DNA of 34,572 nucleotides from Myxococcales bacterium (GTDB lineage: Bacteria > Myxococcota_A > Polyangia > Polyangiales > Polyangiaceae): the NCBI GenBank assembly GCA_012514535.1, contig JAAZAA010000061.1, forward strand, positions 1 through 34,572, read 5' to 3'. How positions within the stretch are numbered: position 1 is the stretch's first letter; every line of letters starts with the position of its first letter. Below are positions 1 through 34,572 of the stretch, piece after piece. The notes under the pieces are model-generated. The model was not told the origin of the DNA, made no database searches, and saw nothing but the letters and a program-made list of their open reading frames with translations. Made by a program: the position numbers and the translations under genes.

Positions 1-342
1 AGCACCGGAGCGGAACGTACGTGGGTACTTGAGCACCGGAGCGCAGCGCCCCTTCCCCGAGGATTGGGCGAAGCCAAAACCCGAGATCGGCGGGCGTCCT
101 GGTCCGTTAAGATACCGGCGATGCCCCCGCCGCCGCGACCATCCTCGTCCAGCTCGGCCCTGGCCACGGGGAGGACGAAGCGCTGAGCCGGGGGGGCCGG
201 GGTCGAAGGAGCTCGAGGGAGCGACGGGCTTCTCGGGGTCGGCTTCGCGAGGCTCCGAGCCCGCTGGGTAGCGTAGGGCGGGGGGAGGGGGTGTGCGACC
301 CGGCGCGGCCGGCGGTGGCGGTGCAGTGCTCCGGCGGGGGAA
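1..342. other. 5' edge region with no supported gene
   Basis: About 340 bases before the first convincing gene. The short open frames on both strands here encode Arg/Pro/Gly-rich low-complexity peptides typical of random high-GC reading frames, with no domain, signal peptide or convincing ribosome binding site. The region probably holds the promoter of the lipoprotein gene that follows, but I could not pick out a -35/-10 pair with confidence. Confidence 0.5.
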
Positions 343-2049
343 ATGGTACGCTCGGGGCTCGTGAGTCCACGTTGGTTCTCGAGGGGACGTCTCCTCGCTC
401 CGGGGTCGACCATCGGGTTGGTCGCGCTGGGGTGTTCGCTCCTCTACGAGCTCGACTCGGCGCAGTGCTCCACGAACGCCGACTGCGAGAGCAAGGGGCC
501 GAGCTTCGCCGGTACCGAGTGCGTCGCGTCCCTCTGCGTCACCCCTGCCGCTACGGGCGGCTCGTCCGGCGGGAGCGGTGGCTCCGGAGAGGCGGGCTCC
601 CGGGGGGCGGAGTGCGTGGAGCACATGGACTGCGTCAACGCCCGCCACGGGAACCCGCACCTGTGCCGCGAGGGGAGCTGCGTGCCCCTCACCCTGGCGC
701 GGGAGTGCCCCCTGGTGCTCGGGCTGGGCAAGGACAACGAGAACCTGAAGAGGCCCGACCCGATCGTCTTCGGCGCGTACTCCTACGTCGATCCCATCGC
801 GCCGCGCCTCTCCGTACCGACGTTGAACTACGAGCTCGCGATCAACGAAGTGAACGAGCGCGGCGGGCTGTCCGGTGGCACCGGCGGGACGCGGCGGCCG
901 TTCATCGCCGTGGTGTGCAATGGGCGGGACTCCCCGGATCTCGACGCCAGCTTGGGGCACCTGGTGGACGAGCTCCAGGTCCCCGCCATCCTGGCCTCCC
1001 TCCACGGGCTGGACCTGCTGGAGGCGTTCGAGACCAAGGGGCTGCCGAACAACGTGTTCTTCCTCAGCCCACTCGAGGCGGACAACAAGCTGCGCAACCT
1101 GCCGGACAACGGCCTCTTGTGGCACATGCTGACCTCCTCCACGGAGCTGGCGCCCGCCTACCTCCCCTTGCTCGAGCGCAGTGAGCGGTGGGTGCGCGCG
1201 CAGCTCGAGCTGAGCGAGGACGACCCGATCCGCGTGGCCCTCGTGGACGCCCGCGTCCCGTTCCTGACGGACATCGTCGACTACCTGGTCAAGAACGCGC
1301 GCTTCAACGGCAAGAGCCTCACCCAGAACGGTAACGACGGGAACCTGCGGCGGGTGACGATCGACTCGAACATCCTGGTGTCGACGCCGGACATCGCCGA
1401 GGCCTTCGGTCAGCTGCAAGAGTTCAAGCCGCACGTCGTCCTCGCGATCGCGAGCGGCGAGTTCGCGCAGCTGCGAGACAGCTACGAAGCCGGACTCCCG
1501 CCCTCGGAGTTCAAGCCCGTCTATCTGGTGTCGCCCTACTTGTTCGGGGACCCGGCGTTCGCGGGGCACCCGTCCGCGAGCCGAACCCTCGGGGTCAACT
1601 TCGCTGGCGCCGAGGACAGGACCCTGTACGAGGCGTACCTGCTGAAGCTCCAGAGCAACTACGGCAGCTCCGGCCTCCTCCTCGAGGGCTCCGAGAACTT
1701 CTACGACGCAGCTTACTACTTGATGTACGCGATCGCTGGAGCCGGCAATCCTCCACGGCTGACGGGGCGAGAGGTGGCCCTCGGCATGGCGCGACTCGTC
1801 GATGGCCCGCTGCAGTTCGAGGTGGGGCAACGGATCGCCGACGCCATCGACACCCTCGAGAGCACCGCATCGGCGGCGATGACTCTTCACGGCACCATGG
1901 GCCCACCGACGTTCAACACGTCGACGGGGGTGCGGCGCGGGCTGCCGAGCGTCTACTGCATCGAAGGGGGCACCTTCGTGCAGGACGCGATGACGTACGA
2001 TCCCGTCTCGCAGGAGCTCGAGGGAGAGCCGTGCATCGAAGGCTTCTAG
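343..2049 (+). CDS. Lipoprotein with type-1 periplasmic-binding-protein fold
   Basis: Predicted 568-aa exported lipoprotein. A hydrophobic stretch ends in a lipobox-like ALGC with the modified Cys near residue 31. A Cys-rich segment (six or more Cys in pairs, residues ~45-130) broken by a Gly/Ser linker follows. From about residue 140 onward the protein resembles the branched-chain amino-acid/urea receptor family (opening VFGAYSYVDP, alternating hydrophobic strands and helices to the end). No ABC permease or ATPase gene is adjacent, so a binding or sensory role in the envelope is more likely than classical import; the ligand is unknown. The start could instead be the in-frame GTG at 361. The following protease gene starts inside its last codons, so the two are probably translationally coupled. 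Confidence 0.75.
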   Translation: MVRSGLVSPRWFSRGRLLAPGSTIGLVALGCSLLYELDSAQCSTNADCESKGPSFAGTECVASLCVTPAATGGSSGGSGGSGEAGSRGAECVEHMDCVNARHGNPHLCREGSCVPLTLARECPLVLGLGKDNENLKRPDPIVFGAYSYVDPIAPRLSVPTLNYELAINEVNERGGLSGGTGGTRRPFIAVVCNGRDSPDLDASLGHLVDELQVPAILASLHGLDLLEAFETKGLPNNVFFLSPLEADNKLRNLPDNGLLWHMLTSSTELAPAYLPLLERSERWVRAQLELSEDDPIRVALVDARVPFLTDIVDYLVKNARFNGKSLTQNGNDGNLRRVTIDSNILVSTPDIAEAFGQLQEFKPHVVLAIASGEFAQLRDSYEAGLPPSEFKPVYLVSPYLFGDPAFAGHPSASRTLGVNFAGAEDRTLYEAYLLKLQSNYGSSGLLLEGSENFYDAAYYLMYAIAGAGNPPRLTGREVALGMARLVDGPLQFEVGQRIADAIDTLESTASAAMTLHGTMGPPTFNTSTGVRRGLPSVYCIEGGTFVQDAMTYDPVSQELEGEPCIEGF

Positions 2050-3176
2050 CGCGCCGGTACGGTCGCGATGGACGACCGGTTCGGGGCGAGGGGTACTCCG
2101 CTCTCGTCTGTGCGACCCTGCTGTGGGCCGTCGGTGGCTGTGGCAACGAGACGGCGGAGCCGTCCCGCGCCGAACGCGGGGTGCAAGCGAGGCAGCCGGT
2201 GATCGGAGGCGTGCCGAGCGGGGCCGAGCGTGACGCGGTGTTGTTGATGCTCGCCGAGGGCCCCGATCGGGCGACCCTGTGCACGGCGACGTTGATCGCC
2301 CCGAACCTGGTGGTCACCGCGCGCCACTGCATCTCCGTGTACGTGGAGGGCACCTTCTTTTGCACGATTGAGGGCAACCTCGATCTGCACCGCCCGCGCA
2401 ACCCGCCGAACGCCGGGGAGATGGGGTTCGCCTACCCCGCCGAGGTGATCTCGTTCCACGCGGGTCAGGTCCCCGATTTCGACGTGCCGACGACCATGGG
2501 CAAGCGCGTCTTCGTGCAGGACACGGACACCATCTGCCGCAACGACATCGCCTTCGTGCTCCTCGAGGACGACCTCGATCTTCCGATCGCACCGGTGCGG
2601 CTCGACCGCGGCACGTTCCCCGGAGAGGCGACCCTGGTCGTCGGCTATGGGCTCAACGAAACCCGCGAGAACACACGCCACGAACGCGCCGACGTGGAGA
2701 TCCTCGATGTCGGACCGAGCGACTACTTCCCGGCGCTCGGGAACGCGCTGCCGCGCACCTTCGTCGTTGGCCCCTCCGCCTGCGCCGGGGACAGCGGTGG
2801 ACCGGGGCTGTCTCAGGAGACGGGGGCGGTGTTGGGGGTGAGCTCCCTGACGCGGGGCGAGTGCGAATCGAGCGAGGTGCGGAGCTTCTTCACACAGATC
2901 GCTCCCTACGAGGCCCTCGCGCGGGAGGCGTTCGCCGCGGCCGGCCACGAGCCTCGGCTGGAGGGCAGCGACGAGGAGCCCGAGCCCACGCCCGGCGGCC
3001 TCACGGGAGGGGCGGGCGCTGAGGGAGCGGGCGCGGAGCCGCCATCCTCCGGCGCCGGGACGACGGACGCGGGGTGCACGCTGTCCCCGACCCTGGGGAC
3101 GTCAGCGTCGGGGTGGGCAGCGGCGCTCGGCGTGGTGGCGTGGGCGGCGCGTTCGCGCAGGCGCCGGCGCGGCTGA
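2031..3176 (+). CDS. Secreted chymotrypsin-fold serine protease with MYXO-CTERM-like tail
   Basis: Predicted 381-aa S1-family protease. The catalytic triad is visible: His99 (VVTARHC), Asp172 (CRNDIAFVLL) and Ser255 (CAGDSGGP). The residue six before the Ser is Ser249, so the S1 pocket is not trypsin-like Asp. The mature enzyme probably begins near VIGG (residues 57-60). The N-terminus has a hydrophobic segment ending in GGC (Cys37), a plausible lipobox. The C-terminus has an acidic/Gly linker, then Cys349, a hydrophobic helix and a run of Arg, as in MYXO-CTERM sorting tails. The GTG start at 2031 overlaps the end of the upstream gene by 19 bases; no better in-frame start precedes the signal peptide. 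It probably acts at the cell surface; the substrate is unknown. Confidence 0.85.
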   Translation: MHRRLLARRYGRDGRPVRGEGYSALVCATLLWAVGGCGNETAEPSRAERGVQARQPVIGGVPSGAERDAVLLMLAEGPDRATLCTATLIAPNLVVTARHCISVYVEGTFFCTIEGNLDLHRPRNPPNAGEMGFAYPAEVISFHAGQVPDFDVPTTMGKRVFVQDTDTICRNDIAFVLLEDDLDLPIAPVRLDRGTFPGEATLVVGYGLNETRENTRHERADVEILDVGPSDYFPALGNALPRTFVVGPSACAGDSGGPGLSQETGAVLGVSSLTRGECESSEVRSFFTQIAPYEALAREAFAAAGHEPRLEGSDEEPEPTPGGLTGGAGAEGAGAEPPSSGAGTTDAGCTLSPTLGTSASGWAAALGVVAWAARSRRRRRG

Positions 3177-3401
3177 GCAGTCTCCTGCTCGACTCCTGGG
3201 CCGTCTCGCCGCGTCGTCGGGCCAGTCACATTGCCCCCGACCAAGCGAGTTGCGCGACCGCAGCTCCGCGCAGAGCTGGCACACTTCTCTACATGTGAGT
3301 GGAATGTCATTCGGTGTGGGCGGCGCGGCGCCGCTGCGGGAGCGCTCACGAGTTTCGTGGCGACAGGGGCGGCGTCCGCGACGCGGGAGGCTCCTTGGTG
3401 T

Positions 3402-4322
3402 ATGATCATGGATGGTGAGCTCGTGAGGAAAACCGAAGACGACACCACCGTGACCAAGCGGACGGAGACCTTGGTGCGGTCACCGGGGGAGCTCCAACCG
3501 TGCCTGCTCGTGCTCACGGGGTCGGCGGTGGGGCGCTCCTTTCGGCTCACGAACTCCGCCTACGTCATCGGGCGCGGGAGCGAAGTGGACATTCGCCTGG
3601 ACGACGACGGTGTGTCCCGGCAGCACGCGAAGATCGTCCTCCTTCCGAAGAACGTCACGATGATCAAGGACCTCGGGAGCACGAACGGCACCTACATCAA
3701 CTCGGCGCCGGTGGACGCGCACCCCCTCGCCGACGGAGATCGGATCCGCATCGGCGCGTCGACGTGTCTGCAGTTCACCCTCGAGGACGACATCGAGGCG
3801 AACCTCCGCGATCACCTGTACTCGGCCGCGACCCGGGACGCCCTGACCAAGGTGCCGAACCGACGCGTATTCGAGGAGCAGCTGGAGCGGGCGACGGCCT
3901 ACGCCAAGCGCCACGGGCACCCGCTGTCCGTGATCCTGTTCGACATCGACCACTTCAAGCAGGTCAACGACGAGTACGGGCATCTCGCGGGAGACGACGT
4001 GTTGCGCGGCGTGGCGGAGCACCTCGCGTCCGCCGTTCGGGCGGAGGACACCTTGGCCCGCCTCGGGGGCGAGGAGTTCGGCCTCATCCTGTGCGGTAAC
4101 GATCTGCACAGCGCCATCGTGACGGGGGAGCGCCTGCGGCAAGCCATCGGGCAGAGCCCCTTCGCGACCCGCGGCGGAGAGGTCTCCGCGACGATCTCGG
4201 CCGGGGTCGCCCAGTACGACGTCTCCGTCCATCGAACGCCCCTCGAGCTCATCGCCGCCGCCGACGCCCGACTCTACGAGGCCAAGCGGAGCGGGCGGAA
4301 CAGAGTCTGTCCACAGTCATGA
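3402..4322 (+). CDS. FHA-GGDEF diguanylate cyclase
   Basis: 306-aa cytoplasmic signalling enzyme predicted to make cyclic di-GMP from two GTP. An N-terminal FHA domain (residues ~30-125; IGRGSEVDI, VSRQHAKI, GSTNGTYIN) should bind a phosphothreonine partner. A GGDEF domain follows (~145-305) with an intact GGEEF signature at 222-226. An RAED motif at 213-216, five residues before it, matches the RxxD product-inhibition site, so the enzyme is likely active and feedback-inhibited. The ATG at 3402 (or 3408) is preferred because a GGGAGG lies about 12 bases upstream; a longer frame from 3231 has an unconvincing N-terminus. Its stop overlaps the next gene's start (ATGA), which implies coupling to the cyclase-YHS gene. 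Confidence 0.9.
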   Translation: MIMDGELVRKTEDDTTVTKRTETLVRSPGELQPCLLVLTGSAVGRSFRLTNSAYVIGRGSEVDIRLDDDGVSRQHAKIVLLPKNVTMIKDLGSTNGTYINSAPVDAHPLADGDRIRIGASTCLQFTLEDDIEANLRDHLYSAATRDALTKVPNRRVFEEQLERATAYAKRHGHPLSVILFDIDHFKQVNDEYGHLAGDDVLRGVAEHLASAVRAEDTLARLGGEEFGLILCGNDLHSAIVTGERLRQAIGQSPFATRGGEVSATISAGVAQYDVSVHRTPLELIAAADARLYEAKRSGRNRVCPQS

Positions 4323-5026
4323 CGCGAGCAATGTCCGGGACCAAGGTCGGGCCAGGGGGCTCGGAGCGCGTCGAGCGCACGTTCTCCTTCATCGACATGG
4401 CGGGATTCACCGCACTCACCGAGGCACAAGGCGACGAGGACGCGGCGGACGTCGCGACTCGCTTCGGTGAACTCGCGAGGAAGGTGCTGGGCCGGAGCGA
4501 TCGACTGATCAAGACGATCGGCGACGCGGTGTTCGTGAGCTCCTCGGATCCCGCGGCGGGGGTCGCCTTCGTGGAGCGCCTCTTCACGGTGGCGGCGGCC
4601 GAGCCGGCGTTTCCGGCGTTGCGGGCCGGGCTGCACCACGGGGAGGCGGTCCAGCGGGAGGGGGACGTCTTCGGGGCCGCGGTGAACTTGGCGGCGCGAG
4701 TGGCGGCCGAGGCCCACGCCGGAGAGGTGCTCGGCACCGATCGCGTCGCCGGCGCGGCGCGGGACACGGGCATCCCCGTCGTGGAGCTGGGGGAGCTCCT
4801 CCTCAAGAACGTGCGGCGGCCGATCCCCGTGTATTCGCTGGCCCTCATGTTGGGCGCGGCGGAGACGCCCCTGGATCCCGTCTGCCACATGCCCGTGGAC
4901 CGTCGCGCCGCGGCTGGCCGCCTCCGCTATCGGGAGCGTGAGTTCTGGTTCTGCTCGCTCACGTGCGCCGCGGCGTTCGCCAGCAACCCCGGGTGGCACG
5001 CCGCGGAGTCGATGCGCCCACGTTGA
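4319..5026 (+). CDS. Class III nucleotide cyclase fused to a C-terminal YHS domain
   Basis: 235-aa protein. Residues ~18-185 form a class III adenylate/guanylate cyclase homology domain: FIDMAGFT and KTIGDAVF supply the two metal-binding Asp, and VNLAARV supplies the Asn/Arg pair. The position usually holding a purine-selecting Asp or Thr reads GAAVN, so substrate preference (ATP or GTP) is uncertain. Residues ~186-228 form a YHS domain with Cys189, Cys212 and Cys216 (VCHMPV and FCSLTCAAAF), a small Cys domain found in heavy-metal and copper proteins. Its start overlaps the stop of the diguanylate cyclase gene by four bases. Metal control of cyclase activity is an inference. No transmembrane segment is seen. 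Confidence 0.85.
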   Translation: MTRAMSGTKVGPGGSERVERTFSFIDMAGFTALTEAQGDEDAADVATRFGELARKVLGRSDRLIKTIGDAVFVSSSDPAAGVAFVERLFTVAAAEPAFPALRAGLHHGEAVQREGDVFGAAVNLAARVAAEAHAGEVLGTDRVAGAARDTGIPVVELGELLLKNVRRPIPVYSLALMLGAAETPLDPVCHMPVDRRAAAGRLRYREREFWFCSLTCAAAFASNPGWHAAESMRPR

Positions 5027-5202
5027 GCGGCGTCGAGGTCCGCGCTGAGTAGCCTTTTGTGGTCATTCGGAGTCGCGACATCCGTGAGCGGCTCGGGGGA
5101 GGCGCTTGGCCGAGGCAGGGGGGCCGGTCGATGAGCAGGGGGCGGAAAGCCGGGCCGTTTGGGGGGCCGCTGCGGAGTCAGCGCCGATGGAGCAACGACC
5201 GC

Positions 5203-5230
5203 TTGACAGGCCCCCCGCCGCGACTATGTT
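5203..5230 (+). promoter_or_regulatory. Sigma-70-type promoter of the initiator tRNA
   Basis: A perfect -35 hexamer TTGACA (5203-5208) is followed after 16 bases by TATGTT (5225-5230), which keeps the TA--T core of a -10 box. Transcription would start near 5237, about nine bases before the mature tRNA. Confidence 0.7.
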
Positions 5231-5245
5231 CACCGCCACCACTGA

Positions 5246-5322
<77 letters not shown>

Positions 5323-5342
5323 CGTTCTTCCCGAGAAGAACG
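5323..5342 (+). terminator. Hairpin directly after tRNA-fMet
   Basis: A perfect 8-bp inverted repeat (CGTTCTTC / GAAGAACG) closes a four-base CCGA loop and begins at the base after the CCA end. It lacks a T-tract, so it may be a processing signal or a weak terminator rather than a classical intrinsic terminator. Confidence 0.55.
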
Positions 5343-5541
5343 ACCGAATCGGCAGCAGCCCCAAGCGCTGCCAAGAACAGCCGATGGAGCCCTTGCCGAG
5401 TGTTGGCGGGGGCTCGGTTGGCAGCCCAGAAGTTCCGCCAACAGCCCGGACCATCATGGTGGAGCACGTCCCCTCGTAGCGGGGGACCCGAATCGGACCG
5501 AGCCTTCCTCCTGGTCTCTCCCAGACGAAGAAGGTTTTGTC

Positions 5542-5700
5542 GTGTCCGAGTATTTTACCGTGTCCGAGCTGGCCGAGCTGGCCGAGCTGCTCCGCTGTAC
5601 TCCGAACGCTGTCCACAAGCAGAGGTACCGGGGGCAAATCTCGTCCGCTTCAAGGGCGGCTACGTACCCAGTGAGCCTCCCACGCGGCGTGATGGAGTGC
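5542..5700 (+). pseudogene. Decayed excisionase/AlpA-type HTH gene
   Basis: From a GTG at 5542, with a GAAGAAGG ribosome binding site about 8 bases before, the frame encodes FTVSELAELAELLRCTPN followed by AVHKQRYRGQ, close to the small MerR-like excisionase helix-turn-helix. The expected continuation (LVRFKGGYV) is present only in the +1 frame, from about 5637, so the gene is frameshifted. A 9-bp tandem repeat (CCGAGCTGG) has also lengthened helix 1. Excisionases usually assist integrase-directed excision, and the gene lies downstream of a tRNA, a favoured integration site; no integrase remains here. The exact 3' limit is unclear. The rest of the 5343-5728 interval holds no other gene I can support. 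Confidence 0.5.
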
Positions 5701-5728
5701 GCTCCTCGAAGCCTCTGCACCTTCGAGC

Positions 5729-6718
5729 TCAGAAGTTCAGCCCGAGGGCGCCGCCGGTGAACCAGCCGCCCGTGCGGAGGATTTCGTGGCCAGCGGCTTC
5801 GGCGACCACGCCCGAGGAGCGCCCCAGATCCGCGGAGAGGAAGGGCGCGATGACCTCCTTCGTGCGCAGCCGCAAGAGCACGCTCAGGTGCGCCTCCCCA
5901 TAGGGCTTGTAGACGTCGCGGGTCGCGACGGCGCCACTCGCCGATCCGCCCACGTGCACCACGCCCGCCCCGGCGACGAGCTCGAGCTCCACGTGGACGG
6001 GGGTGAGGGACACCTCCGCGATCCGATAGGCCACCCGCGCACCCACCATCACGGCCGTGACCGAGCCGAGACGCTGTCGTGAGACGTTTGCCTCCTCGCG
6101 GGTGGCGACCAGCGTGCCGCCCGCGGACCAGCGCTCCCAGCGGTGCGCCGCCAGGGCGCCGAGGAGCGCCGTGCTCGATCCCAGCGGAGCGCGGAGAGCG
6201 AGGCCGACGAAAGCATTCTTGGGGGAAGGCCCGGTGGCGGCGGGCGCCGTGGACGGCGGCGTCTCGTCGGGAGCGGGCGTGGTGATGAAGGGGGGCGCGG
6301 CGAGCGCCTCGGCGCGGGGTGAGGCGAGGCGACCGAGGTCGCGGGTCTCCTCCGCGAGGGCGAGGGCGAGGGCACGGGTCCGCTCCGAGAGGGGAGCGTC
6401 CTGGAGGAACAGATCGCGGGCGATCACCTCGTCCCCGGTGTCGATCCGGACGTGCGCGTGACCGTCGCAGTGATAGCGCACCTCGATGAGCCGGAGGGCA
6501 GAGTCGGTGAGGAGGTGCGTGCTCTCCAGGCGGAGGGCGCCCAGCAGCGCGGCGCCACCGAGGGGAGCCTCCGCGCAGTCGGTGAAGGCGAAGGGGAGGA
6601 CAGCCTCCGTCGCTCGGGCCAGGGGAGAGGTGAGCAGCGTGGACGCCGAGAAGAGGAGCGCCGTGAGCGGCGCCTGGGGAGACGGGAGCCCCACGGAGAA
6701 AGAACGGAGAGCGATCAC
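5729..6718 (-). CDS. Exported probable outer-membrane beta-barrel protein of the ECF/FecR operon
   Basis: 329-aa protein of unrecognised family. It has an N-terminal signal peptide (hydrophobic core ending near LARA-TEAV), a small N-terminal domain (~40-125) containing a RALALALAEE helix, a Pro/Thr-rich linker (~140-170), and a C-terminal half of alternating amphipathic strands rich in Gly and aromatics ending GGALGLNF, typical of small outer-membrane barrels. The GTG start lies one base after the FecR stop codon, so it is almost certainly co-transcribed and coupled. It may be the envelope output or input of the sigma/FecR pair. Function is not known; the barrel call is from composition only. 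Confidence 0.7.
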   Translation of the reverse strand: MIALRSFSVGLPSPQAPLTALLFSASTLLTSPLARATEAVLPFAFTDCAEAPLGGAALLGALRLESTHLLTDSALRLIEVRYHCDGHAHVRIDTGDEVIARDLFLQDAPLSERTRALALALAEETRDLGRLASPRAEALAAPPFITTPAPDETPPSTAPAATGPSPKNAFVGLALRAPLGSSTALLGALAAHRWERWSAGGTLVATREEANVSRQRLGSVTAVMVGARVAYRIAEVSLTPVHVELELVAGAGVVHVGGSASGAVATRDVYKPYGEAHLSVLLRLRTKEVIAPFLSADLGRSSGVVAEAAGHEILRTGGWFTGGALGLNF

Positions 6719-6719
6719 C

Positions 6720-8069
6720 TCAAGGCGGGCTGTCCTCGATCAACTGCCTGAGCTCCTTCAGACGTTGACCGTTCGGGAAACGACGCGCGTACTCCCGGAC
6801 AGATCGCCGCGCCGCGTTCGGCTGCCCCGAGAGCAGCTGCACCTCCACCAAACGCGCCCAGGCGTTCTCGGCGAGAGTGCCGGAGGGTTGCACGCTCAGG
6901 CACGTGCGCAGGGCCGCCTCCGCCTCGAGGAGGTGACCCCGCTCGACGAGGAGCTTCGCCAAGGTGAAGGCGGCGAGGGCGCGCCGCGGATCGTGGGAGG
7001 TGCCCTTCAAGAGCGCGCGCAGGGTGATGATGGCCGCGGCGGTGTTGCCCTCCGCGCGCTGGCGATCGGCGGTGCGGAGGAGCTCCGTGATCTCGTCGCC
7101 GCCGAGCGCCGCGGCCGTGGGCTTCGTCAGCGGCGCGAGGGCGACCTCCGCCGCGGGCTGCTGGTCTGCGGTGGTGGTTGACGGCGCGCCGTTTCCGCCG
7201 GCGCGGGAGGCTCCCGTCGTGGTCTCGGTGTTCTCCGTCGTCTCCGCGGGGCCTGGCTCTTCGGGCGCTCCCTGGGCAGCGGTGGTGGCCGCCCTCGGGG
7301 GCTCCGCGGAGGGATGCGCCCTCGGGGGCGGCGGTGCGGAGAGAGAGGGCGAGGCGGGCGCCGCCGTGGGGCTCGCGTCGTGTGCGGGAGCGTCCTCGGG
7401 GGAGGGCTCCTGGGGGGGAGTCTCCGATGACGCGCTGGCGTCGGGCGCCGTGGTCTTCGCGGGGACGGGCGGGACCGGCTCCTTCGGCTCACGCCCGACG
7501 ACGAGCCCCGCGCCTGCGTTCAGCCGCTGTACACGGTCGGGGACGGTGTTGCCGCGGACGAGCACGGCGCCGCGCTCCACGTGCACGAACACCTGATCCG
7601 CCGAGCGCTCCACGGTGAAGCGCGTGCCGACGACCTCCACCTCGACGGGACCCGCTTCGATGCGCCAGCGCCGCGAGCCACCGGGCTTCACGTCGAAGGT
7701 GCCGCGCCCCTGGCGCAGCACGGTCACGAACGACTCACGATCGTTGCTGAGCACCTCCAAGGAGGATTGCTCGGCGAGCTCGATGGCGGAGCCGTCCGAG
7801 AGGACGACCCGCTCGGGGCGAGGCCCACCGAGCGTCCGCGGCGGAGCTCCGTCCAAGGTGGCCAGGGGCCCCGGAGCCTCGTGGAAGGTCAGCCACAGCA
7901 CGCTCGAGACGATGAAGGCCGCGACCAGGCCGACCCAGGCGAAGCGCAACGGCACGGGCGGGGCGCGGCGCGTGCGGCGCTTTCGGATCCCTTGCCAGAC
8001 CTCGTGCAGGGCGGCCTCGGGCACCTCGTCGACGAGGTACCTCTTCAGCGGGACCCGCAACTTACTCAT
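6720..8069 (-). CDS. FecR-type sigma regulator with C-terminal TPR-like repeats
   Basis: 449-aa membrane protein. A cytoplasmic N-terminus (~1-42) precedes one transmembrane helix (43-62), then a FecR domain (~85-190; VVLSDGSAIELAEQSSLEVL and the FDVKPGG, VEVVGTRFTV segments). A long Pro/Ala/Glu-rich linker (~200-320) leads to helical repeats resembling TPRs (~330-440; DRQRAEGNTAAAI, LLVERGHLLEAEAAL). FecR proteins transmit periplasmic signals to a partner ECF sigma factor as anti-sigma or activator. The start overlaps the end of the sigma gene by 8 bases, supporting the pairing. The TPR-like extension suggests binding of a further envelope partner. Confidence 0.85.
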   Translation of the reverse strand: MSKLRVPLKRYLVDEVPEAALHEVWQGIRKRRTRRAPPVPLRFAWVGLVAAFIVSSVLWLTFHEAPGPLATLDGAPPRTLGGPRPERVVLSDGSAIELAEQSSLEVLSNDRESFVTVLRQGRGTFDVKPGGSRRWRIEAGPVEVEVVGTRFTVERSADQVFVHVERGAVLVRGNTVPDRVQRLNAGAGLVVGREPKEPVPPVPAKTTAPDASASSETPPQEPSPEDAPAHDASPTAAPASPSLSAPPPPRAHPSAEPPRAATTAAQGAPEEPGPAETTENTETTTGASRAGGNGAPSTTTADQQPAAEVALAPLTKPTAAALGGDEITELLRTADRQRAEGNTAAAIITLRALLKGTSHDPRRALAAFTLAKLLVERGHLLEAEAALRTCLSVQPSGTLAENAWARLVEVQLLSGQPNAARRSVREYARRFPNGQRLKELRQLIEDSPP

Positions 8070-8703
8070 GGGGCACCTCCAGGTGCACCAACGCGCCCAC
8101 GGCGGCCTGGGCCGCGGCGATGCGGCGCTTCGCCGTCGCCAGGGAGCAGGAGCACTCGAAGGCCACCTCGTCCAGGGACATGCCCTCGACGTAGCGGAGC
8201 ATCCACGCGATGCGCTGAGCGGGCGTGACGCCGTGGAGGGCCTTGTCGAGCAGGGCGAGCTCGGCGCGGACCTCCGCGTTCGTCGTGGGGTGGGCCCACT
8301 GCTCGAGGGTGTCGGGGTTCTCGGAGGAGCGGATGCCCAGCACGCGGAGCAGCCGGCGACGCCGGAAGATGCGGTGCACCTTGCGCACGGCGATCTGGAT
8401 CAGCCACTGCTTGAGGCGGTGAGGATCACGGAGCTGCCCCCAAATCTCGAAGGCGGTGACGAAGGTGTCCTGGGCCACGTCCTCCGCCTCCGTCTGGCTT
8501 GCCAGCAGGCGACGGGCCACGCCGATCACCGCGGGGGCGTGGCGTCGGTACACGACCTCCTCGGCCCAGCCGTCCCCCCGGGCGACCCGCTCCACGAGCT
8601 CTGCGTCCGCGATATCGGGCAGCAGCACCCTCGACCCCGTGGCGGGGCGGAGCGCGAGCTCCGCGCGAGGCGGAGTGGGCCGGGAGAGCAGCTCGAGCCG
8701 CAT
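8062..8703 (-). CDS. ECF-family RNA polymerase sigma factor
   Basis: 213-aa sigma-70 family protein of the short extracytoplasmic-function type. Region 2 (~50-115) includes the conserved AEDVAQDTFVTAFE helix and the DNA-melting WLIQIAVRKVHRIFRRRR segment. Region 4 (~150-205) includes RIAWMLRYVEGMSLDEVA and the recognition helix SLATAKRRIAAA. It directs RNA polymerase to a regulon that probably includes its own operon. The first ~30 residues are variable and Arg/Pro-rich, so the true start could be slightly downstream. It is the first gene of a three-gene operon with a FecR-like regulator and an exported protein. Confidence 0.9.
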   Translation of the reverse strand: MRLELLSRPTPPRAELALRPATGSRVLLPDIADAELVERVARGDGWAEEVVYRRHAPAVIGVARRLLASQTEAEDVAQDTFVTAFEIWGQLRDPHRLKQWLIQIAVRKVHRIFRRRRLLRVLGIRSSENPDTLEQWAHPTTNAEVRAELALLDKALHGVTPAQRIAWMLRYVEGMSLDEVAFECSCSLATAKRRIAAAQAAVGALVHLEVPHE

Positions 8704-8935
8704 GTCATCAGGCTAGGGCCACGAGACCCGGAGATCAGCTCAAAGAGAACGACGTCGCCGCGCCCATGTGCCAGGGCTCGGCCGCGCGCGGTCGCGGCGA
8801 GCCGTCTTGGCGGTGCGAAGGCCCTGAGGGAACATGGTGGCTCCCGCGCTCCCTCCCCTCCCACCACCCCTCGTGAAACCCCCTGTCCGTCCCGTCTCCG
8901 GCAGCCCGGCTTGGATCGTCGACGGGTGCCGGTGT

Positions 8936-9631
8936 GTGCGCGCGTGGCGACTCCGGCCCATGGGCCTGCTTTTCGGGCTCGGCCTCTGGTTTTCGAGTGG
9001 GAGCGGGTGTGTGGCTCACGAGGAGGTGTTGGGTGAGCCGGCGGGGTGTGGCTCTGGTGGAGCGACGGGCGGCCGCTGCGCGAGCGGCGGTGGCGAGTTC
9101 GGCGCCTTCCTTTCGGGGGGCTCCATGGCCTACTCCGGAGGCGTCGGGGGCACCGTGAGCTCCGGAGGCGTCGGGGGAGGGAGCGCGGGCAGCGCCATCC
9201 CGGCGGGCGGGGGCGCTGCGGATGAGGTGTGCTCCGGGGACCTCGACTGCGATGAGGGCGCGTGGTGCGTCGGAGGTCGCTGCGCGCCCTGCGTCGAGGA
9301 GCCGTGCCGGGAGGGGTGGGTGAGCGTGCCCCGCAACGGCTGTGGGTGGTGTGTTCCCCCGAGCGAATGCGCGGAGGACGCAGACTGCACGGACGGCGGC
9401 CTCTGTTCCCCCGGCCAGGCTTGCCTTCCCGGGTGCGATCCAGAGGAGCCGGGATGCTGCCACGGCAACCTCTGCGACGTGACGGGGTGCGGCACCGTCG
9501 GCCTCGACTGCGCCGTCGTGGGCTGCCCCGACGGGCGGCGCTGCGTGGGCGGTGGCGCGGCGGAGGAGTGCGGCTGCGACGTGGAGCGTGGGGCCTGGCT
9601 TTGTGGGGCGGGCGCGGGCACCTGCGAGTGA
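8936..9631 (+). CDS. Cys-rich, Gly-rich secreted lipoprotein
   Basis: Exported protein of unknown function. Starting at the GTG at 8936 gives an Arg-rich n-region, a hydrophobic stretch and a GSGC lipobox; the ATG at 8960 is an alternative but lacks positive charges. After the lipobox comes a Gly/Ser linker with a duplicated SSGGVGG-like stretch (~55-95). A domain with over 25 Cys follows, in short units of the type CxxDxDCxxGxxCxxGxC, reminiscent of the small disulfide modules of myxobacterial surface lipoproteins. No catalytic motif is seen. It lies upstream of, and on the same strand as, the diheme cytochrome and sugar dehydrogenase genes, so an envelope role near that module is plausible. 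Confidence 0.65.
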   Translation: MRAWRLRPMGLLFGLGLWFSSGSGCVAHEEVLGEPAGCGSGGATGGRCASGGGEFGAFLSGGSMAYSGGVGGTVSSGGVGGGSAGSAIPAGGGAADEVCSGDLDCDEGAWCVGGRCAPCVEEPCREGWVSVPRNGCGWCVPPSECAEDADCTDGGLCSPGQACLPGCDPEEPGCCHGNLCDVTGCGTVGLDCAVVGCPDGRRCVGGGAAEECGCDVERGAWLCGAGAGTCE

Positions 9632-9711
9632 AGTTCAGGGAAGCTCGTCGGGTCGTGAGCCGTTCGCGCGCGCCGAGGGCCCAACGGGGAGAGACCGGGC
9701 GTCGAAGAGCG

Positions 9712-10824
9712 ATGGCGCCCTCCCCCGAAATGAACGTCCAACGTCCATCGAAGAGCTCCGTCGTCCGCGTCGTGCACCATGTGCTGCCGGCGCTGCTCGC
9801 CGTCGCCACGCACGGCGCCTGCGCCGCTCCCTCCGCGCAGGCCCCGGAGGACGAGGACGCGCAGGACACGGAGAACGTCGACGACTCCTTCCTCGCGGGA
9901 GAGCGCCTCGGACCGCTTCCCGACACCCTGGCAGAACTCGGATTGTTCCCTGATTTGGAGGCGCTCGAAGAACCGCACGTCGACGCCATCTCCTTCCGCC
10001 CCGCTCATCGCCTCTGGACGAACGGCGCGTCGAAGCAGCGGCTCCTGTTCCTGCCGCCGGGCACGAGCGTCGACACGAGCGCCGTGCCCTGGCGCTTTCC
10101 TCGCGGCGCCGTGCTCGCGAAGACGTTCTTCTATCCCGGGCGACACGACCGGCCCACGCCCGTGGAGACGCGCATCTTGCGGCACGGCGCCGCTGGTTGG
10201 GACTACGCCGTCTACCTGTGGAACGAGGAAGCCACCGACGCCGCGTTGCTCGACGGCGCGGCGCCCGTACCGGTCGCGGTGACGATCGGCGAGGAGCGCT
10301 TCGAGCACGTGGTCCCTTCGACCTTGCAGTGCCGCTCGTGCCACGAGTCGGCGCCGGGCATGGTGCTCGGCTTCGACGAGCTGCGCCTCGCCGAGCCTCG
10401 TGAACCGGGCGAGGTGACCCAGCTCGAACGGTTCTACGAGGACGGTTGGCTCGGTGCGCTCCCCGAGCAGCCGGCGCGCATCATCGCGGAGGACGAGGCG
10501 ACGCGCTCGGTGCTCGGCTACCTCGAAGGGAACTGCACCCATTGTCATAACGGCGGAGACGGACCGGCCTCCGCCTTCGACCTGCGGCATCCGGTCGCGC
10601 TCGAGCACCTCGTCGACGTCCCGACGACCAGCGAGCTCGTCGGAGGGTGGCGCGTCAGATCGGGAGCTCCCGAGGAGAGCGGCTTGTTTCTCGCCTTGTC
10701 GAGGGCGGAGGTGACGACGGCGCAGCCCATGCCGCCTCTGGGTGTGGAGCGCGTCGACGAGGCAGCAGTGGAGCTGTTCCGTGCCTGGATCACCGGGCTC
10801 GGGGAGGTCCGCGACGAGCGCTGA
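9712..10824 (+). CDS. Periplasmic diheme c-type cytochrome
   Basis: 370-aa exported protein with an N-terminal signal sequence (hydrophobic core LPALLAVATHGACA) and two heme c motifs, CRSCH at 207-211 and CTHCH at 275-279. The region before the first motif (LWTNGASKQRLLFLPPGT, FPRGAVLAKTF, ETRILRHG, YLWNEEATDA, VPSTLQC) resembles the SO2930/HNE_0200 group of diheme cytochromes; that family name is from memory and needs a profile search. It probably passes electrons in the periplasm or outer membrane. The ATG at 9712 gives a normal signal peptide; a much longer upstream frame is rejected. The next gene is a PQQ-type dehydrogenase, a natural electron donor. Confidence 0.8.
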   Translation: MAPSPEMNVQRPSKSSVVRVVHHVLPALLAVATHGACAAPSAQAPEDEDAQDTENVDDSFLAGERLGPLPDTLAELGLFPDLEALEEPHVDAISFRPAHRLWTNGASKQRLLFLPPGTSVDTSAVPWRFPRGAVLAKTFFYPGRHDRPTPVETRILRHGAAGWDYAVYLWNEEATDAALLDGAAPVPVAVTIGEERFEHVVPSTLQCRSCHESAPGMVLGFDELRLAEPREPGEVTQLERFYEDGWLGALPEQPARIIAEDEATRSVLGYLEGNCTHCHNGGDGPASAFDLRHPVALEHLVDVPTTSELVGGWRVRSGAPEESGLFLALSRAEVTTAQPMPPLGVERVDEAAVELFRAWITGLGEVRDER

Positions 10825-10977
10825 AGGACGAGTGCTTCGCGGTCTCGCGGAGCTCAGGGAGGAACGCGCGGTCCCCGCGATGGGTCGGTGACGTCCGCGC
10901 GCAGCGGCGGGCGGTGCGCGCGCGTCCGGAGCGCCCGAAGGCAGCGCGAGACTCGAAACGAACGAAGGAGGTGAGAG

Positions 10978-12381
10978 ATGAGTGAGAGCAAGTGGGGAGT
11001 ACGGCCCGGGAGGGCAGGGCGCGCCGACTCGCTTCGGGCCAGCGTGGCGTGCGCGGGGCCCGTGGCGAGGTGCGCCGTGCGTCGGTGCGCCATGACCGCG
11101 GGCGTCGTGGTGAGCGTCGTGACCGTGGGCATGGTCGGCTGTCGCGACGACGCGGCGGAGCCCGGGGCGATGCACGGCGTCGGCGGCTTCGGGGGGAGCG
11201 ACTCCGGTCCCCGCCCCACGGAGTTGAAGCTGCGCTTCCAGTCGATGTCCGTACCCGGGGCGGCGGACGCCACGGATTTCGTCTTCCTCCCCGGGAGTCA
11301 GGAGATGCTGCTGACGACGAGCAAGGGCGAGCTGGTCCACGCGGTGCTCGAGGGGGATTCGGTGCGGGGCCTCAAGCGCTGGGGCGTCGAGGAGGCCACC
11401 CTCACGGAGGCCGCCTGCGGCCCGACGAACGTCCTGCTCGATCCGGAGTTCGCCGACAACGGCTTCGTCTACATCACCTACTGCGTCGACGAGTCCGTGA
11501 CGCACCTCGCTCGTCACCGCTGGTCGGCGCGCGACGGGCTCGGCCCCGCCACCGTCATCTTCGAGACGGTCATCGAGGAGCCTCAGGATCTCTGGCATCG
11601 CTTCGGATCCATCGGCTTCGAGCCCGATGGACGGACCCTGTGGGCCCTGTCCGGGGACCACTTCCTGTCCCGTGAAGAGCAGGACCCGCGCAACCCCCTC
11701 GGTGCAGTGCTGCGCATCGTGCCGGACCGCTCCCCCGACGGCGCGGGGCACACCTACCCGGAGGGGAACATGGCGGACGACGACGAGACCATTCACCCCG
11801 CGGTGTTCGCCTACGGGCTGCGCTCCCCTTGGCGGGGCACCCGCGACTCCCAGGGGCGCCTCTGGATCGCGGAGGTGGGCCTCGGGAAGGTGGAGGAGAT
11901 CAACCTGCTCACGGAGGTGGGGCAGAACTTCGGTTGGCCCACCTACGAGGGGCCCTGCCGCGTCGTGCGAGGAGAGGGCGGCGCTCCGTCCGACGAGCCC
12001 TGTGAGGGCTTCGTGGACCCCATCGCGCACCACACGCGGGAGGGCGACGACCCGTACCTGATCGACGATCCCCTCGCGGAGCCGGCGGTCCGCCGAGCCA
12101 TCTGGCTGGGGCAGATCTACGAGAAGCCCGCCCGGGATCGCTACGCCGGGCTCATGGATGGCGTCGTCGTCTTTGGCGAGTTCTACACGGGGTGGGTGCG
12201 GGCGCTGCGGGTGAACGCTCGTGGCGAGGTCACCTTCGATCGCCCCATCGGGCACCTGGTCCACGTGACGCAGTGGCGCACGGGACCCGACGGGTACGCC
12301 TACGCCCTCGACATCCACGGCGTCCTCCACCGAGCGCAGCTCGAGATCCCCGAGGAGGCGACGGAGGGCGCATCGAGGTGA
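10978..12381 (+). CDS. PQQ-dependent glucose/sorbosone dehydrogenase-like lipoprotein
   Basis: 467-aa predicted lipoprotein with a lipobox VGC at residues 53-55, then a six-bladed beta-propeller of the soluble quinoprotein glucose/sorbosone dehydrogenase family. Family-like segments include GPTNVLLDPEFADNGFVYI, FGSIGFEPDGRTLWALSGD, FAYGLRSPWRGTRDSQGRLW and NFGWPTYEG. Members oxidise aldoses or related sugars with bound PQQ and pass electrons to a periplasmic acceptor, plausibly the cytochrome just upstream. The start is set by a strong AAGGAGGTG seven bases before the ATG, although this gives an unusually long Arg-containing n-region; an internal ATG (residue 39) is possible. Substrate and true PQQ use are not shown by the sequence. 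Confidence 0.82.
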   Translation: MSESKWGVRPGRAGRADSLRASVACAGPVARCAVRRCAMTAGVVVSVVTVGMVGCRDDAAEPGAMHGVGGFGGSDSGPRPTELKLRFQSMSVPGAADATDFVFLPGSQEMLLTTSKGELVHAVLEGDSVRGLKRWGVEEATLTEAACGPTNVLLDPEFADNGFVYITYCVDESVTHLARHRWSARDGLGPATVIFETVIEEPQDLWHRFGSIGFEPDGRTLWALSGDHFLSREEQDPRNPLGAVLRIVPDRSPDGAGHTYPEGNMADDDETIHPAVFAYGLRSPWRGTRDSQGRLWIAEVGLGKVEEINLLTEVGQNFGWPTYEGPCRVVRGEGGAPSDEPCEGFVDPIAHHTREGDDPYLIDDPLAEPAVRRAIWLGQIYEKPARDRYAGLMDGVVVFGEFYTGWVRALRVNARGEVTFDRPIGHLVHVTQWRTGPDGYAYALDIHGVLHRAQLEIPEEATEGASR

Positions 12382-12473
12382 GCGTGTCCGGCGCGTGGCC
12401 AGGGCGGCATCGGCGCGAGCGACGTGGTGGTGTGCGGCGCGCGTCCGCCACGCCCGAGGCAGTCCGCGTGTCG

Positions 12474-13238
12474 TCAGCCGGCGGTGAAGCCCCCGTCGGC
12501 GACGAAGACCGAACCCGTACAGAAGCTGCTGTCGTCGCTCGCGAGGAAGAGGGCGAGCCGCGCGATCTCTTCGTTGGTGCCGTAGCGCCCCAGGGCGATC
12601 CTGTTCTGGAACCCCGTCTTGACGAGGCTCGGGTCGCTCGGGTTCGCGTGCTCCTCGATCGATCGCATCATGCGGTTCTCGATCGGGCCGGGGTTAACGG
12701 TGTTAACTCGGACGCTCGCGGGGGCGAGCTCCAGGGCGGCGGTCTTCGCCAGCCCGATGAGAGCGTGTTTGCTCGACACGTACGGGCCGAGCCCCCGGGA
12801 GCCGACGAGCCCGGCGACGGAAGAGGTGATCACGATGCTGCCGCCGCCTCGCTTCGCCATCTCCGGGGCGGCGTACTTGATCCCCAGCCAGACGCCTCGG
12901 ACGTTGACGGCGAGCACTCGATCGAACTCCTCGACGGTGCAGTCGATCAGTGGCCGGACCGCCCCCTCGATGCCGGCGTTGGCGCACAGCACGTCGACGC
13001 CGCCGAAGCGTCGTGTCGCCTCCGCGACGTACTTCTCGGTGTCCACGGGATCCGCGACGTCGGCGGCGAAGGGCGCGGCGCCGTCTCCGAGTCGCTGGGC
13101 GAGGGCCTGGAGGGGCTCGGGTTGCAAGTCCACGAGGACCACCCGGGCGCCCTCCCGAAGAAAGAGCTCCGCGGTGGCCGCTCCGATGCCGCCCGTGGCG
13201 CCGGTGACGATGGCGACTTTGCCGTTGAGTTTGGGCAT
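12474..13238 (-). CDS. Short-chain dehydrogenase/reductase (classical SDR)
   Basis: 254-aa NAD(P)-dependent oxidoreductase with a Rossmann fold. The cofactor motif TGATGGIG is at 12-19, an acidic Asp37 at the end of strand 2 favours NAD over NADP, NAG is at 87-89, and the catalytic set is Asn112, Ser140, Tyr153 and Lys157 (YVSSK). NPGPIENRM and the C-terminal CTGSVFVADGGFTAG are typical of the family. The ATG at 13238 begins the conserved MPKLNGKVAIVTG and has GGAG upstream; the frame continues further upstream but without family similarity. Substrate cannot be predicted. The gene converges on the dehydrogenase gene to its left and stands alone. Confidence 0.92.
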   Translation of the reverse strand: MPKLNGKVAIVTGATGGIGAATAELFLREGARVVLVDLQPEPLQALAQRLGDGAAPFAADVADPVDTEKYVAEATRRFGGVDVLCANAGIEGAVRPLIDCTVEEFDRVLAVNVRGVWLGIKYAAPEMAKRGGGSIVITSSVAGLVGSRGLGPYVSSKHALIGLAKTAALELAPASVRVNTVNPGPIENRMMRSIEEHANPSDPSLVKTGFQNRIALGRYGTNEEIARLALFLASDDSSFCTGSVFVADGGFTAG

Positions 13239-13585
13239 GACCGATCTCCGCAAGGAACGGCAACAACGGACGCTGTCCACCGCCCGTTGAGGTGGAAGTG
13301 ACGAGGGGCTGATTCGGGGAGAGGGGAGTGGGGGGAGTGTAGGGGAGTGCCTCGCCGGGCGCGGGCAGTGCTTTCGTTCTCCAGGAATGTGTTGATGTTG
13401 GAATCCAGTTGAAGGCTCGCCCGGGGCCTCCGGGAGGGAACTGTCCTGGGCGCGGATCGGGAGCGGAATCCTGCGACCGGCGGTTTCAAGGCGGCCGTCT
13501 TCGCCTAGGATGTCGGACCGGGTGCACCGCGCCGACTGTGGGCTGAACCAGCGGAGACCCACCTCGAGGATCGAGGAGGATAGGA
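13239..13585. other. Divergent intergenic region with G-quadruplex motif
   Basis: 347 bases between the divergent SDR gene and the 460-aa unknown gene, with no supported coding sequence. It contains four G-runs at 13316-13345 separated by loops of 3, 3 and 6 bases, a canonical G-quadruplex pattern on the + strand. A weak promoter-like pair, TTTCAA (13484-13489) and TAGGAT (13506-13511) with a 16-base spacer, could drive the rightward gene. Confidence 0.4.
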
Positions 13586-14968
13586 ATGACATACGTTTCA
13601 GAGCTCGATGGGTCGGGCGACCGCTTCTTGTCGCGGTGCTTGCAGCAGATCTTGGGTGAGTCGTGGGTAACCCCTGCGGACTTCGTGGCCAGCTTTGGAC
13701 CCTCCGACATCATGGAGTCCCTCGAGGGCGCTACCGAGCTGCGCGCGCGCATCCTGATCGAGGCAGCTGGAGTCCACGAGAAGATCGCGCCGAAGAAGTC
13801 CACGCAGGCCGCCGCGGAGGATCTGCAGATTTCTTTGGACGAAGGGATCTGCGATCCGCCCCGTCTGCTCGAGCTATTCAGCGCCGACGACCGCGTGCGT
13901 TATCTCGAGCGTCAGCGACTGTGGGACTTCGTGACGCGGGACGAGTTCTGGAAGAAGCCCTCCGAGAAGGCACGCGCACGCATGGTGTTCGTGCTCGCGA
14001 CGGCCTTGGAGGAGAAGCTCATCGACCTCGGTGACCTCATCGACGGGGTCGGCAGCGAGCGGCTCGCGAAGGATCTGCCGAAGGGGCTCCTGGAGCAGGT
14101 GCTCGTGCGGGCGGTGAGTGACGGGCGTGCTGGCAAGCCGTTCGATCCCGCGGGGCTCTTCGAGGTGGTCCAGTTGCCCGATTGGGTCGCCCACGTGTCC
14201 CTCGAGCACCTCTGGGCGAATGTCGTGCAGAGCCGGATCGAGCCCGCCGCCGGGTTCGACGACGACGGGATCGCGTTGGTCAGTGACACCGACATCGCCC
14301 CCGTGGACGGTGACGAGCCTCCCCCGGCCGGACCTCCTCCGAGCAAGGGGAAGGGCGGGAAGGGCTCTTCCGGGAAGAAGGGGGGCAACCCGCCCGCGTC
14401 GGGCCCCGCCGCCAAGGCCGCGCCCGGCGCCGGCGATGGCGCAGCGTCCGCTGATGGGGAGCGGGACGCGGCGGAGCTGGCCGCGCGCCAGCGGGCGGTG
14501 GACACCTTGGCCAAGATCGGCCGGCTGCCCCCGCGGCACGAGGCCCTCGACACCGCGACGCTGCTGGCCATCGACAGCCTGTACGTCGATCTGGCGCCGC
14601 TCACGACGGATGAAGCGCGGGAGGAGTGCATCCGCGAGGCCTTCCCCAATGACGCGATGCTTCGCGGCGCGCTCCTGGCCTTGGCAGAGGTGCTCGACCC
14701 GAACATCGACATCGCCGCCCTGGAGAAAGACGCGGACGCGGACTCCTTGATCAAGCTCGTGCTCTTCGAAGAGCGCCGGAAGGCCGACCGCAGCCGTCGC
14801 TCCCTGACGCCGCCTCCGCCCGCGGGCGCTCCGCCGGCATCGGGTCGAGCCTCCTCGGCTCCGCCCCCTCTGCCTCCGCTCCCGCCGCCGCCCTCGGGCC
14901 AGCGGCCCAGCTCTCCTCCACCGCCCGCGCTCCCCGAGGCGGCGGGAGGCCCCCCGGGGCGCCGCTGA
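13586..14968 (+). CDS. Unrecognised two-domain protein with Pro-rich tail
   Basis: 460-aa predicted cytoplasmic protein that I do not recognise. The N-terminal half (~1-230) is acidic and largely helical, with repeated short leucine-rich helices (LLELFSADDRVRYLERQRLW, LGDLIDGVGSERLAKDLPKG). A Lys/Gly/Pro/Ala-rich linker (~245-290) follows. A second helical domain (~295-405; RQRAVDTLAKIGRLPPRHEA, FPNDAMLRGALLALAEVL) ends in a Pro/Ser-rich tail. No signal peptide, membrane segment or catalytic motif is visible. A GGAGGATAGGA ribosome binding site precedes the ATG. It is monocistronic, with a terminator just after it. A scaffolding or regulatory role is only a guess. Confidence 0.8.
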   Translation: MTYVSELDGSGDRFLSRCLQQILGESWVTPADFVASFGPSDIMESLEGATELRARILIEAAGVHEKIAPKKSTQAAAEDLQISLDEGICDPPRLLELFSADDRVRYLERQRLWDFVTRDEFWKKPSEKARARMVFVLATALEEKLIDLGDLIDGVGSERLAKDLPKGLLEQVLVRAVSDGRAGKPFDPAGLFEVVQLPDWVAHVSLEHLWANVVQSRIEPAAGFDDDGIALVSDTDIAPVDGDEPPPAGPPPSKGKGGKGSSGKKGGNPPASGPAAKAAPGAGDGAASADGERDAAELAARQRAVDTLAKIGRLPPRHEALDTATLLAIDSLYVDLAPLTTDEAREECIREAFPNDAMLRGALLALAEVLDPNIDIAALEKDADADSLIKLVLFEERRKADRSRRSLTPPPPAGAPPASGRASSAPPPLPPLPPPPSGQRPSSPPPPALPEAAGGPPGRR

Positions 14969-14999
14969 GAGGCGGAAGAGCCACCGAGGCTCGAGGCGC

Positions 15000-15026
15000 G
15001 GCCCGGTCTCCGTGAGGAGCCGGGCC
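15000..15026 (+). terminator. Intrinsic-type terminator after the 460-aa gene
   Basis: GGCCCGG-T-CTCC pairs with GGAG-CCGGGCC around a GTGA loop, giving an 11-bp GC-rich stem with one bulge. The following bases, GCTCTGTTTCG, contain only a short T-run. The position 32 bases after the stop codon, before the isc promoter, fits a terminator. Confidence 0.65.
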
Positions 15027-15075
15027 GCTCTGTTTCGAGTGGCCGGAAAAGCGCGCGCTGGCCCGTCGAGAGCCT

Positions 15076-15104
15076 TTGACACGGAGGAGCGGGGGAGCTA
15101 AACC
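15076..15104 (+). promoter_or_regulatory. Probable promoter of the MerR-isc operon
   Basis: A consensus -35 TTGACA (15076-15081) is followed after 17 bases by TAAACC (15099-15104), a modest -10. Transcription would start near 15111, giving a ~70-base leader. The 17-base spacing is normal rather than the 19-20 typical of MerR-activated promoters, so repression or another mode of control is possible. Confidence 0.55.
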
Positions 15105-15116
15105 CTACCTGCACAC

Positions 15117-15158
15117 ACCCTAACGCGTACGTAAGGGTGCTGACCCGTACGGAAGAGT
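15117..15158 (+). promoter_or_regulatory. Candidate operator: inverted and phased direct repeats
   Basis: 15117-15138 is an imperfect palindrome of the form ACCCT-N-ACG-N4-CGT-N-AGGGT. Its right half, CGTACGTAAGGGT (15126-15138), recurs as CGTACGGAAGAGT at 15146-15158, exactly 20 bases (about two helical turns) further on. The repeats lie between the probable transcription start and the MerR start codon, where a bound regulator would block transcription. Confidence 0.5.
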
Positions 15159-15180
15159 TCTCCGAAGCGTCTCGACCCCC

Positions 15181-15753
15181 ATGTCCAAGCCGCAGCCCCG
15201 CCGCCTCGCCGTCTTCGACGAGCTCGCGTCCCCTCCGGGGAACGCCGGGAGCGCGCCCGTCGACGGGGACGCGAACTCACCGGGGCAGCTGCTCCAGGTG
15301 GGGGACCTCGCCAAGCTGACGGGCAAGACGGTGCGGGCGATCCACCTCTACGAGGAGCTCGGGCTGCTGCGCCCGGCGGATCGTTCGAAGGGGCGCTTCC
15401 GGCTGTTCAACCGCGAAGGCCTGCAGCGCGTGCGCTGGATCACCAAGCTCCAGCGGTTGGGGTTGTCCCTGACGGAGATCCAGAAGCTCGCCCGCGAGCT
15501 CGAGCAGGCGGAGTCGGCGCGCGGCGCGGCGCACCGTCTGCGGGAGGTCTACCTGGAGAAGCTGGCCGAGGTGCAGCAGAAGCTCCGGGAGATGCACCGC
15601 CTGGAACGCGAGCTGATCGCCAGCCTCACCTATCTCGAGACCTGTCAGAGCGCCTGCGAGACCGCCGTCTCGGTGGACTCGTGTCCACAATGTGAACGTC
15701 ACCCCGATCAACCTACTCCGCCGGAGCTCGTGATCGGCATGCACGCCCAATGA
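15181..15753 (+). CDS. MerR-family regulator with four-Cys C-terminus, first gene of isc operon
   Basis: 190-aa DNA-binding regulator. After a variable ~36-residue N-terminus comes a MerR winged helix (~38-105; LLQVGDLAKLTGKTVRAIHL, RPADRSKGRFRLFNREGLQR), then a long dimerisation coiled coil (~106-150). A Cys cluster follows: Cys155, Cys159, Cys168 and Cys171 (C-x3-C-x8-C-x2-C). MerR relatives use C-terminal Cys to bind metals (CueR, ZntR) or a [2Fe-2S] cluster (SoxR). The gene sits 48 bases before iscS, where many bacteria carry the Fe-S sensor IscR, so it is a good candidate regulator of iron-sulfur assembly. The bound ligand is inference; zinc is an alternative. Confidence 0.88.
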   Translation: MSKPQPRRLAVFDELASPPGNAGSAPVDGDANSPGQLLQVGDLAKLTGKTVRAIHLYEELGLLRPADRSKGRFRLFNREGLQRVRWITKLQRLGLSLTEIQKLARELEQAESARGAAHRLREVYLEKLAEVQQKLREMHRLERELIASLTYLETCQSACETAVSVDSCPQCERHPDQPTPPELVIGMHAQ

Positions 15754-15801
15754 AGCAAGCCCCGTGAGGTAGAGCCTCCACCCGGCCGGAAGATCCCCAC
15801 C

Positions 15802-17025
15802 ATGAGCCTCAAACTCCCCATCTACATGGACTACCACGCCACGACCCCGCTCGACCCGCGGGTGCTCGAGGCGATGTTGCCGTATTTCACCGAGACCTTC
15901 GGCAACGCAGCGAGCCGCACCCATCGCTTCGGGTGGACGGCCGAGGCGGCCGTGGAGGACGCCCGCGAGACGATCGCCCAGTTCATCGGCGCCGACTCCG
16001 GCAAGGAGATCGTGTTCACCTCTGGAGCCACCGAGAGCGACAACCTCGCGATCAAGGGCGTCGCCGAGTACTACAAGAGCCGCGGCAATCACATCATCAC
16101 CACCGTGATCGAGCACAAGGCCGTGCTCGACTCCTGCAAGCGCCTCGAGAAGGAGGGCTTCGAGGTCACCTATCTGCCGGTCGACTCGACGGGCATGGTG
16201 GATCCGGAGGCGGTGCGCGCGGCCATCACGGACAAGACCCTGCTCGTCAGCGTCATGCTGGCCAACAACGAGGTGGGGACGATCCAGCCGATCCGCGAGA
16301 TCGGGGCGATCACGCGGGAGAAGAAGGTGCTCTTCCACTGCGACGCCGTGCAGGGGCTCGGCAAGACGCCCTTCGACGTGAAGGAGATGAACGTCGACCT
16401 GGCCTCGCTCACCGCCCACAAGCTGTACGGACCCAAGGGCGTGGGCGCGCTGTACATCCGACGCAGCAAGCCCCGGGTGCGCCTGGTGGCCCAGATGGAC
16501 GGAGGCGGCCACGAGCGCGGCAACCGCTCCGGAACCCTGAACGTCCCGAGCATCGTCGGCTTCGCGAAGGCGTGCCGCATCATGCAGGAAGAAGGCGAGG
16601 AGGAGGCGCGACGGATCCAGGCGCTGCGGGATCGGCTGCACGATCGCATCCGCGCCCGGCTCGATCTGGTGACGCTCAACGGTCACCCTGAGCGACGTCT
16701 CGCCGGAAACCTGAACCTCTCCTTCTCCTTCGTGGAGGGAGAGGGGCTCATGATGGCCATCAAGGACGTCGCCGTGTCCAGCGGCTCCGCCTGCACCAGC
16801 GCCAGCCTGGAGCCGAGTTACGTGCTCCGCGCCATGGGCCTCGACGAGGAGCTGGCCCACTCGTCGATCCGCTTCGGGCTCGGTCGGTTTACGACGGAGG
16901 CCGAGGTGGACTACGTCGCCGACCTCGTCGTGGAGAAGGTGAATCGGCTGCGGGACATGTCGCCGTTGTACGAGATGTTCAAGGAAGGGGTGGATCTCAA
17001 GTCGATCCAGTGGACCCCCCACTGA
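15802..17025 (+). CDS. iscS: Cysteine desulfurase IscS
   Basis: 407-aa PLP enzyme that removes sulfur from L-cysteine and hands it to IscU for iron-sulfur cluster building. Visible features: N-terminal [16 protein letters not shown], the cofactor Lys207 in [11 protein letters not shown], the mobile-loop catalytic Cys331 in [19 protein letters not shown] (long loop typical of group I IscS/NifS), and a C-terminus ending IQWTPH, like the IscU-docking tail of E. coli IscS. Length is normal for the family. It follows the MerR gene by 48 bases and precedes iscU by about 100 bases. Confidence 0.97.
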
Positions 17026-17054
17026 GCGGCGCGGCGCCCGACGCCGCGCGCTCT

Positions 17055-17077
17055 GTCCACCCAGGGGTCCACCCAGG
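17055..17077 (+). repeat. Short direct repeat in the iscS-iscU gap
   Basis: GTCCACCCAGG occurs at 17055-17065 and again at 17067-17077, one base apart, in the 98-base interval between iscS and iscU. A function is not evident; it could affect differential expression within the operon. Confidence 0.45.
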
Positions 17078-17123
17078 TCCCCGCCCAGTTTTTCAGAAGA
17101 GTTTTTCGAGAGAGGATCAAGCC

Positions 17124-17558
17124 ATGTCCTACAGCAACAAGGTCATCGAGCACTACGAAAACCCCCGCAACGTGGGCACCCTCGACAAGGAGGATCCCCA
17201 GGTCGGAACGGGGCTCGTGGGCGCGCCGGCCTGCGGAGACGTCATGCGGCTCCAGATCAAGGTCAACGATGATGGCGTGATCGAAGATGCGCGCTTCAAG
17301 ACCTTCGGCTGTGGTTCCGCGATCGCGTCGTCGTCGCTGGCCACGGAGTGGATCAAGGGCAAGACCGTGGCCGAGGCGGAGGCCTTGAAGAACAGCCAGA
17401 TCGCCGAGGAGCTCAGCTTGCCCCCGGTGAAGATCCATTGCTCCGTGCTCGCGGAGGACGCGATCAAGAGCGCCATCGAGGATTATCGCCAGAAGAAGGC
17501 GGCGCGCGCGGCGCTCGAGGGCACCGCGCCCACCGCGCTCGAAGGAACCGATTCGTGA
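17124..17558 (+). CDS. iscU: Iron-sulfur cluster scaffold protein IscU
   Basis: 144-aa scaffold on which [2Fe-2S] clusters are assembled from IscS-derived sulfur. The three ligand Cys are present at 37 (GAPACGDVM), 63 (FGCGSAIASS) and 106 (KIHCSVLAEDA), as is Asp39. The LPPVK motif (residues 99-103) is the recognition site for the HscA chaperone encoded downstream. A C-terminal extension (~125-144) repeats ALEGT. The ATG at 17124 starts the conserved MSYSNKVIEHYENPRN; an upstream in-frame extension lacks similarity. Its stop overlaps the GTG start of iscA. Confidence 0.97.
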   Translation: MSYSNKVIEHYENPRNVGTLDKEDPQVGTGLVGAPACGDVMRLQIKVNDDGVIEDARFKTFGCGSAIASSSLATEWIKGKTVAEAEALKNSQIAEELSLPPVKIHCSVLAEDAIKSAIEDYRQKKAARAALEGTAPTALEGTDS

Positions 17559-17953
17559 ACACCGAAGTCGTCCCCAACACGCCCGATCCGTTCGCCGAGG
17601 CGCGCCAGCGTGCTCCGGAGAAGGGGATTACCATCACGGAGGCAGCGGCTCGGCACGCGCGGGACAAGCTCGCTCAGCGCGGGACCCCCGACGCGGCCAT
17701 CCGCCTCGGGATCAAGGGGGGCGGCTGCTCGGGGTTCAGCTACGTGGTCCAGTTCGAGGACGATCCGCCTCGCTCACGAGACTATCTGTACGAAGTCGAC
17801 GGTGTGCGGTTCCTCATCGACAAGAAGAGCTTCGTGTACTTGGTGGGGACCACCTTCGACTACGAGAAGACCTTGATGTTTCAGGGCTTCAAGTTCCGCA
17901 ACCCCCAGGAGGCGCAGAGCTGTGGCTGCGGTCACTCCTTCACGGTCCGCTGA
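17555..17953 (+). CDS. iscA: A-type iron-sulfur carrier protein IscA
   Basis: 132-aa HesB/IscA family protein that accepts clusters or iron and delivers them to client proteins. The three conserved Cys are at 58 (GGGCSGFSY) and in CGCG at 123 and 125. Other family marks are LGIKGGGCSGFSYVVQFEDD and LIDKKSFVYLVGTTFDYEK. The first ~20 residues are an unconserved extension. The GTG start at 17555 overlaps the iscU stop (GTGA), which shows translational coupling. Confidence 0.95.
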   Translation: MNTEVVPNTPDPFAEARQRAPEKGITITEAAARHARDKLAQRGTPDAAIRLGIKGGGCSGFSYVVQFEDDPPRSRDYLYEVDGVRFLIDKKSFVYLVGTTFDYEKTLMFQGFKFRNPQEAQSCGCGHSFTVR

Positions 17954-18542
17954 GGGGAGCGGGACGCCACCCCTCGACCGGGGGAGCCGCTCCGAGGCGC
18001 GGCGCTCCGCGGGCGGCGGAGATCCGTTCGATCTCTTCCAGATCCCGCCGGCCTTCGAGCTCGATCTCGAGGAGCTGGGGCGGCGGCATCGGGAGCTCAG
18101 TCGGGCGCTGCACCCGGACCGCTACGTGGGGCGCCCCGCGGCGGAGCGGCGCGAGGCGCTGGGCCGGGCCATCGAGGTGAACGAGGCCTGGCGGGTGCTG
18201 CGGGATCCGGCGCGGCGCGCGGAGGTGTTGCTCCAGCGCCTCGGGGTCCCGACGGGCGAGGAGTCGAACCCGCCGGCGCGCCCCGAGTTCTTGATGGAGA
18301 TGATGGAGCGCCGCGAGAGCCTGCGCGCGCTCGGGCGCGCCGGAGATCTGGCGGGCGTCGAGGCGTTGAGCGAGGAGGTGCGGGGCCAGGAGCGCGAGCT
18401 CCTGAGGGAGCTCGGAGAGGGGTTCCGCCGCGCCCTCGAGACACCGGAGGCGCCGGTCCCGGCGACGCTCTCCCTCCGCCTCGGTGAGCTGCGCTACCTG
18501 CGCCGCTTCTTCGACGAGGCGGACGCCTTCTTGAGCGACTAG
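17922..18542 (+). CDS. hscB: J-domain co-chaperone HscB
   Basis: 206-aa co-chaperone that delivers IscU to HscA and stimulates its ATPase. An N-terminal J-domain (~34-105) carries the essential HPD at 64-66 (ALHPDRYVG) and the NEAWRVLRDPARRAE segment. The C-terminal three-helix HSCB domain (~120-205; FLMEMMERRESLRAL and LRYLRRFFDEADAFL) should bind IscU. The only in-frame start before the J-domain is the GTG at 17922, preceded by GGAGG, so the gene overlaps iscA by 32 bases. The first ~33 residues are unconserved. Confidence 0.93.
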   Translation: MAAVTPSRSAEGSGTPPLDRGSRSEARRSAGGGDPFDLFQIPPAFELDLEELGRRHRELSRALHPDRYVGRPAAERREALGRAIEVNEAWRVLRDPARRAEVLLQRLGVPTGEESNPPARPEFLMEMMERRESLRALGRAGDLAGVEALSEEVRGQERELLRELGEGFRRALETPEAPVPATLSLRLGELRYLRRFFDEADAFLSD

Positions 18543-18713
18543 CCCGCCGGGACCTCACCCCACAGCCTCACCAAAACAATCTTCGAAGCTCCCGGACGCC
18601 GTGTGATGCGGTGCCCTCCCGGCGCCGCGCTGGGCGGCGTCCGCGGCCGGCGCGATCGATCGTCCGATCGGTGGCGTCGTCGGGGAGCACGGCTCACGAG
18701 CGAGTAGGGCAGC

Positions 18714-20678
18714 ATGACACTCTTCGACATTTTCGACCCGAAGGCGCCCCCGAAACCCATCGGGATCGATCTCGGAACCACGCATTCCATCGTGGCGAGC
18801 CTGCGCGATGGCCGCCCCTACGCGCTCACGACCTGCGACGGGACGGGCCTCTTGCCCAGCGTGGTGTACTACGGGCGCGGCGGGAACGTCGTCGTCGGTG
18901 AGGTGGCCAAGGCCCACGCCCTGCGGGAACCCGAGTCCACCATCGTGAGCGTCAAGCGCTTCATGGGGCGCGGAGCGGACGACCCGCAGACGCGCGCCCT
19001 GGGCGCGTACAAGTTCGTGGAGCCGCGCACCGAGGAGGAGGCGCGCACCGTGCGCTTCGACGTGGGGGACCGCGTCGTCACCCCGGTGGAGGTGAGCGCG
19101 GAGATCCTCCGGAGCCTCAAACAGAGCGCTGTGGATCAGCTGACCAACGTCGGGGGCGCGGTCATCACGGTTCCCGCCTACTTCGACGACGCGCAACGCC
19201 AGGCCACCCGAGACGCGGGGCGGCTCGCGGGGCTCGAGGTGCTGCGCCTGTTGAACGAACCGACGGCGGCAGCGCTGGCCTACGGGCTCGACAAGAGGCG
19301 CAACGGGGTCTTCGTCGTGTTCGATCTGGGAGGAGGGACCTTCGACGTGACGATCCTCCTCCTCGACGACGGCGTGTTCCAGGTGAAGAGCACGGGCGGG
19401 GACAGCGCGCTCGGCGGTGACGACATCGACCGGCTGATCGCCGAGCGGATGCTCCCCGTCATGGGCTTCGGTGCCGACGAGTCCGTGAGCCCGGAGATCG
19501 TGAACCTCGTGCTCGACGCCGCTCGCCAGGCCAAGCACGCGCTCACCGATCGGACGGAGGTCGAGGTCCAGCTGCCGGCCCGCGGCGGAGATCAACGGGT
19601 GTTCCGCCTGAGCCGCGCGGAGCTGGACGAGTGGATGCAGCCGCTCATGGAGCGCGCGGGGCGGGTCTGCCGACGGGCCCTCCGGGACGCGGGGGTCGGG
19701 CCGGGGGAGGTCGACGGCGTCATTCTCGTCGGGGGCTCGACCCGGGTCCCTCGGGTCCGGAGTTACGTGGCCGAGCTCTTCGGTCGCGAGGCGCTCGGGG
19801 ACATCGATCCGGAGCGGGTCGTGGCCTACGGCGCGGCGATCCAGGCGGAGCTGTTGTCCAAGGAGAGCGACGAGGTGTTGCTCCTCGACGTCCTGCCCCT
19901 CTCCCTCGGCATCGAGACGATGGGCGGAGGCGTGGACAAGATCCTGCCGCGCAACACGACGATCCCCGCGGGGGCGAAGAGCACCTTCACGACCTACGCG
20001 GACAACCAGACGGGCTTCGAGATCCACGTGGTGCAGGGGGAGCGGGAGCTGGCACAGGACTGCCGTTCGCTGGCGAAGTTCTCCCTGCGAGGCATTCCGC
20101 CCATGCCCGCGGGGTTGGCGCGCCTGGAGGTGGAGTTCCACGTCGACGAGAACAACCTTCTGCACGTGACGGCGCGCGAGCTCACGACGGGCAAGGTGCA
20201 GAGCGTCGAGGTCAAGCCGAGCTATGGGCTCAGCGACGACGAGATCGAGGACATGCTGATCGACGCGCTGGAGCACGGCGAGGAGGACCTCGAGGCGCGC
20301 CGGCTGGCGGACGCGCGGGTGGAGGCGGAGCGCGTGCTCTTGGCGACCACGAAATCCCTGGAGGTCGATGCGGACCTGCTCGACGCGGACGAACGCCGCA
20401 ACGTCGACGCCGCCATGGACGCCCTGCGGCGCGCGCTCGGTCAGGGCCCGGAGGGGGCGAGCGGCGCCGCGCGGAAGGCGTCCGTGGTGCAGGCGCGCCT
20501 CGACGCCCTCGACGATGCGACGCACGCCTGGGCCGGGCGCCGCATGGATCGGGCCATCCAGCGGGCGCTGGCCGGCAAGGGCGTCGGCGACGTCGCCGAC
20601 GAGGTGTCCGGGGCCGCCGGGGTGGACGCGCACGTGGCGGCGCATCGCCGCGCGAAAGACCAGGGTGCACGTTCCTGA
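18714..20678 (+). CDS. hscA: Hsp70-type iron-sulfur chaperone HscA
   Basis: 654-aa specialised Hsp70 that releases clusters from IscU to acceptor proteins. The nucleotide-binding domain has IGIDLGTTHSIVASL, VFDLGGGTFDVTIL and VILVGGSTRVPRV. The short interdomain linker region (EVLLLDVLPLSLGIETMGGG) and substrate-binding domain (FTTYADNQTGFEIHVVQGE) follow, with a helical lid at ~510-640. It is slightly longer than E. coli HscA because of its C-terminal tail, which lacks a DnaK-type EEVD end. A 171-base gap separates it from hscB, and no clear internal promoter was seen there. Confidence 0.95.
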   Translation: MTLFDIFDPKAPPKPIGIDLGTTHSIVASLRDGRPYALTTCDGTGLLPSVVYYGRGGNVVVGEVAKAHALREPESTIVSVKRFMGRGADDPQTRALGAYKFVEPRTEEEARTVRFDVGDRVVTPVEVSAEILRSLKQSAVDQLTNVGGAVITVPAYFDDAQRQATRDAGRLAGLEVLRLLNEPTAAALAYGLDKRRNGVFVVFDLGGGTFDVTILLLDDGVFQVKSTGGDSALGGDDIDRLIAERMLPVMGFGADESVSPEIVNLVLDAARQAKHALTDRTEVEVQLPARGGDQRVFRLSRAELDEWMQPLMERAGRVCRRALRDAGVGPGEVDGVILVGGSTRVPRVRSYVAELFGREALGDIDPERVVAYGAAIQAELLSKESDEVLLLDVLPLSLGIETMGGGVDKILPRNTTIPAGAKSTFTTYADNQTGFEIHVVQGERELAQDCRSLAKFSLRGIPPMPAGLARLEVEFHVDENNLLHVTARELTTGKVQSVEVKPSYGLSDDEIEDMLIDALEHGEEDLEARRLADARVEAERVLLATTKSLEVDADLLDADERRNVDAAMDALRRALGQGPEGASGAARKASVVQARLDALDDATHAWAGRRMDRAIQRALAGKGVGDVADEVSGAAGVDAHVAAHRRAKDQGARS

Positions 20679-20784
20679 ACGACGCGTCTTCGAGTAGGGA
20701 GTCAGCAGCGAGACTAGCGACGACGCGCGAAACGGACGACCGCGAAGCGGCGGCGCGCGAAAGAGGAGCGCTCGATACGGGAGC

Positions 20785-20812
20785 GCGCGGAACAGAAGGC
20801 GCGGAACAGAAG
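20785..20812 (+). repeat. 14-bp perfect tandem duplication upstream of fdx
   Basis: GCGCGGAACAGAAG occurs twice back to back in the 169-base gap between hscA and the ferredoxin gene. The unit is not a multiple of three, consistent with noncoding DNA. The whole gap is enriched in GCGAAA/GCGCGAA-type short repeats. Confidence 0.7.
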
Positions 20813-20847
20813 AGCGGAGCGAAGGGCTCCGCAGTGTCGGTGACGAA

Positions 20848-21195
20848 ATGGCGAAGGTCGTTTTCCTCGAGCAGAACCTCGAAGTCGATGTCCCGGTGGG
20901 ATCGAGCATCCTCGAGGCGTCGAAGAAGGTGGGCGCCCCGGAAGGGGACGCTTGCGGCGGAGTGTGCGCCTGCTCGACGTGCCACGTGTACGTGGAGGAA
21001 GGCGAAGAGCTCCTCCGCGAGGCAGAAGAGGACGAGGAGGACATCCTCGACAAGGCCTTCGACGTGCGCATGAACTCTCGCCTGGGTTGCCAGGCGCGCA
21101 TCGAGGCGGAGGGGACCATCGTGGTGCGGATCTCCGAGGAGAGCCTCGACGCCTATTACAACGAGCACCCCGACGTCCCGCGACCCGAGAAGTAA
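20848..21195 (+). CDS. fdx: ISC-type [2Fe-2S] ferredoxin
   Basis: 115-aa adrenodoxin-type ferredoxin that supplies electrons during iron-sulfur cluster assembly. The cluster ligands are Cys36, Cys42, Cys45 (C-x5-C-x2-C in ACGGVCACSTCHVYV) and Cys81 (SRLGCQARI). An extra Cys40 sits inside the first loop, also common in ISC ferredoxins. The acidic stretch EEDEEDILDKAFDV is the usual partner-binding helix. Last gene of the isc operon; no IscX gene follows. Confidence 0.95.
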   Translation: MAKVVFLEQNLEVDVPVGSSILEASKKVGAPEGDACGGVCACSTCHVYVEEGEELLREAEEDEEDILDKAFDVRMNSRLGCQARIEAEGTIVVRISEESLDAYYNEHPDVPRPEK

Positions 21196-21248
21196 CCCGC
21201 GCCGACGCCGGGCATTGCTGCGCTGAGCGCCGGTGCTAGGCCGCGATC

Positions 21249-22004
21249 GTGGTGTCGCGAAAGGGCGAGAAGCGCGGCGGGAGGGTCGTCGATTTCCGGA
21301 CGGCGCCCGAGGGCGGTGGAGCGCGCCGGCTGGCGTGGCTCGAGCGCATCCGCCCGGGGCGATCGAGCCGGGAGCTGACCCTCACGGGGATGGCCGCCTC
21401 CGCGATCCTGGCGGCCGCGGCAGCGTGGGCCTATCCAGGGGGCACCTGGGCCGAGCCGGACCGCACTGGGCACGCCTTCCTGGAGAACTTCTGGTGTGAC
21501 CTGCTCCGGGCGGAGGCGCTGAACGGACGCCCGAACCCCGTGGCGTCGGAGCTCATGCTCCTCGCCCTCCTGATCTTCGCCGGGACCCTCGTCGTGTATT
21601 TCCACCACCTCGCGGCGGTCCTCGCGCCGGATCCGACGAGCAGGTGGGTCCGCGTGTGTGGCTGGCCGGCCGCGGTGGGCGTGGGCCTGGTGGCTCTGAC
21701 GCCGAGCGATCGCTTTCCGGCGCTCCACGCGGCGGCGGTGATCGCGGCGGGCCCGGTGCTGCTCGCCGCGGTGCTCGTCGCGCTCCTGGGGCTCCGGCGT
21801 CGAGGTCACGGGCCTCCTGGGGGAGCCTGGCTGGCCATCGGTGGGCTGTTGCTGGCGCTGGTCAACCTCGTCCAGTACGTCCGGCAGGTCCAGTGGGGCG
21901 TCGAGTACGCGCCTTGGTTGCCAGGGGTGCAGAAGCTCTCCTCCCTCTCCTTCCTCTCGTGGATGGCCCTCGTGAGCGGCGCGAGGGGTGAGCGCAGCCC
22001 GTGA
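21249..22004 (+). CDS. Integral membrane protein, DUF998-like
   Basis: 251-aa protein with about six hydrophobic segments: ~46-62, ~103-122, ~136-150, ~160-180, ~190-208 and ~228-243. The FLENFWCDLLRAEALNGRPN stretch after the first helix resembles the DUF998/Frag1-like membrane families, with low certainty. A basic N-terminus of ~40 residues precedes the first helix, so an internal start may be used instead of the GTG at 21249. No catalytic residues are obvious. It follows fdx by 53 bases and precedes a histidine kinase on the same strand; a functional link to either is not shown. Confidence 0.7.
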   Translation: MVSRKGEKRGGRVVDFRTAPEGGGARRLAWLERIRPGRSSRELTLTGMAASAILAAAAAWAYPGGTWAEPDRTGHAFLENFWCDLLRAEALNGRPNPVASELMLLALLIFAGTLVVYFHHLAAVLAPDPTSRWVRVCGWPAAVGVGLVALTPSDRFPALHAAAVIAAGPVLLAAVLVALLGLRRRGHGPPGGAWLAIGGLLLALVNLVQYVRQVQWGVEYAPWLPGVQKLSSLSFLSWMALVSGARGERSP

Positions 22005-22133
22005 CGGCGGGGCCCCGGCGTCCCGCTGCAGGGGCCCGCTCCAGAGGTCCGGTGCAGGGGCCTGGCCCGCGGCGCCCCGGACCTTCGCCCCCGAGGGGAA
22101 TGGTCCGTTGGTACCCCGAGGAGCCGAGCCTGC

Positions 22134-23684
22134 ATGCCCGAGACGACCGTTCCCCCGAACGTGCTCAGTGCTCTGCACGAGAGCGAGGCGCGCTTCGAGG
22201 CGTTCATCGAGGAGAGCCCCGCCGCCGCCTGGATGAAGGACGAGGAGGGGCGCTACGTGTACGCCAACACGACCATGACCCGCATCTGCGGCGTCTCGAA
22301 GGAGAGCGTGTTCGGTCGGACGGACGTCGAGCTGTTCCCCGAGGAGGTCGCCCGACAGCTCCAGCGCAACGACGAGGAGGTGCGCCGCACCAACAAGCCC
22401 TTGCAGACTGTGGAGCGCATCCCGACGAGCGGGCGGCTTCACTCCTGGAGCATCTGGAAGTTTCCCTTCGAGCGCGGGGGGCACCTGTTCGTCGGTGGCA
22501 TCGCCTTCGACGTCACCGATCAGATCGCCAACGAGGCGATCGTGCGTCGGATACAGAAGCTCGAGTCCATCGGGCGGCTGGCGGCGGGGATCGCGCACGA
22601 CTTCAACAATCTCCTCACCATCCAGCAGGTGTATCTCTCCCTGGTGCTGGCGGATCCCAGCTTGCATGACTCCCTGCGTGAGTCGGTGGAGGGCATCGCG
22701 GCGGCGAGCGAGCGAGCGGCGTCGTTGACGCGCCAGCTGCTCGTGTTCAGCCGCAAGCAGATCATGAGGCGGGTGCCCATCCGTCTCGATGAGGTGGTGT
22801 ATCGCGTCGCCAAGATGCTGGGCCGGGTGCTGGGGGAGCACGTCGTGATGAGCATCGAGGCCGAGGACCCGGGACCGCGTGTGTGCGCAGACGCGGCGAT
22901 GCTGGAGCAGGTCATCGTCAACCTCGTCCTCAACGCCAGGGACGCGATGCCCGAGGGAGGACGTCTCGAACTCGACACGCGTCAGGTGACCGTGGACGCG
23001 GAGGCGGCCCGTTTGAACCCCGAGGCGCGCCCGGGGAGGTTCGCGCGCTTCACCGTGACGGACACGGGCGTCGGGATCTCGGAGGAGAACCTCGCCAAGC
23101 TGTTCGAGCCCTTCTTCACCACCAAGGAGGTCGGCAAGGGGATCGGGCTCGGCCTGCCCACGGTGTACGGCATCGTGAAGCAGCACGACGGCTGGATCGA
23201 GGTGTCGAGCGCGGTGGGGCACGGTACGACCATCCGGGTCTATCTGCCGACCGCGGACGAGGAGACGCTGAGTCCGCCCAGCTCGAGGGAGGAGGAGCAG
23301 CCCGCCTCCGGGCGGGAGACGATCCTCGTCGTGGAGGACGAGACGCCGCTCCGCCGCGTCGTGCGGATGATCCTGGAGCGCCGCGGCTATCGGGTGCTCA
23401 CCGCGGTGGACGGGGTGGAGGCGCTGCGGGTCTGGTCCGAGCACCAGGGGGAGATCGACCTGCTCCTGACGGATCTGGTGATGCCCCTGGGCGTGTCGGG
23501 GTTGGAGCTGGCTCGACGACTCCGGCGCGACCGCCCCCACCTGAAGGTGCTCTTCACGAGCGGGTACTGCGCCGACACGAACGCCCAGGAGGAGCTGGCC
23601 TCGCCCCACTCCGCCTTCCTGCAAAAGCCCTACGTCGCGCGGCTCCTCGAGCGCTCCGTGCGGGAGCTGCTCGATGCCCGGTGA
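22134..23684 (+). CDS. PAS-containing hybrid histidine kinase with receiver domain
   Basis: 516-aa soluble two-component sensor. A PAS domain (~15-130; FEAFIEESPAAAWMKDEEGR, FGRTDVELFPEEVARQL) precedes a HisKA domain with phospho-acceptor His155 (GIAHDFNNLLT, an NtrB-like H-box). The HATPase domain follows (NLVLNARDAMPEGG, DTGVGISEENLAKLFEPFFT and the GKGIGLGLPTVYGIVKQHDG lid). A C-terminal receiver (~395-515) carries phospho-acceptor Asp447 (LLLTDLVMP) and Lys in FLQKPY. No transmembrane segment, so the signal is probably cytosolic. No DNA-binding output or separate response regulator is nearby; a phosphorelay partner must be encoded elsewhere. Confidence 0.95.
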   Translation: MPETTVPPNVLSALHESEARFEAFIEESPAAAWMKDEEGRYVYANTTMTRICGVSKESVFGRTDVELFPEEVARQLQRNDEEVRRTNKPLQTVERIPTSGRLHSWSIWKFPFERGGHLFVGGIAFDVTDQIANEAIVRRIQKLESIGRLAAGIAHDFNNLLTIQQVYLSLVLADPSLHDSLRESVEGIAAASERAASLTRQLLVFSRKQIMRRVPIRLDEVVYRVAKMLGRVLGEHVVMSIEAEDPGPRVCADAAMLEQVIVNLVLNARDAMPEGGRLELDTRQVTVDAEAARLNPEARPGRFARFTVTDTGVGISEENLAKLFEPFFTTKEVGKGIGLGLPTVYGIVKQHDGWIEVSSAVGHGTTIRVYLPTADEETLSPPSSREEEQPASGRETILVVEDETPLRRVVRMILERRGYRVLTAVDGVEALRVWSEHQGEIDLLLTDLVMPLGVSGLELARRLRRDRPHLKVLFTSGYCADTNAQEELASPHSAFLQKPYVARLLERSVRELLDAR

Positions 23685-23707
23685 GCGTGGTCTTCGGGGG
23701 GCGCGGC

Positions 23708-23947
23708 TCAGTCCGCCGGCTCGTCCTTCACGGCCCCGATGTTCTCCAGCTCGCCGAGCAGGGCCTCGCGGAGCCGGTCCACGACTCGACCGAGGCTCTC
23801 GCCCAGGCGAGCCGCCTCCGGGGTGGCGAGGATGGCGCGCGCGTGCTCGTACCCGGTCCGGTCGCCGATGGGCACCGCCATGAATCCGAGCGCCGCGAAG
23901 GAAACCACCACGAGGGAGACGAGGCGCCGACCGGCAGTCACGAACAC
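23708..23947 (-). CDS. Small single-span or exported protein
   Basis: Predicted 79-aa protein of unknown function. One hydrophobic helix (~9-27; VSLVVVSFAALGFMAVP) follows a basic N-terminus; the remainder is an amphipathic, charged helical region (~33-79) with Leu/Arg/Glu spacing (LGESLGRVVDRLREALLGEL). It starts with GTG ten bases after the stop of the large membrane protein gene and would be the last gene of the accA-pgk-tpiA-secG operon. No ribosome binding site is clear, so it could be a chance frame. Confidence 0.5.
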   Translation of the reverse strand: MFVTAGRRLVSLVVVSFAALGFMAVPIGDRTGYEHARAILATPEAARLGESLGRVVDRLREALLGELENIGAVKDEPAD

Positions 23948-23956
23948 GGGCCCACG

Positions 23957-25564
23957 CTAGTGCAGGCGGGCCCGAGCGGGCGAGTTTTCGCCCGCCTCCC
24001 CCGGGGTGAGGCGGCGGATCTCCAGGGCGCCGCTCTCCGTCTGGGGTCGCCCCAGGGCGGGGCCCGCGGACCAGACCCGCGGAACCACGAGCCAGCGGCT
24101 CTTCGTGGCGGCGGCCAGCTCCAGGAGGCGTCGCTGACGCTCCTCGGGGGAGGGCGAGGCGCCCGACGAGCGCCTGGGGTCGTGGTCCTCGAGGACGTGG
24201 GCGCGGCCGGGGCTCCCCAGCGCGGCGAGCACCGCGAAGTAGCCGTAATCGTCCGTCGCCACGACGACGGGATCCGTCGGAGCGGCCAAGGTCCGCAGCA
24301 GCCTCCCGGCGGCGATCTCGTCGACGCGCTGCTGGAAGCTCGCGGACGTCAGATCGGGGCGGCGTAGCCCGTGGGCGCCCCAGGCGATCAGCGTGACCGC
24401 GCCGAGGGCGACGCCCACCGCGAGCTTCGGGGGGAGCCGCGCCACCCTCGCGGCGAAGAGAGGGCGGGGGCGCGCCAGGCGGAGCAGGGCGTCTCCGGCG
24501 AGTACGGCGACGAAGAGCCAGCCGGTGAGCAGCGCCCGCTCGGCGTGATGGGTGGGGCCTCCGCCGCGCAGATCGCCGACCACGAGGGCGAGGAGCGCTC
24601 CGCCGAGCAGGCAGGCCGCGCGGCGCCAGCGTAGGGAGGTCCCTGCCCAGCACGTGAGGGCGGCTCCTACGAGGACGAGCTCCGGCTCCGCTCGCAGGAA
24701 GGCGGCGGGATAGGTGGAGAGGACCTGCAGCACGCCCGCGGCGCTCCCTCCGAGGGCTCGTTTGTACTCGGTGACCCGGCGCACGAAGAACAGGGGATCG
24801 TCGTGGAGGACCAGCCCGTGGAGGAGCCAGGCGAGGGGAAAGCACAGCGCGACGAGCGCGGCGAGCAGCCAGGGGCGTCGGCCGCGCTCCAGCCAGTGGA
24901 CGCCGGGCGTGGCGGAGGGATCGAGCCCCCGCGGGACCGCGCGGCGGGCGTCTCTCAGGGTGACGAGGGCCAGCCCCAGCGCCACGGGCCAGGCTTCGTA
25001 GCGGCTGGCGCAGGCCGCGGTGATCGCCAGGGCGCCTAGCAGGGCGCACATCCAGGGGAGCCGGGAGGGGCGGCCGTCGGCGGGTGGAGGGCGCCCCAGC
25101 AGCTCGCTGGCGCGGGCGCTACAGCCCAGCGCGAACAAGGTGAGGGCGGCGGTGGGCAGCTCCGGCACCGTGGCGACCCCCAGCCAGGCGGAGTACGGGA
25201 ACACGGCGCTCGCCGCCGCCCCCAGCGCCGCTCCGCGGGGCGAGGCCCCGAAGAGCCGCGCCGCGGCCCAGACGAGCCACACGGAGAGGACACCGAGCCC
25301 CACGGCGACGCCTCGAGCCACCTGCAAGGAGTCCCCGAGCAGGAGCATCGGCGCGCCATAAGCCCAGAAGGGCAAGGGGAGCCAGCTCGTCCCGCTCGGA
25401 TCGAGGCGAGGGTGGGCCGCGAAATCCTGGGCGATGACGACGCGGGCGAAGTCGTCGTCGCTGATCGCGGTGACGCCCTGGCCGAGCATCACCGCGGACA
25501 CGATCAGCTTGAGCAGCGCGAGGGAGATCAGCGGGACCAGCTGAGGACGGGAGCCCGGCCCCAT
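23957..25564 (-). CDS. Multi-pass GT-C-like membrane protein, possible glycosyltransferase
   Basis: 535-aa protein with roughly ten or more hydrophobic helices in the first ~410 residues and a soluble C-terminal domain (~410-535). After the first helix an acidic cluster, Asp36-Asp37-Asp38 (ISDDDFARVV), lies in the first periplasmic loop, the position of the catalytic Asp in GT-C enzymes that use polyprenyl-phosphate sugars (ArnT/PMT type). The loop WLPLPFWAYGAPMLLLGDS and the helix RGVAVGLGVLSVWLVWAAAR fit that fold. Substrate is unknown. The ATG is 7 bases after the secG stop, so it is in the same operon. A non-enzymatic membrane protein cannot be excluded. Confidence 0.7.
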   Translation of the reverse strand: MGPGSRPQLVPLISLALLKLIVSAVMLGQGVTAISDDDFARVVIAQDFAAHPRLDPSGTSWLPLPFWAYGAPMLLLGDSLQVARGVAVGLGVLSVWLVWAAARLFGASPRGAALGAAASAVFPYSAWLGVATVPELPTAALTLFALGCSARASELLGRPPPADGRPSRLPWMCALLGALAITAACASRYEAWPVALGLALVTLRDARRAVPRGLDPSATPGVHWLERGRRPWLLAALVALCFPLAWLLHGLVLHDDPLFFVRRVTEYKRALGGSAAGVLQVLSTYPAAFLRAEPELVLVGAALTCWAGTSLRWRRAACLLGGALLALVVGDLRGGGPTHHAERALLTGWLFVAVLAGDALLRLARPRPLFAARVARLPPKLAVGVALGAVTLIAWGAHGLRRPDLTSASFQQRVDEIAAGRLLRTLAAPTDPVVVATDDYGYFAVLAALGSPGRAHVLEDHDPRRSSGASPSPEERQRRLLELAAATKSRWLVVPRVWSAGPALGRPQTESGALEIRRLTPGEAGENSPARARLH

Positions 25565-25571
25565 CGGGGGC

Positions 25572-25907
25572 TCACTCCGCGGGAGCCGCGGGCGGCGTCG
25601 CTGGTGGCGGCGCCGCGGGGGCCTCCTGGCTGCGAGCGCGCGCGGCTCGATCGGCGAGGGAGTCCGCGGGGCCGCCGGACAGGTACGCGAGGGTGATGCT
25701 CGTGACGAAGAAGAGCGTCCCCACGATCCACGTCATCTTGGTGAGGATGTTGCCCGCGCCGCGTCCTCCGAAGACTTGGGTCGCGGCGGCGCCCGTGAAC
25801 GCCCCCATGCCGCCGCTCTTGCCCGGCTGCAGGAGGATCACCATCACCAGGAACAGGCACGCGATCACGTGCACGACGGTGAGGGGCTTGAGGAGGAGGT
25901 CGAGCAT
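25572..25907 (-). CDS. secG: Preprotein translocase subunit SecG
   Basis: 111-aa inner-membrane protein that assists SecYEG-mediated protein export. Two transmembrane helices (~9-26 and ~58-77) flank the conserved LLQPGKSGGMGAFTGAAATQ and FGGRGAGNILTKMTWIVGTL segments. A Pro/Ala-rich hydrophilic tail (~85-111) extends beyond the E. coli core, as in many related bacteria. It lies 7 bases after tpiA, the common tpiA-secG arrangement. Confidence 0.95.
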   Translation of the reverse strand: MLDLLLKPLTVVHVIACLFLVMVILLQPGKSGGMGAFTGAAATQVFGGRGAGNILTKMTWIVGTLFFVTSITLAYLSGGPADSLADRAARARSQEAPAAPPPATPPAAPAE

Positions 25908-25914
25908 GGTGGTC

Positions 25915-26679
25915 TTATCCCGCGGCCTGGATGATCTTCGCGAACCCCTCGGCGTCGAGGGAGGCTCCGCCCACCAGGGCCCCGTCGATGTCGGGGCAGG
26001 CGAGGAGCTCGGCGGCGTTGGAGGCCTTCACGCTGCCGCCGTAGAGGATGCGGGTCTTCTCTGCCACATCCGCGCCCAAAGTCTCGCGCAGACGGGCGCG
26101 GATGGCCGCGTGGACCTCCTGGGCCTGCTCGGGGGTGGCGACCTTGCCGGTGCCGATGGCCCACACGGGCTCGTAGGCGATCACGCCGAAGCCCGGCTGC
26201 TCCGAGAGCAGCGACGCGAAGGCGTCGACCTGGCGGTTGACCACCTCGAGGGTCTTGCCCGCCTCACGCTCCTCCAGGGTCTCGCCGACGCAGGCGATGG
26301 GACGGAGCCCCGCGGCGAGGGACGCCGCCACCTTCTCGCGCACGAAGTCGTCGCTCTCGGCGAAGTACTGCCGACGCTCGCTGTGCCCCAGGATGACCCA
26401 CTTGGCACCCGCCTCGAGCAACATGGGCGCGCTGATCTCGCCCGTGAAGGCCCCGTCGCTCTTGGGGTAGAGGTTCTGGCCGGCGACCTCGAGCTTCTTG
26501 CCGTTCTCTTCGGAGATCTGAGCGATCGCCGCGATCACGGTGGAGGGCGGCGCGACCACCACGTCCACGTTCGGGTGCGCCTGGGCCGCGCGCGCCACGG
26601 CCTCGGCCAGCTCGCAGCCCTTGGCGCCGCCCAAATTCATCTTCCAGTTGCCAGCGATCAGCGGAGTTCGTTCAGTCAT
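25915..26679 (-). CDS. tpiA: Triosephosphate isomerase
   Basis: 254-aa TIM-barrel enzyme interconverting dihydroxyacetone phosphate and glyceraldehyde 3-phosphate in glycolysis and gluconeogenesis. All catalytic residues are present: Asn11 and Lys13 (GNWKMN), His99 (ILGHSERR) and Glu170 (AYEPVWAIGTGK). The phosphate-binding LYGGSVKASNA and the final GALVGGASL are intact. Unlike its neighbour pgk, it shows no sign of relaxed constraint. It overlaps the pgk stop by 8 bases and so is translationally coupled to it. Confidence 0.97.
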   Translation of the reverse strand: MTERTPLIAGNWKMNLGGAKGCELAEAVARAAQAHPNVDVVVAPPSTVIAAIAQISEENGKKLEVAGQNLYPKSDGAFTGEISAPMLLEAGAKWVILGHSERRQYFAESDDFVREKVAASLAAGLRPIACVGETLEEREAGKTLEVVNRQVDAFASLLSEQPGFGVIAYEPVWAIGTGKVATPEQAQEVHAAIRARLRETLGADVAEKTRILYGGSVKASNAAELLACPDIDGALVGGASLDAEGFAKIIQAAG

Positions 26680-27898
26680 GTCCCATCCCGCGCAGGGCCT
26701 CGAGGCCCGGGAGTTTCTTGCCGGCGAGCAACGCCAGCGTGGCGCTGCCGCCTCCCGCCAGATGGTCGATGTCCCCGACTCGTTCGGGGCAGACCTGGCG
26801 GGCGGCGGCGACGCTATCGTCCCCGACGACCATGGTAAAGGCCGAGCTGTCGGCCAGCGCCTCCACGACCGCCCGCGTGCCCTCGGCGAAGGCCGGGTTC
26901 TTGTGGAAGCCGATCGTGCCCCACCAGAGGACGGTCCCGGCGCGGGCGATTTGCTCCTGGAACGCCTCCCGGGCGCGGGGGCCGAGATCGACGGCGCCCT
27001 CGACCGGATCCAGCTCTCCCGCGGGAGCGACGCGGCCGCTGGCCGCCTTGACCGACGTCGCCACGACGAAATCCTCCGGGAGCAGCAGGCGCCCGAAGGC
27101 CTGATCCATGAGGGTGCGCGCCCCCGCCAGGTAGCTCTCCTCGACGACGGAGGTCCCCATCGCCCCGCCCCGAGCCCGCACCATGGTGTTGCCGGGGACC
27201 CCGGCCGCGCAGAGCTGCTGACAGCGGGGCAGGAGCGTGTGCAAGACGTCGATCTTGTCGGTGAGGCGACTGCCGCCGAGGACGATCGTGAAGGGGCCCG
27301 TGGGGTTCAGGATCCGCAGCACCGCCTCGAGCTCCGCGAGGAGGTTGGGGCCGGCCACGCGCTGCTCGAGCAGGCGCGGCAGGATGGTCGTCGTCGCCGA
27401 CTCCCGCTCGCAGCTGGACAGGGCGTCGTTGACGAACACATCACAGTACGCCATCAGCGCGCGGGCGAACGCCTCGTCGGCGCGGCCGTCTTCGGGGCCG
27501 CGCGCCAGGTTCTCGAGGACGCAGATTTGACCATCGCGGAGGTCGCTGATCACCTTCTTGACGGAGTCCCCCACGCAGTCGTCGGGGAGGTACACCTCGA
27601 GGTCGGTCAGCTCGCCCAGCCGCGCCGCGGCGGGCTCGATGCTGGGCGGCGTCTTGTCGCTGCGTCGAGCCACGCCGAAGCGTGAGGCGACGATGACCCG
27701 CGCCCCCGCCTCCACGAGCCGGCGCACGGTGGGGGCGACCCGGCGGATCGCGGAGTCGTCGACGATCTCCCCTTGCTTGTTCAGGGGGGCGTCCAGGTCG
27801 GCGCGCAGCAGCACGCGTTGATTTTCGACTTCGACGTCGTCCAACGAGGCGAGGCCAGAGAGCAGCGCCGCGGGACTTCTCACGGAGGGGGCGGACAT
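26672..27898 (-). CDS. pgk: Highly divergent phosphoglycerate kinase homologue, possible pseudoenzyme
   Basis: 408-aa protein alignable end to end with phosphoglycerate kinase, which transfers phosphate between 1,3-bisphosphoglycerate and ADP. Length and fold markers are normal (RVLLRADLDAPLN, NDAL, LGGSRLTDKI, AGGGSATLALLAGKKLPGLE). Many active-site motifs are changed: SHLGRP reads SRFGVA (72-77), ENxRF reads ENLAR (129-133), the DAFGTAHRA region reads DALSSCERE (158-166), the GGxK nucleotide-site Lys is Arg211, WNGPxGxFE reads WWGTIGFHK (325-333), GGGD reads VGDD (358-361) and STGGG reads LAGGG (380-384). The frame is intact and sits in the usual pgk-tpiA-secG order, so it is not a simple pseudogene. 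Activity is doubtful; a second pgk elsewhere is likely. Confidence 0.9.
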   Translation of the reverse strand: MSAPSVRSPAALLSGLASLDDVEVENQRVLLRADLDAPLNKQGEIVDDSAIRRVAPTVRRLVEAGARVIVASRFGVARRSDKTPPSIEPAAARLGELTDLEVYLPDDCVGDSVKKVISDLRDGQICVLENLARGPEDGRADEAFARALMAYCDVFVNDALSSCERESATTTILPRLLEQRVAGPNLLAELEAVLRILNPTGPFTIVLGGSRLTDKIDVLHTLLPRCQQLCAAGVPGNTMVRARGGAMGTSVVEESYLAGARTLMDQAFGRLLLPEDFVVATSVKAASGRVAPAGELDPVEGAVDLGPRAREAFQEQIARAGTVLWWGTIGFHKNPAFAEGTRAVVEALADSSAFTMVVGDDSVAAARQVCPERVGDIDHLAGGGSATLALLAGKKLPGLEALRGMGHD

Positions 27899-27916
27899 GG
27901 TGTGGTCGAGGCGGTC

Positions 27917-28867
27917 CTAAGCGATGAACGAGCCCAGCTTGCGGAAGCGCTGGTAGCGGTCCTCGCGGAGCTCGTCGGGGGACAGGCCCGAGAGGGCGTT
28001 CAGCTCCTCGTAGAGCACCTGGTCGAGGACGCGGGCCGCCTGGTCGTAGTCCTGGTGGGCGCCGCCGGGGGGCTCCTCCACGATCCGATCGACGACGCCG
28101 AGCTCGAGCAGGTGCGGGGCGGTGATCTTCAGGCGCGCGGCGGCCTCGGGGGCGTGCTCGGCGCTCTTCCAGAGGATGGCGGCGCAGCCCTCGGGGGTGA
28201 TCACCGAGTAGTAGCTGAACTCGAGGACCAGCACCCGGTTGGCGACGCCCAGGGCGAGGGCGCCTCCGGAGCCGCCCTCGCCGATGACCGTGGTGATGAC
28301 GGGGACGCCGAGCCCGGCCATGGCCTCCAGAGAGGCGCCGATCGCTTCGCTCTGCCCGCGCTCCTCGCCTTCGAGGCCCGGGAAGGCGCCGGGGGTGTCG
28401 ATGAAGGTGATGACGGGCAGCCCGAACCGATCGGCGAGCTCGTAGAGGCGGATCGCCTTGCGGTAGCCCTCGGGGTTCGGCATGCCGAAGTTGCGCCGGA
28501 CGTTCTCCTTGGCGTTGCGCCCCTTCTGGTGGCCGATGACCACCACGCTGCGCCCGTGGAAACGGGCGATGCCCCCCACGATGGAGGCGTCGTCGCGGAA
28601 GCGCCGGTCTCCGTGGAGCTCCACGAAGTCCTCGAACAGCCGCGAGGTGTAGTCGAGGGTGTAGGGGCGGCTGGGGTGGCGCGACAGCTGCACCTTCTGC
28701 ATGGGGGAGAGCTGCGCGAAGACCTCCCGCGCGAGGCGGGCAGCCTTGTCCTCGAGCCGCTTCAGCTCGACGCTGTACCGCTCGTCGCGCGACGCGAGAT
28801 CGCGGAGTTCCCGCACCCGGGTGATCAGCTCGACGACGGGGCGCTCGAATGCGAGTACGTGGGCCAT
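27917..28867 (-). CDS. accA: Acetyl-CoA carboxylase carboxyltransferase subunit alpha
   Basis: 316-aa subunit that, with AccD, transfers carboxyl from biotin to acetyl-CoA to form malonyl-CoA, the first step of fatty acid synthesis. Conserved segments include LSRHPSRPYTLDY, IVGGIARFHGRSVVVIGHQKG, RNFGMPNPEGYRKA, FIDTPGAFPG, GEGGSGGALALGVANRV and VITPEGCAAILWKSAEHAPE. The ATG at 28867 gives MAHVLAFERPVVEL, matching the family's start; a TTG at 28879 would add four residues. The pgk gene begins 18 bases after its stop, so accA appears to lead the operon. AccD is not in the window. Confidence 0.96.
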   Translation of the reverse strand: MAHVLAFERPVVELITRVRELRDLASRDERYSVELKRLEDKAARLAREVFAQLSPMQKVQLSRHPSRPYTLDYTSRLFEDFVELHGDRRFRDDASIVGGIARFHGRSVVVIGHQKGRNAKENVRRNFGMPNPEGYRKAIRLYELADRFGLPVITFIDTPGAFPGLEGEERGQSEAIGASLEAMAGLGVPVITTVIGEGGSGGALALGVANRVLVLEFSYYSVITPEGCAAILWKSAEHAPEAAARLKITAPHLLELGVVDRIVEEPPGGAHQDYDQAARVLDQVLYEELNALSGLSPDELREDRYQRFRKLGSFIA

Positions 28868-29096
28868 GAGCCGGCGCAAGATTGTCTGGAAGCCGCTCGA
28901 TAGTCGAGCCTGCGCGCCACTTTTCCGAGGCGTTCCGCTGCCATGGCGATTTCCGACGGGGATCGGGGGCCAGGACGAAAGTGGTCCTACCAGGTTGCTG
29001 GCCGGACGACGGGGCGCGGAGGGTTGACGTTCGGCGACGGCTGGGCTGGCCCGCGGGAGTGGACGGGCAGGGGGCGCAGGGTCGAGAAACCCAAAA

Positions 29097-31034
29097 TCAG
29101 CGCGGTTCGAAGGAGGCGGGCACCTGGACGCTCGGCTGCGTGCCGAGGACGTTGAAGCAGCGGAAGGGCTTCTCCTTGTTTTTCAGGTGCGCGGGGGGCA
29201 GCTCCTCGTAGACGAAGCGGCCCTTGAGGAGGTCGAGGGTCGGCTCGCTGACGACGATTTGCCCCGCCGCCGCGATGCCGCAGAGGCGCGCGCTCGTGTT
29301 CGCGGTGTCTCCGACGACCGTGTAGCTGAGGGCCTTGGAGCTGCCGATGTACCCCGCCACGAGGGGGCCCGTGTGGATGCCGAAGCCCACGTCGAGGGGA
29401 GGCAGCGAGGCGGCCACCCGCGTGCGGTTGAACTCCTCGAGCACGAGCTTCTGCTCGAGGGCGCAGCTCACGGAGCGGATGGCGTCGTCCGGGTGCGCCA
29501 CGGGGGCTCCCCACAGGGCCATGATCCCGTCCCCCATGAACTTGTCGAGCGTGCCCTCGTACTTGAAGACCGTCTCGACCATGTGCTCGAAGTACTCGTT
29601 GAGCATCTCGACGAGGGACTCCGGGGAGGCGCGCTCGCTCATCGCGGTGAAGCCGCGGATGTCGGAGTTGAAGACGGTGCAGGTCTCCACGAGCTGACCG
29701 CCCTTCTTCACCTCGAGCTCTCCCGACAGCACCCGCTCGGCGACGTTGGGAGACAGCAGCCGGCTGAAGCGCTCGCGGTTGACGATCTCCTGCTCGATCT
29801 TCTTCCCGAGGATGTTGATCTCGATGAACATCGCCGCCTGGGCGGCGATGGCCGTCACGATCTCCAGGTCCTTGTGCTGGAACTGGGCGAGGCTCTCGCT
29901 GTCGAGCCAGAGCACGCCGAGGATGTCGTCGTTGTGGAGCAGCGGCGCGACGATGGCGGAGCTGATCCGGTTGAGGATCATGCTCTTGCCCTTGGAGGCG
30001 GCGAAGTCCATGGCCGCGTCATGGGTGAGCACCGTGGCGCGCTCCTGCATGACGTGGTTCATGATCGTCGACGAGACCGGGATGGGTGAGTCGGTGCCGT
30101 CGCGGCGCAGGCTCGCAGCGGGGACGAGCTCGTCGCGCTCCCGCAGGAAGATCACGCCGCGGTCCGCGCGTACGAAGCGGAAGATGGTCTGCAGGATCTT
30201 CTCGAGCAGCTTCTGGAGGTCGCGCTCGAGGGCGATCTCCCGGGAGAGCTCGTGGGAGAGGCGCAGGCGCTCGTAGTCCTGGGCGAGCTGCTCCGGGTTC
30301 GAGGAGACCTGATCGTAGGGAAGGAAGCCCTTCTGGATGGCGGCGATCTGCGTGCCGATCGAGCGCGACTGATCCCGCAGATCGATGCGCGTGCCCCCGA
30401 GGGGACGGTGAGCTTGGGGCACCGGGAGCGGGCTGGCCTGAAACCCAGGAGCACCGCCGTGGGGGACGCTTGGGGATCCGCCCTGGGGAGCGGGGCTGCC
30501 CTGGAGGGGCGCCCCGGCCTGAGAGGAGGAAGCTCCGCCGTGGGGGCCGGGGCCGTGGGGACCGGGGCCGTGGGGACCGGGGCCGTGGGGACCGGGGCCG
30601 TAGGGCGACGGACCGGAGGAGGCGAGGGAGGGCTGCGCGAGCGGGGTCTGCGCCGGGACGTCCCGCATGGTGGCGGGCCCGCCACCGCTGAACTGCTGGA
30701 AGGGCGGGCGCGCAGAGAAATCGTCGGGACGACGGTGGGAGGCGCTGGCGTCGCCGGCTTCGAAGCGCGCGCGCGTCTGGCCCATCGTGAGCTCGGCGCC
30801 GTGGCGCAGCACGACCTCTCCCTGCACCCGCTCGCCGTTGACGAACGTCCCGTTGAGGCTCCCGAGATCGCGTAGGATGAAATCGTTGCCGCGCTGCTCG
30901 ATGACGCAGTGCTCTTTGGAGACGATCTTGTCGAGCAGCTGAATCGAGTTGTCCGGATGCCGACCCAGGGTGTTGTGCGCACGTAGCTCGACAGTCTGTT
31001 CCCCGTCGGGCGTAGCCAGCAAAAGTCGGGCCAT
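29097..31034 (-). CDS. FHA-GAF-class III adenylate cyclase
   Basis: 645-aa cytoplasmic signalling enzyme. An N-terminal FHA domain (~5-100; LGRHPDNSIQLLD, VSKEHCVIE, GSLNGTFVNGERV) should bind phosphothreonine. A Pro/Gly-rich linker (~105-230) contains GPGPH repeated four times. A GAF domain (~265-420; EKILQTIFRFVRADRGVIFL, ILGVLWLDSE) precedes the cyclase domain (~445-600). The metal Asp458 (SDIRGF) and Asp502, Lys498 (DKFMGD), VVGDTAN and NTSARL are complete, consistent with active ATP cyclisation to cAMP. The ATG at 31034 starts directly at the FHA strand; a longer GTG frame is less likely. It stands alone and diverges from glpK. Confidence 0.93.
   Translation of the reverse strand: MARLLLATPDGEQTVELRAHNTLGRHPDNSIQLLDKIVSKEHCVIEQRGNDFILRDLGSLNGTFVNGERVQGEVVLRHGAELTMGQTRARFEAGDASASHRRPDDFSARPPFQQFSGGGPATMRDVPAQTPLAQPSLASSGPSPYGPGPHGPGPHGPGPHGPGPHGGASSSQAGAPLQGSPAPQGGSPSVPHGGAPGFQASPLPVPQAHRPLGGTRIDLRDQSRSIGTQIAAIQKGFLPYDQVSSNPEQLAQDYERLRLSHELSREIALERDLQKLLEKILQTIFRFVRADRGVIFLRERDELVPAASLRRDGTDSPIPVSSTIMNHVMQERATVLTHDAAMDFAASKGKSMILNRISSAIVAPLLHNDDILGVLWLDSESLAQFQHKDLEIVTAIAAQAAMFIEINILGKKIEQEIVNRERFSRLLSPNVAERVLSGELEVKKGGQLVETCTVFNSDIRGFTAMSERASPESLVEMLNEYFEHMVETVFKYEGTLDKFMGDGIMALWGAPVAHPDDAIRSVSCALEQKLVLEEFNRTRVAASLPPLDVGFGIHTGPLVAGYIGSSKALSYTVVGDTANTSARLCGIAAAGQIVVSEPTLDLLKGRFVYEELPPAHLKNKEKPFRCFNVLGTQPSVQVPASFEPR
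30540..30599 (-). repeat. 15-bp in-frame tandem repeat coding GPGPH
   Basis: Four consecutive copies of a 15-base unit (GTGGGGACCGGGGCC on the + strand, the first with one substitution) encode GPGPH x4 in the linker of the FHA-GAF cyclase. Three copies are identical, suggesting recent expansion, and the 15-base period keeps the frame. Confidence 0.9.
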
Positions 31035-31479
31035 AGTGAGAGTCCCCAGGCTAACCGGGGGTGGGCTGGGGGACAACCCGGCGCCGATCTTTCCTCGGAT
31101 TCCCGGGCCCGGGGAGCCCGATCGGCGAGGGGGCCCCGAGGGGAGCCGCCGGGCTGGAGCGGCCGGAGCCGAAGTGGTTGGGCCAGTGGGGCTGGGTCAA
31201 TGGGGCTGGGTCAATGGGGCTGGGTCAATGGGCTGGGTCAATGGGCTGGGTCAATGGGCTGGGTCAATGGGGTTGGGGTGGAGTGGCGGGGGCTGGAGCT
31301 GGAGCTGTTCCTGGGCGCGGGGGGGGCGTCGGGGGGGCGAGGGGAACGCGGCAGGGGGCTGGGCGCTGAGCGCTAAGTGGGCTCGCTGCGTGGGCTCGCT
31401 GGATGGGGCCGGGCGCTGGGCGCCGGGTGGCTGGGCTGCTCGGCGCCCTGGGCCGGCGTTTGCGGTAGGCTCCTCTGCG
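31035..31479. other. Divergent, G-rich, repeat-filled intergenic region
   Basis: About 445 bases between the cyclase and glpK genes. The + strand is strongly G-rich with GGGCTGG- and GGGCGCTGG-type motifs in addition to the minisatellite at 31188-31270. Open frames through it encode only repeats of Gly, Trp and Ser and are not believable genes. Promoters for both flanking genes must lie here, but none was identified with confidence. Confidence 0.6.
31188..31270 (+). repeat. 13/14-bp minisatellite, six copies
   Basis: The core GCTGGGTCAAT occurs at 31191, 31205, 31219, 31232, 31245 and 31258, with identical cores separated by GGG or GG spacers. The period is 14, 14, 13, 13 and 13 bases. Perfect cores imply recent slippage or unequal exchange. 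It lies about 220 bases upstream of glpK and 160 bases upstream of the divergent cyclase start. Confidence 0.9.
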
Positions 31480-33024
31480 ATGGCTGCGAAGGGTGATCCA
31501 GGGATGGATGAGCGGTGCGTGCTGGCGATCGACCAGGGCACGACGGGGACGACGGTGCTCGTCATGAGCGCGGGGGGGAAGACCCTCGGCAGGGCGACGC
31601 GGGAGTTCCCACAGCATTTCCCCCGGCCCGGGTGGGTCGAGCACGAACCGGACGACATCTGGCAGAGCGTGCTCGAGGCCCTCGCCCGGGCCCTGGAGGA
31701 CGCCCGCGTCGCTCCCGAGCGGATCGCCGCGATCGGCATCACGAACCAACGGGAGACCACGCTGCTCTGGGAGCGGGAGACGGGACGCCCCGCGCACCGC
31801 GCGATCGTGTGGCAGGACCGGCGCACGACGGAGCTCTGCGCGGAGCTCGACGCCGCGGGACATGGCGCGCGAGTGCGGGAGGTCACGGGGCTCGTCATCG
31901 ATCCCTACTTCTCGGGGAGCAAGCTGACCTGGTTGCTGTCGAAGCACCCCGAGATCGGCCGGGACGCGCGGGACGGGAAGCTGGCCTTCGGCACCGTCGA
32001 CAGCTACCTGGTGCGGCGCCTCACGGCGGGGCGCGCGGGGCACGTCATCGAGGCGACCAACGCGTCGCGCACTCTGCTCATGGATCTGCGGACGCGCCGC
32101 TGGAGTCCGGAGATGTGTGAATTGTGGGGCGTGCCAGAGGCCCTCTTGCCGCGCATCGTGCCGAGCGCCGGGATCGTCGGCGTGACCCAGGGCGTGCCCG
32201 GGCTGCCCGATGGCGTGCCCATCGCGGGGATCGCTGGCGATCAGCAGGCAGCCCTGTTCGGTCAGGGCTGCTTCCAGGTCGGCGACGCCAAGTGCACCTA
32301 CGGGACGGGCGCGTTCGTGCTCACCAACACGGGGGGGCTACCCGTGCAGAGCCGACACGGGCTGCTCTCCACCCTGGGCTGGCAGATCGGCGAGGAGGTG
32401 GTGTACGCCCTCGAGGGCGCGTGCTTCGTCGCGGGGGCGGCGGTCCAGTGGCTCCGGGACGGCTTGGGGATCCTCGAGTCCTCCGCCGAGGTGGAGCAGC
32501 TGGCAGCCTCCGTTCCCTCGAGCGACGGGGTGGTGTTCGTGCCGGCCCTGGCGGGTTTGGGCGCCCCCTACTGGGACCCGGAGGCGCGGGGCCTCATCTG
32601 CGGGCTGACCCGTGGGACGACCAAGGCGCACCTGGCGCGGGCGACCTTGGAGTCGATCGCCCTGCAGGTCGACGATCTGCTCGTGGCGATGGCGGACGAT
32701 CAGGGCCGGCCCGTGGAGCGCATGCGCGTGGACGGTGGGGCGGCCGCCAACGACTTATTGATGCAACTGCAGGCGGACTATTCCGGGATGCGCGTAGAGA
32801 GGCCCACGGAGCTGGAATCCACGGCGCGCGGCGCCGCCATGCTCGCCGCGGTGGGGGTGGGGCTTCACCAGGAGGCCTCGGTTGCCGCCATGCTCTCGAT
32901 GGAGCGCACTTTCGAGCCGGGCCTCGATGAATCGGGCCGGACTTCTGTTAAACAAACATGGAGCCAGGCTGTCGGCCGGGCTCGGAGCCGCGCGGCGGCT
33001 CCCTCGCCAACTCCGATACCGTGA
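31480..33024 (+). CDS. glpK: Glycerol kinase
   Basis: 514-aa FGGY-family kinase that phosphorylates glycerol to glycerol 3-phosphate with ATP. Visible marks are the N-terminal phosphate loop AIDQGTTGTTVLV, GITNQRETTLLWERETG, IVWQDRRT, the catalytic Asp in IAGDQQAALFGQGC, GTGAFVLTNTG and the nucleotide site DGGAAANDLLMQLQAD. The first loop has GTT where E. coli has SSR, a minor variation. The last ~30 residues are Ser/Arg/Pro-rich and unconserved. The ATG at 31480 is chosen, but the ATG at 31504 (MDERCV) with GGG just upstream is equally plausible. No glpF or glpD is adjacent. Confidence 0.93.
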   Translation: MAAKGDPGMDERCVLAIDQGTTGTTVLVMSAGGKTLGRATREFPQHFPRPGWVEHEPDDIWQSVLEALARALEDARVAPERIAAIGITNQRETTLLWERETGRPAHRAIVWQDRRTTELCAELDAAGHGARVREVTGLVIDPYFSGSKLTWLLSKHPEIGRDARDGKLAFGTVDSYLVRRLTAGRAGHVIEATNASRTLLMDLRTRRWSPEMCELWGVPEALLPRIVPSAGIVGVTQGVPGLPDGVPIAGIAGDQQAALFGQGCFQVGDAKCTYGTGAFVLTNTGGLPVQSRHGLLSTLGWQIGEEVVYALEGACFVAGAAVQWLRDGLGILESSAEVEQLAASVPSSDGVVFVPALAGLGAPYWDPEARGLICGLTRGTTKAHLARATLESIALQVDDLLVAMADDQGRPVERMRVDGGAAANDLLMQLQADYSGMRVERPTELESTARGAAMLAAVGVGLHQEASVAAMLSMERTFEPGLDESGRTSVKQTWSQAVGRARSRAAAPSPTPIP

Positions 33025-33032
33025 GAATCCCC

Positions 33033-33752
33033 ATGCCTGAAGCCGATCCCAACAACTCGCAAGCCAGCGCTGCCGAGACGAGGGACGTGCCGGTCGACTG
33101 GGAGGCGCTCGAAGACGCTTTCGAGAACAACGCCCCCGAGGTGCACAGCTATTTGCAGTTGAGCACGGGCGAGGTCCTGCGGGTCGTGGACGGCATCGCC
33201 GATCCCGAGATGCACGCGCGCATCGCGTCGGATCCGAGCTACATGCGGATCGAACCGGTCAGCTCGCGGGAGCAGTACCGCTGGATGGAGCGCTACATCC
33301 CGATGGTCGAGGATCGGGAGCTGCAAGCGCGGCTCACCGCGGCCATCGACGGCAAGGGCGCGTTCCGTCGCTTCAAGGATGCGCTGATGTCCCACGGCCC
33401 CGAGCGCGAGCGTTGGTTCGCGTTCCGCAGCGAGCGCCTGCGCGTCTTCATGGAGGCCTGGCTGAGCGCTCATGGCCTGCGGCCCGTGCCGCGCCCCAGC
33501 CAAGGGGTGGCGCCCACCCCGACCCAGGCGGACACGGGCGTGACGACCATCTCCCAGGAGCAGCTCGGTGGTCGCCGCACGCGGAGCGGAGAGGTCCTCC
33601 GCAAGCAGCTGCTGGAGGTCATCGAGTCCTTGAGCGGGCGGGAGCTCGACAAGGTGCTGACCTTCGCGGAGTTCGTGAAGGCCCGGCGATCGGCGCGGCC
33701 CTACGGCACGCGCGGTGAGGCCGTGGAGGAGAGCGGGGGCGCGGGGTCCTGA
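33033..33752 (+). CDS. UPF0158 family protein with C-terminal helical extension
   Basis: 239-aa protein. Residues ~15-150 match the uncharacterised UPF0158 family: VDWEALEDAFENN, YLQLSTGEVLRVVDG, RIEPVSSREQYRWMERYIP, GAFRRFKDAL and RERWFAFRSERL. A Pro/Thr linker (~155-175) leads to a short helical module (~185-225; LLEVIESLSGRELDKVLTFA, EFVKARR) resembling small antitoxin-like or DUF2281-type helices. No catalytic residues are known for the family. The ATG at 33033, 8 bases after the glpK stop, fits co-transcription with glpK. Confidence 0.85.
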   Translation: MPEADPNNSQASAAETRDVPVDWEALEDAFENNAPEVHSYLQLSTGEVLRVVDGIADPEMHARIASDPSYMRIEPVSSREQYRWMERYIPMVEDRELQARLTAAIDGKGAFRRFKDALMSHGPERERWFAFRSERLRVFMEAWLSAHGLRPVPRPSQGVAPTPTQADTGVTTISQEQLGGRRTRSGEVLRKQLLEVIESLSGRELDKVLTFAEFVKARRSARPYGTRGEAVEESGGAGS

Positions 33753-33753
33753 C

Positions 33754-34572
33754 ATGAAGGTCCGCGCGGCGCTCCTCGGGGGCTTGCTGGGCGCGCTCGT
33801 CGGAGGGAGCGCTCTGGCGGAGGAGGCGGACGCGCCGACGCGACGCGACGACGCGCCCGCGTCGTCGTCGTCGGAGCCGGCGTCCTCGGATCGGGTGCCA
33901 TCGAGTGGGGCGCGGGCGTCGTCGGACGGGGGAGCGTCGAATCGGGTGCCGTTGGATCGGGTCGTGGTGCGCTTCAGCGTGCCGGAGACGGGCGGCGCGC
34001 TCTCTCCCCACTTCCTGTTCGAGCGGGAGCTCGCCTTCGAAGCTCGCCTGGAGGCGCTGGCAGATCGCACGTTCCAACCCAGCGACGAGGTCCCCTACCG
34101 TCGGCATCACTTGCAGGCGGCCCTCGAGCGGCACATCGCCGAGACCTTGCTCGCCTCCTTGAACATCGCGCCGGCGCCGAGCGCGGAGAGCGTGGATGCG
34201 CAGATCCGCGCCGCCCGCGTGCTGCTCGCCGAGCAAGTGGGGGGGCCCCTCGCCCTGCAGATGGCGGCCAGCGCCGAAGGGATCGGCGATCTGGAGCTGC
34301 GGGCGCTGCTGCGCCGACGCGCCCGGGCGAGCCTCTACTTGGATCGGATGGTGGCGCCCATGCTCGAGCCGAGTGAGGCCGAGCTTCGGCGCGTCTACCG
34401 GAGCGGCAAGACGCCGTTCTCCGGGCAGCGCTATCGCGCGATCGCCCCCCAGCTCCGGCGCTGGTACGTGGGCCGTCGCCTCGGTGAGGCGGCCCTCGGC
34501 TACTACCAGAACGCCCGCTCGCGCCTCACCATCGAGTACCTGCCGCGCAGCTATCAGGAGCCGTCTGGCGCC
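33754..34572 (+). CDS. Exported SurA-like protein, 3' end beyond window
   Basis: Open frame of 273 codons that runs off the window end without a stop. A clear signal peptide (MKVRAALLGGLLGALVGGSA, cleavage after ALA) is followed by a Ser/Ala/Asp-rich disordered linker (~23-68). The domain after it (~70-260; VVRFSVPETGGALSPHFLFE, YRRHHLQAALERHIAETLLA, PSEAELRRVYRSGKTPF, YYQNARSRLTIEYL) has the helical layout of the SurA N-terminal chaperone domain, without an obvious parvulin core in the visible part. It may fold or escort outer-membrane proteins. The ATG follows the UPF0158 stop by one base, so the two are coupled. Confidence 0.75.
   Translation, partial: MKVRAALLGGLLGALVGGSALAEEADAPTRRDDAPASSSSEPASSDRVPSSGARASSDGGASNRVPLDRVVVRFSVPETGGALSPHFLFERELAFEARLEALADRTFQPSDEVPYRRHHLQAALERHIAETLLASLNIAPAPSAESVDAQIRAARVLLAEQVGGPLALQMAASAEGIGDLELRALLRRRARASLYLDRMVAPMLEPSEAELRRVYRSGKTPFSGQRYRAIAPQLRRWYVGRRLGEAALGYYQNARSRLTIEYLPRSYQEPSGA

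Follow-up and report, generated by a model that had tools for sequence, protein, structure and literature searches.

The isc operon in a 34,572-nucleotide stretch of the genome of a Myxococcales bacterium (hereafter the window) begins with a gene for a MerR-type protein that is very probably an autogenous repressor of Fe-S assembly, a reading that follows from its linkage to the operon, its operator and the geometry of the predicted promoter. The supply of Fe-S clusters must match demand, and the known feedback regulators of their assembly are Rrf2 or SufR proteins. On the evidence of comparative genomics, the MerR protein is linked to the operon and carries a site of four cysteines. The predicted operator and the repressor geometry rest on conservation, while an Fe-S cluster as the ligand, and the form that would bind DNA, are what we infer from IscR, RisR and SufR.

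The MerR protein and the isc operon

The merR gene (15181..15753, forward strand) encodes a protein of 190 amino acids, with a DNA-binding part at about residues 38-108, a long helix at 113-158 and a C-terminal segment with four cysteines arranged as C155-x3-C159-x8-C168-x2-C171, whose codons lie at 15643..15693 (forward strand; translation and orthologue comparison). The product scores above the Pfam cut-offs for MerR_1 (E 3e-14), MerR-DNA-bind (E 2.8e-9) and MerR, and the same search gave no match to the Rrf2 domain (PF02082). It has the winged-helix DNA-binding domain and the dimerisation helix of the MerR superfamily. The AlphaFold model (pLDDT 87.8) likewise has a helix at 113-158 and shows the four cysteines where the dimerisation helix ends; its best matches in a Foldseek search are MerR-family proteins.

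iscS, encoding a cysteine desulfurase (15802..17025; TIGR02006, 651 bits), starts 48 bp past merR in the same direction. It is followed, all on the forward strand, by iscU for the scaffold (17124..17558; TIGR01999, 231 bits), iscA for an A-type carrier (17558..17953, start codon uncertain; TIGR00049, 105.8 bits), hscB for a co-chaperone (17922..18542, start codon uncertain; TIGR00714, 63.1 bits), hscA for an Hsp70-type chaperone (18714..20678; TIGR01991, 772 bits) and fdx for a [2Fe-2S] ferredoxin (20848..21195; NCBIfam/Pfam search). iscS, iscU, hscB and hscA pass the NCBIfam equivalog cut-offs. Translation, Pfam and NCBIfam thus confirm the preliminary description of a MerR protein with this cysteine pattern as the first gene of the operon. 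That description had also reported an Rrf2-family IscR to be missing from the window, and none is seen there. The genome to which the window belongs is 5.77 Mb in size and 98.8% complete. A search of it found no SufB/D core, and ISC is therefore apparently its sole machinery of this kind.

Distribution in the Myxococcota

Fifty-nine relatives were sampled at the order level and 47 MerR loci were fetched from them, apart from three weaker matches (L052-L054) that were counted as paralogues. In all 47, the MerR orthologue immediately precedes iscS and has the same orientation. At the phylum level, 152 genomes were sampled and the DNA around iscS was fetched from 60. MerR precedes iscS in 30 additional genomes, an Rrf2 gene does so in 10 and neither is present before iscS in 7; the remaining loci encode NifS-like desulfurases that are not part of a full isc operon. 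Altogether, 77 of the Myxococcota genomes examined have a MerR orthologue directly before iscS, so the gene pair first seen in the window is not a local oddity. As for an iscR elsewhere among the relatives, the iscS-adjacent slot is taken by Rrf2 in those 10 genomes, which all belong to one family and all lack MerR: the MerR profile finds nothing in them at E<=1e-15. No iscS locus among those examined has MerR and Rrf2 together. MerR and Rrf2 therefore substitute for each other at one site.

The named relatives found among genome contigs belong for the most part to the Myxococcota or to Candidatus Eisenbacteria; two carry the label Proteobacteria, yet are placed with the Myxococcota in the tree. 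A fast tree of the orthologues fits mostly vertical descent within the Myxococcota and groups 12 of the 13 Eisenbacteria sequences together. In one genome (G135), a MerR orthologue lies away from isc and has a site resembling the operator (L239:1470-1970).

Candidatus Eisenbacteria and a second MerR family

The MerR protein is present in 27 of the 47 genomes from Candidatus Eisenbacteria, the phylum of locus L100. The gene order there is MerR, then an A-type carrier (sufA-like), sufC and sufB; A-type carrier or suf genes are neighbours of MerR in 26 of the 27 positive genomes, and iscS is its neighbour in the last one. Being linked to Fe-S assembly across two machineries, the MerR protein is most probably a regulator of that process. 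In one Eisenbacteria genome, MerR and the operator stand ahead of a gene for an RpoH/RpoD-like sigma factor, with no suf genes there (L117:3998-5517). Two Eisenbacteria loci encode a SufB protein with a long in-frame insertion resembling an intein (L108:5729-8221 and L114:5375-7804).

A second family of MerR paralogues occurs in the same phylum (L052, L053, L054, L240, L241 and L242), with a similar four-cysteine C-terminus and 28-34% identity. Neither isc nor suf was found next to these genes in the loci examined. Among the neighbours of the L054 paralogue are a protein resembling the GTP cyclohydrolase FolE and another that is LON-domain-like.

Predicted operator and promoter geometry

Just downstream of the predicted -10 element of the window lies a near-perfect palindrome, CACCCTAACGCGTACGTAAGGGTG (15116..15139, forward strand), which by its conservation and its uniqueness in the genome is the predicted MerR-family binding site. 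A possible extra half-site, ACGGAAGAGTT (15149..15159, forward strand), was read from the sequence as a direct repeat of the right half of the operator. The consensus AACYCTnACGnnnnCGTnAGRGTT is found ahead of nearly all MerR orthologues. With a consensus built from many of the very promoters later scored, 118 of 125 upstream regions match at least 14 of the 21 positions, a level reached by about 1% of shuffled regions; of the seven promoters below this score, four (L012, L016, L082 and L139) have clear sites beyond the stretch first examined. The site is present at 27 of 27 Eisenbacteria loci, and it is absent from the Rrf2-headed and the regulator-less isc loci that were checked.

A pattern search of the whole genome of the window returned the operator as the sole site at 0-1 mismatches and no further site within 2 mismatches. 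A wider regulon in this genome was considered and rejected: the three other sites found, all at 3 mismatches, are what the reversed-pattern control gives as well. When 59 genomes of the class were scanned with up to 2 mismatches allowed, a search partly out of sample as it includes genomes not used for the consensus, the site was found in 20, and every returned locus lies at a MerR-iscS pair; besides these, there was one weak extra match (G243, contig 43). The reversed pattern, used as the control, gave 4 matches in all.

The predicted merR-isc promoter consists of a -35 element TTGACA (15076..15081) and a -10 element TAAACC (15099..15104; a weak match to TATAAT), both on the forward strand and separated by 17 bp. 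In 102 of 118 orthologous promoters TTGAC is found inside the operator or in the 80 bp ahead of it, where about 4% would be expected per 80 nt from shuffling. Among these 102, the best spacer to a predicted -10 is 17 bp in 87, and across the orthologous promoters the centre of the operator lies a median of 19 bp past the predicted -10. Classical MerR activators bind between the -35 and -10 elements, inside a spacer of 19-20 bp. Activation by distortion of such a spacer is the mode of most characterised MerR proteins, SoxR included; as an account of isc control it has hardly any chance of being correct, given predicted elements with a 17-bp spacer and an operator that lies after or against the -10 and not between the two elements. 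With the operator at or after the -10, repression is therefore expected and not activation by spacer distortion. A MerR dimer on the palindrome would sit over or just past the predicted transcription start of merR-isc, placed some 7 bp beyond 15104 and immediately ahead of the operator, and a protein bound at 15116-15139 should block initiation by RNA polymerase.

Of the properties of Fe-S-sensing feedback regulators of Fe-S assembly as a functional class, the protein has linkage to isc or suf and a conserved site at its own promoter. The preliminary description had proposed an Fe-S-sensing MerR protein as an independent substitute for IscR, with SoxR as the model. The dedicated isc regulator, its position in the place of IscR and the independent solution are all well supported by comparative evidence; SoxR is a poor model. 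In favour of the dedicated role are the synteny found in two phyla, the occurrence beside ISC as well as SUF, the mutual exclusion of MerR and Rrf2 at the locus and a conserved operator found only at these loci.

Rrf2 proteins elsewhere in the genome

A genome-wide search found two Rrf2 genes, one on contig C165 (L001) and one on contig C193 (L002), that exceed the Pfam cut-off, and one further match below it; none of the matches is on the window's own contig (C316). The first gene encodes a Cys-rich Rrf2 protein with CLSKTAYQRCEGCRSEETC (L001:1447-1908) and lies near an FtsH-type protease; the second lies beside a cysteine synthase. Either of them, for example the Cys-rich L001 protein, might control isc in trans and leave MerR with another or a minor role, and there is a precedent in RisR, which acts on the isc operon of Myxococcus xanthus in trans (PMC9973013). 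Several observations speak against this. The core of the RisR site, GAC-N7-GTC, is absent from the isc promoter region (14901-15800), the conserved element of MerR-isc promoters is the palindrome that the Rrf2-headed isc loci checked lack, and the 3 kb inspected around each Rrf2 gene showed no gene for Fe-S assembly. A canonical IscR-type Rrf2 protein acting in trans on the isc promoter of the window is unlikely, and we see very little prospect that any Rrf2 protein encoded elsewhere takes the part here assigned to MerR.

The four cysteines

C155, C159, C168 and C171 are kept by every one of 58 aligned sequences (alignment A1), at a mean column identity of 34%, and the four-cysteine pattern is held in 125 of 127 distinct orthologues, a count that takes in one member of the paralogue group (L053). 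This conservation exceeds chance, and the concern raised earlier that the cysteines might not be conserved in orthologues does not apply. The spacing is C-x3-C-x8-C-x2-C in the window and C-x2/3-C...C-x2-C among the orthologues. One exception (L097) has four or more cysteines and a longer loop. The other (L168, 1937-2467) has lost one of the four and still holds both its place at isc and the operator, which counts against an Fe-S cluster as the ligand.

Also counting against an Fe-S cluster, the nearest solved relatives by sequence are the metal sensors MerR, PbrR, CadR and CueR, whose structures the profile matches best, and two close cysteine pairs suit zinc too. The protein might repress isc as proposed and hold zinc or another thiophilic metal at the four cysteines, which would then be a structural knob or would serve to sense an excess of metal harmful to Fe-S clusters. 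Its closest HMM families are ZntR (65.5 bits) and CueR (64.8 bits). However, the NCBIfam equivalog models for MerR, ZntR and CadR/PbrR give 58-66 bits against cut-offs of 143-168, so that the metal-sensor cut-offs are missed by at least 80 bits. MerR and PbrR take one ligand from the partner protomer, a cysteine located near where the dimerisation helix begins. The whole translation of the window protein has no cysteine upstream of C155, and this partner-protomer ligand is therefore missing; nor is there a cysteine near the start of the helix in the consensus of the 58-sequence alignment. A metal-resistance regulator was ruled out by the linked genes, which are isc or suf at nearly every locus. 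We regard zinc or a similar metal as an unlikely ligand.

Two close cysteine pairs at the end of a coiled coil could equally form disulfides under oxidative or sulfur stress and so release the operator with no metal involved, and induction of isc and suf by oxidants would make sense. All four cysteines are conserved as a set, however, which is beyond the need of a simple switch, and a thiol redox switch of this kind is rather improbable.

The parallel with RisR and IscR favours an Fe-S cluster, as does the position of the cysteine set where the dimerisation helix ends. On balance the protein is probably an autogenous, operon-specific repressor of Fe-S assembly whose four cysteines most likely carry a labile Fe-S cluster. 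The cluster-loaded dimer would be the form that binds DNA; when the Fe-S supply drops or the cluster is oxidised, the apo-protein would leave the operator and isc would be expressed.

Comparison with known regulators

The window protein belongs to a lineage that is distinct within the MerR family: its fold is MerR, and its cysteine pattern and profile scores set it apart from SoxR and from the known metal sensors. ZntR, CueR, CadR, PbrR and MerR are its nearest relatives by sequence and have ligand cysteines near the same end of the dimerisation helix. These sensors have fewer and differently spaced ligands, control metal-resistance targets and bind inside the promoter spacer. SoxR, a MerR-family protein with a [2Fe-2S] cluster, shares the MerR fold and four cysteines after the dimerisation helix, but its motif is CX2CXCX5C, as against CX2-3C...CX2C in the MerR-isc orthologues. 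Identity with SoxR was ruled out by this spacing and by a TIGR01950 score of 49.7 bits against a cut-off of 116.9. SoxR senses redox-active agents, activates through a stretched spacer and is linked to soxS, not to isc. It is a poor model for both the membership and the promoter geometry of the window protein.

A search of the literature, limited to open-licence papers, found no published description of this protein. We lean towards regarding the protein as a third family, after Rrf2 (IscR and RisR) and the ArsR-like SufR, to have been independently recruited as an Fe-S-sensing repressor. It would be old in the Myxococcota and common to Candidatus Eisenbacteria, serving ISC or SUF through one operator in two phyla, and its four cysteines would give the MerR family a new Fe-S site, coupled to repressor logic. 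If so, a third fold has been convergently recruited for Fe-S feedback in two phyla, and the control of ISC is explained in large groups of myxobacteria without IscR, of which the present genome has ISC as the only assembly system found. It would also provide a MerR repressor for comparison with SoxR on how a cluster affects DNA binding. With so exact a palindrome, the idea can be tested directly.

Among the regulators of Fe-S assembly, IscR of E. coli, an Rrf2 protein, likewise has its gene at the head of the isc operon, where merR stands in the window. It is a feedback repressor with a cysteine-held cluster, to which the putative cluster of the window protein would be the counterpart, but it differs in its unrelated family, its cysteine pattern and its operator. 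RisR of M. xanthus, also an Rrf2 protein, represses both isc and suf in its holo-form; it has three cluster cysteines, recognises the GAC-N7-GTC site and is encoded at suf, and the paper that describes it makes no mention of MerR (PMC9973013). RisR shares its phylum and its targets with the window protein, and differs in its Rrf2 fold, number of cluster cysteines, site and gene location. SufR of Synechocystis and Mycobacterium tuberculosis, with an ArsR-like HTH, is cited in the same paper as a non-Rrf2, Fe-S-binding regulator of an Fe-S assembly system (PMC9973013). SufR and the window protein are both non-Rrf2 regulators at Fe-S assembly genes, with different DNA-binding families and cysteine arrangements. 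The best reading by analogy is that the window protein works like IscR, RisR and SufR, outside the families of all three.
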